In this document: positions 1 through 64,000 of the stretch, piece by piece
Layout of the letters: every line of letters begins with the position of its first letter
How positions within the stretch are numbered: the stretch's first letter is position 1
Assembly (NCBI RefSeq): GCF_004698125.1
Contig: NZ_ML214297.1
Coordinates: 310,001 to 374,000 of the forward strand
Reading direction: 5' to 3'
Origin: Halosimplex halophilum
GTDB lineage: Archaea; Halobacteriota; Halobacteria; Halobacteriales; Haloarculaceae
DNA: 64,000 nt
Program-made: the position numbers and the translations under genes
Notes under the pieces: generated by a model
Told to the model about the DNA's origin: nothing
The model's input: only the letters and a program-made list of their open reading frames with translations
Database searches by the model: none

Positions 1-269
1 GGTTCCTGCTTGAACACGAGGATGCGGGGGATCGGAATCGAAGTCCGGTCGGCGACGTACTCGTGGAGCTTCGGCTCGACCGCGAACCGGTCGTCGTTGG
101 GCGGCTGGAACTTGACGACGACCTCGTACTCGTTGCCGTCGTAGACGAGCGTGACCATGTACACGTCCGCCCGCGTCCCGCCCGTGGCCGCTTCGTAGCT
201 GAACTCCTCGTAGTCCGGGCCGGACTCGTCGAGGACGGCCTCGATGTCGGCGGCCGATGTCGTCTGCAC
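1..269 (-). CDS. Phosphotransferase (APH-like) family protein, N-terminal part, cut by window edge
   Basis: Partial gene: only the first 89 codons lie in the window, running off the left edge. I read the start as GTG at 269, because translation from there gives an uninterrupted acidic protein. It contains a hydrophobic strand ending in VVVKFQPP, where the lysine fits the ATP-binding strand of aminoglycoside/choline-kinase-like enzymes, followed by FAVEP-LHEYVADRTSIPIPRILV, a typical 'effective P-x-PR-V' segment of the phosphotransferase enzyme family. The family fold is kinase-like and substrates vary widely, so no substrate is proposed. The catalytic loop and Mg-binding Asp would lie outside the window. 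It is transcribed away from the zinc microprotein upstream. Confidence 0.7.
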   Translation of the reverse strand, partial: MQTTSAADIEAVLDESGPDYEEFSYEAATGGTRADVYMVTLVYDGNEYEVVVKFQPPNDDRFAVEPKLHEYVADRTSIPIPRILVFKQE

Positions 270-384
270 GCCACCCTATTGATCAGGGGGGTGCAAAAAT
301 GTATCACCCGCGGCGACGCTGCCCGCCCGCGTTCTGTCGGCCGGGCCACTCCTCCGGCCGCCGTACGCGCCCGACCGTCGCCGG

Positions 385-609
385 TCACCCCTCGGCCGAC
401 TCGTCTAGGTACGTCCGGAGACACGCGCGGTGGACCCACCGCTCGGTCATCACGCCGGGCCGCTCCGGATCCGCCGCTCGCAGGACCGCGTACTCCTCGC
501 CCTCGGGCGGGACCACGCCCTCCTCGATCGGGATCGACTCGCCGCAGACCGAACACTCCTCGTCGGCGTCCGGCGGCGTCGCGAGCGCGTCCTCGACGAT
601 ATCGTCCAC
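385..609 (-). CDS. Small zinc-finger protein (74 aa)
   Basis: A 74-residue acidic protein with a CSVCGE knuckle at residues 19-24 and a second half-site WVHRACL near residues 58-64, so a C-x2-C ... H-x3-C arrangement that could hold one zinc ion. Between them is a glutamate-rich segment that ends in a valine/alanine strand. No catalytic motif is visible. Short one-knuckle zinc proteins are common in Halobacteria and usually have no assigned function; several act as regulators or adaptor proteins. It lies downstream of the ribosomal-protein/ndk operon on the same strand, separated by about 170 nt that include a strong hairpin, so it is probably a separate transcript. Confidence 0.65.
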   Translation of the reverse strand: MDDIVEDALATPPDADEECSVCGESIPIEEGVVPPEGEEYAVLRAADPERPGVMTERWVHRACLRTYLDESAEG

Positions 610-710
610 GTCGGAACGATACGGTCGACCCGGGAAAAAGCTACGGCGGGGAGTCGCTCCGCCGAAAAGCGACGCCGGGCGATCGCGACTCGCGGGCGAA
701 AGCGTGCGAA

Positions 711-731
711 GTCGACCGGAGCCCGGTCGAC
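711..731 (-). terminator. Perfect 9-bp hairpin downstream of ndk
   Basis: GTCGACCGG and its exact complement CCGGTCGAC are separated by a 3-nt loop, about 50 nt past the ndk stop codon. On the minus strand a short T tract (CTTTTCGG) lies between the stop codon and the hairpin. It could terminate or protect the 3' end of the rpl7ae-rps28e-rpl24e-ndk transcript. Archaeal terminators are mostly U-tracts rather than hairpins, so the role is inferred. Confidence 0.35.
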
Positions 732-779
732 GTGCGCAGCGACGGCCGAAAAGCGGGGCGCCGGTTCAGGGGTGCCGGC

Positions 780-1259
780 TCAGTGGTCGGCGTCTTCGTA
801 GACCCAGGGCTCGTCGGCGCGGTCGTACTCGACGAGCTCGTCCTCGTCGAAGAACAGCTCGATCTCGCGTTCGTTGGCGCCCTCGTCCTCGTGGTCCGAG
901 CCGTGGATGACGTTCTGGCTCAGGTCGAGGCCGTAGTCGCCCCGGATGGTGCCGGGGGCGGCCTCGGCGGGGTCGGTCGCGCCCATCATCCGGCGGACCT
1001 GCCGGGTCGCGTCGGCGCCCTCCCAGACCATCGCCATCACCGGACCGCTGGTGATAAAGTCGACGAGGTCCTCGAAGAACGGCTTGTCCTCGTGCTCGCC
1101 GTAGTGCTGCTCGGCGAGCTCGCGGTCGATCCGCATGAACTTCGCGCCGACGAGCTTCAGCCCGCGCTCCTCGAGGCGGGTGATGATCTCGCCGGTGAGC
1201 CCGCGCTGGACGGCGTCGGGCTTGGCCATCACGAACGTCCGCTCGTCGTGGTGGCTCAT
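780..1259 (-). CDS. ndk: Nucleoside diphosphate kinase
   Basis: Transfers the gamma phosphate of ATP to nucleoside diphosphates through a phosphohistidine intermediate. The 159-residue protein carries the family signature NVIHGSD with the phosphorylated histidine at H119, the N-terminal strand motif [11 protein letters not shown] (K13), and the G-x-M-x-MVWEG segment of the nucleotide pocket. Length matches the halophilic family (about 155 aa). It is the last gene of a four-gene minus-strand operon, its ATG overlapping the rpl24e stop as ATGA, which points to translational coupling. This gene order with ribosomal proteins L7Ae, S28e and L24e is typical of Halobacteria. Start chosen from the overlap and the conserved N terminus. 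Confidence 0.97.
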
Positions 1260-1702
1260 CGTGCCTCGGCCTCCTCCTCGTCGGTGTCGCCCTCGTCGGA
1301 CTCCTCGTCCGCGTCCGCGTCGCCCTCGTCGGACTCGGCGTCCTCGTCGGTCCCCTCGGCTTCGACTTCCTCGGGGTCGGCGGCGCCGGCCTCGACGGCC
1401 TCGTCGGCCTCGACGTCTTCGAGGTCCTCGTCGGTGTCACCGGGCGCGTCGACGTCCTGGCCCTGGTCCTCGATGTCGGTCGGGCGCTCGTCGGCGGCCG
1501 GCTCGGACTCCTCGTCCTCGCTCTCGGCTTCTTCCTCCTCGCCGGCCCACTCGAGATCGCGGGACTCGCGGCCGAGGTTGGCGTTCTTCTCGCACTTCGA
1601 GGAGCAGTAGTGGATGGTCGAGCCGTTGGTGCGGACGAACATGGTGCCCGTCCCGGGCTCGATGTCGGTGCCGCAGTAGTCGCATTCGCGCGTTCGTGGC
1701 AT
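1256..1702 (-). CDS. rpl24e: 50S ribosomal protein L24e with long acidic C-terminal tail
   Basis: Large-subunit ribosomal protein with a small zinc-ribbon fold. The first 50 residues hold the whole recognisable domain: C7-x2-C10 and C33-x3-C37 as zinc ligands with the conserved [16 protein letters not shown] segment. Archaeal L24e is normally about 60-70 residues, but this one is 148, and residues 55-148 are almost entirely Asp, Glu, Ala and Gly. I place the start at 1702 because MPRTRE is the family N terminus and the ATG overlaps the rps28e stop codon by one base (TAATG). An upstream in-frame extension to 1831 would overlap rps28e and is not real. The tail is discussed as a finding. Confidence 0.93.
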
Positions 1703-1932
1703 TATTGGCCCCCGATCTGGTCGGCCTCGCGCGCGGTCTCGCGGAGCTGGAGCACGTCGCCCTCCCGGACCGGCCCGAGGACGTTTCGCGTGATGATGCG
1801 GCCCTGGTTCTCGCCGCCGCGGATCCGGCACTTGACCTGCATGGCCTCGCCGTGCATCCCCGTGCGGCCCACGACTTCGATGACTTCGGCGGCCGTGGAA
1901 CCGCCGTCTCCGTCGGATTCTTCAGCAGACAT
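1702..1932 (-). CDS. rps28e: 30S ribosomal protein S28e
   Basis: Small-subunit protein with an OB-fold near the mRNA exit region of the archaeal/eukaryotic 30S/40S subunit. The 76 residues contain the characteristic [22 protein letters not shown] core and the near-invariant [17 protein letters not shown] segment, ending with LRETAREA. Length fits the family, with a short acidic N-terminal extension ([10 protein letters not shown]) usual in halophiles. It follows rpl7ae after 10 nt and overlaps rpl24e by one base, so the four genes form one translationally coupled operon. Confidence 0.96.
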
Positions 1933-1942
1933 ACCGGGTCAC

Positions 1943-2305
1943 CTACCGGAGTTCCTCGACCTTGCCGGCGATGTCGTCGACGTCGCCCTGGGCGTCGCCC
2001 GCGTCGACGATGGCGGCCGCGGCGCTGCCGACCTCGAGGCCGGCCGCGTGGCCCACGTCGTCCTGCGTGCCGATGAAGACGAACGGGATGTCCTTCTCGT
2101 CGGCCAGCTCGGGCAGGTGCATGACGATCTCCTCGGGCTGGACGTCCTCGGCGACGAAGACGAGCTCGGCGTTGCCGCGCTCGACGGCCTTGGTCGTCTC
2201 GTTGGTTCCCTTCTTCACGGTGCCTGTGTCTCGTGCGACCTCGAGGGCCTCGAGGGCGTCGTCCTCGAGGTCCGCGGGCACGTCGAAATCTACGTATACT
2301 GGCAT
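1943..2305 (-). CDS. rpl7ae: 50S ribosomal protein L7Ae
   Basis: Kink-turn RNA-binding protein found in the archaeal large subunit, box C/D and H/ACA RNPs and RNase P. The 120-residue sequence shows the family core: [17 protein letters not shown], the GTNE(T)-K loop that reads the kink-turn, then [32 protein letters not shown] and the [10 protein letters not shown] strand-turn. First gene of the operon. Unlike most genes here its ATG is preceded, after five bases, by GGAGGTGATC, a ten-base complement of the 16S 3' end, and by a leader of about 125 nt. A promoter with TATA-like TTTTAGTA lies upstream. Self-regulation through the leader is possible. Confidence 0.97.
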
Positions 2306-2310
2306 TTGTG

Positions 2311-2320
2311 GATCACCTCC
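2311..2320 (-). promoter_or_regulatory. Strong Shine-Dalgarno site of rpl7ae
   Basis: On the minus strand this reads GGAGGTGATC, complementary over ten bases to the conserved archaeal 16S rRNA 3' end (GAUCACCUCC), with a 5-nt spacer to the ATG at 2305. Most other starts in the window have no such site, so it supports both the start and a leadered, ribosome-binding-regulated mRNA. Confidence 0.8.
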
Positions 2321-2365
2321 CGCGCGTGGGCTCGCGCTCCCCCGCCGGTCCGGGCCGGGCCCGGG

Positions 2366-2386
2366 CGCCGCGAGAAAATCGCGGCG
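2366..2386 (-). promoter_or_regulatory. Hairpin in the rpl7ae leader
   Basis: Perfect 8-bp stem CGCCGCGA / TCGCGGCG around a 5-nt loop, in the middle of the predicted rpl7ae 5' leader. On the transcript a UGAUGA element (2411-2416 read in reverse) lies about 25 nt upstream of it. A structured leader in front of an RNA-binding ribosomal protein suggests feedback control, but no complete kink-turn could be assigned by eye. Confidence 0.45.
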
Positions 2387-2452
2387 GAATATCCTGAGAG
2401 GCTAGGAGCATCATCAACCCCGCACGGGCTGTACACCCATCTGGCAGAGGAG

Positions 2453-2469
2453 TACTAAAAGCCCTTTCG
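2453..2469 (-). promoter_or_regulatory. Promoter of the rpl7ae operon
   Basis: Minus strand reads CGAAAGGGC followed by TTTTAGTA, a BRE-like purine block and TATA-like box. Initiation about 25 nt downstream would be near 2431, giving a leader of about 125 nt before the rpl7ae ATG. Divergent tmcA starts about 200 nt away on the other strand. Confidence 0.55.
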
Positions 2470-2676
2470 AAGACGAACCCGCGTGCGAGCAGCCTGCACA
2501 CGACACGCCCGCTCGCGCCCGTCGTCTGGCAGATCCTCGACACACTCCTCGGCCGGGGTCGCGCTCGGTGCGACCGGCCGTTCGGGACCGTCGGTCCCCG
2601 CCGGGTACCGCCTCGCGGCCGACCGGCGGCCGGTCCGATCGGCGGTTCTTTGCCCCTCGACGGCCGACCGGGAGGT

Positions 2677-5019
2677 ATGACCGTCGGTCGCGTCGCGAGC
2701 GCGCTCCGCGAGGAGGCCCGCGCCACCAACGAGCGACGGCTGCTCGTCCTTTCGGGAGAGGGGGACACCACGCGCGAAGCCGCCGAGCGGGCGCTCGACG
2801 CGGCCGACATCGACTCGCGAGACGTGACCTACCTCGGCGACGCCGAGGGAACGCCCTGGGAGCGGGTCCCGCCGGCCCGTGCGGGCGACCTGCTCGGGAC
2901 AACCCGCGGCGCGCTCGTGGTGGACTGCCACGAGGCGTGTCGTCCCAACGCCCTCGGGCGATCGGTGGGGGCCGTCGACGGCGGCGGCCTCCTTGTCCTC
3001 TGTACCCCGCCGCTCGACGCCTGGCCCGACCGCCGCGACGCATTCGACGAGACGCTGGCCGTCCCGCCGTTCGAGGTGTCGGACGTGGCCGGCAACTTCC
3101 GGCGCCGGCTGGTCGAGTTGCTCCGCGCCCACCCCGGGGTCGCCGTCGTCGACGTGGGCGACGGAGCAGGGGACCCGACCGTCGAGCGCGACGGGCTGAC
3201 CGACCCCGCGCCGCGCCGCCCGCCCGACCCGCCGGCGGTCCCCGACGACCCCGCGTTCCCGGCGGCCGTCTACGAGCGGTGCCGGACCGACGATCAGGTG
3301 ACGGCCGTCGAATCCCTAGAGGCGCTCGCCGAGCCCGGCAACGCCGTCGTCATCGAGGCCGACCGCGGGCGCGGGAAGTCCAGCGCCGCCGGCCTCGCCG
3401 CGGGCGCGCTCGCGCTCGACGGGCGGGACGTGCTCGTGACCGCGCCGCAGTACCGGAGTGCGGCGGCGGTCTTCGCCCGCGCCCGCGAGGTGCTGGTCGA
3501 TGCGGGGGCCCTCGCCGGCGACCCCGACGAGTCCGGTCCGAAACTGCTGACGGTCGAAGGTGACGGCAGCGCCGATACCGACGGTTCGGCCGGCCGCGTC
3601 CGCTTCGAGAAACCGACCGACGCGGCCGAGTTGCCGGACGACCCCGACGCCGTCGTGGTCGACGAGGCCGCGGCGCTGCCCGTGCGGCTGCTCGAACGGT
3701 TCCTCGACGCGCCGGCGGCGGCGTTCACCACGACGGTCCACGGCTACGAGGGCGCCGGCCGGGGGTTCTCCGTCCGGTTCCGCGACCGCCTGGCCGACAG
3801 CGACTTCGAGGTGACGGACGCCTCGATGACCGACCCGATCCGCTACGCCGCCGGCGACCCCGTGGAGGTGTGGGCCTTCCGCGCGCTCCTGCTCGACGCC
3901 AGCCCCGCCGTCGACCCGCTCGTGGAAGGCGCCGGCGTCGGGGCGAACGAGGGCGAGAGCGCCGACTCGCTCGCCTACCGCGCGTTCGACGCCGCCGACC
4001 TGCTGGCCGACGAGCACCTGCTCCGGGAGGTCTTCGGGCTGCTCGTCGCCGCCCACTACCGCACGGAGCCGTCGGACCTGGCCCGCCTGCTCGACGCGCC
4101 GAACGTGGCCGTCCGCGCGCTCACCCACGGGGGCCACGTCGTCTCGGTCGCGCTGCTGGCCCGCGAGGGGGACCTCCCCGCGGACCTGCGGGCGCGCATG
4201 TACGAGGGCGGCCGGGTGCGGGGGAACATGATCCCCGACGTGCTGACGAGCCAGTTGCGCGACGAGCGGGCGGGGATCCCGGAGGGGCTGCGCGTGCTCC
4301 GGATCGCGACCCACCACGCCGTCCGCTCGCGCGGCCTCGGCTCGCGGCTGCTCGCCGAGATACGGGGGGAGTTCGCCGACGACGTGGACTGGCTGGGCAC
4401 CGGCTACGGGGCGACGCCGGAACTCCTGGCCTTCTGGCAGCGGAACGGCTACGCGACCGTCCACCTCTCGACGACGCGCAACGACGCCAGCGGCGAGTAC
4501 TCCGCCGTGATGCTCGACCCCGCGAGCGACGCCGGCCGGGAGCTGGCCGACCGCCACTCGCGGTGGTTCGTCGACCGCGTCGGCGCGATGCTGTCGGACC
4601 CGCTGGACGACATGGACCCGGACGTGGTGCGGGCGGCGCTGCGCAGTGTGGATGCGACGCCGGACCTCGACCTCTCCGAGTGGGAGTGGCGCCTGCTCGC
4701 CGGAACGGTCGGCGGCGCCGGTATCTTCGACACCTCGCCGCGGCCGCTCCGGCGGCTGACCGTCCGCTACCTGACCGAGGCCGGTCCCACCGGCGACGGC
4801 GGCGAGGACGACGACCCGAACGGGGCGCTGCTCGACCCCCGCCAGGAGCGCCTGCTGGTCCGGAAGGCGCTGCAGGGACACCCGTGGGGTGCAGTCGCCG
4901 ACGAGTTGGGTTTCCACTCCCACGGGCAGTGCATGCGGGCGCTCGGGGCGGCGACCCGACCGCTGCTTTCACGGTTCGGCGGGTCGAAGGTCGCGGCGGA
5001 ACTGGAGCGATTCGAATGA
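2677..5019 (+). CDS. tmcA: tRNA(Met) cytidine acetyltransferase TmcA
   Basis: Acetylates cytidine in RNA (N4-acetylcytidine at the wobble position of elongator tRNA-Met in bacteria; wider RNA targets in archaea). The 780-residue chain shows the full architecture: an N-terminal DUF1726-type domain (1-190), a RecD-like helicase/ATPase domain with P-loop DRGRGKS at 229-235 and Walker B DEAA at about 329-332, a GNAT acetyltransferase domain with SRGLGSRLL near 551-558 and GYGATPELLAFWQRNGY, and a C-terminal tRNA-binding region. ATG 2677 is preferred over the in-frame ATG at 2650 because the GGAGGT run sits directly before it. The stop overlaps the next gene's ATG (ATGA), so the two are co-transcribed. 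Confidence 0.95.
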   Translation: MTVGRVASALREEARATNERRLLVLSGEGDTTREAAERALDAADIDSRDVTYLGDAEGTPWERVPPARAGDLLGTTRGALVVDCHEACRPNALGRSVGAVDGGGLLVLCTPPLDAWPDRRDAFDETLAVPPFEVSDVAGNFRRRLVELLRAHPGVAVVDVGDGAGDPTVERDGLTDPAPRRPPDPPAVPDDPAFPAAVYERCRTDDQVTAVESLEALAEPGNAVVIEADRGRGKSSAAGLAAGALALDGRDVLVTAPQYRSAAAVFARAREVLVDAGALAGDPDESGPKLLTVEGDGSADTDGSAGRVRFEKPTDAAELPDDPDAVVVDEAAALPVRLLERFLDAPAAAFTTTVHGYEGAGRGFSVRFRDRLADSDFEVTDASMTDPIRYAAGDPVEVWAFRALLLDASPAVDPLVEGAGVGANEGESADSLAYRAFDAADLLADEHLLREVFGLLVAAHYRTEPSDLARLLDAPNVAVRALTHGGHVVSVALLAREGDLPADLRARMYEGGRVRGNMIPDVLTSQLRDERAGIPEGLRVLRIATHHAVRSRGLGSRLLAEIRGEFADDVDWLGTGYGATPELLAFWQRNGYATVHLSTTRNDASGEYSAVMLDPASDAGRELADRHSRWFVDRVGAMLSDPLDDMDPDVVRAALRSVDATPDLDLSEWEWRLLAGTVGGAGIFDTSPRPLRRLTVRYLTEAGPTGDGGEDDDPNGALLDPRQERLLVRKALQGHPWGAVADELGFHSHGQCMRALGAATRPLLSRFGGSKVAAELERFE

Positions 5020-5525
5020 TGCAACTCCCCGCGCTGGAAGCCCTCCCCGTCGACCTGTTCGTGATCGTCGCGTTCGTCCTGCTGGTCGGCGGCGTCGTCG
5101 GCAGCGTCACCCCGCTGGTCCCCGGCGGGATCCTCTCGCTGGCCGGCGTCGTCGTCTACTGGTGGGGCAGCGGCTTCGCCGAGCCGAACGTCTTCGTCCT
5201 CTCGGGGCTGCTGTTCGTCGCCCTGGTCGCCATCGCGACGGACTGGCTCGCCGGCGCCGTCTCCGCGAAGGCCGGCGGCGCCTCGACCCGGACGACCGTC
5301 GTCGCCACCGCCGTCGGCCTCGTCGGCCTCGTGTGGGGCCCGATCGGCTTCCTCCTCGGGACCGCCGGGACCGTTTTCCTCATGGAACTGGCCGACGGCG
5401 GCGAACTCGAGGGGAGCGCCCGCGCCGCCGGGGTGACCCTGCTCGGGATGCTCACCTCCAGCGTCCTCCAGGTGCTGCTGACCGCCGGCGTCCTCGTCGC
5501 GATGGTCGGCGTCTTCCTGCTCTGA
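5016..5525 (+). CDS. DUF456 family membrane protein
   Basis: 169-residue hydrophobic protein with about five membrane segments (12-32, 35-52, 60-80, 95-125, 140-169). The VGSVTPLVPGGILSLAGVVVYWW segment and the later GLVWGPIGFLLGTAGTVFLMEL segment match the glycine-rich repeated hairpins of the DUF456 family, whose function is unknown. Two consecutive ATG codons (5016 and 5019) could start it; both overlap the tmcA stop. A functional link with tmcA is not established, although the overlap indicates coupled translation. Two GC-rich hairpins follow directly. Confidence 0.8.
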   Translation: MMQLPALEALPVDLFVIVAFVLLVGGVVGSVTPLVPGGILSLAGVVVYWWGSGFAEPNVFVLSGLLFVALVAIATDWLAGAVSAKAGGASTRTTVVATAVGLVGLVWGPIGFLLGTAGTVFLMELADGGELEGSARAAGVTLLGMLTSSVLQVLLTAGVLVAMVGVFLL

Positions 5526-5573
5526 CCCGGCGGCCGTCTGCCGTGAGCCGCCGGGCGCCCCCGCGTCCGGGGG
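5526..5573. terminator. Double hairpin between convergent genes
   Basis: CCCGGCGG (5526-5533) pairs with CCGCCGGG (5548-5555), and directly behind it CCCCCG (5558-5563) pairs with CGGGGG (5568-5573) around a 4-nt loop. The pair fills the gap between the DUF456 gene and the convergent gene ending at 5604, a position expected for a bidirectional transcript end. Confidence 0.5.
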
Positions 5574-5603
5574 TTGTGCGTTGAATTCCGTCGAGAAGAG
5601 CGT

Positions 5604-5933
5604 TCAGAACTGGTAGCGCCGGTCGTCGGGGTCGCCGGACTGGGGGAACTGGTCGGCGCCGGTCATCTCGTCGAAGGTCATCCCGGAGAGGTACTCGTCG
5701 TAGGTCACGTCGTACTCGGTGCGGAGGTGGAAGTCGAGGTTGCCGGTCTCGACGGCGCTCCGAAACAGCATGTGGATGCCCCTGCGGACGAGTTCGTCGG
5801 GGTCGTCGGTGTCCAGCGCGGCCAGCAGCATGGCGAGCTCGTTGCGCGTCTCGCGGTCCGTCTCGACGGACAGCCGCTCGTCGAGGTCGCTGTACTCGCC
5901 CTGTACGTCGTCCTGCAGATCGTCGAGGCTCAT
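5604..5933 (-). CDS. Hypothetical acidic protein (109 aa)
   Basis: Not recognised. The 109-residue acidic protein starts at MSLDDLQDDVQGEYSDLDERL, predicted helical with heptad-like spacing, then a second helical stretch ETRNELAMLLAALDTDDPDELVRRGIHMLFRSAVETG, and ends in a Tyr/Asp-rich C terminus DPDDRRYQF. No cysteines, membrane segment or catalytic motif. I prefer the ATG at 5933 over one nine codons upstream because that extension is basic and unlike the rest. Codon use (G/C third positions) supports a real gene. It is convergent with the tmcA-DUF456 pair. Confidence 0.6.
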   Translation of the reverse strand: MSLDDLQDDVQGEYSDLDERLSVETDRETRNELAMLLAALDTDDPDELVRRGIHMLFRSAVETGNLDFHLRTEYDVTYDEYLSGMTFDEMTGADQFPQSGDPDDRRYQF

Positions 5934-6026
5934 ACACTCAGCCAGGCGGGGCCGTCGCAAACACCTTACGCTCCCGGGATAGGGGCGGTCAACCGGGACA
6001 CACCAGCCGGGACGGACCGCGAGCGG

Positions 6027-6308
6027 TCAGGGGTACACTTCGACGGCGTCGGGGCGGACGACGAACGTGCGGTCCCAGAGGTCGGCGACGAGGACGAAGT
6101 CCCCGGACCTCTCGTTCGCCCGGCTGTGGGCGGTCAGGCTGTCGAGCGCGCCCGCGTCGATCTGGTCGTACAGCTGCGGGTCGGCCTCGTCGAGGTCGAC
6201 GTGGGCGCGTCTGGCGGCCCTGAGGAGCGCGTCGGTCGCCTCCTCGTCGTCGTCGACGGCGGTGCGTGCGATGGGGGTGTCCCCGGGAATCCGGCTCGTC
6301 GCGTCCAT
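6027..6308 (-). CDS. Stand-alone HalOD1-like domain protein (93 aa)
   Basis: The sequence ATDALLRAARRAHVDLDE...LYDQIDAGALDSL followed by a strand-rich tail FVLVADLWDRTFVVRPDAVEVYP resembles the HalOD1 output domain (family pattern: helix, then PPLY-x-vID-x-dALD-xL, then beta strands). HalOD1 is predicted as an output module of haloarchaeal signalling proteins and also occurs alone. No receiver or sensor gene is adjacent. TATA-like CCTAAACC complement at 6329-6338 lies about 27 nt before the ATG, so the mRNA is probably leaderless. A second, clearer copy of the domain is at 27663-27968. Confidence 0.6.
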   Translation of the reverse strand: MDATSRIPGDTPIARTAVDDDEEATDALLRAARRAHVDLDEADPQLYDQIDAGALDSLTAHSRANERSGDFVLVADLWDRTFVVRPDAVEVYP

Positions 6309-6486
6309 ACCGGACACGGCGGGCGCCACCCCCCTAAACCGGGGTCGTCGCTAGCCCGAGTTCACCCGATTTCAGGTAGTTTTAACCGCGGGACAGCGGT
6401 CGGGACCGGGAAAGATGGCCGCCCTCGGGGGAACGCCGTGGACGACCGGGACCGCGGTCCGTGCTCCCGGGGCGGTATCGGCCGGT

Positions 6487-7899
6487 TCAGCGCTCGGCGA
6501 CTCGCGCGGGTACCCCGTCGGCCGGCTGGGTCGTCATCTGCGGGTCGAGTTCGAGGTCGGCGAGCGGTTCGAGCCGGTAGCGCCGCCCGATCGTCGCGAG
6601 CGCGAGTCGGGCCTCCAGGGCCGCGAACCGCCGGCCGATGCAGTCCCGGGGCCCCGCGCCGAACGGGACGAACGCGTACCCCTTCGACTGCGGGTCCGCG
6701 TCGCGCCAGCGCGACGGCCGGAACGCCCCGGGGTCGTCGTAGAAGCGCTCGTCGCGGTGGATCGAGACGACCGAGAGGTGGGTCGTCGTCCCCTCGGGGA
6801 CCCGGTAGCCGTCGACGGACACGTCCCGGGCGGTCACCCGAGGGATCGTGTGGACCGGCGGGTAGAGCCGCAGCGTCTCCAGGAAGACGCGCTCGGTCAC
6901 GTCGAGGTCCCGGAGGTCGTCGAACGAGGGGCGGTCGGCGTCGGGCCCCGTGCCGAGCACGTCGTCGAGTTCGGCGTGGAACCGCTCGCGGGCTTCGGGG
7001 TGGGTGCCCAGCAGGTGGAGGGCGTAGGTCATCGCCAGCGCGGTCGTGTCGTGGCCGGCGAAGATGAAGCCGGCCACCTGGTCGGCGATCTCCGCGTCGG
7101 AGAGCTCGGCGTCGCCGCGCTCGCGGAGCGCCACGAGCGTCGAGAGCAGGTCCTCGCCGACGGACTCGTCGTCGGCCGCGACAGCCGCCTCCCGCTCGGC
7201 GAGCAGCCGACGCGCCTCGGCGTCGAGGGTCTCACGGGCGCGGGCGAACCGGCGGCGGGCCGGCGTCGGCACCCACTCCGGGAGCGCCCACGAGGTGGGC
7301 TTGAACCAGAGGTTCAGGTCCGAGGCGGCCCGCCGGATCTCCTCGTCGCCGTCGAGGTCCAGCCGGCGGTCGAACAGCGTCGCGAAGAGGTTCTCCAGCG
7401 CGAGCGCCCGCAGCTCGTCGTGCAGCGAGACGCGGTCGCCGTCGGCCCAGCGGTCGACCCGGCGTTCGGTCAGCGCGGCCATCTCCTCGGCGTAGCCGCG
7501 GACCTTCCCGGGGTAGAAGAACTCCCGGACGGCGTCGTGCTGGCGCTCCCACTGGTCGCCCTCGACCGACAGGAGGTTCTGCCCGAACGCGACCGTGAAC
7601 ACCTCGCCCTTGGCGAAGGCGTCGCGGTCGGTCACCAGGGCGCGCTCGACGTGGTCCGGGTGGGCCAGCACGCAGAGGTCGCCCTCGCCGAGGACGCGGG
7701 CCAGCAGGCAGTCGCCGGCGCGGTCGGTCGCCCAGTCGACGAACGCGAACGGGTCGCGGGCGTAGCGGTGCGTGTGCCCGACGACGGGCAACCCCGGCGG
7801 TGACGGCGGCCCGTCGCCTGCCGGCCCAGGGCCGCGCGACTCGGTCGGGTCGGCCGACTCGGCCCTCCCCTCTCCCCGGTCCTCGCCGGCGTCGCTCAT
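6487..7899 (-). CDS. Cytochrome P450
   Basis: 470-residue heme-thiolate monooxygenase with all family marks: I-helix oxygen-activation motif AGHDTT (about 281-286), K-helix ETLRLYPP (E-x2-R), the PERF-like segment, and the heme loop FGAGPRDCIG with the axial cysteine at C420. No N-terminal membrane anchor, so it is soluble, as in bacterial P450s. It should hydroxylate or epoxidise a small hydrophobic substrate; the substrate cannot be read from sequence and no ferredoxin or reductase gene is adjacent. The start at 7899 excludes a long open extension that would cover the divergent epimerase. It shares an intergenic region of about 120 nt with that epimerase. Confidence 0.93.
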   Translation of the reverse strand: MSDAGEDRGEGRAESADPTESRGPGPAGDGPPSPPGLPVVGHTHRYARDPFAFVDWATDRAGDCLLARVLGEGDLCVLAHPDHVERALVTDRDAFAKGEVFTVAFGQNLLSVEGDQWERQHDAVREFFYPGKVRGYAEEMAALTERRVDRWADGDRVSLHDELRALALENLFATLFDRRLDLDGDEEIRRAASDLNLWFKPTSWALPEWVPTPARRRFARARETLDAEARRLLAEREAAVAADDESVGEDLLSTLVALRERGDAELSDAEIADQVAGFIFAGHDTTALAMTYALHLLGTHPEARERFHAELDDVLGTGPDADRPSFDDLRDLDVTERVFLETLRLYPPVHTIPRVTARDVSVDGYRVPEGTTTHLSVVSIHRDERFYDDPGAFRPSRWRDADPQSKGYAFVPFGAGPRDCIGRRFAALEARLALATIGRRYRLEPLADLELDPQMTTQPADGVPARVAER

Positions 7900-7989
7900 A
7901 CCTGCCGGTGGCGAGCCCCCCGGAGGAAAACCTGTCGCAGGGCCGTCGGCCGGCCCCCCGCTCGCGGTGGGGGCTTCCGCGAGGCGACG

Positions 7990-7997
7990 TTTTATCC
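7990..7997 (+). promoter_or_regulatory. TATA-like box of the epimerase gene
   Basis: TTTTATCC lies about 27 nt before the ATG at 8020, which fits a leaderless haloarchaeal mRNA. Confidence 0.5.
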
Positions 7998-8006
7998 CCG
8001 CAGTCG

Positions 8007-8023
8007 CCATGGGTGGCCCATGG
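8007..8023. promoter_or_regulatory. Inverted repeat spanning the epimerase start codon
   Basis: CCATGGG TGG CCCATGG: a perfect 7-bp inverted repeat with a 3-nt spacer that contains the ATG at 8020. It may be an operator for a dimeric regulator or a hairpin hiding the start. Chance occurrence in GC-rich DNA is possible. Confidence 0.35.
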
Positions 8024-9024
8024 ACGTTCTCATCATCGGCGGCACCGGGCTGATAAGCACCGGCATCGCGCGCCAGGCGGTCGACGCCGGCCACGACGTG
8101 ACCGCGTTCCACCGCGGCGAGACCGACGCGGACCTGCCCGACGCGGTCGCCCACGTCCACGGCGACCGCAACGACGACGACCGACTGGCCGAGGTGGCCG
8201 AGGCGGTCGACCCCGAGGTCGTCGTCGACATGGTGTGTTTCTCGCCGGAGCAGGCCCGGAGCGCCGTCGAGGCCTTCGCGGGCGTCGAGCAGTTCGTCTT
8301 CTGCTCGACGGTCGACGTGTACCACCGGCCGCTGGACGCCAACCCCGCGACCGAGGACGCCCCGCGCGAACCGCCGGTCAGCGACTACGGGGCCGACAAG
8401 GCCGAGTGCGAGGACGTCTTCTTCGACGCCCACGGGGACGCCTTCGCGACGACGGTGATCCGGCCGTGGAGCACCTACGGGGAGGGCGGCCCGGTCATCC
8501 ACACGATGGGCTGGGGCACCTACTACCTCGACCGCGTGCGGAAGGGCGAGCCTATCGTCGTCCACGGCGACGGCGCGACGCTGTGGGGCCCCTGCCACCG
8601 CGACGACGTGGCCGCCGCGTTCGTGAACGCCGTCGGCAACGAGACCGCCTACGGCGAGGCCTACCACGTCACCAGCGAGGAGGTCATCTCCTGGAACCAG
8701 TACCACGAGTACGTCGCCGACGCGATGGACGCGCCGGAACCGGACCTCGTCTACGTCCCGACCGACAAGCTCGTGGAGGCGGTCCCGGACCGGACGGACC
8801 CGCTACTCGACCACTTCCAGTACTCGACGGTGTTCGACAACAGCAAGGCGAGACGGGACCTGGACTTCGAGTACACCATCTCGTTCCGCGAGGGCGTCGA
8901 GCGGACCATCGACGACCTGCAGCGGCGCGACGCCATCGACGACTACGACAGCGAGAACGACGGCGAGATCGTCGACGCCTGGCGCGACTCCACGCGGTCG
9001 TTCGTCGAGGCGTTCGACGGCTGA
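8020..9024 (+). CDS. NAD-dependent epimerase/dehydratase (extended SDR) family protein
   Basis: 334-residue Rossmann-fold enzyme. The nucleotide-binding turn is LIIGGTGLIS at 4-13 (a variant of GxxGxxG) and the catalytic pair is Y123-x3-K127 in SDYGADK, with the preceding STVD serine at about 97 completing the triad. D50 in the HGDR segment is the usual adenine-contact position. Substrate is unknown; the family includes nucleotide-sugar epimerases and also reductases of non-sugar substrates. It is divergently oriented to the P450, which may hint at a shared pathway or regulation. Start ATG 8020 is supported by the TATA-like box 27 nt upstream. Confidence 0.85.
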   Translation: MDVLIIGGTGLISTGIARQAVDAGHDVTAFHRGETDADLPDAVAHVHGDRNDDDRLAEVAEAVDPEVVVDMVCFSPEQARSAVEAFAGVEQFVFCSTVDVYHRPLDANPATEDAPREPPVSDYGADKAECEDVFFDAHGDAFATTVIRPWSTYGEGGPVIHTMGWGTYYLDRVRKGEPIVVHGDGATLWGPCHRDDVAAAFVNAVGNETAYGEAYHVTSEEVISWNQYHEYVADAMDAPEPDLVYVPTDKLVEAVPDRTDPLLDHFQYSTVFDNSKARRDLDFEYTISFREGVERTIDDLQRRDAIDDYDSENDGEIVDAWRDSTRSFVEAFDG

Positions 9025-9078
9025 ACGGCGGGGACCGGCGGATATCGGGAGTGGTCGAGCTTCGGGGCGGTCGAGCCG

Positions 9079-9234
9079 TCAATCGATGTCGTACCGGACG
9101 ATCTCCTCCGAGCCGCAGGCGCCGCAGACGGACGTGTCGGCGTCGACGGTGGTCCCGCAGCGCCGACACTCGGCGACGACGGTCCCGGGCTCGGCGCGTG
9201 TGACGAGCGAGGCGAACAGTCCCACGGCGATCAC
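9079..9234 (-). CDS. Zinc-ribbon microprotein with GTG start (51 aa)
   Basis: Starts at GTG 9234, whose TGA overlap (GTGA) ends the preceding gene. The product has a short hydrophobic N-terminal stretch (IAVGLFASLV) followed by a two-knuckle ribbon: ECRRCGTT and VCGACGSEE, i.e. C-x2-C ... C-x2-C. The pattern resembles short haloarchaeal zinc-ribbon proteins of unknown function. The overlap with the upstream microprotein implies they are made together and may form a pair. A longer in-frame reading from 9354 is rejected because it reads through the upstream gene in another frame. Confidence 0.6.
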   Translation of the reverse strand: MIAVGLFASLVTRAEPGTVVAECRRCGTTVDADTSVCGACGSEEIVRYDID

Positions 9235-9401
9235 TCCGGATGCACCGGCTTCTCGCAGTTCGGACACTCGGCGAACAGCTTCGGCCAGTCGCCCTCCGAG
9301 TCGTAGCGGATCAGCAGGTTCGCCGACGGGATCATCACCTCGCAGTTCGGACACGCGCCGAGCGTCTCCCCCCGAAGTTCTCGGTCCTCTGTCCCGGCCA
9401 T
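9231..9401 (-). CDS. Zinc-ribbon microprotein (56 aa)
   Basis: 56 residues with two C-x2-C knuckles, GACPNCEVM and AECPNCEKPVHPE, separated by SANLLIRYDSEGDWPKLF, a pattern of paired treble-clef/ribbon half-sites found in uncharacterised haloarchaeal zinc proteins. ATG 9401 is chosen; an ATG at 9416 would add five residues. The upstream DNA is AT-richer (TTATACGGGATATAAC on the minus strand), giving one or two possible TATA boxes. Its stop overlaps the GTG of the next zinc microprotein by three bases, a strong sign of coupled expression. Confidence 0.65.
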   Translation of the reverse strand: MAGTEDRELRGETLGACPNCEVMIPSANLLIRYDSEGDWPKLFAECPNCEKPVHPE

Positions 9402-9493
9402 GTTCCGGGGTATCATCCCCCCATCCGTTGTTATATCCCGTATAACACCGGGAACGTGAGGGATTATCCCGTGCCTACGGGGATAGGCGGCGG

Positions 9494-9964
9494 TTACTCG
9501 ACGGCGACGACTTCGACCTCGAAGGTCAGCCGTTCGCCGGCGAGCTCGTGGTTGAAGTCGACGGTGACCGCCTCGTCGTCGGCGTCGACGACCTCGCCCG
9601 GCAGTCCCTCCTCGGTCTGGATCTCCAGCCCCTCCTCGATCTCGCGGCCGCCGAGCATCTCCGCGAACTCGTCGGCGTCGTACTCGACGACGCGGTCGTC
9701 GGTGCGCTCGCCGTACGCCTGTTCGGGCTCGATCTCGACGGTGTCCTCCTCGCCGGCCGCCATGCCGACGAGGCCGTCTTCGAGCCCCTCGATGATGCGG
9801 CCCGAGCCGATCTCGACGGTCAGCGGCTGGTAGTCGCGGCCGGGCTGGTCCTCGGCCAGCCCCTCCTCCTCCGCGACGGACTCCAGCGACGTGTCGAAGA
9901 CGCTGCCGTCGTCCAGTCGCCCCGTGTACTCGATCGTTACCGTGTCGCCCGTGGAAATAGCCAT
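9494..9964 (-). CDS. FKBP-type peptidyl-prolyl cis-trans isomerase (SlyD-like)
   Basis: Folding catalyst for X-Pro bonds. Residues 1-75 and 135-156 form the FKBP half-barrel: GDTVTIEYTGRLDDGSVFDTS is the diagnostic first strand pair and VEIGSGRIIEGLEDGLVGMAAGE the active-site region. Between them lies the insert-in-flap chaperone domain (about 85-130: PEQAYGERTDDRVVEYDADEF...), as in SlyD and archaeal short/long FKBPs, and unlike human FKBP12. The 156-residue length is normal for that class. The product is strongly acidic and lacks the His-rich SlyD tail. It is transcribed alone; the ATG at 9964 follows a TATA-poor region. Confidence 0.92.
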   Translation of the reverse strand: MAISTGDTVTIEYTGRLDDGSVFDTSLESVAEEEGLAEDQPGRDYQPLTVEIGSGRIIEGLEDGLVGMAAGEEDTVEIEPEQAYGERTDDRVVEYDADEFAEMLGGREIEEGLEIQTEEGLPGEVVDADDEAVTVDFNHELAGERLTFEVEVVAVE

Positions 9965-10070
9965 ACCGTCCGAAGCGGTGGCCGACGGATAAGCCTGCGG
10001 TCTGAGCCGCGGAGCGGGACCCACCGCCGCAAGCGGTCGAGGGCGGCCATCGGAGTCCGAGCGCCCGCCG

Positions 10071-10250
10071 TCACGCCTCCCCGTGACCGCCCAGGAGCCG
10101 GTCGACCGCGAGCACGAGCGCGGCGACGAGGAGCCAGAAGGTCGGGACGGCCGCGAGCAGTACGACCCAGTGCGGTACCGGGGGCGACGCCCCGACCCCG
10201 TGGAGCGGGCACCAGTGGAGCGGAGCCGAGAGGACGTACGAGCGGACCAT
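10071..10250 (-). CDS. Membrane microprotein next to DUF2243 (59 aa)
   Basis: Found by translating the gap downstream of the DUF2243 gene. ATG 10250 to TGA 10071 gives 59 residues: a short lead MVRSYVLSAPLHWCPLHGVG, then one clear membrane helix (HWVVLLAAVPTFWLLVAALVLAV) and a polar DRLLGGHGEA tail. The HW-C-LH group of residues before the helix could bind a metal or heme, but this is only suggestive. It begins 33 nt after the DUF2243 stop on the same strand, so it is probably co-expressed. No database family is claimed; its reality rests on codon use, start/stop placement and membrane character. Confidence 0.5.
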   Translation of the reverse strand: MVRSYVLSAPLHWCPLHGVGASPPVPHWVVLLAAVPTFWLLVAALVLAVDRLLGGHGEA

Positions 10251-10283
10251 CGTTGCGCTGGCGGTCGACGTTTCGGAGGCGGT

Positions 10284-10820
10284 TCAGACGCGGTCGTCCG
10301 CGTCGTCGCGGTCTCGCGTCCCGGTTCTATAGACGTAGTACCCGGCGGCGACGAACAGGAGGCTGACCGCGATCCAGTGAGGGTTGTACCGACCGCCGAG
10401 TGACAACGGTCGGCCGCCCGACCCCATGGGCCGATGGAGGCCCAGGACCGCGTGGTTGACGACGGCGTCGAACACGTCGAACGCGCCGAGCCCGACGACC
10501 GCGGCGCCGACCAGCGGTCGCACGGCCAGCGGGGCGTCCGTCCGCCGTTCGGACCGCCAGAGGAGCCCCGCCCCGACCCCCGCGACGGTGAGCATCCCGA
10601 GCGAGAACAGCCCGTCCGCGAGGACGTTCGTCCGGAGACCGGCCAGCGTGTCCATCGGGTAGATCCCGGAGAGGAGATAGTGCCACTGCAGGACGTGGTG
10701 CAGGACGAGCACGTCGATCAGCCCGCTGAAGCCGAACCCGAACACGCCCGCCGCGAGGAGCGCTCGCCGGGGCGGCGACCGTCGCGACCGGTCGGCGGCC
10801 GCGGTCGTCCGTTCGCTCAC
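10284..10820 (-). CDS. DUF2243 family membrane protein
   Basis: 178-residue protein with four predicted membrane segments (about 20-40, 60-82, 100-125, 150-168). The first carries AAGVFGFGFSGLIDVLVLHHVLQWHYLLSG, the histidine-rich signature of the DUF2243 family (H-H-x2-Q-WHH-like), and the third ends in DAVVNHAVLGLHR, so several histidines lie near membrane faces and could bind copper or heme. Family function is not known; members occur near cytochrome oxidase-type genes in bacteria. Here the only neighbour is the membrane microprotein downstream. Confidence 0.85.
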   Translation of the reverse strand: MSERTTAAADRSRRSPPRRALLAAGVFGFGFSGLIDVLVLHHVLQWHYLLSGIYPMDTLAGLRTNVLADGLFSLGMLTVAGVGAGLLWRSERRTDAPLAVRPLVGAAVVGLGAFDVFDAVVNHAVLGLHRPMGSGGRPLSLGGRYNPHWIAVSLLFVAAGYYVYRTGTRDRDDADDRV

Positions 10821-10895
10821 TGTGCGTCGGGTTCGCCCGCGACGCGGAAACGTCTGGTTGCGACTTGATCGGGAGTTACTCGACCGCCACCTCGC

Positions 10896-11900
10896 TTACG
10901 CGTTCGTCTCGTACAGCTCGCCGTCGTCGTACCGCGCCTCGAAGATGCGGTCGAACTGGTCGTCGGAGATGGACACGTCGATGGCGCCCATGTTCTCGTC
11001 CAGTTGCTCCACGGTTCGGGCGCCGACGATGGGCACGCAGTCGAACTCCCGCTGGTCCATCAGCCACCGGAGCGCGACCTGCGCGGGCGAGGCGTCGACC
11101 TCGTCGGCCACCTCGCGCACCGCGTCGAGGACGTGCCAGCCGCGCTCGGAGACGTACCAGTCCTCGAACATCGGGTCCAGATCCGCGCGGGTCCCCTCGT
11201 CGGCGTCGAGGTCGTAGGTGCCGTCGCCGACGCGCTCGTACTTGCCGGTGAGGAAGCCGCCGGCCAGCGGCGAGTACGGGCAGACCGCGAGGTTCTGGTC
11301 GGCGCAGACATCCAGGTACTCGGCCACGTCCTCGTAGTAGGCGGCGTGGAACAGGGGCTGGGTGACGGAGAAGGCCTCGTAGTTGTTCACGTCGGCCTGC
11401 CACAGGCCCTTGGTGAGCTTCCAGGCGTCACAGGTCGAGATGCCGACGTAGTGGACCTTCCCCTCCGAGATCAGGTCGTCGACGGCCCGCAAGGTCCGTT
11501 CGATGGGCGTCTCGTCGTCGAAGCGGTGCAGGTAGAGGATGTCCAGGTAGTCCGTGCCCAGTCGGTCGAGCGAGCCCTCGACCTCCGCCTTGACGTTCTT
11601 CTTCGAGAGGTTCTCCTGGAACCGCGAGACCGTGGACCAGAAGCACTTCGAGGCGACGACGTAGTCCTCGCGGTCGCGCTCGTCGAGCCACTCGCCGATC
11701 CAGCGCTCGGAGTCGCCGCCGCCGTAGCCGTTGGCGGTGTCGATGAAGTTCCCCCCGCGGTCGGCGTAGGCGTCGAGGAGTTCGTGGGCCTCCTCGCGGC
11801 CCGTCTCGACGACGCCGTCGTGTTCCTTGCCGAACCGCCACGTCCCGAAACAGACGGGCGAGACCTGCAGGCCGGTCTCCCCGAGTCGTCTGTACTCCAT
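10896..11900 (-). CDS. Aldo/keto reductase
   Basis: 334-residue NADPH-dependent oxidoreductase of the (beta/alpha)8 aldo/keto reductase superfamily, closest in pattern to the potassium-channel-beta/YghZ-like group. The catalytic tetrad is complete: D54 and Y59 in NFIDTANGYG, K85 in VASK, H125 in YLHRFD. The C-terminal cofactor segment IVGARTVEQLDENMGA is typical for NADP binding. Substrate is unknown. The gene is monocistronic and divergent from the TIGR00341 membrane protein, with about 155 nt between them. Confidence 0.94.
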   Translation of the reverse strand: MEYRRLGETGLQVSPVCFGTWRFGKEHDGVVETGREEAHELLDAYADRGGNFIDTANGYGGGDSERWIGEWLDERDREDYVVASKCFWSTVSRFQENLSKKNVKAEVEGSLDRLGTDYLDILYLHRFDDETPIERTLRAVDDLISEGKVHYVGISTCDAWKLTKGLWQADVNNYEAFSVTQPLFHAAYYEDVAEYLDVCADQNLAVCPYSPLAGGFLTGKYERVGDGTYDLDADEGTRADLDPMFEDWYVSERGWHVLDAVREVADEVDASPAQVALRWLMDQREFDCVPIVGARTVEQLDENMGAIDVSISDDQFDRIFEARYDDGELYETNA

Positions 11901-12056
11901 ACCGGCCGATAGGGCGCCGCTCGCTTAGTGGTTGGTTTCGCGGAACCGCGGGAGCCGTCGAACCCTGCCGGTGGCCGACAGGCGCCGAGAACCGGGCTAA
12001 AGCGGCCAGCACGCGCCGGGTCCGACCTTTTCCGGCGGCCGGCCCAACGGGGGGGT

Positions 12057-13427
12057 ATGCGGTTCCTGCAGCTGTCGGTGCCCCGGGAGCGCCGCGAGGC
12101 GGTGCTGGCGGTCCTCGACGGGCACGACCTGGGGTACACCGTCGCCGAGGGCGACGGGGCGAAGGAGGGCCACGCCCTCGTCTCCGTCGTCGTCCCCGCC
12201 GACGCTGTCGAGCGCGTCCTCGACGACCTCGGGGAGGCCGGCTACGACAGGGACACCTACACGGTCTCCATCGAGGCGGAGTTCGCGAGCTTCGAGGGCA
12301 TCGACGCGGTGCAGTCCCACTGGGCGGAGACGCCCAACCGGATCGCCCCGCGGACGCTCCGGTCGAAGGCCAGGGACATGCGACCGAACACGCGGTCGTA
12401 CGTGTGGCTGATGTTCCTGAGTACTGTCATCGCCACCGCGGGGCTGCTCATCGGCTCGCCGGCCGTCCTCGTCGGCTCGATGGTGCTGGCGCCGCTGGTG
12501 GCCCCGATGCTCGCCGCGAGCATCGGCGCGGTCCGCAACGACCGGGCGATGGTCGCCGACAGCCTCCGCCAGCAGGCGGTCGGCCTCGGCGTCGCCGTCC
12601 TCGGGGCGGTCGCCGCGAGCCTGCTGATCAGGTACCTTGCCATCGTCTCGGTGACGCTCGACGTGACGACGGTCGACCTGTTCGCGGTGCGGCTCTCGCC
12701 GGGCCTGCTGTCGGTGGTCGTCGGCCTCGCCGCCGGCGCGGCCGGCGCCTTCGGGCTGACGACGAAGGGCAACGTCAGCATCGTCGGCGTGATGGTCGCC
12801 GCCGCCCTGGTCCCGACGGCCGCGGTCGTGGGGATCGGCGTCGCATGGGGCGCCGCGAGCGTCGCCGTCGGCGCGCTCGTGTTGCTCGGGCTGACCATTG
12901 TCGCCGTCAACGTCGGCGGCTACCTCATGCTGCGCTACCTCGGCTACCACCCCGAGGAGGCCGGCGGACCGCTCCTCGACCCGGAGTCGGCCGCCGAGAC
13001 GGCCCGGTTCGCCGCGACCGTCGTCGCGGTCGTCGCCGTCGTCGCGGTCGTCCTCGCCGGCTCGGTCCAGCACGTCCGCTACGAGTACGCCGTCACGCAG
13101 GCGACCTCCGACGTGATCACCGACGACGAGTACGGCCAGCTGTCGCTCCGCGGCGTCACCGTCCAGTACGCCGGGATCAGCCCCGTCGAGACCCCCACGA
13201 CCGTCTCGGTCGGCCTCACCCGCGTCTCCGACGAGTCGTACCCGTCGCTCCCGAACGAACTCGCCCGGCAGATCTCGGACCGGACCGGCGAGGACGTGAC
13301 CGTCCTCGTCACCTACACCGACTACGAGCGGTCGAACGCCACCGGGTCCGCGTCGGGGACAGATCCGGCCGGAACCACGGCGGGAGCGGGTGCGACGAGC
13401 CTCGCCCGCCCGGCGGTCACCGGGTGA
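12057..13427 (+). CDS. TIGR00341/DUF389 family membrane protein
   Basis: 456 residues: an N-terminal soluble alpha/beta domain (1-110, MRFLQLSVP...GYTVAEG, ACT-like in layout), a core of about six membrane helices (120-370) with the family segment LMFLSTVIATAGLL-GSPAVLVGSMVLAPLVAPMLA and GNVSIVGVMVAAALVPTAAVVGIG, then a C-terminal extracytoplasmic/soluble region (375-456) with beta strands and a Thr/Gly/Ala-rich tail. The family is widespread in Halobacteria and its transport or signalling role is unproven. ATG 12057 matches the conserved first strand; the longer upstream reading is in non-coding-like sequence. Confidence 0.85.
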   Translation: MRFLQLSVPRERREAVLAVLDGHDLGYTVAEGDGAKEGHALVSVVVPADAVERVLDDLGEAGYDRDTYTVSIEAEFASFEGIDAVQSHWAETPNRIAPRTLRSKARDMRPNTRSYVWLMFLSTVIATAGLLIGSPAVLVGSMVLAPLVAPMLAASIGAVRNDRAMVADSLRQQAVGLGVAVLGAVAASLLIRYLAIVSVTLDVTTVDLFAVRLSPGLLSVVVGLAAGAAGAFGLTTKGNVSIVGVMVAAALVPTAAVVGIGVAWGAASVAVGALVLLGLTIVAVNVGGYLMLRYLGYHPEEAGGPLLDPESAAETARFAATVVAVVAVVAVVLAGSVQHVRYEYAVTQATSDVITDDEYGQLSLRGVTVQYAGISPVETPTTVSVGLTRVSDESYPSLPNELARQISDRTGEDVTVLVTYTDYERSNATGSASGTDPAGTTAGAGATSLARPAVTG

Positions 13428-13431
13428 GCGG

Positions 13432-13599
13432 TCACTCGCTCTCGTCGCTTTCCCCGTCGTCCGCTTCGTCGTCTTCGTCCATCCGTTCGGTCTGTTCGAC
13501 CGGGTCGATGTCCCCCTCGCCGCCACCGTACTGGTTCGTGTCCTGCTCTGCGTCCTCCTCCGCGTCCTCGGAGTCGTCGTGCGCTTCCTCGTCTGCCAT
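13432..13599 (-). CDS. Small highly acidic hypothetical protein (55 aa)
   Basis: 55 residues from MADEEAHDDSEDAEED to GESDESE, with more than 40% Asp/Glu, no hydrophobic core, no cysteine, and a central Gly/Asn/Tyr patch (TNQYGGGEGDIDP). It ends 4 nt from the convergent TIGR00341 gene. Such short disordered acidic proteins are frequent in haloarchaea, yet simple composition makes the call weak. Confidence 0.4.
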   Translation of the reverse strand: MADEEAHDDSEDAEEDAEQDTNQYGGGEGDIDPVEQTERMDEDDEADDGESDESE

Positions 13600-13655
13600 G
13601 GGCCGAGTTCGGCGCCGACGCGCAAAAGGGGCGGACTTGCCGTCGCAGGCGCGAT

Positions 13656-14276
13656 TCACTCCACGCCGGCGCCGGTCGGCGCGTCCGGGAGTTCGACGGG
13701 GTCGCTGTCGATGCCGAGTTCCTCCAGCGCCTGTTCGAGGTGCTCGGCCTCGGCGTACTCGGCGCCGTCGGCGACGCGGATCCGCTGGACGGTCGCCAGC
13801 ACCTCGCCGCGGCGGTCGTCGGGGATGTCGTACTTGTCGGTCGCCAGTTCGATGGTCAGCCCGTTGTGGTCGCGGGTGTACAGCGAGTGGAAGATCCCCC
13901 GGTCGAACTCGTTGTAGCCGTGGCCGAACTCATCCAGGGCGCGCTTCACGTCGGCGAAGCGCTCGGGGTCGATGCTGAACGAGAGGTGGTGAACCGACCC
14001 GATCTGGTGGCGCAGCGGCGCCGACGACGACTCGCGGTCGTCTTTCACGAAGAACGTGAGGATGCGGCCGTCCCCCGTGTCGAAGAACAGGTGCGTCGAG
14101 TCGGGGTCGTCGAGGTTGGGCTGGCGGAGCACCAGCGGCATTCCGAGCAGGTCGCGGTAGAACTCGATCGTGTCCGCCTCGTTGCTGCCAATGAGCGTGA
14201 TGTGGTCGGTGCCGGTCGTGTGGAACGGGCTCTCCGGGGGCTCGGCCGTGATCTCGGGTCCGCTGTCCTCTGACAT
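13656..14276 (-). CDS. VOC (glyoxalase/bleomycin resistance) family protein
   Basis: 206-residue protein of the vicinal-oxygen-chelate superfamily. The first beta-alpha-beta3 unit begins TGTDHITLIGSNEADTIEFYRDLLGMPLVLRQPN, with the metal-ligand histidine in DHITL, and the second unit contains SVHHLSFSID and a late GLTIELAT with the glutamate ligand. It ends with a helical acidic tail. The ligands suggest a metal-dependent dioxygenase or lyase of the extradiol/glyoxalase type, substrate unknown. Start 14276 fits the acidic halophilic N terminus. Divergent from the M50-like gene. Confidence 0.85.
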   Translation of the reverse strand: MSEDSGPEITAEPPESPFHTTGTDHITLIGSNEADTIEFYRDLLGMPLVLRQPNLDDPDSTHLFFDTGDGRILTFFVKDDRESSSAPLRHQIGSVHHLSFSIDPERFADVKRALDEFGHGYNEFDRGIFHSLYTRDHNGLTIELATDKYDIPDDRRGEVLATVQRIRVADGAEYAEAEHLEQALEELGIDSDPVELPDAPTGAGVE

Positions 14277-14384
14277 ACCCCGCCGTAGGGGCGAGAGCCC
14301 CATAGGTCCCCCGCCGACGATGATCCGTTCGGCCCGCCCCGCTCCCACCCCGTGACCGATAGATTGATAATCGATTACCGGGGC

Positions 14385-14401
14385 GGTACGACCAACGTAC
14401 C
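14385..14401. promoter_or_regulatory. Inverted repeat just before the M50-like gene
   Basis: GGTACG accaa CGTACC, with further complementary GC bases on both sides (CCGGGG / CCCGGG) after a one-base bulge, ends 9 nt before the ATG at 14410. TATA-like GATAATCG lies upstream at about 14366-14373. Position between box and start suggests an operator or a structured short leader. Confidence 0.4.
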
Positions 14402-14409
14402 CCGGGTAG

Positions 14410-14865
14410 ATGACGCCTATCGACATCGTCGCGGCCGCCGCCGTGCTCGTCCTCGCGGTCAGTCTCGGACTCGTCGCGCACGAACTCGCCCACGCGGCCG
14501 TCCTGCGCGCGGCGGGCGTGGCCTACCGGATCGACTGGTTCCCCGGCGACGACACCGGGGTGCTCGGCGCGGGCCTGCGCGGGCGCTGGGCCGCGGTCAG
14601 GCCGCGCGCGACCGCCGAGACGCCCGCCTGGGTCCTGCGGTGCTCGGCGGTGATGCCGCTCGCGCTCGCCGCGCCGCTCGCGCTCGTCCCGCTCGGCTTC
14701 GTCCCCGACCCGTTCGCCGGCGAGGGGGTCGCCCGCTTCGCCGCCGCCGGCTGGATGGCCTGCGCGCTGCCGAGCCCGCAGGACTTCTCCGTGCTGTGGT
14801 ACGCCGACGCCGCCGTCCCGGCCGCGAGCGACGAGGGACCGGTCGACGGGTCGTCCGCGGCGTGA
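14410..14865 (+). CDS. Mini M50-like membrane metalloprotease homologue
   Basis: 151 residues with three or four membrane segments. The first segment carries VAHELAHA at about 22-29, an HExxH zinc-protease motif placed inside a membrane helix as in site-2 proteases. A later SPQDFSVLWYA at about 120-130 resembles the N/S-P-x-D segment that gives the third zinc ligand in M50 enzymes. This is much shorter than typical M50 proteins and lacks PDZ or CBS domains, as in the minimal haloarchaeal group of uncharacterised HExxH membrane proteins. Catalysis is plausible, not shown. Confidence 0.65.
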   Translation: MTPIDIVAAAAVLVLAVSLGLVAHELAHAAVLRAAGVAYRIDWFPGDDTGVLGAGLRGRWAAVRPRATAETPAWVLRCSAVMPLALAAPLALVPLGFVPDPFAGEGVARFAAAGWMACALPSPQDFSVLWYADAAVPAASDEGPVDGSSAA

Positions 14866-15002
14866 CCGCCGTGGACGTGCCGACCTGCCGACGGCGCGCG
14901 ACCGGTAGGCCCGCGGTACTCGGCGATCTCACGTCGCCTCCACGGCGCCCAGTCGATAGGCGCCTGTTTCCTTTTTCCGTGGCTCCCCTATCGGGGGGAC
15001 CG

Positions 15003-15857
15003 ATGGCAGACCCCGACAGAGACGCCGAGGCCGAGCCCGTGACGGATCCGCGGTTCGACAACTGGCCGGTCAGGCGCTACGACGCCTACGAGGTCAGCGA
15101 CGAGCGAGAGACGCCGGCGACCGAGGAGGGCGAGCCCGAGCGGACGGACGACGTGGAGTGGATCGGTATGGCGCCCTCCGGCGCCGGCTCCGACAGCGCG
15201 TACGTCTACGAGCCGGAGAACGACACGGTCCACGAGGGTCGGTTCGACCGGGAGAGCGGACGGGTCGTCCTCGACGAGGACGGCGAGCGCCGCGAACTCG
15301 ACGAGGAGGAGACGCTGGGCGACCACCTCGTCGACATCGGCGAGGACCACGACTGGGGCTGGCTCTCGTCGTTCGCCCGCGAGCACATGGACACGCCCGA
15401 CCACGACCCCGACGACCCGACTGCCGGCCACCACCTGCCGCCCGGCTTCGACCACGAGGCGACGGAGTTCCAGCAGCGCAACCTCGCGGACTCCGCGGAC
15501 GTGGACGCCGCGTTCTTCGGTTCGCACACCTTCGCCGACGACACCGACCGGGTCCACGTCCTCGAACGCGAGTTCGGCGTCACCGCCGAGGGGGCCGACG
15601 GCGCGGACGCGCACGTCGAGGAACGGTACCTCGTCGCCGCGGAGCCCCGCGAGGAGGACCGGGCCGGCGACGCCGACCTCGTCGAGGAGCGCGAGTACGA
15701 CCTCGCCCTCGATGTCGACCCCGACGAAGGGACGTGGGTCAACGAGTCGGAGGGACTCCTCCGGGAGTGGCACCGGCGCCACCTCGCCCCGCCCGAGCGC
15801 GAGGAACACCGCCGCGTCGACCGCCGACCGGCCGAACCGGGCGACGTCGCCGACTGA
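15003..15857 (+). CDS. Acidic hypothetical protein (284 aa)
   Basis: Not recognised. Highly acidic soluble protein, 284 residues, Asp/Glu/His-rich, with no signal peptide or membrane segment. The middle has a region of alternating strands (AYVYEPENDTVHEGRFDRESGRVVLDEDG) and a helix-rich part ending in LGDHLVDIGEDHDWGWLSSFAREHMD; the C-terminal half has strand pairs such as HVLEREFGVTAEG and ERYLVAAEPREE that look like a repeated beta domain, then EGLLREWHRRHLAPPEREEHRR. ATG 15003 follows a TATA-poor stretch. Codon bias is that of the neighbours, so the gene is likely native. Confidence 0.6.
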   Translation: MADPDRDAEAEPVTDPRFDNWPVRRYDAYEVSDERETPATEEGEPERTDDVEWIGMAPSGAGSDSAYVYEPENDTVHEGRFDRESGRVVLDEDGERRELDEEETLGDHLVDIGEDHDWGWLSSFAREHMDTPDHDPDDPTAGHHLPPGFDHEATEFQQRNLADSADVDAAFFGSHTFADDTDRVHVLEREFGVTAEGADGADAHVEERYLVAAEPREEDRAGDADLVEEREYDLALDVDPDEGTWVNESEGLLREWHRRHLAPPEREEHRRVDRRPAEPGDVAD

Positions 15858-15933
15858 CCGTTCGATCTGCCACCCGGCCGACCCGGCGAAATCCGGCCGC
15901 GACCCCAAGTCCGGGGCGGTCCTATCGACCAGG

Positions 15934-16788
15934 GTGCCCGACGGAATCGTCATCCAGGCGCTCGACGAGGCGGTCCGCGCGGCCGTGCCGCCGTGGCTGG
16001 TGCCGTTCTTCCTCGGGGTCACCAGGCTCGGCAACGTCGGCGTCTTCCTGGTCGCGTTCGCCCTGGACCACTGGTTCGTCGACCGCGAGCGCGGCGCCCA
16101 CGCGATCGGGGTCGTCGTCGCCGGGATGGCGGTCCTGACCGCGCTGAAGTACGCCTTCGCCGCGCCGCGGCCGCCGGCGTCGGTCAACCTGATCCCGACC
16201 GGCGGCCACAGCTTCCCGAGCGGCCACGCGATGGGCGCGACCGTCGCCTACGGCACGCTCGCCGTCGACCTCGACGCCGGGTCGGACCGCCTCCGCTACG
16301 GCGCGGCGGCCGTCCTCGTCGGCCTCGTGGCGCTCTCGAGGGTGGTCCTCGGCGTCCACTTCGTCAGGGACGTGTTCGCCGGAGTGGCCTTCGGCGTCGC
16401 CTTCCTCCTGGTCGCCTTCGCGCTGACCGGCCGTGACCCGCGCCGGGGGTTCCTGCTGGCCGCCGGTGCCTCCGTCGTCGCGCTCCTCGTCAGCGAGTTT
16501 AGCTACGACGCCGTGGGCCTGCTCGGGCTGGCGCTCGGCGCGGCGGCCGTCTGGGAGGTCGTCGAACACGGTGGGACCGTCGAGCGACCGCTGTGGCGCC
16601 TCGCGCTGGTCGGCGGCGTCCTCCCCCTGCTCGCCGGGTTGGGCTACGTCGCCGTCGTCGTCGAGCCGTCGCCGGCCGTCGTCTTCGCCTGCGCCGTCGC
16701 GCTCGGCGCGGGCCTGATCGGTCCGCCGGCCGTCGTCTCGGCCGTTCGTGGCGAATCACGTCCCGGACCGTCGTCGCTCCGCTCGTGA
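15934..16788 (+). CDS. PAP2 family phosphatase, membrane-bound
   Basis: 284-residue integral membrane phosphatase with the three acid-phosphatase motifs in order: KYAFAAPRP (C1, K-x6-RP), PSGHAMGA (C2) and SRVVLGVHFVRD (C3, S-R-x5-H-x3-D). These form the vanadium-haloperoxidase-like active site on the outer face of the membrane. The C-terminal third adds four further hydrophobic segments. Expected substrates are lipid phosphates or polyprenyl diphosphates. The most likely start is GTG 15934 (VPDGIVIQALDEAV), since upstream in-frame sequence is arginine/serine-rich and shadows the preceding gene. A related but degenerate protein follows 120 nt downstream. Confidence 0.88.
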   Translation: MPDGIVIQALDEAVRAAVPPWLVPFFLGVTRLGNVGVFLVAFALDHWFVDRERGAHAIGVVVAGMAVLTALKYAFAAPRPPASVNLIPTGGHSFPSGHAMGATVAYGTLAVDLDAGSDRLRYGAAAVLVGLVALSRVVLGVHFVRDVFAGVAFGVAFLLVAFALTGRDPRRGFLLAAGASVVALLVSEFSYDAVGLLGLALGAAAVWEVVEHGGTVERPLWRLALVGGVLPLLAGLGYVAVVVEPSPAVVFACAVALGAGLIGPPAVVSAVRGESRPGPSSLRS

Positions 16789-16908
16789 GGGGAGCCGGCC
16801 GCAACCACCTCGGGCGACCGCTGGTAGCGCCTCTCGCGACTGCTGGCGGCGACCCCCGGCGACTGCCGGCAGGCGGGTTATGCGGCCGGACGGCCAACTT
16901 CGCGCGTC

Positions 16909-17547
16909 ATGTCGCTGCTCGGTCGAGCGGTCGACCTGTACGGGTACGTCTTCCACCCGAGCACCGTCATCGGGCTCGGCGTCCTGCTGCTGATTCACTA
17001 CGAGTGGGCCGGCCAGTCGGCCGACCGCTCCCTCCTCTGGAAGCGGTGGGGAGCCTTCGTCGGCGCCGGCGTGCTGGGGTTCGTCCCGACCCTCGCCTTC
17101 TTCGCCCTCCAGCGGGGCACGCTCTCGAAAGCGTTCTCGGGCAGTAGCTGGCAGCTGGACATGATGGTCGCCTCGGGCGTGGTCCTCGGGGCGGCGATCA
17201 CCTGGGGCGTGTGGCGCCGCTACGACTGGGGGCGACTGGTGCCCGGCGGGATGGCGGCGCTGATCGCGGTCGTGCCGCCCTACGCCGCGCTCTCGCCGTT
17301 CTGGGACATCTCCGGTCACGTCATCTTCGCGCTCGCGCCGACGCTGTACCTCGCGCTGCTCGACCGGAAGTTCCTCCCGCTGCTCGCGATCCCCGTCGTC
17401 ATGGTCCCGACCCGGGTGCTCGTCAACGCCCACAGCGCGCTGGAGTCGGTCGCCGGGTTCGTCGTCGCCGCGGCCATCGTCGTCGCCGTCTACCTCTGGC
17501 GGTCCCCGGGGAGCGAGCGCGAGGCGACGGCGGCGACGGCGCCCTGA
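16909..17547 (+). CDS. PAP2-like membrane protein lacking the first catalytic motif
   Basis: 212 residues, about six membrane segments. Near residues 130-190 it shows SGHVIFALAPTLYLALL and TRVLVNAHSALESVAGF, which line up with C2 (SGH) and C3 (SR-x5-H-x3-D) of PAP2 enzymes: R, H and a Glu in place of Asp. No C1 K-x6-RP motif is visible. It may be a diverged phosphatase or a non-catalytic relative. It follows the complete PAP2 gene on the same strand; relation by duplication is possible but the sequences are far apart. Confidence 0.6.
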   Translation: MSLLGRAVDLYGYVFHPSTVIGLGVLLLIHYEWAGQSADRSLLWKRWGAFVGAGVLGFVPTLAFFALQRGTLSKAFSGSSWQLDMMVASGVVLGAAITWGVWRRYDWGRLVPGGMAALIAVVPPYAALSPFWDISGHVIFALAPTLYLALLDRKFLPLLAIPVVMVPTRVLVNAHSALESVAGFVVAAAIVVAVYLWRSPGSEREATAATAP

Positions 17548-17602
17548 GCGGGATGGCGGGCCGTGAAACTTACCGCCTGCGACTACCGGTCCCCGGCCCC
17601 GC

Positions 17603-18640
17603 TCACAGCGAGTACGCGACCCGTTCGCCGGTGTCGAGCCCGTTCCGGAGCGCGGCGTGCAGGCGCGCCTCGCCGCCCACCCAGTCGCCGAGCGCGTACA
17701 GGTCCGCGTCCGCGGCGTCGTCGACCGCGCCCCGTCGTACGCCCTCGTCGGGGAGCGCGTAGCGCCACCCCTGGTGGTCGGTCCACGCCGGGTCGGTCAA
17801 CTGCTCGTCGTCCAGCACGTCCGCGGTCAGTTCCGCGAGGTCGGCCACGTTCTCCGCGGGGTCGTCGGCGTAGCGCTCGACCGACCACTCGGGGTTCGCC
17901 TGCACCACCAGCACCGACTCCCCGTCGGGGACGTGCCCGTCCTTGCACTCCTCGCGGGCGATCCAGCCGATCTCGTGGTCCCGACCGGGGTTGACCAGCG
18001 CGTAGTACGGTCGGTCGAGTTCGAACTCGTAGCCCAGGACCGCCGTCCAGATGGTGCGGTAGGGGACCGCCTCGGCAGCCTCGGCGAGGTCCCGTCGCGT
18101 CTCGCTGTCCCACTCGGCGTCCCGCAGCAACTCGGCGCTCTGCGGGGCCGGCGGGTTGAGGAGCAGGGCGTCGAACGGCCCCCACTCGTCGCCGTCGGTG
18201 TCGACGACGCGCCACTGCTCGCCGTCGCGGACCAGCGTCTCCGCCCGCGTCGAGTTGTGCACCGTCGCGTCGGTTTCGCCCAGCAGGCGTTTGGCGATCT
18301 GCGTGAGCCCCTGGCGGTAGCTCCACTTGTGCTCGTCGGCGTCGCGGCCCTCCGAGACCTGCCCGTCGGCGTCGAAGGTGTAGATCGGTTCGGTCACGTC
18401 GACGAGCCCCTCCGAGTCGAGCGTCTCGGTCAGGAGTTCGACGACGCGGTCGTCGTCGCTCTTGACGTAGTTGGCGCCGTAGTCGTAGGTCACGTCGCCG
18501 CGGCGGCGGGTGGCCGCCCGGCCGCAGACGCCGCGGGACTTCTCCAGGACCGTCACCTCGGCCGACGGGACCGTCCCGTCGAGCACGTACGTCGCGGCCG
18601 CGGCCGCCGCGCCCGCGCCGACGACTCCTATCCGTGTCAT
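17603..18640 (-). CDS. FAD-dependent oxidoreductase, renalase/amine-oxidase-like
   Basis: 345 residues with an N-terminal dinucleotide-binding fold (MTRIGVVGAGAAAAAATYVL, GxGxxA-type) and the second FAD contact EKSRGVCGRAATRR at about 33-46, the typical 'KSRG-GGR(A/M)ATR' motif of renalase-like NAD(P)/FAD proteins. TYDYGANYVK follows, equal to the D-x-GAQY segment of that group, and the C-terminal DLYALGDWVGG is the third FAD motif. Substrate unknown. TATA-like box (minus strand CGTTTAGTC) about 30 nt before the ATG suggests a leaderless mRNA. Confidence 0.85.
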   Translation of the reverse strand: MTRIGVVGAGAAAAAATYVLDGTVPSAEVTVLEKSRGVCGRAATRRRGDVTYDYGANYVKSDDDRVVELLTETLDSEGLVDVTEPIYTFDADGQVSEGRDADEHKWSYRQGLTQIAKRLLGETDATVHNSTRAETLVRDGEQWRVVDTDGDEWGPFDALLLNPPAPQSAELLRDAEWDSETRRDLAEAAEAVPYRTIWTAVLGYEFELDRPYYALVNPGRDHEIGWIAREECKDGHVPDGESVLVVQANPEWSVERYADDPAENVADLAELTADVLDDEQLTDPAWTDHQGWRYALPDEGVRRGAVDDAADADLYALGDWVGGEARLHAALRNGLDTGERVAYSL

Positions 18641-18698
18641 GGCGGTCGTTCGGACTCCTCCGACTAAACGGGTCGTATCTCCGGCGGCACGTCGGGGC

Positions 18699-19859
18699 TC
18701 AGTTCTCGACCAGCGGGACCGACAGTCCCCGTCCCTCGCGCTTGACCGTCGTCCCGAACTCGGCCGAGAGCGTCCGGACGCGCTCGCGGACCCACGCCGC
18801 CACGTCGCCGCTCGCTCGGCGGACCCGCTCGTCGACGATCTCGACGGGTGCGACGCGCAGGCGGTCCAGCCGACCGTCCTCGACGGCGAGTTCGACGCGG
18901 GCGCTCCGGTCGTTGTGGAGACCCTCCTTCACGACGTAGTCGTCCACGTAGTCGCCCAGATCGTAGAGGATCGGGCGGCCCTGGTAGACCTCGATCCCCT
19001 GGAGGACGTGGGCGCTGTGGCCGTGGACCACGTCGACGCCGCGGTCGACGAGCCAGCGGGCGAACCGCCGCTGGGTCGCCGATGGCCGGACCTCCCAGTT
19101 GGGTCCCCAGTGCAGCGACGCGACGACGAGGTCCGGGTCGCGGCGGTAGACGCTCTCCAGCATCGCCCCGACCCGCTCGCGCGTCTCCGGTCGTTCGGGG
19201 TCGAGTCGTAGCCACGCCGTCCCCGCGCTGTCGGAGTCGGCGCGGTAGGACCGGGACTGGTCGGTCAGCGCGACCACGCCAACGTCCAGGTCGCCCGCGG
19301 AGGCGACTGCCGGCTCGAACGCCGCCGCGCGGTCGCGGCCGGCCCCCGTCGCCGCGATCCCGGCGTCGGCGAGGTGGTCGACGGTGTCGGCCAGCGCCGT
19401 CGGCCCGAAGTCGAGCAGGTGGTTGTTCGCAAGCGACGCGAACGAGGTCCCGGCGGCCTCCAGCGCCGGGACCGCCCACGCCGGGTCGGCCCGGAAGTAG
19501 TACCCCCGGTTCGGCGTCCGCTCCCCGCGAGTCGAGAGCGCGCATTCGAGGTTCACGACGAGGCCGTCCAGCCCCCGGAGCGCCGGGAGCGTCGTGCCCC
19601 ACACGCCGGCGGGGTCGCGGGTCGACCCCGCTGATTCGCTACCGGCCCAGCGCTCGTCGACGCTCCGGCCGAGCATCGCGTCGCCGACGAACCCGAACCA
19701 GGCGTCGGCGTCCCCGCGGACCGTCGCGGTCGGCGACCGTCGACTCCGCCGTCTGACGGCCCCGCCGAGTCCCGCCAGCGCGGTCACGGAGGCGGCCGAC
19801 CCCGCGAGGACGGCCCGCCGGGACGAGGTCACGGTCGGTCGCCCCCCCTGGAGACGCAT
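18699..19859 (-). CDS. CapA-family protein (PGA synthesis-like) with Tat-type signal
   Basis: 386 residues. The N terminus has SSRRAVLAGSAASVTALAGLGG, a twin-arginine plus hydrophobic h-region, so it is probably exported by the Tat route common in haloarchaea. The rest is a calcineurin-like CapA domain: GDAMLGR, VNLECAL, LANNHLLDFG, ASLHWG, HGHSAHVLQGIE, and LGDYVDD match the family metal-site motifs. Members relate to poly-gamma-glutamate export or to phosphoesterases of unknown role; haloarchaea do not carry a standard capBC neighbour here. Its ATG overlaps the leuS stop by one base (TGATG), giving a leuS-capA transcript. Confidence 0.85.
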   Translation of the reverse strand: MRLQGGRPTVTSSRRAVLAGSAASVTALAGLGGAVRRRSRRSPTATVRGDADAWFGFVGDAMLGRSVDERWAGSESAGSTRDPAGVWGTTLPALRGLDGLVVNLECALSTRGERTPNRGYYFRADPAWAVPALEAAGTSFASLANNHLLDFGPTALADTVDHLADAGIAATGAGRDRAAAFEPAVASAGDLDVGVVALTDQSRSYRADSDSAGTAWLRLDPERPETRERVGAMLESVYRRDPDLVVASLHWGPNWEVRPSATQRRFARWLVDRGVDVVHGHSAHVLQGIEVYQGRPILYDLGDYVDDYVVKEGLHNDRSARVELAVEDGRLDRLRVAPVEIVDERVRRASGDVAAWVRERVRTLSAEFGTTVKREGRGLSVPLVEN

Positions 19860-22540
19860 CAGTCGATGTGGATCGCGGGTTTGGCGGGTTCGGCCTTCCC
19901 GGCGAGGTCGTCGTCGGGGGTCGCGCGGCGCACCTCGATCTCCGCGCCGAACTCGTCGGCGAACAGCCAGCCGGCCGCCTCCAGCACGGCGAGTTCGCGC
20001 TCGGCGTCCAGCACCGGTTCGAGCGCGCCCGCACGGTCCGCGAGTTCGCCCAGGTACTCGGCGGCGCGGTCGCCGGCCTCGCCGACGGCGTCGTCGTCCA
20101 GCGCCGACCCGACGACCGCGTCGCCCGGGTCGGCCGTCCGGACGTGCTCGTAGGCGCGGTACTTCCAGTCCTCGGCGACGACGATCTCGATGGTCCCCGG
20201 GTCGTCGATGTCGACGACCTCGGTGATGTCACGCACGTCGTCCAGCGTCCGGTCGACCAGCCGTCGCTCTAGTTCGTAGTCCTCGATCTCCTCGGCCACC
20301 GCGGGCCACTCGGCCTCGACGACCATCCCCTCGGTGTCGAGCAGGTTCCACATCTCCTCGCCGAGGTACGGCGCCATCGGCGCGACGAACCGCGTCAGCG
20401 CGCCCAGCCCCCGCTCGTAGGTCGCCTCGTCGACGGGCCCGTACTCGGCGTAGCGGCGGAGCAGGCGGGCGAACCGCTGGATCTCGCTGACGACGCGGTG
20501 GAAGCGGAACCGCTCGTACTCCTCGGCGACGGCCGTGATCGTCCGGTCGATCTCGCGTTCGAGGTAGGCGTCCTGGGGCGCCGACGCCTCGCGGGTCGCC
20601 ACGTCGTCCCGGTCGGCGACCATCGCGTAGAGGCGCTGCTGGAAGTCGTACACGTCGCCGACGGACTTGACCGTCCACTCGAAGTCCTGTGCGGGGTGGG
20701 CGGCCGAGAGGAGAAAGAGTCGAGTCGTCTCGGCGCCGTACTCGTGCGGTGCGATGGCGTTGCCCTTCGAGGAGGACATCTTCTCGCCGTCGTACAGCAC
20801 CGTGCCCTGGTTGATCAGCCGCTCGACCGGCTCGCGCGTGTCGAGCAGGCCCAGGTCCGCGAGGGCGCGGGTGAAAAATCGGATGTAGAGCAGGTGCAGG
20901 ATGGCGTGTTCCTCGCCGCCGACGTACACGTCGACGGGGAGCCAGTCGTTCGCGCGGTCGGTGTCGAACGGCGCCGAGTCCAGGTCCGGCGAGAGGAAGC
21001 GCAGGAAGTACCACGAGGAGTCGACGAACGTGTCCATCGTGTCCGTCTCGCGCTCGGCGGGGCCGCCACACTCCGGACACGCCACGGACTTCCACTCCTC
21101 GCTCTCCTCCAGGGGGTTGCCCGCGGTACGGACGTACGGCGGGAGTTCGACGGGCAGGTCCTCGTCGGGGACGGGGACGCGGCCGCACTCCTCGCAGTGG
21201 ATCATCGGGATCGGCGTCCCCCAGTAGCGCTGCCGGGAGATGAGCCAGTCCCGGAGGCGGTACTCGACGGCCGACTCGACGCCCGGTTCGCCGAGCAGTC
21301 GCTCGCGGGCGGCTGAACTGGCCAGCCCGTCGTACTCGCCGCTGTTCGTAAGCATCCCGTCGTCGGTGTAGGGGGCGCCGGGCAGGTCCGTCCCGCTGCC
21401 GTCGACGGGTTCGACCGCCTGCTCGACCGGGAGGTCGTGGGCGTCGGCGAAGGCGTGGTCGCGCTCGTTGTGCGCCGGGACGCCCATCACGGCGCCGGTC
21501 CCCACGTCGTCGAGGACGTACGCCGCGACGTAGACCGGCAGTTCCTCGCCCGTTATCGGGTGCGTGGCGGTCAGACCCGTCTCGACGCCGGAGGTGCCGC
21601 CGGCGTCGGCGCCCGCGCTGGTCACGTCCTCGACGTAGGCGGCCACCTCGTCGTTCGTCTCCGCGACCGCACGCGCGAGGTCGTGGCCCGGCGAGAGCGC
21701 GACGAAGGTGGCGCCGTGAACCGTGTCGAGGCGAGTGGTGAACACGTCGACGCTGCCGATATCGGCGGCCTCACCGCTGCTGCCGTCCACGTCGAAGGTG
21801 ACGTGGGCGCCCTCCTGGCGGCCGATCCAGTTACGCTGGATATCGCGGACGCTGTCGGGCCACCCGTCGAGGTCGTCGAGGCCCGCGTCGAGTTCCTCGG
21901 CGTAGTCGGTGATCGTGAAGAACCACTGGTCGAGTTCGCGCCGTTCGACCGGCGTCTCGCAGCGCCAGCAGACCCCCGCCGCGTGGGCGTGGTCGACGGC
22001 GCTCGATTCGGCCTCGGCGTCGTCCGGCCGTTCGACCTGCGCGTCGGCCAGGACCGTCTCGCAGTCCGGACACCAGTTGACGCGGGCGCCGGTGTACTCG
22101 ACGAGGTCCTCCTCGTAGAACCGTTTGAACAGGTACTGGTTCCAGCGGTAGTACTCGGGGTCGCAGGTGGTGACCTCCCGCGACCAGTCGTAGCCGAAGC
22201 CCATCGTCTCCAGCTCCTCGCGCATCTGCTCGATGCAGGAGCGGGTCCACGACTCGGGGTCCGTGCCCCGCTCGTAGGCGGCGTTCTCGGCGGGGAGGCC
22301 GAAGGCGTCCCACCCCATCGGCTGGAGCACCTCGTCGCCCCGCAGCGAGCGGTAGCGGGCGTACGCGTCGGTGATCGCGTAGTTGCGGACGTGACCCATG
22401 TGGAGCGTGCCGGAGGTGTAGGGGAACATCCCGAGGACGTACGTCGGGTCCGCCGCGTCGTCGGCCACCTCGTAGACCCCTTCGGCGTCCCAGACGTACT
22501 GCCAGTACTCCTGCACCCGCGCGTGGTTGTACCGAGTCAT
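19859..22540 (-). CDS. leuS: Leucyl-tRNA synthetase
   Basis: 893-residue class Ia synthetase that charges tRNA-Leu. HIGH-type motif HMGH at 47-50 (TSGTLHMGHVRNY), KMSKS-type KMSSS at 587-591, CP1 editing domain between about 225 and 410 with zinc-knuckle cysteines CWRCETP and CPECGGP, and a C-terminal anticodon-binding helical domain. The layout is of the bacterial-like LeuS used by Halobacteria rather than the longer archaeal/eukaryal type. The ATG at 22540 matches the conserved RYNHARVQEYWQ start. It heads a two-gene unit with the capA-like gene downstream. Confidence 0.97.
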   Translation of the reverse strand: MTRYNHARVQEYWQYVWDAEGVYEVADDAADPTYVLGMFPYTSGTLHMGHVRNYAITDAYARYRSLRGDEVLQPMGWDAFGLPAENAAYERGTDPESWTRSCIEQMREELETMGFGYDWSREVTTCDPEYYRWNQYLFKRFYEEDLVEYTGARVNWCPDCETVLADAQVERPDDAEAESSAVDHAHAAGVCWRCETPVERRELDQWFFTITDYAEELDAGLDDLDGWPDSVRDIQRNWIGRQEGAHVTFDVDGSSGEAADIGSVDVFTTRLDTVHGATFVALSPGHDLARAVAETNDEVAAYVEDVTSAGADAGGTSGVETGLTATHPITGEELPVYVAAYVLDDVGTGAVMGVPAHNERDHAFADAHDLPVEQAVEPVDGSGTDLPGAPYTDDGMLTNSGEYDGLASSAARERLLGEPGVESAVEYRLRDWLISRQRYWGTPIPMIHCEECGRVPVPDEDLPVELPPYVRTAGNPLEESEEWKSVACPECGGPAERETDTMDTFVDSSWYFLRFLSPDLDSAPFDTDRANDWLPVDVYVGGEEHAILHLLYIRFFTRALADLGLLDTREPVERLINQGTVLYDGEKMSSSKGNAIAPHEYGAETTRLFLLSAAHPAQDFEWTVKSVGDVYDFQQRLYAMVADRDDVATREASAPQDAYLEREIDRTITAVAEEYERFRFHRVVSEIQRFARLLRRYAEYGPVDEATYERGLGALTRFVAPMAPYLGEEMWNLLDTEGMVVEAEWPAVAEEIEDYELERRLVDRTLDDVRDITEVVDIDDPGTIEIVVAEDWKYRAYEHVRTADPGDAVVGSALDDDAVGEAGDRAAEYLGELADRAGALEPVLDAERELAVLEAAGWLFADEFGAEIEVRRATPDDDLAGKAEPAKPAIHID

Positions 22541-22706
22541 CGACTGTTGGCGGACCTCCGTCCGCCGCCGTAATCACTGTTCCCCCACGGTGACGGGGTT
22601 TCGCTAGATCTGGGTCGCCGGCCGGTCGCGGGTTCCTGACGGACCACCGGGGGCGCTCGGGCACCACCGCCGGCACCCACATCCGTCTCCGACCCCAGGG
22701 ATCGGT

Positions 22707-23927
22707 ATGGCGATAGACACGGCGGTCCTCGTGGTCGGCGGCGGGGCGACCGGCGCGGGCGTCGCGCGCGACCTCTCGCTGCGCGGGTGCGACGTGACGC
22801 TCGTCGACCGCGGCGGTCTCGCGGACGGGACGACCGGTCGCTCGCACGGCCTGCTCCACAGCGGCGCGCGCTACGCCGAGGCCGACGAGACCGGCGCCGA
22901 GGAGTGCATCGCGGAGAACCGCGTCCTCCGGGACATCGCCGGTGCGGCCGTCGCCGACACCGGCGGGCTGTTCGTCCAGCTCGCCGAGGACGACCCCGAG
23001 TACTTCGACGCCAAGCGCGACGCCTGCGAGGCGGTCGGGATCCCCGTCGAGGTGGTCGACGGCGACGAGGCGCGGGCGGCCGTCCCCGACCTCGCGGAGA
23101 GCGTCGAGCGGGCGATGCGCGTCCCCGACGCCGTCGTCTCGCCGTCGCGGCTCGTGGCCGCCAACGCCCGCGACGCGGCCGACCGCGGCGCCTCGATCCA
23201 CTACGACTCGCCCGTCGAGGGGATCCGGGTCGACGGCGGCGAGGTAACCGGCGTCGCAGTCGGCGGCGCGCTCGGCGAGACGGTCCGCCCGGAGGTGGTC
23301 GTCAACGCGACGGGCGCGTGGGCCGGCGAACTCGCGGCGATGGCGGGCGCGACCGTCGAGATGCGGCCGACCCGCGGGCTCATGGTGTCGGTCGACTACT
23401 CGACGCTCGGGACGGTCCTCAACCGGTGTCGCGAGCCGGGCGACGGCGACATCGTCGTCCCCCACGAGCGCGAGGCGGTGCTCGGGACGACGAGCGTCGC
23501 GGTCGACGACCCCGACGACTACGAGCGGGCCGACTGGGAGCGCGAGCGCGTCCGCGAGGAGTGCGCAGCGATGTGCCCGCCGCTTTCCGACGCCGCCCAC
23601 GTCCGCGAGTGGTGGGGCGTGCGCCCGCTGTACGAGCCCGACGAGGCCGACCGCGGCGGCCGGGGCATCTCGCGGGGGTTCTTCCTGCTCGACGGCGCCG
23701 ACGAGGGCGTCGGGAACCTCCTGTCGGTCGTCGGCGGGAAGCTGACCACCTACCGGCTGATGGCCGAGGCGACGGCCGACGCGGTCTGCGAGCGGCTCGG
23801 CGTCGACGAGCCCTGCCGCACCGCCGAGGAGACCCTGCCCGGCGCGGACGACCCCGACGCGCTCGACGGGTTCGTCGCCGACCTCGGCGGTCCGGGTCCC
23901 TCGGACAGCGACGTGGCTGGCCGGTAG
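22707..23927 (+). CDS. FAD-dependent oxidoreductase, GlpA-like, without C-terminal domain
   Basis: 406 residues. Residues 1-370 form a DAO/GlpA-type flavoprotein: GGGATGAGVARDLSLRG (11-27), GLLHSGARYAEAD, the substrate-domain segment VVPHEREAVLGTTS and the closing VGGKLTTYRLMAE motif characteristic of glycerol-3-phosphate dehydrogenases. Haloarchaeal GlpA usually continues with a [2Fe-2S] BFD-like domain to about 580 aa and is followed by glpB and glpC; here the chain stops at 406 and neither gene is adjacent. It may be a specialised paralogue or a different 2-hydroxyacid oxidase. A strong hairpin follows the stop. Confidence 0.8.
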   Translation: MAIDTAVLVVGGGATGAGVARDLSLRGCDVTLVDRGGLADGTTGRSHGLLHSGARYAEADETGAEECIAENRVLRDIAGAAVADTGGLFVQLAEDDPEYFDAKRDACEAVGIPVEVVDGDEARAAVPDLAESVERAMRVPDAVVSPSRLVAANARDAADRGASIHYDSPVEGIRVDGGEVTGVAVGGALGETVRPEVVVNATGAWAGELAAMAGATVEMRPTRGLMVSVDYSTLGTVLNRCREPGDGDIVVPHEREAVLGTTSVAVDDPDDYERADWERERVREECAAMCPPLSDAAHVREWWGVRPLYEPDEADRGGRGISRGFFLLDGADEGVGNLLSVVGGKLTTYRLMAEATADAVCERLGVDEPCRTAEETLPGADDPDALDGFVADLGGPGPSDSDVAGR

Positions 23928-23928
23928 G

Positions 23929-23955
23929 GGAACGTCGGCCGGCGACCGACGTTCC
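23929..23955. terminator. Perfect 10-bp hairpin between convergent genes
   Basis: GGAACGTCGG and CCGACGTTCC flank a 7-nt loop. It starts 2 nt after the GlpA-like stop and ends 6 nt before the convergent gene's stop, so it can serve both transcripts as terminator or 3' stabiliser. Confidence 0.6.
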
Positions 23956-23960
23956 GCCGG

Positions 23961-24266
23961 TCAGTCGTCGTCGAACCAGCGGGCGGTCGAGTCGAGGTAC
24001 TCGTCGCGGGGGCGGCCGGGCTCGAAGTTCGGGCGGGCGTACTCCCGGATGCGCGCGGCGGCGAAGGACGCGAGCACGCCGACCGAGACCAGGAAGAGCC
24101 AGCCGCCGACCGAGCCGGTGACCGCCGCGACCACGTCCGCGTCGTAGTACGCCGCCATCGCGGCCAGTCCCGCGCCGAACAGCACCGAATAGACCACCGC
24201 GGCCATGACGAGCCACGGACTGGTCGCCCGCAACTGCCGCCGGAAGCGTGTCGCCGAACGACCCAT
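23961..24266 (-). CDS. Small membrane protein (101 aa)
   Basis: 101 residues, basic N terminus (MGRSATRFRRQLRATSP) then two membrane helices (WLVMAAVVYSVLFGAGLAAMAA and GGWLFLVSVGVLASFAAARI) and a polar C-terminal tail with Asp/Arg ending STARWFDDD. The family is not recognised. The chosen ATG 24266 lies 26 nt after a TATA-like TTTTTC box; between them is a 12-bp perfect palindrome. A longer reading from 24380 would include this promoter and is not used. Confidence 0.65.
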   Translation of the reverse strand: MGRSATRFRRQLRATSPWLVMAAVVYSVLFGAGLAAMAAYYDADVVAAVTGSVGGWLFLVSVGVLASFAAARIREYARPNFEPGRPRDEYLDSTARWFDDD

Positions 24267-24276
24267 ATTCGACGCT

Positions 24277-24288
24277 TGGAGTACTCCA
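24277..24288. promoter_or_regulatory. 12-bp palindrome between TATA box and start
   Basis: TGGAGTACTCCA is perfectly symmetric and sits 11-22 nt upstream of the ATG at 24266, directly downstream of the TATA-like TTTTT on the minus strand (24290-24295). This is where an archaeal repressor would block transcription start. Confidence 0.4.
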
Positions 24289-24478
24289 GAAAAAGCCTTT
24301 CCTTCCCGTGGTTTGTGTTCCCAGACCCCGGGGAGATCGGTGGGGTCGAGTCGGCGGAGGTCACCCGCCGGAAGTGACACCGGGAAGATAGTACGGCGGC
24401 GATCCGGGCTCCGCGAGCGGGACCCCCGGACTGGCTGGCGGGGCGAGCCCCGTCCCGGCCGGGCGAACAGTCGGCGAA

Positions 24479-24487
24479 CTTTTTACT
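24479..24487 (+). promoter_or_regulatory. TATA-like box of squalene/phytoene synthase gene
   Basis: CTTTTTACT about 33 nt before the ATG at 24516; the start of transcription would fall just ahead of the ATG, giving a very short leader. Confidence 0.5.
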
Positions 24488-24515
24488 TGTGGAATCTTAA
24501 GGGGTGGTATCGGGA

Positions 24516-25559
24516 ATGTCACGGAACCAGACCGAACAGATGTTTCAGGACGACCTCGACTACTGTTACGACGCCGTCCAGGACGTGTCGCGGACGTTCG
24601 CGCTGACGGTCGCGGAGCTCGACGAGCCGATGTCGCGCGACATCTGTGTCGGCTACCTCCTCTGTCGGATCGCGGACACCATCGAGGACGCGGGGCACAT
24701 CCCGCCGGCCGAACAGCGGACTCTGCTGGACCTCTACAACCGGGTGCTCGACCCCGACGACGACGCCACCGTCGCGGAGTTCAGGGCCGCGGTCGACGAG
24801 TGGATCCCCGAGAGCCCGAACGACGACTGGGAGGTCGTCGCCCAGTCGCCGCGGGTGTTCCGCGCGTTCGAGGGCCTCGACGACGACTCGCAGGCCGCCA
24901 TCCGGCCGCCGGTGCGCGAACTCGTCAGCGGCATGGCGATGTTCGTCGAGCGCTACGCCGAACAGGGCGGGCTCCGGCTGCAGACGTTCGGCGAACTGGA
25001 GGAGTACTGCTGGTACGCCGCCGGGACCGTCGGGACGCTCGTGACGGGGCTGCTCTCGCGCAACGTCGACGACTCCGTCAGCGAGACGCTGCACAACAAC
25101 GCCCGCTCGTTCGCCATGCTCCTCCAGCTGGTCAACGTCTCGAAGGACGTGGCCACCGACTTCGAGGAGGAGAACAACGTCTACATCCCCCAGGAGCTGC
25201 TCGAGGACCAGCAGCTCGACACCGAGGACATCCGTCAGGAGGACGGCGAGGAGTTCGTCCCCGTCATCCGCCGGGTCGTCGACCGCGCCGAGGGGTATCT
25301 CGACGGCGCCCAGACCTGGCTGGAGGCCATGCCGGAGATCCGCGGCAACACCCTCTCCGCGTGGGCGATCCCCTTCCTCCTGGCCGTCGGCACGCTGCGC
25401 GAACTCGAGGAGCGCCCCGAGGACGTGATCGAGGAGGGCGACGTGAAGGTCTCCCGCTCGGAGGTGACGACGCTGTTCGCGATGTTCTCCGGCGACGAGA
25501 ACCCCTCGGTCGACGAACTGCGCTCGAAGATCCGCCAGCAACCGCTCGACGAGTACTGA
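24516..25559 (+). CDS. Squalene/phytoene synthase family protein
   Basis: 347-residue head-to-head isoprenoid synthase. The two Mg-diphosphate motifs are present: D54-T-I-E-D58 after the FALTVAELDEPMSRDICVGYLLCRIA segment, and D211-V-A-T-D215 in QLVNVSKDVATDFEEENNVYIP. The WYAAGTVG segment between them, with a tyrosine before the Ala/Gly turn, matches squalene synthases. The second domain half is followed by an acidic tail. ATG 24516 is preferred to the upstream GTG at 24504, since the promoter leaves no room for a longer N terminus. It is 133 nt ahead of a geranylgeranyl reductase gene on the same strand. Squalene is a known haloarchaeal membrane lipid. Confidence 0.88.
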   Translation: MSRNQTEQMFQDDLDYCYDAVQDVSRTFALTVAELDEPMSRDICVGYLLCRIADTIEDAGHIPPAEQRTLLDLYNRVLDPDDDATVAEFRAAVDEWIPESPNDDWEVVAQSPRVFRAFEGLDDDSQAAIRPPVRELVSGMAMFVERYAEQGGLRLQTFGELEEYCWYAAGTVGTLVTGLLSRNVDDSVSETLHNNARSFAMLLQLVNVSKDVATDFEEENNVYIPQELLEDQQLDTEDIRQEDGEEFVPVIRRVVDRAEGYLDGAQTWLEAMPEIRGNTLSAWAIPFLLAVGTLRELEERPEDVIEEGDVKVSRSEVTTLFAMFSGDENPSVDELRSKIRQQPLDEY

Positions 25560-25692
25560 CTCCGGGCCCCGAGGATCTCCGACCCGGTCCGATCCGGCCC
25601 GGTCTGGTTCCCGAAGACCGGAACGCCGCCGAGCGTCCCCGCCGCCGGCGCACATCGGAACGGATTAGTCGCGCTGGTCGATAGCTCGCGAT

Positions 25693-26898
25693 ATGTCGGC
25701 AGACGCAGACGTGGCGGTCGCCGGGGGCGGCCCGGCCGGCCTCCAGTTCGCCCGCGAAGTCGCCGCCCGCTCCGAGTACTCGGTCGTCGTCCTCGAAGCC
25801 AACGACGCCCTCTCGGACAACGACAAGTCGACGGGGGGCACCTTCCACCAGGTGATCGACCGCTACGGGATCCCCGACGGCGTTGTGATGGCCGAGAACG
25901 AGGACGTTGTCTTCGAGGCGCCCGGGGCGAGTTCGACGCTGGCGATTCCGGGGTACGTCCTCGACTTCCCCGCGTTCCTGGAGTTTCTCGGCGAGGACGC
26001 CGAGCGCGAGGGTGCGGAAATCCGCACCGGTGCCCGGGTCCAGCAACCGATCCGCGAGGGCGGACGGGTCGTCGGGGTCGAGTACACCCGCGGCGGCGAA
26101 CGGCGCGACCTCCGGGCGGATCTCGTCGTCGACGCGACCGGCCCGCGGGCCGTCCTCGCGAAGCAACTCGGGATGTTCGACCCCGAGTCCGTCCAGCACG
26201 GCGTCGGCAAGGAGTACGAGGTCGAGGGCCGCTACGACCTGGACTCGATGCTATTCAGATTCGACCACGACGACGCGCCCGGCGGGTACGCCTGGACGTT
26301 CCCCGCCGGCGAGAACGCGTTCAAGGCGGGGGTCTGCCGGATCGACGACTTCTACGAGACGCACGCCCCGGCCGACGACGGGACTATCGACGACTACGTC
26401 GAGGACTGGATCGCCGCCGACCCGCGCTGGGAGGCCGAGTCCGTCCGGGCGGTCCACGCCGGCGACGCGGTCTCGAACAACTCCGTCAACCAGCGCGCGA
26501 CCGACGGGCTGGTGGCCGTCGGCGACGCGGTGTCGAGCATCAACCCCCTGTTCGGCGAGGGGATCCGCCCGGGGATGGAGTCGGCGGAGATGGCGGCCAA
26601 CGTCGCGCTCGCGGCCCTGGACCGCGGCGACACCTCCCGCGAGCGACTCGCCGTCTACGAGGACCGCTGGAACGACGAGAAGGGGCTCGACTGGCGGGTC
26701 CAGCGGATCGTCTGCGAGCTGCTCTACGACTTCACGCCCGGCCAGCAGCGGCGGTTCGTCACCAGCGCCGGCCGGCTGACGGACGAACAGGTCGACCGCC
26801 TCCAGCGCTACGAGCTGACCCTCCGGGACTACCTCGACCTGTACCCGTTCGACCCGAGCGACCTCTCGAAGGTGCGGGCGCTCGCGCGACACGTCTGA
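25693..26898 (+). CDS. Geranylgeranyl reductase family protein
   Basis: 401-residue FAD flavoprotein that saturates isoprenoid double bonds (archaeal lipid chains, menaquinone side chain or similar). FAD fold GGGPAGLQFAREV at 11-23, STGGTFHQVIDRYGIPD active-site region, VVDATGPRAVLAKQLG, GDAVSSINPLFGEGIRPGMESA (the third FAD motif), and a C-terminal helical cap. Exact substrate cannot be told from sequence: Halobacteria carry several paralogues. The neighbouring squalene/phytoene synthase suggests squalene- or C30/C40-derived substrates, an inference. Start at ATG 25693, with a TATA-like ATTAGTC about 30 nt upstream. Confidence 0.88.
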   Translation: MSADADVAVAGGGPAGLQFAREVAARSEYSVVVLEANDALSDNDKSTGGTFHQVIDRYGIPDGVVMAENEDVVFEAPGASSTLAIPGYVLDFPAFLEFLGEDAEREGAEIRTGARVQQPIREGGRVVGVEYTRGGERRDLRADLVVDATGPRAVLAKQLGMFDPESVQHGVGKEYEVEGRYDLDSMLFRFDHDDAPGGYAWTFPAGENAFKAGVCRIDDFYETHAPADDGTIDDYVEDWIAADPRWEAESVRAVHAGDAVSNNSVNQRATDGLVAVGDAVSSINPLFGEGIRPGMESAEMAANVALAALDRGDTSRERLAVYEDRWNDEKGLDWRVQRIVCELLYDFTPGQQRRFVTSAGRLTDEQVDRLQRYELTLRDYLDLYPFDPSDLSKVRALARHV

Positions 26899-27020
26899 GA
26901 CCTTCGCGGCCGAGTTCGTCCCGCTCCCGGACCGGCGTCCGGACGGGAAACCGCACCGAGACCGCCCGACAACCCCGTGGACCGGTCGTCGTGACACGTG
27001 GTAGCGCGATACTCAGGTGA

Positions 27021-27026
27021 TTTAAA
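27021..27026 (+). promoter_or_regulatory. TATA box of aIF1A gene
   Basis: TTTAAA lies about 27 nt upstream of the GTG at 27050, so transcription should begin at or next to the start codon: a leaderless GTG message. Confidence 0.65.
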
Positions 27027-27049
27027 CGTGGCGGGCCCGTATCAACCCT

Positions 27050-27340
27050 GTGAGCGAGAGCGACAACAGCGGGCGTCGGAACCTCCGGATGCCCTCGGAC
27101 GACGAACTGTTCGCGGTAGTCACACAGCACAACGGCGGCAACCACGTGCGCGTCCAGTGCGAGGACGGCGTCGACCGCATGGGCCGGATCCCCGGCCGGA
27201 TGAAGTACCGAACCTGGATCAGCGAGGGCGACGTGGTCCTCGTCGAGCCGTGGGACTGGCAGGACGAGAAGGCCAACATCGAGTGGCGCTACTCCGAGCA
27301 GGACGCCGACCAGCTGCGCGACGAAGGCCACATCGACTGA
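27050..27340 (+). CDS. eif1a: Translation initiation factor aIF1A
   Basis: OB-fold factor that occupies the A site of the 30S subunit and helps scanning/subunit joining. 96 residues: short acidic N-terminal tail, then [70 protein letters not shown], matching the family core throughout. Starts at GTG 27050, supported by the TATA box 27 nt upstream and the absence of an ATG until residue 14. A T-rich run follows the stop (TGATTTTCC), a probable terminator. Confidence 0.96.
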
Positions 27341-27662
27341 TTTTCCTCGTTCCCCGACGGCGCCGTAGCGACGACCGCGCGTCGCGCGGCCGATAGCGTC
27401 GGCTCCGCCGATAGCCTCGACTCGTCCTGGCACTGGCCCCCGTAGCGCCGGCAGTACCGGCTCCGCCGAGCGACTCCGAGCGGCCGCGGTCTCGGATCGT
27501 CAGATCCCGTCAGGAGGCCACGAGCGACGGTATCGGGTGCCACGGGCGCACTCGACCCGGACACACCCGGCGTGGAGGCGGCAGGCGGCGGGGTCGTATC
27601 CGTCCGGGAGCCGCAGGGAACCTGCAAGCAACGTTATGACCACCGGCGGAATCTACGCGCAC
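27341..27662. other. Gene-free stretch downstream of aIF1A
   Basis: After the T tract directly past the aIF1A stop I see only GC-rich sequence with no open frame of coding-like use, no tRNA-like fold and no repeat. The far end holds ACGTTATGAC, which may act as a weak TATA box for the next gene. Confidence 0.5.
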
Positions 27663-27968
27663 ATGGAAGACGACGCCAGTACGACAGTCCTCTCCGTGCT
27701 CGAAACAGTCGCGGCCGCCGAACGGGCCGACCCCGTCGACCTGCCGCCGCTCGCCGACGCCGTCGACCCGCAGGCGCTGAACGACCTGTTCGAACCGAGT
27801 GGGGAGAAGCTGGCGCCGGTGACGGTGCGGTTCGAGTACTGCGGGTACGAGGTCACGGTCCGCGGTGTCGGCTCCGTGACCGCCGAACCGGTCGACCGTC
27901 CGGCGACCGCGGCGGCCACGGCCCCGCGGTCCGGAACCGACGCGGGCGAGGAGTCGCTGGCCGACTAG
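27663..27968 (+). CDS. HalOD1 domain protein (101 aa)
   Basis: Stand-alone HalOD1 output domain. TVLSVLETVAAAERADPVDLPPLADAVDPQALNDLFEP is the full diagnostic helix-loop-helix (family: veaVAe.eg.dP.dLPPLyeviDpdALd.Lf), followed by strands VTVRFEYCGYEVTVRGVGSVTAEP. A flexible Thr/Ala tail ends the chain. The domain is inferred to act in haloarchaeal signalling, but no partner is adjacent; the gene is convergent with malQ, sharing the boundary at 27968/27969 with no spacer. Confidence 0.85.
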   Translation: MEDDASTTVLSVLETVAAAERADPVDLPPLADAVDPQALNDLFEPSGEKLAPVTVRFEYCGYEVTVRGVGSVTAEPVDRPATAAATAPRSGTDAGEESLAD

Positions 27969-29459
27969 CTATCGCAGCGTCGCCGCAGTGATACCGGCGA
28001 GTTCGTCGGCCACGTCGGGGTCCAACTGGTCGGCGGTGACCCGCCAGCGCCAGTTGCCCTCGGCGGTGCCGGGGACGTTGAACCGCGCCTCGCTGCCGAG
28101 TTCCAGGAGGTCCGGCACGGTCGTCAGCGCCAGCGCCGCGTCGGAGTCCCAGACGGCCTCGATCAGGTCCCAGGCGATCCGCTCGCCGTCGGTCGCAAGC
28201 GCGTAGTGGAGGCAGTCCCGCTGGTCGTCCGGGAGCGATTCGTACCAGCCGACCGCGGTGTCCGTGTCGTGGGTCGAGGTGTAGCCGACGGACCGGCGGG
28301 GATAGCTGGCGGGTTTGTACCGGTCGGTCTCGGCGCACCAGTCGGCGTAGTGAGGCACCCGCATCCCGGGGAACTCGAAGCGGTCGCGCAACGCGATCAT
28401 ACTCTCGTCGAGGAAGCCCAGGTCCTCGACGACGAACGGGAGGCCGCCGAGGTGGTCGCGCACGGTCTCGAAGAAGTCGGCGCCGGGGCCGGGCCGCCAC
28501 TCGCCGGCGGCGGGGTCGTCGGCGTCGGCGGGGATCGCCCAGTACTCGTCGAACGCCTTGAAGTGGTCGATACGGGCGAGGTCGATCAGGTCGAGCAGCC
28601 GCGAGAGCCGGCGGCGCCACCACCCGTAGTCGGCCTCGCGCAGGCGGTCCCAGTCGTAGACGGGGTTGCCCCAGCGCTGGCCGTCGTCGCCCGGGTTCGG
28701 CGGGACGCCCGCGACGGCCGTCGGGTCGCCGTCCCCGTCCAGCCGGAAGGCGTCCTGGTTGGCCCACACGTCCGCCGAGTCGAGGGCGACGTAGATGGGC
28801 AGGTCGCCGACGAGGTCGACGCCGCGGTCGGCCGCCGCCGCGCGCAGCTCGCGCCACTGCTCGTCGAAGACCCACTGGACGAACGCGTGGTACTCGACCG
28901 CCTCCGCGTGGGTCTCCCGCGCGGCCGCCAGCGCGTCGGCGTCCCGGCCGGCCAGGTCCGCCGGCCAGTCGGTCCACGCCGCGTCGCCGTGGGCGCCGTT
29001 CAGCGCCGCGTACAGCGCGTAGTCGGCCAGCCACGCCGACTCGCGCTCGCGGAACGACTCGAAGTCCGCCCGTTCGTCCTCGCCGGCCTCCGCGGCGAAG
29101 GTTTCGTAGGCTTCCCGCAGTCGCTCGCGCTTGAACGGCGCGACGGCCTCGTAGTTCACGCTCCCGGGCTCGGCGCCCTCGGGACCGTCGAGGTCGGACT
29201 CGTCGAGATAGCCCCGGCCGGCGAGGTCGGTCAGGTCGACCAGCAGCGGGTTGCCGGCGAACGCCGACGGGGAGCCGTACGGCGAGTGGCCGTACGCCGC
29301 CGAGGTGGGGCCGACGGGACAGAACTGCCACAGCGACTGGTCGGCCCGCTCCAGGAAGTCGAGGAACGCTCGCGCCCCCGCCCCGAGGTCGCCGACCCCG
29401 TGGGGACCCGGCAGGGAGGTGAGATGCAGGAACACGCCGCTCCGGCGCTGCTGTTGCAT
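27969..29459 (-). CDS. malQ: 4-alpha-glucanotransferase (amylomaltase, GH77)
   Basis: 496-residue disproportionating enzyme that moves alpha-1,4-glucan segments between chains and releases glucose. Catalytic regions are intact: nucleophile D298 in RIDHFKAF, acid/base E345 in VVEDLG, and STHDTDTAVGW with the third Asp. The N-terminal RRSGVFLHLTSLPG-HGVGDLG and the conserved YGHSPYGSPSAFAGNPLL substrate-loop segment fix the start at ATG 29459. No signal peptide, so cytoplasmic. It opens a region of alpha-glucan enzymes extending to 38551. Confidence 0.95.
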   Translation of the reverse strand: MQQQRRSGVFLHLTSLPGPHGVGDLGAGARAFLDFLERADQSLWQFCPVGPTSAAYGHSPYGSPSAFAGNPLLVDLTDLAGRGYLDESDLDGPEGAEPGSVNYEAVAPFKRERLREAYETFAAEAGEDERADFESFRERESAWLADYALYAALNGAHGDAAWTDWPADLAGRDADALAAARETHAEAVEYHAFVQWVFDEQWRELRAAAADRGVDLVGDLPIYVALDSADVWANQDAFRLDGDGDPTAVAGVPPNPGDDGQRWGNPVYDWDRLREADYGWWRRRLSRLLDLIDLARIDHFKAFDEYWAIPADADDPAAGEWRPGPGADFFETVRDHLGGLPFVVEDLGFLDESMIALRDRFEFPGMRVPHYADWCAETDRYKPASYPRRSVGYTSTHDTDTAVGWYESLPDDQRDCLHYALATDGERIAWDLIEAVWDSDAALALTTVPDLLELGSEARFNVPGTAEGNWRWRVTADQLDPDVADELAGITAATLR

Positions 29460-29662
29460 GGCCCCGCCTTGTCTCCCCGGCGATTTCAAACGTCCGGGTA
29501 CGACCGGTTACCGGCGCCACTTCCGTCGGGGGGCCGCGGCCGGGACCCGGACGCCGCGGTCCGGTCACCTGTCCGCCGCCATCGAGGGATACCGGGGCGA
29601 ACGTACGTTGCAATATCCAGTAGTATATCTATATACAAAACCGTAAATTCGCACAGAGTGTA

Positions 29663-29669
29663 ATTTTAT
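29663..29669 (+). promoter_or_regulatory. TATA box in an AT-rich island before the zinc microprotein
   Basis: ATTTTAT is 29 nt before the ATG at 29695. It is enclosed by a 6-bp inverted repeat, CCGTAA at 29641-29646 and TTACGG at 29674-29679. The flanking stretch from about 29606 is far richer in A/T than the genome average and carries other TATA-like runs. Confidence 0.5.
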
Positions 29670-29694
29670 GGTATTACGGCCACGATAGTTGAAT

Positions 29695-29817
29695 ATGAGT
29701 CGATACCCGCGGAGGGGGAGAAACGAGCGGCTGAACTGCGCCGTCTGCGGCGCCCCGGTCGTGAAGACGGGCAGCGAGTACGTCTGCGTGGACTGCGGGG
29801 CCTCGCCGGGGGAGTGA
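29695..29817 (+). CDS. Zinc-ribbon microprotein (40 aa)
   Basis: A 40-codon gene, ATG 29695 to TGA 29815-29817. The N terminus is strongly basic (SRYPRRGRNERL), then a ribbon CAVCGAP...YVCVDCGAS with four cysteines as two C-x2-C knuckles 12 residues apart, and a short tail. The basic arm plus zinc ribbon could bind nucleic acid. Position of the TATA box 29 nt upstream supports leaderless expression. It lies between malQ (divergent) and a GT4 gene (same strand). No family is claimed. Confidence 0.6.
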   Translation: MSRYPRRGRNERLNCAVCGAPVVKTGSEYVCVDCGASPGE

Positions 29818-29910
29818 GCGCGGGCGTCGATGTGACGGGGAGGTCCGTGCGGTCGCCAGTGGTGTCGCGGCCGAACCGGTAAAGTGGGGGTGTGCCGAAG
29901 GGGCTGTCAG

Positions 29911-30963
29911 ATGGTGCCATGCGTGCTCATGCTCGGCTGGGGGTTCCCGCCGAACGTCAGCGGCGGCCTCGACACGGCGGTCGGCGAACTCGTCGACAGG
30001 TTCGACACGCGCGACGACGTGGAAGTCGACCTCGTCCTCCCGGCGGAGTATGCACCGGACGGACGCGACAACATCCACGGCGTCCCGACCGGCGAGGGCG
30101 ACGTGAGCACGCGCATCAACCGCCTCGCCGGCGAGTTCGTCGACTACGCGGCCGACGCCGACATCGTCCACACCCACGACTGGTTCGGCTACGGCCCCGG
30201 CTCGCGCGCCCAGGCCACCCACGACGCCGAGTGGGTGACGACCTTCCACTCGCTGACGACCGACCGGAACCGCCAGCCGCCGGACCGCGAGGTCGAGACC
30301 GAACAGCGGATCGTCGACCGCGCCGACCACCTGATCGCCGTCAGCGACCTCGTCCGCCGCAACATCGCCCACGAGTACGGCGGCGACGCCCGCGTCGTCC
30401 ACAACGGCTTCTCCTCGGTCGAGCCCACCGGCCGCGACCTGAAGGCCGAGCTCGACATCGACGGCCCCATGCTCTTCTTCGTCGGCCGACACACCCACCA
30501 GAAGGGGCTCTCGCATCTCGTCTACGCGCTCTCGAAGCTCCGCCGGCCGGACGCGACGCTCGTCCTCGGCGGCACCGGCCACCTCACCGACCAGCTGGAG
30601 GAGTTCGTCGAGTTGCTCGGCGTCGAGGACCAGGTGGAGTTCGTCGGTTACGTCCCCGAGTCGGAGCTGGGCGACTACTACGCCTCCGCGGATCTCTTCG
30701 TCTCGCCGTCGCTGGCCGAGCCGTTCGGGATCACCATCGTCGAGGCGCTGTCGGTCGGCACCCGCGTCGTCGCCAGCGAGTCGGGCGCCGCGGAGATCCT
30801 CCCCGACGACTGCGTGATCGAGGTCGAGCCCGACTCGGACTCCATCGCCGACGGCATCGACGCGGGCCTGGCCGCCGACACGCCGCTGGAGTACGAGGAA
30901 CGCACCTGGGAGACGGTCGCCGACGAACACGTCGCCTTCTACGAGGAGATCCTGGCGGAATAA
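29911..30963 (+). CDS. Glycosyltransferase family 4 (glycogen-synthase-like)
   Basis: 350-residue GT-B retaining glycosyltransferase. N-terminal domain starts CVLMLGWGFPPNVSGGLDTAVGELV, the 'GGL(D/G)' loop found in GT4/GT5 glycogen-synthase-like enzymes, with VHTHDWFG and TTFHSL motifs. C-terminal domain holds LFFVGRHTHQKGL, VEFVGYVPESEL and the E-x7-E motif EPFGITIVE (270-278). It should add glucose or another sugar from a nucleotide donor; placement between malQ and amylases favours alpha-glucan synthesis, an inference. ATG 29911 chosen; the ATG of LMLGWG a few codons downstream is possible. Confidence 0.88.
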   Translation: MVPCVLMLGWGFPPNVSGGLDTAVGELVDRFDTRDDVEVDLVLPAEYAPDGRDNIHGVPTGEGDVSTRINRLAGEFVDYAADADIVHTHDWFGYGPGSRAQATHDAEWVTTFHSLTTDRNRQPPDREVETEQRIVDRADHLIAVSDLVRRNIAHEYGGDARVVHNGFSSVEPTGRDLKAELDIDGPMLFFVGRHTHQKGLSHLVYALSKLRRPDATLVLGGTGHLTDQLEEFVELLGVEDQVEFVGYVPESELGDYYASADLFVSPSLAEPFGITIVEALSVGTRVVASESGAAEILPDDCVIEVEPDSDSIADGIDAGLAADTPLEYEERTWETVADEHVAFYEEILAE

Positions 30964-30994
30964 GGCGGTCGCGTCGGCCGGTTCGAGTCGCGGT

Positions 30995-31330
30995 TCAGCG
31001 CAGCAGCCGCACGTCCGTCACCGGCTCGGGGTGGACGATGCGGAACCCGTTCGCTGTCCGGGAGCGGCCGAGCGTCGCCGGCGCCCGCCGGCTGGACCCG
31101 TAGGGACTGTCGTCGGCGATGCCCTCGTAGGGGCTGTCCCCGCCGGCCGGACGGTAGGGCGTCGCTTCCTCCTCCTCGTCGGTCCGCTCCGGCGGGAGGT
31201 AGATCCGCTCGCCCGACGCCGAGCGGACGACCGTCGCCACCCGGCGCTGGCCCGTCACCTCGATGGTCGTCCGCCCGTCCTCGATGTCCACGTCGACCGA
31301 GACCGGTCCCCCGGCGTTCGTCCCGCTCAT
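30995..31330 (-). CDS. Hypothetical haloarchaeal protein (111 aa)
   Basis: 111 residues. The first half is a small all-beta domain (VSVDVDIEDGRTTIEVTGQRRVATVVRSASGERIYLPPE) with no enzyme motif; the second half is flexible and contains two similar units DSPYEG and DSPYGS, then a basic RRAPATLGRSRTANGFR stretch and a last strand IVHPEPVTDVRLL. Not recognised. Start ATG 31330 follows a TATA-like GTTAAG about 31 nt upstream on the minus strand. It is convergent with the GT4 gene and faces the repeat-rich stretch on its upstream side. Confidence 0.55.
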   Translation of the reverse strand: MSGTNAGGPVSVDVDIEDGRTTIEVTGQRRVATVVRSASGERIYLPPERTDEEEEATPYRPAGGDSPYEGIADDSPYGSSRRAPATLGRSRTANGFRIVHPEPVTDVRLLR

Positions 31331-31556
31331 GTATCGACCGCCGGCCGAGAGCGACTTAACTGTTCGCGTCGCCGCGGAACTGGCGCGCGGGACGGGTGAG
31401 GGAGTGCGGTGCGGTCGGCGCGCGCTGGAGCGCGCTTTCATGCGCGCGACGGAACCGCGCGAGGGATGAGCGAGTGAGCGGCGCGAACGAGCGAATCGGC
31501 TGGGGAGGTGTGTGGCCGTCTGCGGTGCTGTGCGGGGCGGTGCTGTCCCTGGCGGA

Positions 31557-31675
31557 CTGAAAGGGCGAGGCGCGCTCGCGTGCAGTTCAGTCGCCTGAGC
31601 GGGCACTATCCGCGCGGGCGGTGCGGAGAGCGCGGATATCCCGCTCAGCGACCGCGAGCGCGGCGAGGGCTTTCA
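31557..31675. repeat. Long imperfect inverted repeat
   Basis: The two arms start and end with CTGAAAG / CTTTCA. Inner arms CTGAGCGGG-cac-TATCCGCGC (31595-31615) and GCGCGGATA-t-CCCGCTCAG (31630-31648) pair over 18 bp with one bulge, around a 14-nt loop. CGCGCTCGCG (31571-31580) also pairs with CGCGAGCGCG on the other side. The whole could fold as an about 50-bp cruciform or an RNA hairpin. Confidence 0.6.
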
Positions 31676-31752
31676 CTGCTCACCGTCGAGTGCGGTCGTG
31701 ATCGCTGCTAGCGAGCGGGCCGAGGGCTTTCAGCGTTCGCTGTCGAGTGCGG
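31664..31752. repeat. Two 32-nt direct repeats, 57 nt apart
   Basis: 31664-31695 and 31721-31752 share CGAGGGCTTTCA at the start and GTCGAGTGCGG at the end, with eight less-similar bases between. Copy one overlaps the right arm of the long inverted repeat, so this could be the edge of a repeated element. Confidence 0.5.
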
Positions 31753-31847
31753 CCGCCTCGTTCACCGCGGTCAGTGACAGACACGACATCGTCGACAGAA
31801 TCGCGCACACCGCAAACCCGAAGGCGGAGACGCGCGCAGGTAGGGGC

Positions 31848-33875
31848 ATGCACCACCCGGGACCGCCGCGGTTCGTGGCCGTCGGCGACGAGGTCGAACT
31901 CGCGCCGCGGGACCCCGACCCGGCGGCGACCTACGCCTGGTCGGTCGCGGCCGCGCCCGCCGAGTCGACGGCCACGCCGGGCGACGACCCGGTCGAGTAC
32001 TTCACCCCGGACGAGCCGGGCCGCTACGTCCTGGCGCTCGACGCGCCCGACGGCCGCCACGAACTGACCGTCCGGGCGTTCCCCGGCGGCCTCGCATCCG
32101 CCTCCGAAGCGCCCGACTACGGCCGATCCGGCGGCGCAGCGACGACCGACGACGACACGACGCCCGCGGCCGACGGCACCAGCGGCGACGAGGAGGGGTC
32201 GGGCCGAACCGACGACGACGCCGACGCCCCCGTCGACCCCGACGGCGGCGGCCGGCCGAGACTCACCCTCTCGGCGACGGTCGAAGACGAAGCCGTCGTC
32301 GTCGAGACTCACGCGCAATCACACCCCGACGGGACGGAGACTACCGCTGACCTGGACGTGACGTTCCTGCTGGACGACCGCGACGACGTGGCGCGCGGGG
32401 ACGTGCGGATCGCGGGCGGGAAACTGACGCTCCCCCTCGACGCCCTCTCCGACCGCGCGAGGGTCCACGCGGTCGCCGTCGGCCGCCACGGCTACAGCGT
32501 CCCCGACGCGGTGGACATCCGCCGCGAGGAGGACGGATCGGTCGATATCCACCGACCCTACGACCCGCCGGCGTGGGCCGAGGATTCGGTCATCTACGAG
32601 GTCTACGTGCGGACGTTCCCGGGACAGGACAGTGACGCGGGGGACGAGAGCGACGCCACTGGGACGGGCGCGGTCTTCGACGCGATCCGCGAGCGGCTGG
32701 ACTACATCGAGGGGCTGGGCGTCGACACGCTCTGGCTGACGCCGGTGCTGGCGAACGACGACGCGCCCCACGGCTACAACGTCACGGACTTCTTCGCGCT
32801 GGCCGACGACCTCGGCACGCGCGAGGACTACGAGCGGCTGGTCGAGGCGGCCCACGACCGCGGCATGCGCGTTCTCTTCGACCTGGTCTGCAACCATTCG
32901 GCCAGGGCGCACCCGTACTTCCAGGCCGCCGTCTCGGACCCGGATAGCGAGTACCGCGAGTGGTACGAGTGGCGCGGGCCGGCGGAGCCGGAGACGTACT
33001 TCGACTGGGAGCTGATCGCCAACTTCGACTTCTCGCATCTGCCGGTCCGGCGGCACCTGCTCGACGCCGTCGACGAGTGGGCGCCGCTGGTCGACGGCTT
33101 CCGCTGCGACATGGCGTGGGCGGTCCCCAACGCCTTCTGGCGGGAGGTCCACGACCGGCTGAAGGCCCGCGATAGCGAGTTCCTGCTGCTCGACGAGACC
33201 ATTCCGTACATCCCCGACTACCAGGCCGGCCTGTTCGACATGCACTTCGACTCGACGACCTACGCCGCGCTCCGGCGGGTGGGCAACGGCGAACCCGCCG
33301 AGGCGGTCCTCGACGCCGTCGATGACCGCGCCCGCTCGGGCTTCCCCGACCACGCCGGGTTCATGCTCTACGCCGAGAACCACGACGAGACCCGCTATCT
33401 CGTCGAGTGTGGCCGTCCCGCGGCGGAGGCGGCGCTGGGTGCGCTCTTTACCCTCCCCGGAGCGCCGATGGTCTACGCCGGCCAGGAGTTCGGCCAGCGC
33501 GGTCGGCGCGACGACCTCGCCTGGGCCCACGCCGACGAGTCGCTGCGCGAGCACGTCCGCCGGCTGGCCGCGCTCCGGCGCGAGCGGCCGGCGCTGTCGG
33601 CCGGCGCCGCGCTCGACCGGGTCGACTACGAGGTTCGGGAGGGGTGGGACGACCGCGTGGTCGCGTTCCGCCGGGAGGTAGACGAGCCCGACGACGGCGA
33701 CGCGGTGGTCGTCGTCCTGAACTTCGGCGCGGAGCCGGCGACGGTCGCCGTCGACGCCGCCGCGGACGGAACGGATGTGCTGACCGGCGAGCCGGTCGGG
33801 GAGTCCGGGGACGACGGACTTCGCGTCGAGAGCGTCGCGGTCGTGCCGGCGGACCCGGCGGAGACACGCCGCTGA
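31848..33875 (+). CDS. Alpha-amylase family glycosyl hydrolase (GH13)
   Basis: 675-residue alpha-glucan hydrolase. Residues 1-85 form a beta-rich PKD-like domain, then a disordered Asp/Thr/Gly linker (95-140) and a second beta domain (140-220) before the barrel. The four GH13 regions are present: DLVCNH (about 344-349), GFRCDMAW with the nucleophile Asp (417-424), LLLDETIP with the acid/base Glu (about 448), and AENHDE with the third Asp (510-513). A C-terminal beta domain closes the chain. No signal peptide, so intracellular. A PKD-like plus CBM48-like N terminus suggests binding of a branched glucan; the exact specificity (amylase, neopullulanase) is open. A double-GH15 gene follows. Confidence 0.9.
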   Translation: MHHPGPPRFVAVGDEVELAPRDPDPAATYAWSVAAAPAESTATPGDDPVEYFTPDEPGRYVLALDAPDGRHELTVRAFPGGLASASEAPDYGRSGGAATTDDDTTPAADGTSGDEEGSGRTDDDADAPVDPDGGGRPRLTLSATVEDEAVVVETHAQSHPDGTETTADLDVTFLLDDRDDVARGDVRIAGGKLTLPLDALSDRARVHAVAVGRHGYSVPDAVDIRREEDGSVDIHRPYDPPAWAEDSVIYEVYVRTFPGQDSDAGDESDATGTGAVFDAIRERLDYIEGLGVDTLWLTPVLANDDAPHGYNVTDFFALADDLGTREDYERLVEAAHDRGMRVLFDLVCNHSARAHPYFQAAVSDPDSEYREWYEWRGPAEPETYFDWELIANFDFSHLPVRRHLLDAVDEWAPLVDGFRCDMAWAVPNAFWREVHDRLKARDSEFLLLDETIPYIPDYQAGLFDMHFDSTTYAALRRVGNGEPAEAVLDAVDDRARSGFPDHAGFMLYAENHDETRYLVECGRPAAEAALGALFTLPGAPMVYAGQEFGQRGRRDDLAWAHADESLREHVRRLAALRRERPALSAGAALDRVDYEVREGWDDRVVAFRREVDEPDDGDAVVVVLNFGAEPATVAVDAAADGTDVLTGEPVGESGDDGLRVESVAVVPADPAETRR

Positions 33876-33989
33876 CACCGGGCGTTGCTCGCGTACCGCC
33901 GGGACGCGGCCGCGGGTCGGTCGCCCCGCCACGGTCCGGCGATCCGTGCGCCCCGTGAACGCGTGGCAACGCCTGCGCCCGAGGCGGGA

Positions 33990-33996
33990 TTTATAT
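33990..33996 (+). promoter_or_regulatory. TATA box of the double GH15 gene
   Basis: TTTATAT centred 26 nt before the ATG at 34019, directly indicating a leaderless start and excluding the in-frame ATG at 33995 that lies inside the box. Confidence 0.65.
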
Positions 33997-34018
33997 GCGG
34001 AACGGGCGTGGTGACGGT

Positions 34019-37000
34019 ATGCGGCTGACGACGGCGCTCGACGAGTACAAGCGTTCGCGCGGCGGGCGCTTCCCGGAGGAGACGAGGACGGTCGACGGCG
34101 CCTTCTCGGGCCACGGCGACCGGCTGGTCCACGTGGACCCGAACGGGTCGCTGCGCGACTACTCCGCGCCGCTCTCGGGGTTGCACGGGATCGACCGCTC
34201 GAAGCTGGGGGTCCGGACCGACCGTGGCACTCGCTGGTTCGCCGACCTGGAGACGATCCGCCAGCACTACTACCGCGACACGCGCCTCGTCGAGACCGAG
34301 TACGACGCCGGCTCGTTCACCGTCCACCAGTACGACCTGACGCTCGGCCGGGCCCACGTCACCCACGTCGAACTCAGGGGCGCGGTCCCGCAGGACGCCC
34401 GCCTCGTCGCCTTCCTCACGCTGGCGCCCGAGGGCGAGGAGGCCGGGGTCGGCGCCCTGGTCCACGACGAGGGCGGCCCCGCGGGCGCGGACGCCCTGGA
34501 GGTCTTCCACCGGACGGAACACGACTACCTGACCGCGTCGACCGGGCTCGACGGGATCCACGGCCAGCGGCCCGAGCGGTTCGCGGAGATCCTCGACGAC
34601 GAGCCGGTCGACTTCCCGCGCGGCGAGGGCGAGCGCGCCCACGACCAGACGCGGATGACCGGCGATTTCGTGGTTACCGCGCCGCTCGAACGCGAGGGCC
34701 GCAGCAACCGAACGACGCTGGTCTCCCAGCTGTCGGACCACCGCGAGATCGACCGCGGGACGGCGCTGGCCGACCTGCGGGCCTGCGCGGCAGACCACGC
34801 GAGCGCCGACGAGCTCCGCGCCGCGGCCCGCGAGCGGACGGCCGTCGACGTGCCCGAGTCGACGCCCCGGTCGGACCTCGTGCGGGCGGACCTCCGGGTG
34901 GCCGACCTGCTCGAAGGGGCGGCCGGCGCGCGGGTCGCCGCCCCCGAGTTCGACCCGTTCCACGCCAACTCCGGCGGCTACGGCTACGTCTGGTTCCGCG
35001 ACGACGCCGAACTCGCCCGCCACGTCCTCGCGGCGGGCGACTCCCTCGACCTGCCGGTCGCCGATCTCGTCGACCGGGCCGCTCGCTTCCACTGCGAGGC
35101 GCAACTGCTCGACGGCACCTGGCCCCACCGCGTGTGGGCGAGCGACGGCTCGCTCGCGCCCGGGTGGGCCAACGCGACCGTCGAGCGCAGCGACGACGCC
35201 GTCGAGTACCAGGCCGACCAGACGGCCTCCGTGACGGCCTTCCTCGCGACGCTCTTGCGCGAGCGCCGCCGCGATCTCGACGACGACCTGACCGTCTCCA
35301 TCCGCGAGACAGTCGCCGAGGCGGTCGACGCGCTCGCCCGGACCGTCGACGAGGACGGCCTGCCCGAGCCCTGCCAGAACGTCTGGGAGGACGCCACCGG
35401 GCGGTTCACCCACACTGCGGCCACGTACGTCCAGGCGTTCGCGGCGGTCGCGCGGGCGCCCGTCGACCGCCAGCTGAGCGAGCGGGCGCTGGCGACCGCC
35501 GAGGCGGTGCTCGACGGGCTAGACGACGTGTACGACGCCGAGCGGGGCGCCTACCCGATGCGGCTGGCCGGCGGCGAGCCCGACCGCCGGCTCGACGCGG
35601 CGACGCTCGCGCTCGCCGAGGCGGTCGCCGCCTACGACGCCGTCCCCGAGGCGACGCTTTCCGACGACCGCCTGGAGCGGGTGGCCGACCACGTGGCGAC
35701 GACGCTCGACGGCCTCTTCCGAAACCCGCCCGGGAGCGAACTCGCGGGGCTGGTCCGCTACGAGGGCGACGACTGGCGGACCGCCGAGCAGGACCGCGAG
35801 AAGGTCTGGTCGGCCACGACGGCGATGGGCGCCGTCGCCGCCGCCGAGGTGGGCGTCCTCCTCAACGAGCGCGGCCGGGGGGGCGACGCCTACCTCGACC
35901 GCGCCGCGGACCTGTACGAACTGCTCGGCGCCGACGGCCCGCTGACGACCGACGCCGGGTATCTCGCCGAGCAGGCGTTCGACGACGGCGACCTCGACTG
36001 CGCGGCGCCGCTGGGCTGGTCGCACGCGCTCCGGCTGCGCGCGACCGCCCTCCTCGACGCCCAGGCGGCGCTGCCCGCGCGCACCTCGGACATCGAGGGA
36101 CCGACCGACCGGATGCGGTGGACGACCGGCGAGAAGTACGGCGTCGGCACCGCCGCCGACCACGACGCGGCCGACCCCTCGCGGGTCTGGTTCACGCTCA
36201 CCGAGGGCGCGATGACGGAGGTGCGGTTCCCGCAGGTCGACCTGATGAACCTCCGCACGCTCGACTTCCTCGTCTCCGACCGCGACGACGACGAGTACAC
36301 GATCCGGACCCACAACGAGTCCCGCGTCAGCGACGACACCGTCGAGCGGCGGGTCGAGCCGGTCGCCGACGACGCGCTGCTGTTCCGACACGTCTTCACG
36401 GAGGCGGGCGACGGCCGCGGCCACGAGTGGGAGCTGACCGTCGAGTACGCCACCGACCCCGACCACGACGCGGTGCTTGCCGACGTGGACTTTTCGGCGG
36501 CCGACGGCAACGACTACGAGGTGTTCGCCGTCGCGGACACGGCGCTGGTCAACAGCGCGCGGGCCGACCGCGGCCTGCGGCTGGGCGAGCCCGGCGGCCA
36601 CCACCTCGTCGCCCGCGACCCGACGGCCTACACCGGCGACACGGCGGACCCGCTGCTCGTCGACGAGGACGGCGAGGGCTACTCCGTCGCGATGGCGATG
36701 GCCGCCCGCGACCGCTTCGAGTGGGCGACCGTCGGCGCGGCCGGCAGCGAGCCGCTGCGCGCGCTGTTCACCGACGGCGCCCTCCCCGAACCGCGCGACG
36801 CCGTCGACAACGAGAGCGTCGTCCTCGTCGGCCGGCTGGGCACCGGCGACGCCGTCGACGCGGAGCTGGCGCTGGGGTTCGCCCGCGCCGCCGACACCGC
36901 CGCCGCGCTCGGTGAAGCCGACGGCGCGCTCGACCGCGGGTTCGAGACGGTCAGCGCCGAGTACGCCGACACCTGGACCGAGTTCCTCGGCGACCGCTCG

Positions 37001-38551
37001 CTGCCCGACGCGGTCGCCGACGACCGCGATCTGGCGGCCCAGTACCGGACCGCGCTGATGACGCTGTACGCCGTCGAGGACAAGACTTACACCGGCGCCT
37101 CCATCGCCTCGCCGTCGGTCCCGTGGGGCGAGGCCGTCTCCGCCGACGAGCCGAAGGGCTACGGCTACAACTTCGTCTGGTCCCGGGACCTGTACCAGGT
37201 GTTCACCGTCTTCGAGGCGGTCGGCGAGCTCGACGTGGCCGCCGCCCAGCTGGCCTACATCTACGAGTACCAGCAGGACGAGGACGGGTTCATCCCGCAG
37301 AACACCTACGTCAACGGCATCACCCGCTGGGGCGGCGAGCAGATGGACAACATCTCCTTCCCGTCGGTGATGGCCTACCACCTCGCCGAGCGGGGTCTCG
37401 ACTTCTCGGACGTGGACTACGACTACGAGCACGTCCGCCGGTCGGCCGACTACGTCGCCCGCAACGGCCCCGAGAGCGCCCAGGAGCGCTGGGAGGAGGA
37501 GTCGGGCTACTCCCCCTCGTCGATCGCCGCCGAGATCGCGGGGCTGACCTGCGCGGGCAAGCTCGCGGTCGAGGCCGGCCACGAGGCCGACGCGCTCGTC
37601 TGGACGGCGCTGGCCGACCAGTGGGTCAACAACGTCGAGGACTGGACGGCCACCGAGACGGGGACCGAACGCCACGACGAGACCCCCTACTACGTCCGCG
37701 TGACCCGCGACGGCGACCCCGAGGCCGGCCACCTCCGGACGCTCGCCAACGCCGGCCCGACGCTAGACGAGCGGGACATCATCGACGCCGGCTTCCTCGA
37801 CCTCGTGCGACTCGGCATCAAACCCCCCGACGACGAAGTGGTCCGCAACTCCGTCGCCGAGGTCGACGACACCATCAGGGTCGACGCCGGCTCCGCGGCC
37901 GGCTTCTACCGGTACAACGGCGACGGCTACGGCGAGCGCGAGCGCGGCGACGTGGGCGGCCCGTGGTCGGTCGAACACAAGGGCAAGGGCCGGCTGTGGC
38001 CGCTGCTGACCGGCGAGCGCGGCGAGTACGAGCTGCAGCTGGACGACCCCGACCTCCCGCCGGAGGACTGCCTGCGGACGATGCAGGAGTTCGCCAACTC
38101 CGGGCGGATGATCGCCGAGCAGGTGTGGGACCGCGAGCACGCCACCGACTACGACTGGGAGTTCGGCGAGGGGACCGGCTCGGCGACGCCGCTGGCGTGG
38201 TCGATGGCCCAGTACGTCCGGCTCGCCCACGGGATCAGCGCCGGCGAACCGGTCGAGACGCCCGCCGTCGTCCGCGAACGCTACCGCGACGAGCGGCTCC
38301 ACGAGCCCGACCGCAGCCCCGCGCTCCGGGTCGACACGGAGTTCCGCGGGGACCAGCTGGTCGTCTCCGGCGAGACGACCGGCGAGCGCGTCGCCGTCAA
38401 GACGCCCGTCGACAGCGCCGCCCTCGAACCCGACGGCACCGAGTTCGAGGCGACCGTCGACATCGAGCGCGGCGAGAACCAGGTGATCGTCGCCGCCGGC
38501 GCCGCCGACGTGGAGTCGTCGGGCACGACCGTCCGCCGACTGCAGCTGTAG
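34019..38551 (+). CDS. Glucoamylase with two GH15 modules (1510 aa)
   Basis: Releases glucose from non-reducing ends of alpha-glucans. The first half (1-690) has an N-terminal beta domain and an (alpha/alpha)6 part with GGYGYVWFRDD at about 319-329, then CQNVWEDATGRFTH and PLGWSHALRLRA. The second half (about 700-1420) repeats the plan: beta-sandwich TGEKYGVGTAADHDAADPSR, then GYGYNFVWSRDLYQVF at about 1047, RWEEESGYSPSSIAAEIAGL at about 1157 with the catalytic acid region, and GTGSATPLAWSMAQYVRLAHG. A short beta tail ends the protein. Usual GH15 enzymes have one such module of about 650-700 aa. No signal peptide. Start 34019 follows the TATA box at 26 nt. Confidence 0.88.
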   Translation: MRLTTALDEYKRSRGGRFPEETRTVDGAFSGHGDRLVHVDPNGSLRDYSAPLSGLHGIDRSKLGVRTDRGTRWFADLETIRQHYYRDTRLVETEYDAGSFTVHQYDLTLGRAHVTHVELRGAVPQDARLVAFLTLAPEGEEAGVGALVHDEGGPAGADALEVFHRTEHDYLTASTGLDGIHGQRPERFAEILDDEPVDFPRGEGERAHDQTRMTGDFVVTAPLEREGRSNRTTLVSQLSDHREIDRGTALADLRACAADHASADELRAAARERTAVDVPESTPRSDLVRADLRVADLLEGAAGARVAAPEFDPFHANSGGYGYVWFRDDAELARHVLAAGDSLDLPVADLVDRAARFHCEAQLLDGTWPHRVWASDGSLAPGWANATVERSDDAVEYQADQTASVTAFLATLLRERRRDLDDDLTVSIRETVAEAVDALARTVDEDGLPEPCQNVWEDATGRFTHTAATYVQAFAAVARAPVDRQLSERALATAEAVLDGLDDVYDAERGAYPMRLAGGEPDRRLDAATLALAEAVAAYDAVPEATLSDDRLERVADHVATTLDGLFRNPPGSELAGLVRYEGDDWRTAEQDREKVWSATTAMGAVAAAEVGVLLNERGRGGDAYLDRAADLYELLGADGPLTTDAGYLAEQAFDDGDLDCAAPLGWSHALRLRATALLDAQAALPARTSDIEGPTDRMRWTTGEKYGVGTAADHDAADPSRVWFTLTEGAMTEVRFPQVDLMNLRTLDFLVSDRDDDEYTIRTHNESRVSDDTVERRVEPVADDALLFRHVFTEAGDGRGHEWELTVEYATDPDHDAVLADVDFSAADGNDYEVFAVADTALVNSARADRGLRLGEPGGHHLVARDPTAYTGDTADPLLVDEDGEGYSVAMAMAARDRFEWATVGAAGSEPLRALFTDGALPEPRDAVDNESVVLVGRLGTGDAVDAELALGFARAADTAAALGEADGALDRGFETVSAEYADTWTEFLGDRSLPDAVADDRDLAAQYRTALMTLYAVEDKTYTGASIASPSVPWGEAVSADEPKGYGYNFVWSRDLYQVFTVFEAVGELDVAAAQLAYIYEYQQDEDGFIPQNTYVNGITRWGGEQMDNISFPSVMAYHLAERGLDFSDVDYDYEHVRRSADYVARNGPESAQERWEEESGYSPSSIAAEIAGLTCAGKLAVEAGHEADALVWTALADQWVNNVEDWTATETGTERHDETPYYVRVTRDGDPEAGHLRTLANAGPTLDERDIIDAGFLDLVRLGIKPPDDEVVRNSVAEVDDTIRVDAGSAAGFYRYNGDGYGERERGDVGGPWSVEHKGKGRLWPLLTGERGEYELQLDDPDLPPEDCLRTMQEFANSGRMIAEQVWDREHATDYDWEFGEGTGSATPLAWSMAQYVRLAHGISAGEPVETPAVVRERYRDERLHEPDRSPALRVDTEFRGDQLVVSGETTGERVAVKTPVDSAALEPDGTEFEATVDIERGENQVIVAAGAADVESSGTTVRRLQL

Positions 38552-38615
38552 CGGCCCGCGACCCGAGTCGTCTCGGCCCGCCGGACTTTTCCCCGGGCCG
38601 CGTCCTCGTCGTACC

Positions 38616-38924
38616 ATGAGCGACGAGCGCGACCCGGAGGCGACCCTCGACGAGTGGAAGGAGGCGATGGGGGCCGAACACGCCGAGGCCATCGCGAACC
38701 CCGACCCCGACGAGGCCCACCGGATCGAGGGCGTCACTCAGGTCAACCACCGTGTCACCTTCGAGTACGACCCGGAGACGGACAGTCTGGAGCGCGACGC
38801 GGTCGAACAGGTCGACGAGCTGACCGACCCGGAGCTGCGCTCCTGTACCTGTGGCGTCCGCGGGATGACCCCCGAGGAGGCACGCGAGCATATGCGGGCG
38901 GCCCACGAGACCGGCGGGGAGTGA
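38616..38924 (+). CDS. Small protein with C-terminal zinc-finger-like motif (102 aa)
   Basis: 102 acidic residues. The middle strand segment HRVTFEYDPETDSLERDAVEQ is followed by RSCTCGVRGMTPEEAREHMRAAHE, in which C-x-C and H-x3-H could bind one zinc in a C2H2 manner. Function is not recognised. ATG 38616 is preceded by ACTTTTCC, a weak TATA-like box about 28 nt upstream. It is convergent with the ion channel gene. Confidence 0.65.
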   Translation: MSDERDPEATLDEWKEAMGAEHAEAIANPDPDEAHRIEGVTQVNHRVTFEYDPETDSLERDAVEQVDELTDPELRSCTCGVRGMTPEEAREHMRAAHETGGE

Positions 38925-38972
38925 ACTGCCGGCGACGGCCGCTCCGTCCGACCGCCATTGGTTCCGGCCGGG

Positions 38973-39830
38973 TCACTCGGGGGAGTCGTACTCCTGGTAG
39001 ATGACGTGGCCGCAGGCCTTGCAGTGGGAGGCGTCGGGGTCGTGGCCGGTGAGCCCGCAGTTCGGGCAGGTGACCGGCACCTCGTCGTCGCTGGTCCAGG
39101 CGCGGACGATCTTGCTCGCCTGCCAGGGAATGAGGATGATCGCCGCGAGGATGCTGGCGACGGTCACCCACCGTCCCGCCCGCGTCACGGGAACGATGTC
39201 GCCGAACCCCGTCGTCGACAGGGTGATCACCACGTAGTAGAAGGCGTCGCCGAAGTGCCGGACCTCGGGGTTCGCGCGGACCTCGGCGCTGTAGAACAGT
39301 CCCGCGGAGACGAACAGGACGACCAGCACCGTCAGCAGGAGTTTCATCGCCCGGAGCGCCCCGCCGGAGATCGTGCCGAAGAAGAACTCCTCGTCCTGAG
39401 TGAACCGGTAGAACCGCAGGACGCGGACGACCCGGAGCACCCGCAGGAACCCGGCGTTCAGCGCGACGGCCGAGACGGGGAAAAACACCACCAGGACGGT
39501 CGGGAGCACCGACAGCAGGTCGACGACCGTGTAGGGGTCGGTCGCCTCGGACAGCCGGTCGCGGGCGCCGTAGAGCCGCAGGACGTACTCGGCCGCGAAG
39601 ACCGCGGCGATCGCGACCTCCAGGTCCCAGAGCCGGGCCCGCCGCGCCGGGTCCAGCGGGTAGGTCTGGGCGACGAACACGGCGACGAACACCAGATTCA
39701 GGGCGAGCAGCCCGATGTCGATGGCCTTCCCCAGCGGAGTCCGGTGGTCGAGCAGGTAGAACCGCACCCGCTCGCGAGCGTCGTCCGGCGGACCGGGATC
39801 GTCCGGTGAGTCGGCGCCGACGTTGCTCAT
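38973..39830 (-). CDS. Voltage-gated-type K+ channel with C-terminal zinc ribbon
   Basis: 285-residue channel subunit: six membrane segments, with S4 carrying arginines at 130, 133, 136, 139 and 142 (LRVLRVVRVLRFYRF), and a pore loop with selectivity filter TTGFGD at 206-211, which is a K+ signature (TxGFGD). After S6 comes a short linker and then a zinc ribbon with cysteines 255, 258, 270 and 273 (CPNC...CKACG). Such a ribbon is unusual on a 6-TM channel and might sense redox or zinc or fix the C termini together. ATG 39830 is chosen over an upstream ATG in sequence of a different character. Confidence 0.88.
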   Translation of the reverse strand: MSNVGADSPDDPGPPDDARERVRFYLLDHRTPLGKAIDIGLLALNLVFVAVFVAQTYPLDPARRARLWDLEVAIAAVFAAEYVLRLYGARDRLSEATDPYTVVDLLSVLPTVLVVFFPVSAVALNAGFLRVLRVVRVLRFYRFTQDEEFFFGTISGGALRAMKLLLTVLVVLFVSAGLFYSAEVRANPEVRHFGDAFYYVVITLSTTGFGDIVPVTRAGRWVTVASILAAIILIPWQASKIVRAWTSDDEVPVTCPNCGLTGHDPDASHCKACGHVIYQEYDSPE

Positions 39831-39971
39831 ACTCCTTCGAGCGGCCGACCGATAAAGAAACACACCGCTCCGCGGTGGGGACCGGACCGCCTCCGGGCCC
39901 GCCGCTCGCCGAGTAGTCGTCCGTAGAAACGCGGTGCGTTCGGTCGCCGTCAGGCGACAGTGCGAACCGAA

Positions 39972-40166
39972 CTACGCGCGGACGACGTTCGTCGCGCGCG
40001 GGCCCTTGGGGGCGTCCTCGATCTCGAAGTCTATCTCGGTCCCTTCCGTCAGATCCTCGCCGCCAACGTCCTCCATGTGGAAGAATACGTCGTCGTCAGA
40101 GTCCTCGGTGTCGATGAAACCGTAACCGCCAGTGTCGTTGAAGAAGTCGACCTTGCCGTTTGCCAT
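39972..40166 (-). CDS. cspA: Cold shock domain protein
   Basis: 64-residue single-domain OB-fold RNA/DNA chaperone. RNP-1 KVDFFNDTGGYGFID and RNP-2 DVFFHMEDV motifs are clear, followed by TEGTEIDFEIEDAPKGPRATNVV. The halophilic variant has Asp/Glu added and aromatic residues kept. TATA-like ACTTAAC (40194-40200 on the minus strand) lies about 31 nt before the ATG. It stands alone and is divergent to the methyltransferase region. Confidence 0.95.
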   Translation of the reverse strand: MANGKVDFFNDTGGYGFIDTEDSDDDVFFHMEDVGGEDLTEGTEIDFEIEDAPKGPRATNVVRA

Positions 40167-40293
40167 TGCGAATAGACGGAGGCCCGGTATACGGTTAAGT
40201 ATTCCGTATCTGTGTGGATAATGGCCGAATTAGAAAACGAACGTATTCTATATCCGGTTTGGGAACCCGAACGTCCAGAACGAGCACTTTCTC

Positions 40294-40314
40294 CCGGATC
40301 GATGCTCGATCCGG
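40294..40314. promoter_or_regulatory. Perfect 9-bp hairpin upstream of the methyltransferase
   Basis: CCGGATCGA / TCGATCCGG around a 3-nt loop, followed some 30 nt later by a second stem CGACAG / CTGTCG with a 6-nt loop. They lie between the cspA promoter and the methyltransferase promoter. No gene end is adjacent on the plus strand, so they are either a leftover 3' end of a small transcript or a regulatory structure. Confidence 0.35.
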
Positions 40315-40425
40315 CAGGTCGGGGACGGGCTTCGGCGGGATCGACAGTTCTCGCTGTCGGCGTGGGCGGCGGCCGTCGCCCCGGGCGGCCGCCGCCGTCG
40401 CGTCGGTCCGGCCGAGCCCGACGGG

Positions 40426-40432
40426 ACTATAC
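40426..40432 (+). promoter_or_regulatory. TATA-like box of the methyltransferase gene
   Basis: ACTATAC centred about 26 nt before the GTG at 40455; supports a leaderless start at that GTG. Confidence 0.45.
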
Positions 40433-40454
40433 GTCCGCCACTCGTCGTCCCACT

Positions 40455-41084
40455 GTGGATTCTCACGACGTTCGGCGCCAGTGGGCCGACCGCTCCGGCG
40501 AGTACTCGCCGGCGTACTACGCCCACTACGGCCCCGACGAGACGAGCGAGTCGGTCCGCGAGATCCTGCGCGACCGCGTCGGGCGCGACGCGGCCGTGCT
40601 GGAGCTGGGCTGCAGTTCCGGGCGCCACCTCTCGCACCTGTTCGACGACGGCTTCACCGACCTCTCGGGGGTCGAACTCAACGACGAGGCCTTCGACGTG
40701 ATGGCCGACCACTACCCCGACCTGTGGGAGACCGGCACCTTCCACGCCGACGCCATCGAGGACGTGGTCGGCGACTTCGACGACGGCGCCTTCGACGCCG
40801 TCTACTCCGTCGAGACGCTCCAGCACGTCCACCCCGACGCCGAGTGGGTGTTCGCGGAGATCGCGCGGGTCACCGGCGACCTGCTCGTCACCGCCGAGAT
40901 CGAGGACGACGCCGAAGACGCCGAGCGCGTGGAACGCGACGAGGACCCCGACGTGAACTTCGTCCGCGACGAGTTCCCGCTGTACTACCGCGACTGGGGC
41001 GAGATCTTCGGCGGTCTCGGTCTCGAACAGGTCGACCGCCGGGACGTGAACCGGGACACCGTTCGGGCGTTCCGCGCCCGGTGA
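40455..41084 (+). CDS. Class I SAM-dependent methyltransferase
   Basis: 209 residues. Motif I is VLELGCSSGRHL (about 47-58), followed by the acidic loop LSGVELNDEAF and, after FDAVYSVETLQHV, motif IV-V. The Rossmann order is complete; the C-terminal part ends in VDRRDVNRDTVRAFRAR. A target substrate is not evident; such proteins in Halobacteria may modify small molecules or quinones. I choose GTG 40455 (VDSHDVRRQW) since a TATA-like box is 26 nt before it; the frame stays open for 81 further codons upstream, but that stretch has a different composition. Confidence 0.8.
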   Translation: MDSHDVRRQWADRSGEYSPAYYAHYGPDETSESVREILRDRVGRDAAVLELGCSSGRHLSHLFDDGFTDLSGVELNDEAFDVMADHYPDLWETGTFHADAIEDVVGDFDDGAFDAVYSVETLQHVHPDAEWVFAEIARVTGDLLVTAEIEDDAEDAERVERDEDPDVNFVRDEFPLYYRDWGEIFGGLGLEQVDRRDVNRDTVRAFRAR

Positions 41085-41104
41085 GCGGTCGGTCAGAAGC
41101 TGGC

Positions 41105-41117
41105 CTCGGAGTCGCGA
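41105..41117 (+). repeat. 13-nt direct repeat, left copy, flanking the PIN gene
   Basis: CTCGGAGTCGCGA, repeated exactly at 41834-41846. The two copies enclose the PIN-domain gene and an adjacent gene-free stretch and may mark an insertion. The bases just after each copy are also partly alike (CTC versus GTC). Confidence 0.35.
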
Positions 41118-41169
41118 CTCGCAATCTCCCTGGAAGGATTCAGCGCGCTCGTAGAGCTCACCCGTTCCG

Positions 41170-41640
41170 TTACTGCTCGTCCGGCATCTGGATGCCGCGC
41201 TCCACGACCGCCTCGGTCACGAAGAGACTCGTCTCACGCTGGAGTGCTCGCATCTTCGGTGCCGCTTCGTCTCTGTCGAGCGATCCGCGACCGTACCCGA
41301 GCGCGATGACGCCGATAGCACCGCGTACCTCGACGCCCGCGTCGGATGCCGTCTCTCGGGCGGCGAGGTCGTCGGTCAGGAGAACGGCTCCCCGCTGTTC
41401 AGCGACCGCAATCGCGGCGCGCTCTCCGGCGTCCAGTTCTTCGGTTCCGACTCGGCTCTCGTCGGCTTCGACGAGTTCGTACGAGAGGTTGCCCAACCCG
41501 TCCGGAACGCCGCCGGCGTCAACCTCTTCGTAGACAGTCTCTGGAACAAGGAGTGTGTCAAAGGTCGCGAGCAGTTCGAGCGAATCGATTTCGGCGAGAT
41601 GGATGAGCGGTCTCGCGTCCGAAACGGCCGCGAGCGTCAC
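41170..41640 (-). CDS. PIN-domain protein, DUF3368-like (orphan toxin-type)
   Basis: 156 residues from GTG 41640. The PIN nuclease acidic residues are seen at the start (SDARPLIHLAEIDSLELL, first Asp), in the middle (LDAGERAAIAVAEQ, Glu), and at LLTDDLAARETA (Asp pair), the pattern of the DUF3368 VapC-like toxins. Usual partners are short UPF0175-type antitoxins just upstream; I translated the upstream stretch and found no such frame. Codon choice is less G/C-biased than in the neighbours, and 13-nt repeats flank the region, so it may be imported. An in-frame ATG at 41712 would add 24 arginine-rich residues, less likely. Confidence 0.7.
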   Translation of the reverse strand: MTLAAVSDARPLIHLAEIDSLELLATFDTLLVPETVYEEVDAGGVPDGLGNLSYELVEADESRVGTEELDAGERAAIAVAEQRGAVLLTDDLAARETASDAGVEVRGAIGVIALGYGRGSLDRDEAAPKMRALQRETSLFVTEAVVERGIQMPDEQ

Positions 41641-41712
41641 GCGTTCAGGCCCCAGCCGACGTCTTCCGATTGCTCGGCACCGTTCTTTAATCCGTGTCCG
41701 CCTGCCCGGCAT

Positions 41713-42049
41713 AGATCTGACCAGGGCTTCCGTCTCCTGTGGCCGTGACTAGATGCCCTCGGAAACGCCGTCTCCCCTCAGAATAGTGGCCTCGGCACTC
41801 ATAGGGGTCGTCACGGCCGGGTCGTCAGGCCGGCTCGGAGTCGCGAGTCGTCATCGGCCGGCCGAGCCTACGCGGCCGTCCGGCAAGTCGGTTTCCACCG
41901 CGGACGACGACGCGCCGACCACGCCGTCGGCGAGTAACGGCGCGTTTCCGGGCGTAACCTCGGGTTGTCGCGGCCTCGGACGCGATAACGACCGGTTTCG
42001 TCGGCTACCCGGCGGCTAACTAAGCCCGTGCCGCCGCAAGGGTGCGTGC
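41713..42049. other. Gene-free stretch beside the PIN gene
   Basis: 337 nt. One plus-strand reading (41753-42019) stays open for 88 codons, but it lacks a promoter at the proper distance and its composition (Ser/Pro/Arg) is not coding-like. The expected antitoxin is absent. The last 35 nt carry a TATA-like AACTAAG for the next gene. Confidence 0.5.
41834..41846 (+). repeat. 13-nt direct repeat, right copy
   Basis: CTCGGAGTCGCGA, identical to 41105-41117; see the left copy. Confidence 0.35.
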
Positions 42050-42334
42050 ATGGAAACACAAGGCCAACAGCAGGAAGCGATGCGAGCAGCGGAAGACACC
42101 GGAACCGATCCGGCGGTAATCCTCGCGGCGGGGTCGGTCGCCCTGTCGTGGTTCTTCTTCTACGCGAAGGGCGACAAGGAACAGGGCATCTTCGTGGGCC
42201 TGTGGCCGCCGACGATCCTCGCGTTCGCGAGCTACTTCGAGCAGACGAAGATGAGCGACATGGTCGAGCGTGCGACCGGCCGCGACACCCTCGTCGGCCG
42301 CGTCGAGCGGATGGTCCAGAGCCGAACGGAGTAA
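42050..42334 (+). CDS. Small membrane protein (94 aa)
   Basis: 94 residues: polar N terminus rich in Gln/Glu (METQGQQQEAMRAAEDTG), one or two membrane helices (PAVILAAGSVALSWFFFYA and GIFVGLWPPTILAFASYF), and a charged C terminus containing DMVERATGRDTLVGRVERMV with amphipathic helix periodicity. No family recognised, although the order and length suggest a conserved haloarchaeal protein. TATA-like AACTAAG at about 42018-42024 is about 29 nt upstream. Confidence 0.65.
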   Translation: METQGQQQEAMRAAEDTGTDPAVILAAGSVALSWFFFYAKGDKEQGIFVGLWPPTILAFASYFEQTKMSDMVERATGRDTLVGRVERMVQSRTE

Positions 42335-42544
42335 CGACCCCGCAGCGTAGCGACCCCGTATCGACATCCCACCGGTCCCGCGGTACTGTCAGGCTTCCGA
42401 GGGCCGGTGCTCTCTCCCAGTTCGTCGCCGCCGAGCGACGGGGATCGGTCGAGCGGCGGCACGTCGCCCGACGCCGCCTTGCGGTCCGTGAGACCGCGCC
42501 ACCCCACCGGGAGAGCTAAGCGGGGGGCGGAGCTACCCCCGCGT

Positions 42545-43588
42545 ATGCTGGAGGTCGACGGGAGCGACGGCGGCGGCCAGTTGCTCCGGAGCGCGCTGAC
42601 GCTGTCGATGCTCGACGGCGAGCCCGTCGAGATCGACGACGTGCGCGGGAACCGCTCGGAGCCCGGACTGAAGGCCCAGCACCTCGCCGCGGTCGAGACG
42701 GCCGCGGCGGTCGCCGACGCCGAGGTCGCGGGCGCCGAACTGGGCTCGGAGACGGTCACCTTCGAGCCCGGCGAGGTCGCCGGGGGCCACTACGGAACCG
42801 ACATCGGGACCGCCGGGAGCGTGACGTTGCTGTTCGACACCCTGCTGCCGCTGGCGACCGCTATCGACGAGCCGCTGTCGGTCACCGCGACCGGCGGGAC
42901 CGACGTGACGTGGTCGCCGCCGATGGCCTACTACCGCGCCGTCAAGCTCCCCCTCCTCCGTCAGTTCGGGCTCGCGGCCGCCGTCGAACTCGACCGGACG
43001 GGCTTCTACCCGGCCGGCGGCGGCCGCGCGACGCTGCGCCTCTGGCCGTCGGAGCTGTCACCGCTCGACCTCGACGCGCCGCTGGAGCCGACCGCGGCCC
43101 GTGTCTACTCGAAGGCCGCGGCGGACCTGGCCGACGCCGAGGTGGCCGACCGCCAGGCCGACGCCGCGACCGACGCGCTCGCCGACCTCGGGGTCGAACC
43201 CGTCGAACACCGGACGGCCTCCGTCGCCAGCGACAGCCCCGGCTCGGTCCTGGTCGTCCGGTTGGACGGCGCTCCCGTCGCGGACGATGCCAGTGGGAGG
43301 GGGCGGCCGCTGGCCGGCTTCGACGCCTACGGCGCCCCGGACAAGCGGTCCGAGACGGTCGCCTCCGAGGCGACCGACCAGGTCCGACGCTTCCGCGGGA
43401 GCGGCGCCGCCGTGGACCCCCACATGGCCGACCAGCTGCTCGGCTTCCTCGCGCTCGCGGGCGGCCGCGTCGCGGTCCCGGGGATCTCCGACCACGTCGC
43501 CACCTGCCGGGAGGTACTGGCGACGTTCGACCGGCCGGTCGGCGTCGACCGGTCCGGACCGGCGCCCGTGCTCGTCGCTGATCGGTAG
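42545..43588 (+). CDS. rtcA: RNA 3'-terminal phosphate cyclase
   Basis: Converts RNA 3'-phosphate to 2',3'-cyclic phosphate using ATP through an adenylated histidine. 347 residues with N-terminal DGSDGGGQLLRSALTLSMLDG, the family's GxGGGQ(I/L)LR hallmark, then PGLKAQHLAAV, GGHYGTDIGTAGSVTLL, and FYPAGGG in the core; the adenylated histidine is H293 in DPHMADQLL. The N-terminal alpha/beta repeats and C-terminal domain are complete. ATG 42545 gives the conserved start MLEVDGS. No RtcB or RtcR nearby. Confidence 0.94.
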   Translation: MLEVDGSDGGGQLLRSALTLSMLDGEPVEIDDVRGNRSEPGLKAQHLAAVETAAAVADAEVAGAELGSETVTFEPGEVAGGHYGTDIGTAGSVTLLFDTLLPLATAIDEPLSVTATGGTDVTWSPPMAYYRAVKLPLLRQFGLAAAVELDRTGFYPAGGGRATLRLWPSELSPLDLDAPLEPTAARVYSKAAADLADAEVADRQADAATDALADLGVEPVEHRTASVASDSPGSVLVVRLDGAPVADDASGRGRPLAGFDAYGAPDKRSETVASEATDQVRRFRGSGAAVDPHMADQLLGFLALAGGRVAVPGISDHVATCREVLATFDRPVGVDRSGPAPVLVADR

Positions 43589-43744
43589 CTGACAGTATAC
43601 CGCGCCCGGCGAGACGATTCGGCGTGAGGGGCGACTCGGCGAGCGCCGGCGGCCGGTTCCGGAACAAATCTCCGGTATCTGACCTATCGGAGTTCCGTGA
43701 TGCAAACCCTTTTGCGCGTCTATCGACAGGGGCGACACGACCGA

Positions 43745-45634
43745 ATGTCCGAGGCCACCACAGTCGCGGTACAGGACAGGGTCGACGAGGTAGAGGCGCC
43801 ACTCCGGCGGGTCTTCCGGGAGTACGGCCTGCCGCGGATCCACTGGTTCGCCGTCGCGGTGGCGATGAACCTCGTCGCGCGGCTGTCGGCGCTGGTGCCC
43901 GCGCTCGTGCTGGGGACGGCCATCGACGCGGTGTTCAACGAGACGGGCGCCTACGACCTGCCGCTGGTGCCGGCGTCGTGGATCCCGACCCAGCCCGAGG
44001 CGCAGTTCTGGTTCTCCGTGTCCCTGATCGTCGGGGCGTTCGTCCTCACGGCGGTCTGCACCTGGGCCCAGGGGATCACGAGCGACATCTTCGCCCACCG
44101 CTCGCTGCACGCCGTCCGCGTCGACACGTTCCGGCGGATGCAGGAACTGGACATGGCCTTCTTCGACGAGCAGGAGACCGGCGAGGCCATGTCCATCCTC
44201 AACCAGGACGCGACCAACCTGGAGCGGTTTCTCGACCAGGCGCTGAAGAACGGTACCCGTCTGATCGTCATGGTGCTGGCCATCGGCGGCCTCCTGCTGT
44301 GGATCAACTGGCAGCTCGCCGTCGTGACGCTGGTCGCGGTCCCGCTGATGGCGCTTTTCACCTGGTGGTTCAGCCGGACGGTCGCGCCCCGGTACGACGC
44401 CGTCCGCTCCAGCATCGGCGACCTCAACACCCGCCTGGAGAACTCCATCGGCGGGATGCAACTCGTCAAGACCGCCAACACCGAGGAGTTCGAGACCGAG
44501 CGCGTCGAGGACGCCTCCTGGAACTTCTACACCACCAACATCGACGTGCTGAAGATCGCCTTCGTCTACCGCCCCGGGATGCGCCTGCTCGCCGGCCTCT
44601 CGTTCGTCACGACCTTCGTCGTCGGCGGCCTGTGGATCTTCTCGGGTCCGCCGCTCTTCTTCTCGGGCGAGCTGACCGTCGGGAACTTCGTCGTCTTCAT
44701 CTTCATGACCCAGCGCTTCATCGACCCGCTCGCCCAGATCTCCAACATCATCGACTGGACCGAGAACGCCCGCGCCTCCGGCAAGCGCATCTTCGGCCTG
44801 ATGGACACGCCCGTCCGCATCGAGGACTCGCCCGACGCCGTCGAACTCGACACCGTGGACGGCGAGGTGGCGTACGACGACGTGACCTTCGGCTACGACG
44901 GCGAGGAGACCGTCCTCCGGGACGTGAGCTTCGAGGCCGACGCCGGCGACACGGTCGCGTTCGTCGGTCCCACCGGCGCGGGCAAGTCCACGGCCGTCAA
45001 GCTCCTGATGCGCCTCTACGACGTGGACGAGGGCGCCATCAGCGTCGACGGACACGACATCCGCGACGTGACCGTCGGGAGCCTCCGGGAGTCGATCGGC
45101 TACGTCAGCCAGGAGACCTACCTCTTCGACGGGACCGTCGCCGAGAACATCCGCTACGGCGAGTTCGACGCGTCCCGCGACGAGATCGTCGAGGCGGCGA
45201 AGGCCGCGGAGGCCCACGAGTTCATCACCGACCTCGCGGACGGCTACGACACGGAGGTCGGCGAGCGCGGCGCCCGCCTCTCGGGCGGCCAGCGCCAGCG
45301 CATCTCTATCGCCCGCACAGTCCTGCAGGACCCCGACATCCTGATCCTCGACGAGGCGACCTCCGCCGTCGACACCGAGACGGAGGTCCTGATCCAGCGC
45401 TCGCTCGACCGCCTCGCCGCCGACCGCACGACCTTCGTCATCGCTCACCGCCTCTCGACGGTGACCGACGCCGAGACCATCCTCGTGCTGGAGGAGGGCC
45501 AGGTCGTCGAGCGGGGTACCCACCAGGAACTGCTGGAGGCGGACGGCCTCTACGCCAACCTCTGGGCGGTCCAGGCCGGCGAGATCGACGACCTCCCCGA
45601 CGAGTTCGTCGACCGCGCCCGCGGCGACGTCTGA
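43745..45634 (+). CDS. ABC transporter, fused permease and ATPase (exporter type)
   Basis: 629-residue half transporter that works as a homodimer. Six membrane helices (50-370) with coupling-helix segments, then a nucleotide-binding domain: Walker A GPTGAGKST (about 408-416), Q-loop YVSQETYLF, signature LSGGQRQRIS (about 512-521), Walker B ILILDEATS and H-loop IAHRLST. The MsbA/multidrug-type layout suggests export of a lipid or hydrophobic substrate. ATG 43745 is preferred to in-frame ATGs at 43697 and 43700, because CTTTTGCG about 34 nt upstream is TATA-like and the upstream codons are atypical. Confidence 0.93.
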   Translation: MSEATTVAVQDRVDEVEAPLRRVFREYGLPRIHWFAVAVAMNLVARLSALVPALVLGTAIDAVFNETGAYDLPLVPASWIPTQPEAQFWFSVSLIVGAFVLTAVCTWAQGITSDIFAHRSLHAVRVDTFRRMQELDMAFFDEQETGEAMSILNQDATNLERFLDQALKNGTRLIVMVLAIGGLLLWINWQLAVVTLVAVPLMALFTWWFSRTVAPRYDAVRSSIGDLNTRLENSIGGMQLVKTANTEEFETERVEDASWNFYTTNIDVLKIAFVYRPGMRLLAGLSFVTTFVVGGLWIFSGPPLFFSGELTVGNFVVFIFMTQRFIDPLAQISNIIDWTENARASGKRIFGLMDTPVRIEDSPDAVELDTVDGEVAYDDVTFGYDGEETVLRDVSFEADAGDTVAFVGPTGAGKSTAVKLLMRLYDVDEGAISVDGHDIRDVTVGSLRESIGYVSQETYLFDGTVAENIRYGEFDASRDEIVEAAKAAEAHEFITDLADGYDTEVGERGARLSGGQRQRISIARTVLQDPDILILDEATSAVDTETEVLIQRSLDRLAADRTTFVIAHRLSTVTDAETILVLEEGQVVERGTHQELLEADGLYANLWAVQAGEIDDLPDEFVDRARGDV

Positions 45635-45854
45635 CACCGTCTCCGCGGTCGGGGTACTCGGGCGCTACGGGCCGGACTGACAGGAGACTGTCACGGGTAT
45701 AACCGGCGAACTCCCCAGTAGCGAACGGCTTCGACAGCCCGTTCGAGCTCGATTTCGACCGGAGTTCGGGGAAATTTGGGTCCCAGGTCGGAAAACCGTC
45801 TTGTACGGATCGAGACCTGTCTCCGGGTGGACGACAGTCCGGGAATCTCGACCG

Positions 45855-46004
45855 ATGCCAGCCTGCGCACACTGCGGCACGCACGTCTCGGAACAGTTCG
45901 CACGCGTCTTCGCCGACGAGGACGGCGAGGTCCACGCCTGTCCGACCTGCTCGGCCAACAGCGGGATCGCGGAAGTCTCCAGGGAACGGGCGGGGAAAGC
46001 CTGA
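45855..46004 (+). CDS. Zinc-finger microprotein (49 aa)
   Basis: 49 residues: CAHCGTHVSEQFARVFADEDGEVHACPTCSANSG, two C-x2-C knuckles separated by a strand-turn-strand, typical of short haloarchaeal treble-clef proteins that resemble one half of transcription-factor ribbons. The C-terminal ISGIAEVSRERAGKA is helical. ATG 45855 is preferred to ATG 45801 because the upstream part has no coding character. It lies between the ABC exporter and the convergent pckA gene. Confidence 0.65.
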   Translation: MPACAHCGTHVSEQFARVFADEDGEVHACPTCSANSGIAEVSRERAGKA

Positions 46005-46061
46005 CCGGCGGTCGACGGGCCGGCCGTCGCCGACGGCCGACCGCTCTCCGGCGCCGGCCCG

Positions 46062-47603
46062 TCAGTAGACGGCCGCGCGGATCTCCTCGTCGAGGTCGTC
46101 GAACTCGGCGAGGTAGTCGCGGCGCTCCTCGCGGAGGTCGGCGATGTGCTCGTCGGCGTCGTCGAGCGCGTCGCCCACGTCGAAGCGGCTCACGTCGAGC
46201 CCCGGGACGGCGTCGGGGACGGTCAGTCCCGTCGTCGGGTCCGCCGCCCACTCGATGCGCCCGCGGCTGACCTCCCGGAGGAGCGTCACCGTGTCGTCGA
46301 CGCCGACGTCGCGGTCGCCGACGGTCCCCGTGTTGAGGAGGTACGCGTCCACGTCGAGGTCGGCGACCAGATCGCGGAAGCGGTTGCCCTCCTCGCCCTC
46401 GGAGCCGATGATGAAGGGGTTGGTGCCGACGACGCGGATGGCCTCGCCCGCGCTCGACGGGTCGCCGGCGCTGGTCTGGACGGACTCGCCGAGCATGAAC
46501 GCGGCGGCGGCCTCCTCCGGCGAGAGCTTCGCCAGCGGCGGCATCGCCGGGTTCCGCGTGATGAAGAACACCTGGTCGACCGACTCGAGGTCGATCTCCT
46601 CGTCGGCCGAGGGGAGGTGCTCGCGCCGGACGACCGCCCGGGCGTTGGCGGTGTGGGCGTCGCTGTCGAAGTCGACCGTCCCGTCCTCGTCGACGTCGAC
46701 GTTCTCCAAGACCGCCGACTCGTGGGTCGCGGCCTCGTAGAGGGCCGGCTGCTCCTCGCGGTCGAGGCCGATGGTCTTGATGAACAGGCCCTCGCCCTCG
46801 CTGCCGGCGACGGTGCCGTCGGGCCGCAGCGCGCACACGTCGTCCTGGAGCATCGTCGCGTCCTCGGGCTCGTCCAGCCCGAGGCCGTGGGCGGTCAGCG
46901 TCGACTTGCCGGTGCCCGAGAGGCCGAGGAAGACCTGCCCGACCGTCTCCAGGTCCGACTCCTCGTCAGTCTCGGCGTCTCCGGCCTCGCCGTCCTCGGT
47001 TTCGAGGCGGACGCGCTTGGTGCCGGCGTGGAGGCCGAGGCCGCCCTGGCGCTTGGCGTCGAACATGAACAGCCGCAGGAACGACTTCTTGGCCTCGCCG
47101 GTGTAGTCGGTGCCGCGGACGGCGGTGAACCCCTCCTCGGGGAGCACGCGGATGGCCACCTCGTCGGCGTCCGGCACCTGGACGGTCGTGAAGTCGGGCT
47201 CGGCGCCGTCGGGCGCCGGCTCGAAGAGGTTGGCCCAGGTCAGCGCGATCCGGCTGAACTCCTTCGGGACGTAGTAGCGACAGACGTAGGTGTTGTCGGG
47301 ATGGCGGCCGAGCTTGCGGTCCAGACAGACCATCTCGCGGTCGCCGGCGGCCTCGACGACCCGCTCGACGTGCTCGTAGTCGGCGGGGCCGAACTCGGCG
47401 TCGAGGGCGTTCTCCGTCCGGTCGGCGTTGCGCGACCGGTGCTCGCTCGTGTACGACGGGGAGCCGTACTCCGTCGTCGTCTCCTTCTCGCGCGCGAACT
47501 CGCGCAGCGTCGCGAACGAAGGGTCGTAGGTGACGTTGTCCGCTGTCCGGGGGTCCGCGAGCGCCGCGGTCGGCGACTCTATCGCCGTCCCGTGTTGTGA
47601 CAT
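46062..47603 (-). CDS. pckA: Phosphoenolpyruvate carboxykinase (ATP)
   Basis: Gluconeogenic enzyme, oxaloacetate + ATP to PEP + CO2 + ADP. 513 residues with kinase-1a P-loop GLSGTGKST (227-235), the Y-x-GEAKKS region with K172, and LQDDVC as the kinase-2 metal site; RNPAMPPLAKL is the substrate-loop segment. A halophile-type acidic insertion lies at 201-220. Transcribed from a divergent-looking AT-rich promoter with TATA-like CCTTTATC about 31 nt before the ATG, and AATAAATTATT further upstream. Confidence 0.95.
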   Translation of the reverse strand: MSQHGTAIESPTAALADPRTADNVTYDPSFATLREFAREKETTTEYGSPSYTSEHRSRNADRTENALDAEFGPADYEHVERVVEAAGDREMVCLDRKLGRHPDNTYVCRYYVPKEFSRIALTWANLFEPAPDGAEPDFTTVQVPDADEVAIRVLPEEGFTAVRGTDYTGEAKKSFLRLFMFDAKRQGGLGLHAGTKRVRLETEDGEAGDAETDEESDLETVGQVFLGLSGTGKSTLTAHGLGLDEPEDATMLQDDVCALRPDGTVAGSEGEGLFIKTIGLDREEQPALYEAATHESAVLENVDVDEDGTVDFDSDAHTANARAVVRREHLPSADEEIDLESVDQVFFITRNPAMPPLAKLSPEEAAAAFMLGESVQTSAGDPSSAGEAIRVVGTNPFIIGSEGEEGNRFRDLVADLDVDAYLLNTGTVGDRDVGVDDTVTLLREVSRGRIEWAADPTTGLTVPDAVPGLDVSRFDVGDALDDADEHIADLREERRDYLAEFDDLDEEIRAAVY

Positions 47604-47630
47604 CGTACCCGTTCGATCACATCCGTCCGT

Positions 47631-47638
47631 GATAAAGG
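47631..47638 (-). promoter_or_regulatory. TATA box of pckA
   Basis: Minus strand CCTTTATC centred about 31 nt ahead of the ATG at 47603. Upstream (47660-47712) the sequence is AT-rich and includes the imperfect palindrome AATAA-A-TTATT, a plausible regulator site for gluconeogenic control. Confidence 0.5.
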
Positions 47639-47785
47639 TGTCATATCCGCCGTTCGTTTGCTAATCACCGCCATAGAATAAATTATTAAATACCGAGTAA
47701 ATCGTTCGCGTTAGTCGGTGGATTCGACCGGGTCGCCGACCGAACTCGTCGGCGGCCGACAGGCGGCAGTCGGGGGTCGCCCTCG

Positions 47786-48820
47786 TCAGCGGTCGGCTCC
47801 GTCGGACTCGACCCGTTCGCGGGCGGCGGCGACGACGAGCGGGAGCGTGATCGTCGCGTCGGCGTAGACGGAGGCGTTACGGGCCGCCTTCTCCAGTTTC
47901 CCCCACGAGCGCGCCTCGTCGAGCGTCGCGCCGGACAGGCCCCCGGTCTCGGGGGTGTCCATCGTCAGCTGGACGGCGTAGTCGTAGGCGTCGGGCGCCA
48001 CCAGCATCGTCTGGAGCGTGTAGTTCTTCGGGACGCCCCCGCCGACGACCATCGCGCCGGCCTTCTCCGCGTCGAACGCCTGGTCGGTGATGGTCGTCAT
48101 GTCGGCCAGCGCGTCAAGCGTGAACGCGCTCGTCTGGGCGTACATCCACGCCTGCAGGCCCAGCACGGAGTCCTGGACCGCCGGGCAGTATATCGGCACG
48201 TCGTGCTCGTGGGCGGCCGCGGCGACGCCGGCGCCCTCCTCGACGCCCTCGCGCTCGTTGACCTCGGCGTTCGCCCGGCCGAGTTCCTCGGTGAACCGCT
48301 GGATGCTGACCGCCCCGTCCGCCTCGCACTCGGCTTCGAGCGGCGGAAACACCTCGTCGCGGAGGTGACTCTCGAACAGCGCGAAGTGCTCCTGGGGGAG
48401 GTAGACGTTGTAGATGCGGTCGACGCCCTCGTCGCGGAGCCGCTCGTCGTGCTCGCGTTCGGTCTTGCCGTCCTCGTGGACCTGCCCGTGGTGGTGTTTG
48501 CCGCCGATGGCCTCGATGGCGTCGTGGGTGAGGTTCGCGCCGGTCGTGACGAGCGCGTCGATGTGGCCGTCCCGGATGAGGTCGGCGACGATGCGGCGCA
48601 TCCCGGTCGGGACCATCGCGCCGGCGAGGCCGAAGAAGTTGGTCACCTCGTCGTCGCCGAGCATCTCGGCGTACACGTCGACGGCCTCGTGGAGCGCGCT
48701 CGCGCCGATGCCGGCCGACCCGTACTCGTCGGCGAGCTCGCCGACGGTCATGCCCGCCCGTGCCTCCGCGTGGCCGATCGGGTCGTGCTCGAACGTCTCT
48801 CGGGGCGTCTCGTCGGTCAT
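47786..48820 (-). CDS. dys: Deoxyhypusine synthase family protein
   Basis: 344 residues. NAD-binding alpha/beta core with FFGLAGAMVPTGMRRIVADLI and TTGANLTHD, the substrate loop QDSVLGLQAWM, and the catalytic lysine K308 in ARSWGKLEKAA, matching the SWGK motif of human DHS. The family attaches a 4-aminobutyl group to the conserved lysine of aIF5A. In haloarchaea an agmatine-based variant of the reaction followed by agmatinase action has been proposed; both an aIF5A gene and an agmatinase-like gene occur about 10 kb away in this window. Acidic N terminus; ATG 48820 is the first sensible start. Confidence 0.92.
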   Translation of the reverse strand: MTDETPRETFEHDPIGHAEARAGMTVGELADEYGSAGIGASALHEAVDVYAEMLGDDEVTNFFGLAGAMVPTGMRRIVADLIRDGHIDALVTTGANLTHDAIEAIGGKHHHGQVHEDGKTEREHDERLRDEGVDRIYNVYLPQEHFALFESHLRDEVFPPLEAECEADGAVSIQRFTEELGRANAEVNEREGVEEGAGVAAAAHEHDVPIYCPAVQDSVLGLQAWMYAQTSAFTLDALADMTTITDQAFDAEKAGAMVVGGGVPKNYTLQTMLVAPDAYDYAVQLTMDTPETGGLSGATLDEARSWGKLEKAARNASVYADATITLPLVVAAARERVESDGADR

Positions 48821-48914
48821 CGCTCGTCCGTCGGCCGCCCGCGCGCTTCAAGCCCGCGATCCGGAGTCGTCGCTCCCGGGAAACACCGAAATGCGTGGGC
48901 TCCTTGCTACCGGC

Positions 48915-50501
48915 ATGGATTCGAGGGTCGAGTCGGCCCTGCCAGCCGGCCGTCGGCACAGTCTGCGAGCGGGCGTCACGCCGGTCGGCGACCGCGACGA
49001 CCGCGACGTTCGGACGCCGATCACCGGGGAAGTGGTCGGTTCGGTCCCGTCCTGCACCGCCGAGGACGTGGCGGCGGCCGTCGACCGCGCGAGGGAGGTC
49101 CAGGCCGACTGGGCGGCTAGACCCGTCGGCGACCGCGCCGAAGTCCTCCGGCGGGTCGCAGACACAGTGACCGCGAACCGCTCGGAGCTGCTCGACGTCG
49201 TGCAGGTCGAGACCGGGAAGGCGCGGTTCGACGCGCTGGAGGAGGTCCTCGACGTCGTCGCCACGGCTGACTACTACGCCCGCGAGGGGCCGGACCACCT
49301 CGAATCGGCCGAGCGGACGGGCGTGATCCCGGGGCTCACGCGCGCGGTGGAGCGGGCCGAGCCGGTGGGCGTCGTCGGCTGCATCGCGCCGTGGAACTAC
49401 CCGCTCACGCTCGCGGTCTCGGATCTGTTGCCCGCGCTGCTGGCCGGCAACGGCGCCGTCCTCAAGCCCGCGGAGACGACGCCGTTCTCGGCGCTCGCGG
49501 CGGTCGAACTGCTCGAATCCGCCGGGATCCCGGAGGGGCTGGTACAGGTGGTCACGGGCGACGGCGAGCGGCTGGGCGAACCGCTGATATCGCGGGTCGA
49601 CCACCTCCGGTTCACCGGCAGCACGGCGGTCGGTCGCGAGGTGGCGGCGCTGGCCGGCGAACACCTGATCGACGCCTCGCTCGAACTCGGCGGCAAGAAC
49701 CCGGCCGTCGTCCTCGACGACGCCGACCTGTCGAAGACAGTCCGCGGGCTCGTCAACGGCTGCTACGCCAACGCCGGCCAGCTCTGTATCGCGACCGAGC
49801 GCGTCTACGTCGACCGCTCGCTGTTCGAGGCGTTCCGCGACCGGTTCGTCGCCGCGACCGAACGGCAGTCCCTCGGTGTCGGCCTCGGCTGGGGACCGGA
49901 CGTGGGATCGCTGATCGGCGAGGGCCAGCTCGACACCGTGGAGTCTCACGTCGCGGACGCTCGCGAGCGCGGCGCGACCGTCGAGACCGGCGGAAAGCGG
50001 CGGGAAGACGCGGGGCCGTGGGTCTACGAGCCGACGGTGCTGACCGGCCTCCCGGACGACGCCACGGCGGCGAGTCAGGAGACGTTCGGGCCGGTCGTCT
50101 CGCTGGTCCCCGTCGACGGCGTCGACGAGGCGGTCGCGCGGGCCAACGACATCGACTACGGTCTCCACGCGAGCGTCTGGACCGGCGACCCGGAACGGGG
50201 CGAGCGCGTCGCCCGCCGCGTCGACGCCGGGACGGTCTCGGTCAACGACGGCTACCGGGCGATGTGGGCGTCGACGGACGCGCCGATGGGCGGCGTCGGC
50301 GACTCCGGGGTCGGCCGCCGCCACGGCCGCGAGGGGATCCGCGACTACACCGACGCCCGGACGGTCGTCACCCAGCGCGGCCACCCGCTGGCGTTCCCCG
50401 ACGCCGTGCCCGACCGGCTCGCGGCCGCCGCCGCGACCGCGTCGCTCGGCCCGTTGCGCTGGCTGCGGAACCGCTCGCTCCCCGGTCCGTGGGCGGACTG
50501 A
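48915..50501 (+). CDS. Aldehyde dehydrogenase family protein (succinate-semialdehyde-type)
   Basis: 528-residue NAD(P)-dependent dehydrogenase. Cofactor region WNYPLTLAVSDLLPALLAGNGAVLKPAE, FTGSTAVGREVAA, general base Glu in LELGGKNP (about 257), nucleophile C291 in NAGQLCIATER, and EEF-like QETFGPVVSLVP are all present. The overall pattern is of succinate-semialdehyde dehydrogenase-type ALDHs; the real aldehyde is unknown. It carries a C-terminal extension (about 480-528) with an amphipathic, Trp-containing tail. ATG 48915 is chosen; ATG 48891 adds eight residues. It ends against a strong hairpin. Confidence 0.9.
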   Translation: MDSRVESALPAGRRHSLRAGVTPVGDRDDRDVRTPITGEVVGSVPSCTAEDVAAAVDRAREVQADWAARPVGDRAEVLRRVADTVTANRSELLDVVQVETGKARFDALEEVLDVVATADYYAREGPDHLESAERTGVIPGLTRAVERAEPVGVVGCIAPWNYPLTLAVSDLLPALLAGNGAVLKPAETTPFSALAAVELLESAGIPEGLVQVVTGDGERLGEPLISRVDHLRFTGSTAVGREVAALAGEHLIDASLELGGKNPAVVLDDADLSKTVRGLVNGCYANAGQLCIATERVYVDRSLFEAFRDRFVAATERQSLGVGLGWGPDVGSLIGEGQLDTVESHVADARERGATVETGGKRREDAGPWVYEPTVLTGLPDDATAASQETFGPVVSLVPVDGVDEAVARANDIDYGLHASVWTGDPERGERVARRVDAGTVSVNDGYRAMWASTDAPMGGVGDSGVGRRHGREGIRDYTDARTVVTQRGHPLAFPDAVPDRLAAAAATASLGPLRWLRNRSLPGPWAD

Positions 50502-50503
50502 TA

Positions 50504-50521
50504 TCGCGGGCGGGCCCGCGA
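50504..50521. terminator. Strong hairpin between convergent genes
   Basis: TCGCGGGC GG GCCCGCGA pairs over 8 bp with a 2-nt loop, directly after the aldehyde dehydrogenase stop and 14 nt before the end of the convergent SprT-like gene. Confidence 0.5.
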
Positions 50522-50535
50522 CGCGACCGGATACG

Positions 50536-51111
50536 CTACTCGACCGCGAGCGCCGCGTCGCAACACGACGAGCGGTACTCCTCGGCCCGACGGACGAGTT
50601 TGCACTCGCGGTAGCGACGGGCGACCAGGGCGTCGCAGTCGGCACAGCGGAGGACGTATTTCGGGTCGGAGAACGTCTCGCAGTGGACCTCCGTGTCGAG
50701 TTCCCGTGCCCGCTCTTTGAAGGCGCGCCCGTGCCCGGTCGTGCCGCAGCGCTGGTACTGTTCGAGGTGGACGAGTTCGTGCCGGAGCGTCGACTCCCAC
50801 TGCTCGCGGTCGAACGCCGCGAAGGCGTCCCACGTCAGCGACAGCGTCGCCGGGAAAGGGCGTCCGTCCGCGACGCGGCCTCCCGCGGCCTCCGCGCTGT
50901 CCCAGTCGATGGGCGTCCCGACCTCCGCCCCGGGGATCTTGGGGCGCTTGAGCGCGGCGGCGCGGCGTTTCGCCCGGGTCGACACCTCCCACTCGACGAG
51001 GTCGAAGCGCACGTCGACCAGTTGCTCGCGGCGGACCTCCTTGCAGTACTCGCGGGACCACGCGAGGAGTTCGTCGTGGGTCTCGATGTCGTCGTACGGC
51101 GGCGCCGTCAC
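50536..51111 (-). CDS. SprT-like zinc metalloprotease family protein
   Basis: 191 residues from GTG 51111. SprT core: LRHELVHLEQY with H111-E-x2-H115 and the third ligand in H127 (GHGRAFKERA), followed by a C-terminal zinc-ribbon part, LRCADCDALV and CC near 183-184. In bacteria and eukaryotes the fold occurs in SprT/Spartan proteases that cleave DNA-protein crosslinks, but the haloarchaeal members are not assigned. The frame stays open to 51420, in which it would overlap ychF; the GTG has a TATA-like GATTCAAG about 35 nt upstream and gives normal composition. Confidence 0.75.
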   Translation of the reverse strand: MTAPPYDDIETHDELLAWSREYCKEVRREQLVDVRFDLVEWEVSTRAKRRAAALKRPKIPGAEVGTPIDWDSAEAAGGRVADGRPFPATLSLTWDAFAAFDREQWESTLRHELVHLEQYQRCGTTGHGRAFKERARELDTEVHCETFSDPKYVLRCADCDALVARRYRECKLVRRAEEYRSSCCDAALAVE

Positions 51112-51229
51112 GATGTGGGCGAAGAGAACGCGCGGTGTCTTGAATCGCTCGCTCGCGAGGGGCGAAGAACGGTGGGGCGAAGCGAGTGAACGGCGGGGTA
51201 CCGCGAGCGGGTCGAAGCGGCGACCCCGC

Positions 51230-52417
51230 TCAGTTCGTCGTCGTGATCTCGACCACGTCGCGGTGGTCGAGTTCGGTGTCCGCCCCCACTTGTCGACCGG
51301 AGCGCACGTCGGTCGCGTGGAGGAACCCCTCGCCGATGTCGGTGTGCAGGAAGTAGGCGAAATCCTCGGCCGTCGAGCCGTCGGGGAGGACGAAACAGTC
51401 CTGGAGGAAGGTGCCGTCATCCTGCGGTTTCTCCGCGCCGGGGAAGACGGCGATGGCGTCGAGCACGTCGAACAGCGCCGTCTCCAGCGCCCGCTGGACG
51501 CCAGTGCCCTCGTACTCGGCCACGAACTCGCGGATCTGTTCGAGCCCGGCCGCCTGCTCGTCGCTCGGGTCGCCGACGATCTCGAACTCGGCGTCGCCGG
51601 GTCGGTAGTCGACGACGCCCCGCTCGTCGGCCGACTTGAGCGCCTTCTCGGCGTGGGCCGAGACGGGGACGAAGGTGAGATGGTCGTACTCCGACTCGTC
51701 GGTGATCTCGTCGAAGTTCGCCTGGGCGGCGGGTTTGTCCATCTTGTTCGCGGCGACGACCATCGGCTTCGTGCGCAGTCGGATCTCGCGAGCGAGGGCT
51801 TCGCGGTCCGACGCCTCCCACTCGTCGGGGTCGAGCGCCAGCCCCTGCGAGAGGATCACCTGCTTCATCTCGTCCTCGTTGATGCCGAAGGCGTCCATCT
51901 GGTCGGCGAGGTCGGTCTCGATATCCCGATCCTCGCCCTGATACCCCGAGCGGTAGCGCTCGACGCCCTTCTCCAGGATGTCGAGGTACCACATGTCCAG
52001 CTCTTCTTCGAGGAAGTCGATGTCCTCGCGGGGGTCGTGGTCCTCGGTGGCCTCGCCCTCAATGTCGGTCTCGCCGGAGAAGTCGACGACGTGGACCAGC
52101 ACGTCCGTCTCGTTGAGGTCCGAGAGGAACTGGTTGCCCAGCCCGCGGCCCTCGTGGGCGCCCGGGACGAGGCCGGCCACGTCGACCAGTTTGGTCGGCA
52201 CGAACCGCTTGCCCGCCTCGCAGTAGCCGGTGTTGGGCGTACAGGAGTGGTCGAACTCCGGGGCGGCGCAGTCGACGCGGACGTACGCCTCGCCGACGCT
52301 CGGGTCGATGGTCGTGAACGGATACGCGCCCTCCGGCACGTCGTTCATCGTCGCGGCGTTGAACAGCGTCGACTTGCCCACGGAGGGCTTGCCGACGAGT
52401 CCGATCCGGTAACTCAT
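51230..52417 (-). CDS. ychF: Redox-regulated ATPase YchF (OBG-like)
   Basis: 395-residue Obg-family P-loop ATPase that binds ribosomes. G1 GKPSVGKST at 9-17, G3 DVAGLVPGAHEG, NKMD as the G4 motif variant, and the C-terminal TGS-like domain with DGSTAEDFAYFLHTDIGEGFLHA. Length and order agree with archaeal YchF proteins. The start at ATG 52417 is the family's MSYRIGLVGKPSVGKST. It is divergent from the tRNA-binding protein gene. The SprT-like gene follows after 118 nt. Confidence 0.95.
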   Translation of the reverse strand: MSYRIGLVGKPSVGKSTLFNAATMNDVPEGAYPFTTIDPSVGEAYVRVDCAAPEFDHSCTPNTGYCEAGKRFVPTKLVDVAGLVPGAHEGRGLGNQFLSDLNETDVLVHVVDFSGETDIEGEATEDHDPREDIDFLEEELDMWYLDILEKGVERYRSGYQGEDRDIETDLADQMDAFGINEDEMKQVILSQGLALDPDEWEASDREALAREIRLRTKPMVVAANKMDKPAAQANFDEITDESEYDHLTFVPVSAHAEKALKSADERGVVDYRPGDAEFEIVGDPSDEQAAGLEQIREFVAEYEGTGVQRALETALFDVLDAIAVFPGAEKPQDDGTFLQDCFVLPDGSTAEDFAYFLHTDIGEGFLHATDVRSGRQVGADTELDHRDVVEITTTN

Positions 52418-52582
52418 TGCCCGCAGTATCCGAGCGCCGGGCTAAAGCGTTTCCAATCGGATACGTCGGATCGGCCGCCTCCGCCGCTCTCCGGCCCTGT
52501 GAGACGGGATGACAATGCAACCGTCGACTGTGAGACAGTGACATTCGGTGCAGCGGCGGGGCGGCCGCGGACCGGAGAAACC

Positions 52583-52589
52583 GTTAACT
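52583..52589 (+). promoter_or_regulatory. TATA-like box before the tRNA-binding protein
   Basis: GTTAACT, centred about 27 nt before the ATG at 52613; leaderless start predicted. Confidence 0.45.
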
Positions 52590-52612
52590 CGGTCTCGGGC
52601 GAGCGACGCGAC

Positions 52613-52933
52613 ATGGAGAGTCCGTTCGACATGACGATCCGGGTGGCGGAGGTCGAGCACGCCGAGCCGTTCCCGGAGGCGAACAAGCCCGAGATGGTCA
52701 AGCTCCGGCTCGACTTCGGCGACGAGACGCGCCAGTCGGCGGCCCAGCTGGGCTACCACCACGAGGCCGCGGACCTGGAGGGGCAGCAGGTGCTGGCGGC
52801 GACGGATCTGGGGTCGGTCCGCATCGCGGGGTTCAAATCGGAGGCGCTGACCGTCGGCGTCCCCGGGGACGACGGCAACCCCGTGCTCGTGACGCCCGAG
52901 GAGTCGGTACCCCTGGGCGGCGAGCTGTACTGA
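52613..52933 (+). CDS. tRNA-binding domain protein (CsaA/EMAPII-like)
   Basis: 106 residues forming an OB-fold. IRVAEVEHAEPFPEANKPEMVKLRLDFGDETRQSAAQLG...YHHEAADLEGQQVLAATDLGSVRIAGFKSEALTVGVP matches CsaA and the C-terminal domain of MetG or EMAPII: the GxxVxAxxHPxAxKLxKLxVD pattern and the RxIxGxxSEGM variant are visible. Likely a dimeric tRNA-binding protein. Upstream in-frame sequence is a shadow of ychF and is not coding. It precedes the Mre11-like gene by about 40 nt on the same strand with its own TATA-like TTTTTGTA between them. Confidence 0.85.
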   Translation: MESPFDMTIRVAEVEHAEPFPEANKPEMVKLRLDFGDETRQSAAQLGYHHEAADLEGQQVLAATDLGSVRIAGFKSEALTVGVPGDDGNPVLVTPEESVPLGGELY

Positions 52934-52940
52934 GGACAAC

Positions 52941-52947
52941 TTTTTGT
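52941..52947 (+). promoter_or_regulatory. TATA-like box of the Mre11-like gene
   Basis: TTTTTGT, 30 nt ahead of the ATG at 52974, so this gene likely has its own leaderless transcript despite the close upstream neighbour. Confidence 0.5.
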
Positions 52948-52973
52948 ACCGGTCCGGGGGTATCCGAGCACAC

Positions 52974-55361
52974 ATGGCGAAGCAACCGGAGTTGCGTCGG
53001 GCCGCCGACGGGGACCTCCGGGTGGAGGCGTCGTTCCCCAGCGGCCGGTACGCGTTCTCGCTCCGTCCGGAGGCCGGGGACCTGCTGACGGGACTCGGGT
53101 ACGGTCCCGGCGACGCCGTCCCCTGGTTCCTGTTCAAGGCGCTCGCGGTCGTCGGCGACGTGTGGCTGCCGAACACGGCCGACGACATCGCCGACGACCT
53201 CGCCGCCCCGGACTCGATCACCAGGATGGACGACGCGGAGGCCGCGGCCGCCGCCGACCACCTCCGGGACTGCCGGGTCGGCCAAGAGCGCCGCGAGCGG
53301 CTGGCGGACGTGGTCGCGCCGTCGGCCCTGCGCGACCACCTCTCGGTCGACGAACTGCCCTCGACCGAGGCGTTCGTCGCCGAAACGGCCTCGCTGGTCT
53401 CCGAAGCCGAGGGGAGCGACCCGGAACGAGTCGAAGGCGTGGAGCCCGACGACGTGGCCCACGAGGGCGGAGAGCCAGAGGATGTGGAACACGAGGGAGC
53501 GGAACCCGTACCGACAGGTGCCGAAACGGTGCGGTCCGCATCCGTCGGCCCGGCTTCGGACGCCTCGCTGTTGCACGTCGGGAAGGCGACGCTCGGCCGG
53601 CAGAACATGGGCCGGGCGGCCCGGACGGCCGACTATCTCGACGCGTTCGCACAGGCGATAGCCCTCGCGATCGAGCACGGCGTCGACGCCGTCGTCCAGA
53701 CGGGGCGGCTGTTCCAGAGCGGCTCGCCCGACCGCGAGACGGTCTCGGACCTGCAGACCGAACTCGCGCGACTCCGCGAGGCGGGGATTCCCTTCTACCT
53801 CGTCCCCGGCCCGAAGGAACTCGAAGTCCGGTCCACCGTGCTGCGGAGCCTGGCGACTAGCGACCTGCTCACGCCGATCGGGGGCGAGGCGGTCGCGGTC
53901 GGCGACGGCGTCACGCTGGTCGGCGTCGGCGCGGGTTCGGAGCCGGCCGAGGCCCTGTCGGCGGTCGGCGAACCGGCCGACGACGGGACACTGCTGGTCG
54001 CGTGCGGCGACCTCGATGTCGCCAGCGTCCGCGAGGATGCCGTCGAGGAACTCGCCGACGCGGTCCCGGGGCGACCGGCGGCGGTCCTCGCCGGCAAGCG
54101 GACCGACCCGGCCCGGGCGGAGCGGGCGGGCGTTCGACTCTCCGACCCGGGGAGCACCGAGCACGTCCTCTCGAAGTCGACGGTCGGCGAGGAGCCGCCC
54201 GCCCGCGGGGTCGACGAGTACGCGATGACGGACGGGACGCTGTCGGTGACGCGCCACGAACTGGACGCCCGACCGTTCAGCACCTTCGAGTTCGAGGTCA
54301 CCGGGTCGACGACGCTGGACTCGATCGAGGAGCGGATTGCCGGACACGACCTGGAAGACCGGGCCGTACTGGCGGTGTTAGAGGGGTCCGGTCCCGGTGC
54401 CGCCCAGCCGTCCAGGGAGGCCGTCCAGTCGCTGCTCGCGGAGCGCGCGTTCTGCGCGCGCGTCTACGACGAGCGGTCGGACTCCGGCGACAGCGACGAG
54501 GACCGCGAACGACCCGACGGAGCCGAGGAACTCGACGCCGACAGCGCCGAGCGCCTCCTCCGGGACCTCGCGGACACCGTCGCGGAGCTGGAGGGGATGG
54601 AGTCCGCGGACGTGTCGGGGCTGGAGACGGCGGCGCTGGCGGACAGTTACGCCGTCCTCTCGAAGGCGAAGTCGGAGATCGAGGAGCTGCGGACCGCCGC
54701 CCGGGACGAACTGACCTCCCGCGTCGAACCCGACGAGACGGTCGCGGGTTCGGTCGGGTCGGTCACCGGGGCGAAGCGCCGGCGCCGGTCGCTGCGGGAC
54801 GACGAGACCGTCGCGGCGGCGCTCCGGGAACACGGCGTCCCGGTCGAGCGCGTCACGACCGAGACCGTCGATACGGAGAAGGTGGAGGCGGTGCTCGACG
54901 AGCGGGACAGCGTCGCCGAGGACGAACTCTTCGAGGTCTCCGAGAGCGAGTACGTCCGCCGGCGGGACCTAGACCTGGACCTGGAGGGCGGTGTCGAACT
55001 CGGGTCGACCGACGGACCCGGATCGACGGACGAACTCGGATCGACGGAGGCGGACGAGGAGTCCGAGAGCGAGGAGACGGACGGCGAGCGAGGGACATCG
55101 GAGAGCCGACCCGGCCGGGAGTCACACAAGGTGTATCTGGGCGACGGCGCGCCGATCGACGGCTGGACGCCGGTCGAGCGATCCGTGGTCGAGGCGGAGA
55201 TCGTCCCGCTCGTGCGGGCACACGACGGCGCGGACGAGGGGGAGGCGATCGCCGTCAACTTCGGCAGCGGCGTCTCGGTCAGCGGCTGGAGCCAGGTCGA
55301 CGCGCGGGTCGTGAGAGAGAAGATCGTCCCGCTGGTGGCGGACCACCGCGTCCCCGAGTAG
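52974..55361 (+). CDS. Mre11-like protein with all metal-site motifs lost (795 aa)
   Basis: 795 residues. Residues 1-125 form an unrecognised N-terminal domain (FPSGRYAFSLRPEAGDLL...VVGDVWLPNTADDIADDL), then an acidic linker (140-195), then a phosphoesterase-like core (198-430) that aligns with Mre11 by context: LLHVGKATLG (201-208) where Mre11 has HxxDTHLG, VVQTGRLF (about 243) for GDLF, LVPGPKE (277-282) for GNHD, and LAGKRTDP for the GHxH motif. Downstream, PGSTEHVL and RHELDARPF match the Mre11 capping region. The rest is a helical section (430-640) and a C-terminal repeated part (690-795). All ligands of the two metals appear replaced, so nuclease activity is unlikely. ATG 52974 follows a TATA-like box at 30 nt. 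Confidence 0.75.
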   Translation: MAKQPELRRAADGDLRVEASFPSGRYAFSLRPEAGDLLTGLGYGPGDAVPWFLFKALAVVGDVWLPNTADDIADDLAAPDSITRMDDAEAAAAADHLRDCRVGQERRERLADVVAPSALRDHLSVDELPSTEAFVAETASLVSEAEGSDPERVEGVEPDDVAHEGGEPEDVEHEGAEPVPTGAETVRSASVGPASDASLLHVGKATLGRQNMGRAARTADYLDAFAQAIALAIEHGVDAVVQTGRLFQSGSPDRETVSDLQTELARLREAGIPFYLVPGPKELEVRSTVLRSLATSDLLTPIGGEAVAVGDGVTLVGVGAGSEPAEALSAVGEPADDGTLLVACGDLDVASVREDAVEELADAVPGRPAAVLAGKRTDPARAERAGVRLSDPGSTEHVLSKSTVGEEPPARGVDEYAMTDGTLSVTRHELDARPFSTFEFEVTGSTTLDSIEERIAGHDLEDRAVLAVLEGSGPGAAQPSREAVQSLLAERAFCARVYDERSDSGDSDEDRERPDGAEELDADSAERLLRDLADTVAELEGMESADVSGLETAALADSYAVLSKAKSEIEELRTAARDELTSRVEPDETVAGSVGSVTGAKRRRRSLRDDETVAAALREHGVPVERVTTETVDTEKVEAVLDERDSVAEDELFEVSESEYVRRRDLDLDLEGGVELGSTDGPGSTDELGSTEADEESESEETDGERGTSESRPGRESHKVYLGDGAPIDGWTPVERSVVEAEIVPLVRAHDGADEGEAIAVNFGSGVSVSGWSQVDARVVREKIVPLVADHRVPE

Positions 55362-55384
55362 GACACCGGGGAGGCCGAACCGAC

Positions 55385-56152
55385 TCAGAGCCCGGTGGGG
55401 TGGTCGATATAGGTCGTCTCCAGGCCCCAGTCGTCGGCCAGCCCCTGCAACTGCTGGACGCCGAACGTCTCGGTGGCGTAGTGGCCGCCGAGGAAGACGT
55501 TGATCCCGGCGTCGCGGGCCTGGTGGTACACCTTCTGTTTCCCTTCCCCCGTGACGAACGCGTCGACGCCGGCGTCGACGGCTTCTTCCAGCCAGTCGGC
55601 GCCGCCGCCGGTGACGACGGCCACGTCCTCGATCTCTCCGGGACCGAAGTCGAAGTACTGGACGCCCTCGCCGCCGGTGTCCAGTTCCGATTCGAGCAAC
55701 GTTGCCAGTTCGTCGGGCGAGAACGGGTCGGCGGCCCGGCCGCGCTGGCCGATAGTGACGGGGCCGACCTCGCCGAACGGCTCGCGGGCTTCGAGGTCGA
55801 GCAGGTCCGCGACGCCGGCCGCGTTGCCGAGTTCGTCGTGGCCGTCCAGCGGGAGGTGCATCGCGTACAGCGCCAGGTCGCCCTCGATCAGCGGGGCGAT
55901 CCGGTCGTAGTCGAGGCCGGTGACGCGGTCGATGCCGCCCCAGGAGACCCCGTGGTGGACGACCAGGAGATCCGCCCCGCGGTCGAGCGCCGCGTCGATG
56001 GTCGCGCCCGCGGCGTCGACGGCGAAGGCGACCGTCTCCACGTCGGCCTCGTCGGGGCCGACCTGCAGGCCGTTGGCGCTGGCGTCCACGTCGGCGTAGT
56101 CGCCCGGGGAGAGGCGCTCGTCGTAGCGCTCGCAGACTGTCGAGAGGTCCAT
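55385..56152 (-). CDS. Nif3-like dinuclear metal-centre protein (DUF34)
   Basis: 255-residue member of the Nif3/NIF3L1 family, toroidal hexamer with a dimetal site. The ligand groups are LLVVHHGVSWGG (HH), the YAMHLPLDGHDELGN segment with H-x2-LD, and LGGHYATETFG (H, E) at the C terminus; TGEGKQKVYH is the second half-domain loop. The family's biochemical role is unsettled. Start ATG 56152 matches the canonical family beginning. It is convergent with the Mre11-like gene. Confidence 0.92.
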   Translation of the reverse strand: MDLSTVCERYDERLSPGDYADVDASANGLQVGPDEADVETVAFAVDAAGATIDAALDRGADLLVVHHGVSWGGIDRVTGLDYDRIAPLIEGDLALYAMHLPLDGHDELGNAAGVADLLDLEAREPFGEVGPVTIGQRGRAADPFSPDELATLLESELDTGGEGVQYFDFGPGEIEDVAVVTGGGADWLEEAVDAGVDAFVTGEGKQKVYHQARDAGINVFLGGHYATETFGVQQLQGLADDWGLETTYIDHPTGL

Positions 56153-56248
56153 GCGTCCCCGTTCGAGTGAGGTGTCCCTATTCGTTGTGGGTTCCGGCGA
56201 GTGCGTCGGAACAGCGAAGGACGGCAGGGAGCCAGCGGTACAGCGGCG

Positions 56249-57220
56249 TCAGGCGTCGCCGCCGTAGAGCTGGCCGTCCTCCTCGCGCAGGAGGCCGTGT
56301 TCGACCGCGAGGTCGATCACCTTCTCGCAGTCGCTCCGGGACACCTGGTAGGCGTTGGCCGCGACGACGACGAACTCTTCCTTGTCGACCGGGAACTCCC
56401 GGTTCTCCAGCAGCCGCATGACCTTCGTGTTCTCCAGCCGGGTCATCGAGACGCGGTGGTCGCCGTCGCCGTCCGAACCCGACGTGTCGCCGCCGGACGA
56501 ACCGCCGCTCGACTGGCCACCGCTCGACTGGCCGCCCGACTCGTCGTCGGGACTGGAGCCGCCTGCCCCGCTCTCGGGACCGGACGTGCCGGATCCGCTC
56601 TCGGCGGACTCGTCGGTCGACCCGCCGGCCAGCGGGTCGCGCGACTCGCCGTCGGAGGCGGTCGAACGGCCGGGGCTCGCGTCGTCGCCGTCGTCGAACG
56701 CGCCGCCGGTGAGCGATCCCGACTCGGCCGTGTCGTCGTCCTCCTTGCGGAAGCCCGCGCCGCGCGACCGGGTGTACTTGCGGGCCTTCGACGACCCGCC
56801 GCCGTCGTCCGAGCCCGTGTCGGCGTCCGCCTCGTCGCCCTCGCGGTCGTCGCCGAACTCCATCTCCGAGGCTTCGGCGGCCTCCTCGGCCGTCGACTCG
56901 TCGTCGCCCAGCGGCGTCAGGATCTCCTCGTCGTCGCCGAGCGTCGATTCGAGGTCGTCCTCCGGACCGCCCTCCCCCGACGCGGTGTCCGCGTTCGCGG
57001 CGTCGCCACCGGATCCGGTGTCGGCGGTCACGCCGCCGTCCTCGACTGCCCCGACGACGCTGTCGAGGACGGCGTCGAGCTTCCGCGCGCAGGTGCGACA
57101 GAGGACGACCGTCGTCTGCGTCTCGGCGGTCGGGTCGAGCGATTCGGGGACCACGGGATGCTCTTCGAGCGTGGCGTCGGGGGCGGCGCCACAGAAGTAA
57201 CAGGACGAGAGTCGGTCCAT
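56249..57220 (-). CDS. HNH-like zinc protein with long disordered linker (323 aa)
   Basis: Residues 1-50 hold C-x2-C (CYFCGA), then HPVVPE, then LCRTCARK, with the spacing of a treble-clef HNH-type fold (C2 ... H-x2-P ... C2). Residues 60-255 are a Ser/Gly/Asp/Glu-rich disordered stretch with SSGGQSSGG-like repeats. The C-terminal 65 residues (RVSMTRLENTKVMRLLENREFPVDKEEFVVVAANAYQVSRSDCEKVIDLAVEHGLL) form a compact helical unit that looks like a winged helix. No full HNH catalytic His-Asn-His is seen. Function unknown; nucleic-acid contact is plausible. Confidence 0.6.
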   Translation of the reverse strand: MDRLSSCYFCGAAPDATLEEHPVVPESLDPTAETQTTVVLCRTCARKLDAVLDSVVGAVEDGGVTADTGSGGDAANADTASGEGGPEDDLESTLGDDEEILTPLGDDESTAEEAAEASEMEFGDDREGDEADADTGSDDGGGSSKARKYTRSRGAGFRKEDDDTAESGSLTGGAFDDGDDASPGRSTASDGESRDPLAGGSTDESAESGSGTSGPESGAGGSSPDDESGGQSSGGQSSGGSSGGDTSGSDGDGDHRVSMTRLENTKVMRLLENREFPVDKEEFVVVAANAYQVSRSDCEKVIDLAVEHGLLREEDGQLYGGDA

Positions 57221-57274
57221 GCCACCACCCTGTATCTCGGCCGACGTAAAACAGTCGGTGCGACCCCCCGCGAC

Positions 57275-58081
57275 CTATCGGTCCGCGGCGTGACTGTAGA
57301 CGAACGCCCGCAGGAGCTTCGCGGCCAGCACGGCCGCCTGGCCGTCGTCGCGGTCGTTGACCTCGACCACGTCGAACCCCTCCGCGAACGGCGCGACCTC
57401 GCGGACGACTCGCCGCCCTTCCCGGGGTTCGATGCCGAACGGCTCCTTGGTCCCCGTCCCGGGCGCGTAGGCGGGGTCGAAGGCGTCGATGTCGACGCTG
57501 AGGTACACCGAGTCGTCGGGGTCGAAGTCGGGTTCCCAGTCGGACACGTCCGCGGGCGCGACGGCGCGCACGTCCCCCTCGCTCGCCCGCTCCCACTCGG
57601 CTTCGCTGCCGGTGCGGGCGCCGAGGACCACGGCGCGGTCGGCCACCTCCAGCGCGTGGCGGGTGACCGTGGCGTGGCTGAGCGGGTCGCCGGCGTACGA
57701 CTCCCGGAGGTCGAGGTGGGCGTCGAGACAGACGAACACGTCAGGCTCGACCGCTCGGACGCCGGCGACAGTCACCGTGTGCTCGCCGCCGACGAGCAGC
57801 GGGACCGCGCCCGCCTCGCGGAAGTCCCCGCAGGTCCCCCGGAGGAAGGTGAGGTACTCCCCGGTGTCGGCGGTGGGACCCACGTCGCCGTGGTCGTGGA
57901 GGGCCAGCTCGGAGAACTGTTGGTCGGTGTGGCGGTCGTAGTCGTCGAAGGCTTCGGCGTAGCGGCGGACGCGGTCGGGGCCGAACCGGGCGCCGGGCTC
58001 GAAGGAGGTGGAGGCGTCGAGCGGCGCGCCCACGAGGGCGTAGTCGGCCTCGGCCCGGGGGGCGTCCGCGCCGGGGAACAT
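57275..58081 (-). CDS. Agmatinase/ureohydrolase family protein
   Basis: 268 residues of the ureohydrolase fold. Mn ligands are seen in VGGEHT (His), CLDAHLDLRESY (D-x-H-x-D), and SVDIDAFDPAYAPG (D-x-D). Family members split agmatine or related guanidino compounds to a diamine plus urea. The gene is translationally coupled to aIF5A, with an overlap of one base (TGATG). In haloarchaea an agmatinase-like enzyme has been proposed to remove urea from an agmatinylated aIF5A during deoxyhypusine formation, so its substrate may be the protein itself. Confidence 0.93.
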   Translation of the reverse strand: MFPGADAPRAEADYALVGAPLDASTSFEPGARFGPDRVRRYAEAFDDYDRHTDQQFSELALHDHGDVGPTADTGEYLTFLRGTCGDFREAGAVPLLVGGEHTVTVAGVRAVEPDVFVCLDAHLDLRESYAGDPLSHATVTRHALEVADRAVVLGARTGSEAEWERASEGDVRAVAPADVSDWEPDFDPDDSVYLSVDIDAFDPAYAPGTGTKEPFGIEPREGRRVVREVAPFAEGFDVVEVNDRDDGQAAVLAAKLLRAFVYSHAADR

Positions 58082-58455
58082 CAGACGATCTTGCGCTGCT
58101 CTTCCATCTCGAGGTACTCGATGTCGTCGTCGGGCGACAGGTCGACGCCGTCGGGGAGCGCGATGGTGAACGTGTCGTAGGTCTCCAGGTCCATGACCTG
58201 CGCCTCGTCGCCGGAGGTCGAGACGACCTGGCCCTGCTTGCGGTTGATGATCGGGACGCGGATCTTCGCGTCGACCGGCTGGGAGAGGTTTCGCTTCTTG
58301 CCGTCGAAGACGCCCTCGGCCTCGACGCGGGCCTTCGCGCTGCCGTGTTTGCCGGGTTTCGCAGTACTGTAGGAGTTGATCTTGCAGGCCACGTCGTCGA
58401 TCATGACGTAGCTGCCCTCGTCCAGATCGCGGACCTCAACCTGCTTCGTTGCCAT
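58081..58455 (-). CDS. eif5a: Translation initiation factor aIF5A
   Basis: 124 residues, two beta-rich domains. The modified lysine is K36 in [11 protein letters not shown], the family's hypusine site; the second domain has [20 protein letters not shown]. It helps translate difficult peptide bonds (polyproline). TATA-like GTTTATAC on the minus strand (58479-58486) is 28 nt ahead of the ATG. Stop overlaps the agmatinase ATG, so the modifier-type enzyme is made alongside its target. Confidence 0.97.
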
Positions 58456-58478
58456 ACCGCGGCGTAAACGAGCGACCG

Positions 58479-58486
58479 GTATAAAC
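58479..58486 (-). promoter_or_regulatory. TATA box of the aIF5A-agmatinase operon
   Basis: GTTTATAC on the minus strand centred 28 nt before the ATG at 58455; leaderless start. Confidence 0.6.
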
Positions 58487-58543
58487 GGTTTGGAACGCCT
58501 CCGCCCCGGAATCGCGCCCTCCGCCGCCGTTCCGAGGACTGCC

Positions 58544-59617
58544 CTAGCGCCCCCCGCGCTCGATCACCGTCGCCATCCGGTCGAGCCCCTCCCGGAGCGT
58601 CGCCCGCTCGGCGCCGAAGCCGACGCGGACGTACCCCGGCCGGTCGAACGTCTCGCCGGGGACGACCACCACGCCCTCGTCGACGAGTGCCCGACAGAAC
58701 GCCTCGCCCGACGCGAACTCCTCGGGGACTGTCAGGAACCCCGTCGCCCCCGCCGGGAGGTACCAGTCGAGGCCGTGCTCGGCCGCGAACTCGTCGAGCA
58801 GGTCGCGGTTCCTCCGGACGTGCTCGCGGTTCTCCGCCAGGAGGTCGGCCTCGCGGTCGAGCGCCTGCCGGGCGACGTGCTGGCCGAACGCCGACGGCGA
58901 GATGGTGGTGTAGTCCTTCCACTGCCAGGCGTCGGAGACGACTTCCTCGGGGCCGGCGAGCCAGCCGAACCGCAGCCCCGGCAGCCCCCACCCCTTCGAG
59001 AGTCCGCAGGTGCTGATCCCGTGAGGCCCCATGCTCGCGACCGGGTCGACCCGTTCGTCGGGCGCCGCGAGCGGCCGGTACACCTCGTCGCAGAGGAGGT
59101 ACGCGTCGGCGGCGGCCGCCAGGTCGTAGAGCGCCTCGACGGTCCCCTGCGGGTGGATCCTGCCAGTGGGGTTGTTCGGGTTGTTGACCACGATCAGCTC
59201 GGTGTCCGGCCGGACCGCGTCGGCGACCGCCTCGGGGTCGAGCGTCCAGTCGGGGGCGTCGAGTTCCACCCGCGTCACGTCGGCGACGGCCGCGGGCAGC
59301 GAGTGCAGCGACTGGTAGGTCGGCGTCACGCAGACGGCGTGGCTCTCCCGGTCCAGGGTCGCGAGGACTGCCAGGAGGTTCGCCTCCTGGGTCCCGCAGG
59401 TGAACAGCAGTTCGTCGGCCCCGCGGTCGTAGCGGTCGGCGACCCGCTCGCGCAGGTCCGGGTCGCCGTTCGTCGGGACGACGTACCCCAGGGTCCCGGG
59501 GTCGGTGTCGAAGCGGTCCGCTTCGAGCGGTCGGACCCCGCTGTCGCCGAGGTTGACCGCCGCGCCGTGTTCGTGGTCGGCCAGCCAGCGTTCGAGCGCG
59601 AACGGCTCGATGTCCAT
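58544..59617 (-). CDS. PLP-dependent aminotransferase, class I/II
   Basis: 357-residue fold-type I enzyme. The PLP lysine is K208 in [24 protein letters not shown] at 145-152 is the substrate-carboxylate loop, and DEVY at 177-180 contacts the cofactor ring. Substrate unknown; the sequence is shorter than aspartate aminotransferases and fits the class I/II branch of MalY/PatB- or histidinol-phosphate-type enzymes. Separate from the UbiB-like gene upstream by about 40 nt on the same strand, so both may be on one message. Confidence 0.9.
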
Positions 59618-59659
59618 GTCGATCCCGCGGTCGCTCGGCAGTTAAGCGGCGGGAAACAC

Positions 59660-61324
59660 TCACCGCCGCTCGCGGTCGCGCTCGCGCATGCTCTGTCGGG
59701 TGAACTGCGGCTGGGCGCGGATCCCCTTGCGGTCGCGGAAGGAGAGATACAGGAGCACGCCGACGATCACCGTGAACCCGACCGCGACGGCGGCGGCGGC
59801 GAACTGCTCGAAGGCGACGAGGACGGCCGACGAGAAGACGGCGCTGGCCAGCACCATCCCGTAGATGAGCCGCTTGGCGACCCGGTCGAGGAGACTCTGT
59901 GAGTCGCGGAGGTCGACCTCGACCTGCAGGTCCTCGTTGATGGCCTGGTCGAGCGCCTCCTCCAGTTTCGGGGGCGTCCGGACGGCGGACTTGGTGGCCT
60001 CCTGGACCTCGTCGACGCGGTCCTCGACGTACTCGCGGGCGGTGTCGGCGAGGAAGCCCTGCTCGCGGAGGTAGCCCGTCGCCACGTCGATGAAGTCGAA
60101 ATCGGGGTCCAGCGTGACGCAGACGCCCTCGACGACCGTCGCCACGCGGAGCACCAGCGCGAGGTTGGCGGGCAGGCGGAACGGGAAGTCGTAGATGGTG
60201 TCCTCGACCTGCTGGACGATCTGCTGGACGCGGTACTGCTCGATGTCCTCGCCGCGGGCGTCCGCGATGGCGAGTTCGAGCACGTCGGCCATCACCTTGC
60301 GGTCGGCCTCGGGGCTCAGCGTCCCCATCTCGACGAGCGTGTCGAGGATGGCCTGGATGTCCTGGTCGGCGACGGCGACGTAGAAGTCGACGATCTTGTC
60401 CTGGATGAACGGGTCGACGTAGCCGCTCATCCCGAAGTCGTAGAAGACCAGCGTCCCGTCGTCCTGCACCGCGAGGTTCCCGGGATGGGGGTCGGCGTGG
60501 AAGACGCCGTCCTCGATGATCATCTGGAGGTACGCCTCCTGGAGCGTCTCGGCCAGCTCCGTCCGGTCGAGCCGGCGGTCGTCCAGCTCGTCGAGGTCGG
60601 TGATCTTCGTCCCGGGGACGTACTCCATCGTGAGCACCCGCTCGGTCGACCGGCTCTCGTCGACCGCCGGGATACGGATCCGCGAGTCGTCGGCGAAGTT
60701 GCCCTTGATCTCGGTGAGCATCTCCGCCTCGCGGGCGTAGTCCATCTCCTCGCGGATCGTCTTGTCGAACTCGTCGGCCAGCGTCTGCAGGGAGAACGAG
60801 CGGGACTCGTCGACGAAGTACATCAACACCGGCAGCGACCAGCGGATCACCCGCAGGTCGGACTCGACGAGGTCCTCGACGCCCGGCCGGCGCACCTTCA
60901 CGGCCACCTCGCCCTCGGGCGTCGTCGCGTAGTAGACCTGGCCGAGGCTGGCCCCGCTGATGGCCTCGGTGTCGAACTCCTCGAACGTCTCCTCGACCGG
61001 CCCCACTTCCTCCTCCAGCACCTCGCGGGCGCGCTCCCAGTCGGCGGGCGGGACGCGGTCCTGCAGCTCCTCCAGTTCCTCGATGTACTCCGGCGGGAGG
61101 ATGTCCGGCCGGGTCGAGAGCAGCTGGCCGAGCTTGATGAACGTCGGGCCGAGCGTCAACAGCGTGTCCAGCAGGACCCGCGCCCGCTCGCGCTGGGTCT
61201 CCGGAGAGACCGACCGGCTCCGGCCGAAGAACACGAAGCGGTTGCGGTCCCGCGTGTAGGCGACCAAGAGCGGCAGGAACTGCCACGTGACGACGACGAA
61301 CCGCCAGTAGGCGCGTGGATTCAC
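59660..61324 (-). CDS. ABC1/UbiB-family atypical kinase, membrane-anchored
   Basis: 554 residues. Family motifs: FIKLGQLLSTRPDILP (KxGQ), SGASLGQVYYA (Ala-rich loop in place of a Gly-rich loop), VAVKVRRPG (catalytic Lys), FHADPHPGN (about 276-284) and YDFGMSG (Mg-binding DFG). C-terminal membrane pair, IYGMVLASAVFSSAVLVAF and AAAAVAVGFTVIVGVLLYL, then a basic tail. Members bind ATP and support quinone and lipid metabolism. The neighbouring Hsp20 gene on the same strand ends seven bases upstream, suggesting co-transcription. Confidence 0.93.
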   Translation of the reverse strand: MNPRAYWRFVVVTWQFLPLLVAYTRDRNRFVFFGRSRSVSPETQRERARVLLDTLLTLGPTFIKLGQLLSTRPDILPPEYIEELEELQDRVPPADWERAREVLEEEVGPVEETFEEFDTEAISGASLGQVYYATTPEGEVAVKVRRPGVEDLVESDLRVIRWSLPVLMYFVDESRSFSLQTLADEFDKTIREEMDYAREAEMLTEIKGNFADDSRIRIPAVDESRSTERVLTMEYVPGTKITDLDELDDRRLDRTELAETLQEAYLQMIIEDGVFHADPHPGNLAVQDDGTLVFYDFGMSGYVDPFIQDKIVDFYVAVADQDIQAILDTLVEMGTLSPEADRKVMADVLELAIADARGEDIEQYRVQQIVQQVEDTIYDFPFRLPANLALVLRVATVVEGVCVTLDPDFDFIDVATGYLREQGFLADTAREYVEDRVDEVQEATKSAVRTPPKLEEALDQAINEDLQVEVDLRDSQSLLDRVAKRLIYGMVLASAVFSSAVLVAFEQFAAAAVAVGFTVIVGVLLYLSFRDRKGIRAQPQFTRQSMRERDRERR

Positions 61325-61331
61325 GTGAGGG

Positions 61332-61685
61332 TCAGTCGTCGATCGGGATCTGCGTCTCCGGCGCGGCCTCGGCTTTCGGCAACTCGAGTTCGAGGACGCC
61401 CCGGTCGACGGTCCCCGAGGCGCCGGCGCCGGTCACGCCCGGCGGGAGCGGCAGTTCCACGTCGAGAAAGAGCGAGCGCTCCTCCTCGACGTAGTCGAAG
61501 TCGGCGGGCACGTCCTTCTCGCGGCGCGCCTCGATGCGCAGGCGGCTGCCCTCGACCGCCGCGTCGACCGTCGCCTCGGTCGCGCCCGGCAGGTCGATCA
61601 CCAGCAGGTACGCGTCGTCGCTCTCCAGCACGTCCGCGAACACCGCGTCGGGCAGGTCCCGGAGCGCATCACGCAACGTTGACAT
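61332..61685 (-). CDS. Hsp20/alpha-crystallin family protein
   Basis: 117 residues with a small-heat-shock-like core: YLLVIDLPGATEATVDAAVEGSRLRIEARREKD (strands 2-5) and FLDVELPLPPGVTGAGASGTVDRGVLELELPKAE, the latter ending in the GVLEL-PK signature of the alpha-crystallin domain. N-terminal extension is short, as is the C-terminal IPIDD tail, which carries an I-x-I/V-type motif. It may protect aggregating proteins. TATA-like GTTTAACG (minus strand) about 30 nt upstream. Divergent from moeA. Confidence 0.88.
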   Translation of the reverse strand: MSTLRDALRDLPDAVFADVLESDDAYLLVIDLPGATEATVDAAVEGSRLRIEARREKDVPADFDYVEEERSLFLDVELPLPPGVTGAGASGTVDRGVLELELPKAEAAPETQIPIDD

Positions 61686-61746
61686 GAGCGGGGCTTAGGA
61701 TGCGACGGCGTTAAACCCCGCGGTCGGACCCGCCCGAGGTCGCTGA

Positions 61747-61797
61747 CGGCGACGCCCGAACGACGACGCCCGACGGCCGAACGGCGACGCCCGACCC
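61747..61797. repeat. Short tandem-like repeats GACGCCCGA
   Basis: GACGCCCGA occurs three times (61751-61759, 61765-61773, 61786-61794) with spacers of 5 and 12 nt in the divergent hsp20/moeA intergenic region. It could be slippage-born filler or a repeated regulator site. Confidence 0.45.
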
Positions 61798-61798
61798 C

Positions 61799-61804
61799 TT
61801 ATTG
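61799..61804 (+). promoter_or_regulatory. TATA-like box of moeA
   Basis: TTATTG centred 26 nt before the ATG at 61827; leaderless. Confidence 0.45.
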
Positions 61805-61826
61805 GACGGGCGCCGAAACCCGGGGT

Positions 61827-63086
61827 ATGGACGAACGACGCCGGTCGACGGCGGAGGGGGTCGGGCTCGCGGCGGCGCGCGAGCGACTGGCCGACCACCT
61901 CGCCCCGGTCGACCGGACCGAGACGCTGCCGGTCAGCACCGCCGTCGGTCGCACGCTCGCCGCGCCCGTCGCCGCCCGTCGGCCGGTCCCGGGGTTCGAC
62001 CAGGCCGTCCGCGACGGGTTCGCCGTCCGCGCCGCCGACACCGAGGGGGCGACCGAACGCGACCCCGCCGCGCTCGCTGTAGGGAGCGAACTGGACGCGG
62101 ACACGGCCGTCCGCGTCGACGCCGGGCGGCCGCTCCCGGAGGGCGCCGACGCGGTCGTCGGACACGAGGCGGTCGCGACCGTGGGGACGGAGCCGGACCT
62201 GAAGACGGTCGACGGCGGCGAACTGACGGTCACGGACCCCGTCGAACCCGGCGACGGCGTCCGTTCGACGGGTGCGGACGTGGCGGTCGACGAGGAAGTC
62301 CTGGCCGCGGGCGACCGGATCGGCCCCTCCGACCCCGGGCTCTGCACCGCGGTCGGGCGGACCCGCGTCGAGGTCCGCCAGCGGCCGGCGGTCGGGATCG
62401 TTCCGGTCGGGGGCGCTCTGGTCGGCGGCGACCCCGGCGAGGGGGAGGTCGTCGAGACCGACGGGACGACCGTCGCCGAGTTCGTCGAGGCGACCGGCGG
62501 GAAAGTCGTCCTTCGCGACCCGGTCGAACCGGACCCCTACGCGCTCCGGCCGGCCGTCGAGCGCGACCTGACGAAGGACCTGCTCGTGACCGTCGGCGGA
62601 ACCGGGGGCGGGGAATCCGACCGGATCGTCGACGCCATCGCCGAGCTGGGCGACGTGCTGGCAGACGGCGTCGCGCTCGACCCGGCGGGGACGACCACGC
62701 TGAGCGTCGTCCGCGAGCGTCCCGTCGTGTCGATACCGGGCGACCCCGTGGCCGCGTTCGTGGCGACGACGCGATTCGTGGCCCCCGCGGTGGCGCGGCT
62801 GGCCGACCGCGAACCGCCCGAGCCGCGGACCGTCGGGGCCGAACTTGCCGACTCGATCGAGAGCGACCGCGGGGTCGAGTCGGTCGTCCCGGTCGAACTC
62901 GACGGCGGGGGCGAGGACGATGGCGGAAGCGGTGGCGAGGGCGCGACTCCGATCGCATCCCCCGTGGCGGACGAGCCGCTGTCGACGCTCGCCCGGGCGG
63001 ACGGGTGGGTTGCCGTCGCCGCCGACCGCGAGCGCGCGGCCGCGGGCGAAACGGTTTCCGTCGAGCGCTGGGAGGCGACCGTATGA
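61827..63086 (+). CDS. moeA: Molybdopterin molybdotransferase MoeA, diverged copy
   Basis: 419 residues with the MoeA order: domain I with PGFDQAVRDGFAVRAAD (residues 55-71; canonical is FxxSxMDGYA), domain III with VTVGGTGGGESDRIVDAI in place of the usual TSGGxSxGxxD, SIPGDPVAAFVATTRF, and a C-terminal domain IV. The key Asp of the MDGYA motif is kept as RDGF, but Met, Ser and Tyr differ; the cofactor-binding serine-rich segment is altered. Inserts molybdate or tungstate into molybdopterin in canonical members. ATGA overlap with the second moeA shows coupled translation. Confidence 0.85.
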   Translation: MDERRRSTAEGVGLAAARERLADHLAPVDRTETLPVSTAVGRTLAAPVAARRPVPGFDQAVRDGFAVRAADTEGATERDPAALAVGSELDADTAVRVDAGRPLPEGADAVVGHEAVATVGTEPDLKTVDGGELTVTDPVEPGDGVRSTGADVAVDEEVLAAGDRIGPSDPGLCTAVGRTRVEVRQRPAVGIVPVGGALVGGDPGEGEVVETDGTTVAEFVEATGGKVVLRDPVEPDPYALRPAVERDLTKDLLVTVGGTGGGESDRIVDAIAELGDVLADGVALDPAGTTTLSVVRERPVVSIPGDPVAAFVATTRFVAPAVARLADREPPEPRTVGAELADSIESDRGVESVVPVELDGGGEDDGGSGGEGATPIASPVADEPLSTLARADGWVAVAADRERAAAGETVSVERWEATV

Positions 63087-64000
63087 GCGACCGCAAGGAG
63101 TTCCGCGACCTCGCCGACCCGGAGCGCGCCCGCGAGGGCGTCGCCTCGCTGGACCTGTCGGCGGGGACCGAGCGCGTCCCCCTCGAAGACGCCCGCGGGC
63201 GGGTCCTCGCCGAGCGGGTCGACGCCGGGCTGGACGTGCCGGGGTTCGACCGCGCCGCGATGGACGGCTACGCCGTGCGGGCGGCCGACACCTACGGCGC
63301 CGATTCGGACCCCGAGGTCCTCCCGGTCGTCGGCAGCGTCCACGCCGGCGAGAGCCCGGAGGTGAGCCTCGACGAGGGCGAAGCCGCCGAGATATCGACG
63401 GGCGCCGTCATGCCCGAGGGCGCCGACGCCGTCGTGATCGTCGAGCGAACGGAGGAAGTCGAGGCGGGCGAAACGGACGGCGACCACCCGGACCGCGAGC
63501 AGGACCGCCGCGTCCGCGTCGAGACGGCAGTCACGCCCGGCGAGAACGTCATGCTCGCCGGCGCGGACATCGCCGCCGGCGAGCGGGCGCTCGGCCCCGG
63601 AACCGAACTGACTCCCCGGGAGATCGGCCTGCTGTCTGCGCTGGGCGTCGACGAGGTTCCGGTCCGGGCGAAGCCGCGGGTCGCCATCGTTTCGACCGGC
63701 GACGAACTCGTCCGCCCGGGCGGCGACCTGGACCACAGAGCGGGCCAGATCTACGACGTGAACAGCTACGCCGTGGCGACCGCCGTCGAGGAGGCCGGCG
63801 GCGAACCCGTGGTCTACCCCCACGTCGGCGACGACATGGCCGCCATGGAGGAGACGCTCGTCGAGGCGGCCGCCGACTGCGACCTCGTACTCACCTCGGG
63901 GTCGACCAGCGCCAGCGCCGTCGACGTGGTCTACCGCGTCATCGAGGACCGGGGCGAACTCCTGCTCCACGGCGTCGCGATCAAGCCCGGCAAGCCGATG
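63083..64000 (+). CDS. moeA: Molybdopterin molybdotransferase MoeA, canonical copy, cut by window edge
   Basis: First 306 residues of a complete-looking MoeA: PGFDRAAMDGYAVRAADTY at 53-71 matches the canonical signature, ISTGAVMPEGADAVV and RVAIVSTGDELVRPG follow, and the substrate-binding segment reads LVLTSGSTSASAVDVVY, then IKPGKPM at the window edge. In haloarchaea this copy often has a C-terminal periplasmic-binding-like domain, which would lie outside. Starts at ATG 63083 overlapping the first moeA stop (ATGA). Confidence 0.9.
   Translation, partial: MSDRKEFRDLADPERAREGVASLDLSAGTERVPLEDARGRVLAERVDAGLDVPGFDRAAMDGYAVRAADTYGADSDPEVLPVVGSVHAGESPEVSLDEGEAAEISTGAVMPEGADAVVIVERTEEVEAGETDGDHPDREQDRRVRVETAVTPGENVMLAGADIAAGERALGPGTELTPREIGLLSALGVDEVPVRAKPRVAIVSTGDELVRPGGDLDHRAGQIYDVNSYAVATAVEEAGGEPVVYPHVGDDMAAMEETLVEAAADCDLVLTSGSTSASAVDVVYRVIEDRGELLLHGVAIKPGKPM

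Follow-up and report, generated by a model that had tools for sequence, protein, structure and literature searches.

A haloarchaeal family of structured intergenic repeats, probably mobile and non-autonomous, with a conserved core hairpin and tandem tails

Introduction

What is the long inverted repeat that lies between two genes of Halosimplex halophilum? It stands in a window of 64,000 nucleotides, the whole stretch of DNA analysed here, and a preliminary description from the letters placed it at 31557–31675 in a stretch with no gene. It could, on that account, be a structured RNA, a palindromic mobile remnant or a DNA supercoil or nucleoid signal, unless chance pairing of GC-rich DNA explains it. 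We consider it likely to be one copy of a haloarchaeal family of non-autonomous mobile intergenic repeats.

The window copy sits within an alpha-glucan gene cluster (GH77, GT4, DUF7510, GH13 and a GH15/glucodextranase-type protein). Its neighbours are the DUF7510 gene on the minus strand, starting at 31330, and the GH13 gene, starting at about 31848. Many unrelated genes adjoin the other copies, so no tie to the alpha-glucan pathway is claimed.

Results

The hairpin in the window

The inverted repeat proved exact, with pairing at 31554–31675. Its outermost block joins TGAAAG (31558–31563) to CTTTCA (31670–31675). Inside are a 12-pair block, in which the pair 31570–31663 is a G-G mismatch in the window copy, then one block of four pairs and two of nine, CTGAGCGGG/CCCGCTCAG and TATCCGCGC/GCGCGGATA. 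The 18-bp inner stem described earlier is these last two blocks together, parted by a conserved internal loop with CAC opposite T. The end motif said to recur downstream is CTTTCA at 31727–31732, exactly 57 bp 3′ of the first right end. None of the called genes overlaps the element, as the description had it.

Judged by folding energy by itself, the hairpin does not exceed what chance gives in DNA this rich in GC. The z-score is −1.59 at 31540–31690, where 12 of 200 shuffles are equally stable, and −1.12 at 31405–31680, where 25 of 200 are. What sets the hairpin beyond chance is the family recurrence and the covariation, not the energy. No Rfam family matches the window element at gathering scores, and a search of six loci with the limit at E = 1 gave none either.

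Copies and distribution

With up to three mismatches allowed, the 4.47-Mb genome of the window contains the 21-nt left signature TGGYGGACTGAAMGGGCGAGG 88 times, 44 times on each strand, and the reversed pattern serving as control 0 times. Seven other Halosimplex genomes hold 17–98 signatures each (reversed pattern, 0–2). Three genomes of another family hold 66, 64 and 9, and two genomes from other genera of the same family 0 and 2.

Searching the own genome with 31540–31690, with the best 40 of 355 candidates scored, gave at least 79 matches, among which 40, query included, are long and 83–100% identical. BLAST with the core, the check proposed for copies across haloarchaeal genomes, found matches in 47 of 97 relatives, some of them short. 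The covariance model R1 matches 74 of the 195 genomes sampled from the order (E ≤ 0.001) and 7 of the 148 sampled from the phylum, all seven being within the same order.

Among the matches listed, the named hosts include Halosimplex, Halorussus, Haloparvum, Halonotius, Natronomonas, Natronolimnohabitans, Haladaptatus and Halapricum. Loci of genome G003 are 100% identical to named Halosimplex pelagicum R2 loci over 2,566 and 3,195 bp. Seven haloarchaeal plasmid records carry matches. Carriage by viruses was considered and dropped, as no phage record matches the element and no viral contig matches by exact pattern. We found no description of the repeat family in the open-access literature, and one may exist elsewhere.

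Core structure and covariation

We gathered 62 cores of 103–135 nt, leaving out longer cores and opposite-strand matches, and 41 of them, without near-duplicates, make up alignment A1. The structure has 41 pairs in three helices, and 93.4% of the alignment cells pair. Compensatory double changes occur at 19 of the 41 pairs, against a shuffle mean of 6.3 (sd 1.6), and 0 of 500 shuffles reach 19. RNAalifold, unaided, gives 33 pairs, 15 of them with double changes.

The unpaired features are also conserved in the core: a CGAG/CGAG tandem G.A step, a GG/GG mismatch and a CNC/T internal loop. A kink-turn reading of the CGAG/CGAG loop was considered and is not claimed. The Halonotius copies preserve the ends and differ in the interior.

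Chance GC-rich pairing is compatible with folding z-scores of merely −1.6 and −1.1, and energy would not by itself dismiss it. It had been thought likelier should no homologous copies exist; copies are plentiful, 88 against the control of 0. Moreover, sliding the partner strand drops the core pairing from 93% to 31–47% and the covariation collapses. The copy count and the covariation together rule out a chance fold, leaving it a negligible probability, and the hairpin is treated below as a member of the repeat family.

Anatomy of the element

The whole element spans about 350 bp, 31405–31757, on the plus strand, where all parts given here lie. Its outer limits are approximate and come from 14-mer recurrence in the own genome and from genomes G002 and G004, which are without the stretch. 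Over 41 other own-genome copies, the 14-mer support sets in at about 31405, ends at about 31745–31757 and is absent beyond. The order from 5′ to 3′ is hairpin 1, hairpin 2, GGCTGGGGAGG, GTGGCCGTCTGCGGTGCTGTGCGG, a GC-rich spacer, the core and the tail units.

Hairpin 1 of the 5′ domain (31417–31464) has an outer helix CGCGCG/CGCGCG around a replaceable inner hairpin. It was compared over 77 sequences, of which one, within the GH13 gene, is spurious, and its outer helix was counted in 75 of the 77. Hairpin 2 lies at 31466–31498, and sequence comparison by eye finds unrelated hairpins in its place elsewhere. Read by eye, both hairpins are swapped in sequence from copy to copy with the pairing kept.

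The conserved GGCTGGGGAGG and GTGGCCGTCTGCGGTGCTGTGCGG follow at 31498–31535, with 14-mers found in up to 36–38 of the 41 other own copies, and by eye the region is recognisable also in other genera. Within it, GGGGAGGnnnGTG (window 31498–31535) resembles a Shine-Dalgarno site. A start codon follows GGGGAGG-nnn in 36 of 42 own copies. A leader peptide after GGGGAGG-nnn-GTG was rejected, since the frames relative to the core split 18, 8 and 10 (frames 0, 1 and 2) and so no reading frame is conserved.

The GC-rich spacer (31536–31547) varies in length, and over 38 own copies GGGGAGG and the core are 35–123 bases apart. The left foot and the left arm (CCTGGCGGACTGAAAGGGCGAGGCGCGCTCGCG) occupy 31548–31580 and carry the 88-fold signature. 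The core hairpin, 122 nt in the window at 31554–31675, has CGAG/CGAG, GG/GG and CAC/T internal loops, and is defined by the covariation and R1. Its right side is the first right arm (CGCGAGCGCGGCGAGGGCTTTCA) at 31653–31675. The right-end pattern occurs at 138 places in the own genome, tail units counted in, and the control at 1.

Six core forms are long (L042, L057, L058, L059 and L060 in the own genome and L088 in G003), because extra near-perfect hairpins lie within the core. L041 has a similar two-hairpin cassette (GCGAGGCGC...GCGCCTCGATGCGAACGGC...) in its 5′ domain, so that elements seem to exchange hairpins or to take them up inside one another.

Tandem tails

The tail unit of the window copy is 57 bp (31676–31732), a 35-bp linker plus a second right arm at 31711–31732. 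The onset of a further linker follows at 31733–31757, after which the 14-mer similarity stops. Among 36 own copies, 12 have no tail unit, 18 have one, three have two and three have three. Exactly 57 bp is the length in 27 of these 33 units, and 51, 53, 54, 56 and 95 bp are also seen. A coding tail, for which 57 bp would be 19 codons, was discarded in view of these other lengths.

Of ten within-copy pairs of tail units, five are 95–100% identical, versus a between-copy mean of 71%. These near-identical units point to local tandem duplication. A CRISPR-like array was rejected, since the linkers of the 57-bp units are alike between copies, with a mean identity of 63%. In other genera, too, the right arm recurs downstream. 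Read by eye, Halorussus halobius shows an approximate period of 48, bin QH_7_69_31 one of 60 and Haloparvum one of 75.

One G003 locus (L081:598–942) has four further right arms, and its units alternate between 57- and 54-bp types. It looks as if a unit pair had been duplicated there.

Occupied and empty sites

At the window site, the core is present in genomes G003 and G007. In G002 and G004, both flanks align and the element is missing, with 428 and 432 bp absent (window 31375–31803 and about 31370–31802, respectively) and 68 and 6 bp in their place. In G006, parts of the 5′ domain and the tail remain and the core hairpin is gone.

Anchors from ten other own loci located 28 places orthologous to them in the genomes G002, G003 and G006, and R1 matches nine of the 28. 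Among the 19 places without an R1 match, many have just one flank aligned, the fetched flank being 1.5 kb. Sites with both flanks aligned are empty for L038 in G002 and G006, for L037 in G002, G003 and G006 (one G006 flank at just 71% identity) and for L054 in G002. The clear absences thus total eight locus-genome pairs at four loci, the window included, and occupied orthologues exist for three of the four: window, L038 and L054.

The aligned genes are about 7–18% apart between the species, so junctions and target duplications are unreadable at the empty sites. The pattern of presence and absence could partly be loss rather than gain. The mobile part of the earlier proposal is well supported by the many copies, their intergenic positions and the occupied and empty orthologous sites; a lone remnant gives way to a large living family.

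Seven of the 80 named loci among the matches listed hold two copies with their 5′ ends facing, 181–210 bp apart. These inverted pairs are L147, L149, L152, L162, L168, L175 and L181, six of the loci being from bin HArc-gm2 and one from SW_7_65_23. The 5′ ends face each other in all inverted core pairs among the matches listed.

Neighbouring genes

Genes around the copies were called by codon usage with a caller trained on the window. Overlap with a called gene was seen in none of the 36 own and none of the 63 named copies, and in one of the 26 others. With nine copies at locus edges left out, 116 copies were placed: 38 tandem-sense, 15 tandem-antisense, 32 divergent and 31 convergent. Between co-directional genes, sense copies outnumber antisense ones (38 vs 15, p 0.002). 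Convergent sites are commoner than in the background, where they make up 24 of 201 gaps (p 0.001), both statistics including copies orthologous to each other and hence not independent. The own-genome copies alone give 9 sense vs 5 antisense, which is not significant. One copy lies near an archaeal RNase P RNA gene (L059:2036–2443, minus strand).

No partner gene family recurs beside the copies when the ORFs near them are clustered and judged by eye. A cis-linked gene was rejected, as the largest clusters of recurring ORFs are mostly ORFs through the element or common families such as ABC ATPases. The surroundings of the copies examined yielded no partner gene, nor did the DNA enclosed by two facing pairs in the own genome; the genes enclosed there are, by eye, methyltransferase-like and amidohydrolase-like.

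Search for a mover

One rival is a REP/BIME-type element, or a PATE-type one derived from IS200/IS605, with a Y1 (HUH) transposase as its mover. The palindromes, the extragenic positions, the many copies and the inverted pairs of some genomes would fit it. Haloarchaea are known to carry PATEs (PMC3119063), which, like the repeat here, are palindrome-rich with no coding capacity. They are without terminal inverted repeats, with ends like the IS605-type, according to the account consulted (PMC3119063), whereas the core here bears such repeats. REPs are given as 20–40 bp (PMC3733652, in the part consulted), against a core here of about 120 bp.

The own genome has no intact Y1 (RAYT) transposase. 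Its sole Y1-like frame (L245:1378–2031; G000 C1, about 1202860) covers profile positions 1–90 of 121 and is apparently a truncated remnant. The end motifs are absent from the genome's four TnpB loci and from this one Y1 locus, and a TnpB/omega-RNA or IS605 origin was rejected on that ground. Movement by a Y1 enzyme is accordingly very improbable in our estimate. The repeat family does resemble MITEs in its terminal inverted repeats, namely the left and right arms, and in having no recurrent ORF.

RNA or DNA level

P1, the outer helix of hairpin 1, has 41 C>T vs 2 G>A changes in 75 of the 77 sequences. Sense-strand G-U is thus kept and A-C avoided, as expected for RNA, although strand mutation bias or shared ancestry could produce the same asymmetry. 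The uncompensated changes of the core are 29 G-U-making vs 20 A-C-making (p 0.25). Hence RNA-level selection is suggested by one helix and not by the core.

Of 62 cores, 60 fold better as sense than as antisense strand, and so do 70 of the 76 5′ domains. Dinucleotide shuffles show the same bias, so it was discarded as evidence for RNA.

One alternative is a functional structured RNA class, whose sense RNA, from read-through or its own promoter, would serve the host or bind a protein, dispersal being secondary. The strong covariation with the conserved non-Watson-Crick features, the P1 asymmetry and the sense excess between co-directional genes speak for it. Nevertheless, the covariation fits a DNA hairpin as well and the core is without the G-U/A-C asymmetry, because of which a structured-RNA function is not demonstrated. 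Upstream of 31405, 14-mer recurrence over the own copies reveals no promoter-like conservation. Copy numbers of 0 to 98 across genomes would be odd for a needed RNA, and the sense excess is not significant within the own genome. A structured RNA, as first proposed, is compatible with these data; as the main function, we regard it as unlikely. For a supercoil or nucleoid signal, also proposed at first, the data speak neither for nor against.

Another is an archaeal mobile structured RNA, a counterpart of SINEs, with a sense transcript that would be the protein-binding unit recognised, processed or copied by a putative partner protein. That transcript would fold into a conserved protein-binding substrate with the tandem G.A loop, whose single left arm might take one or another of several right arms as its partner. 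We hold this quite unlikely.

Discussion

The reading as a mobile, non-autonomous repeat family can be put as a tentative scheme. In every copy a single left arm closes the conserved core hairpin, and right arms, at least one, stand in tandem with a genus-specific period; the Halosimplex copies add a 5′ domain of two exchangeable hairpins. A putative enzyme acting in trans may spread the copies by reading their folded ends. Selection would remove insertions inside genes, so that copies are tolerated only between them. Slippage between right arms may lengthen or shorten the tails. Many copies are probably read through from neighbouring genes and so co-transcribed as predicted folded RNA, which may alter termination or stability.

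The family architecture is best read as resembling that of the pneumococcal BOX elements. In the portion of PMC3049150 consulted, BOX elements are modular, multicopy repeats between genes, with a strong predicted RNA structure and a unit whose tandem number varies; they are geneless and thought parasitic, and the expression of copies was measured. The Halosimplex repeat is likewise modular, intergenic, geneless and multicopy, with 0–3 tail units in each of the 36 own copies, a likeness of architecture only. However, BOX belongs to another domain of life and repeats a separate middle module, whereas the family here multiplies the right arm of its main hairpin. The haloarchaeal repeat, moreover, is known here from sequence, in contrast to the measured BOX expression, and homology is not claimed. 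SPRITE elements are enriched near convergent 3′ ends in the same source, and the copies here are also enriched at convergent sites.

BOX would then be the closest in architecture, and the small mobile repeats of Haloquadratum the closest in host group, core size and the riddle of the mover. As portrayed in the relevant part of PMC3119063, SMR-A is haloarchaeal, transposase-free and present in tens of copies, with terminal inverted repeats that are prominent and a core measuring about 110 bp. The mode of moving of these small mobile repeats is called enigmatic there. The cores here, 103–135 nt over the 62 collected, also have terminal inverted repeats, the comparison being by description. The insertion sites of SMR-A are palindromes belonging to PATEs and IS605-type elements (PMC3119063, same part); the copies here lie between ordinary genes, and none is at the four TnpB loci. 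The tandem tails and the 5′ domain of the repeat here go unmentioned for SMR-A in that part of PMC3119063. In the main text of a survey of REPs in bacteria and archaea, as available to us, 'Halo' does not occur (PMC12306157).

Conserved in structure, the repeat family reaches tens of copies per genome within several lineages of a single archaeal order, and R1 provides a working covariance model for it. It raises the question of what moves the transposase-free repeats of haloarchaea. Were the family transcribed, many intergenic regions would hold members of a large RNA class that is not annotated.

Elsewhere in the window, an Rfam match at 41788–41859 on the minus strand corresponds to the sR-tMet box C/D guide RNA, with 67.2 bits.

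Follow-up and report, generated by a model that had tools for sequence, protein, structure and literature searches.

The protein encoded at positions 52974-55361 of the 64,000-nucleotide stretch of Halosimplex halophilum DNA that we analysed (contig NZ_ML214297.1, positions 310,001 to 374,000; hereafter the window) is an Mre11 pseudo-nuclease that has lost its metal site and kept both the nuclease-like core and the capping domain, and we regard this identification as solid. The family of which it is a member is small and scattered; judged from sequence, it is restricted to haloarchaea, and it is new here as a dead family within the known Mre11 fold family; no paper on it was found in the searched literature, such an absence being weak evidence. 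The protein is laid out as an N-terminal domain, the dead Mre11 core, the cap, a DUF2800-C-like module and a tandem-repeat C-terminal domain, and its start, MAKQPEL, corresponds to MAK[PQ]P in its relatives. Its features are the following.

52974..55361, plus strand: coding sequence of the dead Mre11, 795 amino acids plus stop (list of open reading frames)
52974..53393, plus strand: N-terminal domain, residues 1-140, haloarchaeal alpha/beta (AlphaFold2, genome survey)
53562..54173, plus strand: Mre11 nuclease-like core, residues 197-400, metal site lost (Mre11_Halo, fold, motif table)
53583..53591, plus strand: remnant of motif I, K204-A-T206, canonical D-T-H (motif alignment)
53706..53708, plus strand: remnant of motif II, R245, canonical D of GDLF (motif alignment)
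53811..53816, plus strand: remnant of motif III, P280-K281, canonical N-H (motif alignment)
54003..54005, plus strand: remnant of motif IV, C344, canonical H (motif alignment)
54096..54104, plus strand: remnant of motif V, K375-R-T377, canonical GHxH, GDxH in haloarchaea (motif alignment)
54174..54488, plus strand: Mre11 capping domain, residues 401-505, retained (fold alignment to residue 502; dN/dS 0.34)
54528..55079, plus strand: middle module, residues 519-702, at the position of the Rad50-binding helices of Mre11 (phrog_35116 and DUF2800-type matches)
55119..55352, plus strand: C-terminal domain, residues 716-793, two tandem copies of a unit of about 35 residues (repeat test)

The NCBIfam model Mre11_Halo (NF041030) matched residues 199-509 with an E-value of 1.3e-28 and 100.3 bits, i.e. 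below its curated cut-off of 550 bits, and a Pfam search of the protein returned no match. In an AlphaFold2 model based on an alignment of eight sequences, the confidence was about 90 for residues 1-140 and about 85 for residues 197-500; past residue 503 the pLDDT of the full-length model was mostly below 50, so that it is unusable for the middle and C-terminal regions. The top fold matches of the model were all Mre11 or SbcD (Foldseek E 7e-13), and residues 197-502, comprising core and cap, aligned over 277 residues with 5dny_C, the Methanocaldococcus jannaschii Mre11 from the ATPgammaS-Mre11/Rad50-DNA complex (VIA Z 24.5).

The metal site was compared with that of 28 catalytic haloarchaeal Mre11 or Mre11-like proteins, in which the motifs read HxxDTHxG, H[AT]GDLF, VGNH[ED], xxH and GDxH; the corresponding stretches of the window protein are HVGKATLG, QTGRLF, PGPKE, VACGDL and AGKRTDP. 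All eight metal-ligand positions are replaced (D by K204, H by T206, D by R245, N by P280, H by K281 and H by C344, with K375 and T377 at the other two), and the rest of the chain contains no GNH[DE], GHxH or DxH. By contrast with this loss, the hallmarks of the cap are preserved: PGSTE at residues 392-396, which fits the canonical [CPA]GSTER motif, and RHELDARPF at residues 427-435. A reading made earlier from the sequence alone had described an Mre11 frame stripped of every metal ligand with the cap hallmarks kept; the motifs it quoted are real, and sequence, fold and selection (below) support its pseudo-nuclease, with neither a different fold nor an intact metal site elsewhere in the chain. 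From its motifs, the protein would be expected to lack catalysis in vitro. In total, it resembles the haloarchaeal Mre11 of NF041030 and Mre11/SbcD in the fold of core and cap, in the [CP]GST motif and in cap order, but differs from them in having no metal ligands and no Rad50-binding-type region, in reaching 100 of 550 bits, in carrying extra N-terminal, middle and C-terminal domains, and in the location of its gene, which is not beside rad50. A catalytic Mre11 (HTGDTHLG, GDLF, GNHE, GDNHH) followed by Rad50 is encoded in the same genome, away from the window gene; the window protein is only about 29% identical to this resident Mre11.

Full-length relatives are encoded in Halosimplex pelagicum R2 (G079; 74% identity) and in genome G165 (56% identity). 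Comparison of the window copy with that of H. pelagicum gave an overall dN/dS of 0.40 by NG86 (YN00 failed for several domains, and dS is uncertain owing to GC bias); the true Mre11 proteins of these two genomes gave 0.14. By part, the values were 0.30 for the N-terminal domain, 0.41 for the core, 0.34 for the cap, 0.36 for the middle module and 0.33 for the C-terminal domain; i.e. purifying selection on core and cap is as strong as on the other domains, and the linkers evolve faster than the domains. We conclude that the gene is under purifying selection: it is maintained, yet evolves faster than the repair Mre11.

The sequence-only reading had found both flanks of the Mre11 part unrecognisable, which holds for residues 1-140 and in part fails for the rest, where recurring haloarchaeal and viral modules are present. 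Folded alone, the N-terminal domain gave a pLDDT of 88.5. With this domain as query, fold searches of the PDB returned no match (Foldseek E 0.85 at best, highest Z 2.8), and a profile run against PDB sequences gave matches at chance level only; an AbrB-type resemblance noted by eye was unsupported by the fold search. The domain occurs stand-alone and in fusions with HhH repeats in 28 of 342 Halobacteriales genomes. Searches of Pfam, NCBIfam and PADLOC returned no family for this domain or for the C-terminal domain of the window protein.

Residues 519-702 matched the C-terminal part of phrog_35116 (E 4e-14), and this middle module contains a basic patch, RRRRSLRDDE. The match to phrog_69 had an E-value of 0.04 in the window protein and 0.003 in the relative at L068; the latter also gave a weak match (E 0.004) to DUF2800, to the C-terminal part of a phage exonuclease. 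Only the C-terminal module matches, and a match to the whole DUF2800 family including the nuclease part was not obtained: the window protein shares this module with phrog_35116 and, on weak matches, with DUF2800-type phage exonucleases, but it lacks the exonuclease part and has the module joined to the dead Mre11. The phrog_35116 protein is common on haloarchaeal plasmids; proteins of this kind (about 330 amino acids with a DUF2800-like C-terminal module) recur on both plasmids and chromosomes, e.g. at L014:1483-2682 and L033:3560-4534. The repeated C-terminal part noticed earlier is a genuine two-copy tandem repeat, as none of 2000 shuffles scored as well. Its unit is also present behind DUF7389 in other proteins, and the domain ends a DinG/XPD-like helicase on a Haloferax larsenii plasmid (L032:5950-9234; typeIV_DinG model, E 2.5e-77).

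A family search covering 342 Halobacteriales identified eight metal-site-dead members from four haloarchaeal families, namely those of the window, H. pelagicum, G165, G291, G034, G339, G197 and G261. A contig scan with the window protein as a single query found no relative, and the same scan with an alignment found H. pelagicum as the sole match. Several or all ligands are lost in each member and the replacements differ between branches; in G197/G261 and G034, some ligands survive (D and H, or D and N). The proteins of the window, H. pelagicum and G165 share the architecture N-terminal domain, dead Mre11, middle module and C-terminal domain. The N-terminal domain is followed by dead Mre11 and HhH in G291, and in G197 and G261 by a dead core without recognisable cap and the middle module. 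In G034, dead Mre11 is joined to a domain that it has in common with ShosT, and in G339 it lies between pentapeptide repeats and an HhH region followed by a phosphoribosyltransferase (PRTase). In G122, the N-terminal domain and the middle module occur together without any Mre11.

In the tree, the dead proteins group on one side of a branch (support 91/94), and the catalytic chromosomal and plasmid Mre11s lie on the other. The dead members may thus share one origin; because several branches, including those of G339 and G291, are long, a single origin falls short of proof. Searches of viral contigs and phage records found no relative, so that the idea of the protein as a whole having come from a virus is not supported. 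Catalytic Mre11-like genes are also present on plasmids, on pHSAL2 of H. salinarum (L034:8034-10716) and on a Halocatena plasmid (L035:7998-15556); one of the two is paired with an AAA ATPase, and the other shares an operon with genes for an AAA ATPase, for NurA and for a further ATP-binding protein.

Three relatives are connected to systems like ShosTA, which consists of a PRTase toxin (ShosT) and a DprA-like antitoxin (ShosA), the toxin being fused to, near, or sharing a domain with the dead Mre11. A DprA-PRTase pair protects against phages (Rousset et al., PMC9122126). An operon encoding both components was found for the relatives in G339, G291 and G034. In G339 (L125:4402-9794), dead Mre11 lies within a protein of 1476 amino acids that has a ShosT-like PRTase at its end, and the next gene, a ShosA-like dprA, overlaps the gene for this protein by 4 bases. 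This fusion is an unusual giant ShosTA variant, and a NERD/UvrD-type helicase gene follows. In G291 (L155:8569-15001 and L067:1992-9700), ShosT/ShosA, McrC, an McrB-like AAA ATPase and the protein with N-terminal domain, dead Mre11 and HhH lie in a cluster of about 11 kb, with the dead Mre11 about 4.5 kb from the ShosTA pair and McrBC between them; the cluster is apparently a defence island. In G034, the C-terminal 187 amino acids of the dead Mre11 protein are 53% identical to the N terminus of the G291 ShosT. Contig C30 of G034 ends just after the dead-Mre11 gene, and ShosT with HhH repeats plus ShosA are encoded on a separate short contig (C29, L153:162-3070); the two are possibly linked, the contigs being too short to prove adjacency.

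Of 224 Halobacteriales, only 4 were found to encode full-length DprA (threshold E <= 1e-27), against 3 of the 8 dead-Mre11 genomes (p 5e-4 by Fisher's test, in a small and partly overlapping sample). No ShosA-grade DprA was detected in the window genome, G079, G165, G197 or G261, the window locus encodes no PRTase or DprA, and PADLOC has no model that matches the window protein, which unlike ShosT has no PRTase. The ShosTA link is therefore shown for relatives and not for the window copy. Two further observations concern these systems and genomes. In G127 (L159:1072-4920), an HhH protein of 926 amino acids with a PRTase-like end and no Mre11 is encoded beside dprA, and haloarchaeal ShosT proteins seem often to be enlarged by DNA-binding modules. 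In G291, the gene for an Mre11-like protein that also carries pentapeptide repeats and a membrane end (L067:12762-16085, minus strand) adjoins a gene at 11197-12705, whose product has a Bles03 domain and degenerate motifs resembling those of phosphoesterases.

The setting of the window gene is one of housekeeping genes. It is flanked by a gene for a tRNA-binding-domain protein (52613-52933) and by Nif3 (55385-56152, minus strand), and YchF and eIF5A are encoded nearby. Two of eight Halosimplex genomes have the dead-Mre11 gene. The genes upstream of these two copies are unlike, and a conserved operon partner was rejected on this ground; in H. pelagicum a lipoprotein gene precedes the intact gene. 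In two other Halosimplex genomes (G032, G056), the last ~35 residues alone are left at the same site, right behind that lipoprotein gene, which indicates that an older resident gene was deleted there. The interval between Nif3 and YchF (52418-55384 in the window; L073 and L120-L124) varies among Halosimplex genomes, holding an RtcB-like gene, a membrane-protein cluster, the lipoprotein gene or the dead-Mre11 relic, and resembles a small hotspot of insertion and deletion amid core genes.

The cap is a point of contact with Rad50 in structures of the Mre11-Rad50 complex. We made a profile of the region behind the cap, residues 304-363 of the resident Mre11, where the Rad50-binding helices sit and which from this position would be the Rad50-binding part. 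The profile found six of six control catalytic proteins, among them divergent ones from plasmids (E 9e-28 to 4e-6), but detected none of the dead members tested (best E 0.18); in these, the cap is followed by a DUF2800-type module, HhH repeats or the PRTase toxin. The cap itself is still present in the window protein despite the missing region, and the loci of dead members showed no Rad50-like gene. The earlier suggestion of a scaffold or competitor for a Rad50-like protein, in which the cap would bind Rad50 and block or redirect Mre11-Rad50, draws on the preserved cap and on the real Mre11-Rad50 pair of the same genome; however, because the post-cap region is absent in the dead members and no Rad50-like neighbour is present, a Rad50-centred role is unlikely, and we give this one little credence. 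We give slightly less to a heterodimer with the catalytic Mre11 formed through the dimer face of the nuclease core, i.e. a half-active complex carrying extra modules: the core fold is retained and a catalytic partner is available in the genome, but the identity of only about 29% between the two argues against pairing, and the ShosT-fused members would need to pair likewise.

The dead core could also be a protein-protein platform in another DNA enzyme and not a DNA reader, which we consider a minor but real possibility. There is direct precedent in the eukaryotic polymerase B-subunits, which have lost every catalytic residue of the archaeal DP1 exonuclease (PMC4996933). These subunits are a non-catalytic part of a DNA machine and have, like the window protein, a calcineurin-like/Mre11-like fold without catalytic residues, but they contain an OB-domain insert and have a polymerase partner, whereas the window family has the cap and DUF2800-C-like or HhH modules. 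Such a structural subunit would suit the varied fusions and the purifying selection on a protein that has no active-site residues left; a conserved neighbour or partner gene is lacking, the upstream genes differing between the Halosimplex copies, and presence in two of eight Halosimplex genomes is unlike that of a core subunit. Finally, a lost active site, sporadic occurrence and the ~35-residue C-terminal relics in two genomes are features of a decaying gene with no current function. This we hold to be very improbable, as the frame is open over about 740-795 codons in three lineages and dN/dS is 0.3-0.4 in every folded domain, with faster linkers, as in a working protein.

The DNA-end sensor that the sequence-only reading offered as its other possibility may be closer to the mark than a Rad50 partner, since it agrees better with the DNA-type modules that have been added and with the defence genes near some relatives. 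The reading that we prefer, tentatively, is that the dead Mre11 serves genome-conflict proteins as a module for recognising DNA, independent of Rad50 and without nuclease action. The metal site would have been rebuilt with non-ligand, partly basic residues (K204, R245, K281 and K375-R376), and the Rad50-binding tail swapped for other DNA-type modules. With no need of Rad50 and no cut made, the Mre11 surface would then bind DNA at an end or at some structure, and the basic side chains at the former metal places would perhaps hold a phosphate. Together with the N-terminal domain, the module joined to it (DUF2800-C-like, HhH or the PRTase toxin) might turn binding into partner recruitment or signalling, most probably when the cell responds to DNA that is foreign or damaged. 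The analysis shows the homology, the fold, the loss of ligands and of the Rad50-binding-type region, purifying selection and the ties of some relatives to ShosTA-like systems; DNA binding, lack of catalysis in vitro, a partner and a defence role for the window copy are inferred from these.

K204 and K281 are invariant in the three orthologues, position 245 is R, R or H, and over about 205 residues the core contains 30 D and E in the window protein versus 42 in the resident Mre11. A metal-free phosphate-binding pocket may exist, and the basic pattern is confined to the branch of the window, H. pelagicum and G165. A bolder form of the preferred reading, in which the lysines and arginines of this branch replace both metals to make a metal-free reader of DNA ends, with various outputs including a ShosT-type toxin and with broken or linear invading DNA as the trigger of the response, is in our estimate unlikely.

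Studies of what Mre11 does apart from its nuclease usually rely on engineered mutants. In the present family, nature has removed the cutting site as well as the Rad50-binding region and kept core and cap, so that the action of the bare Mre11 fold itself becomes testable. Moreover, the N-terminal domain, confidently modelled and without a match in the PDB, is a structural target. Finally, the link of some members to ShosTA-like systems hints at a way in which these systems could detect DNA in archaea.
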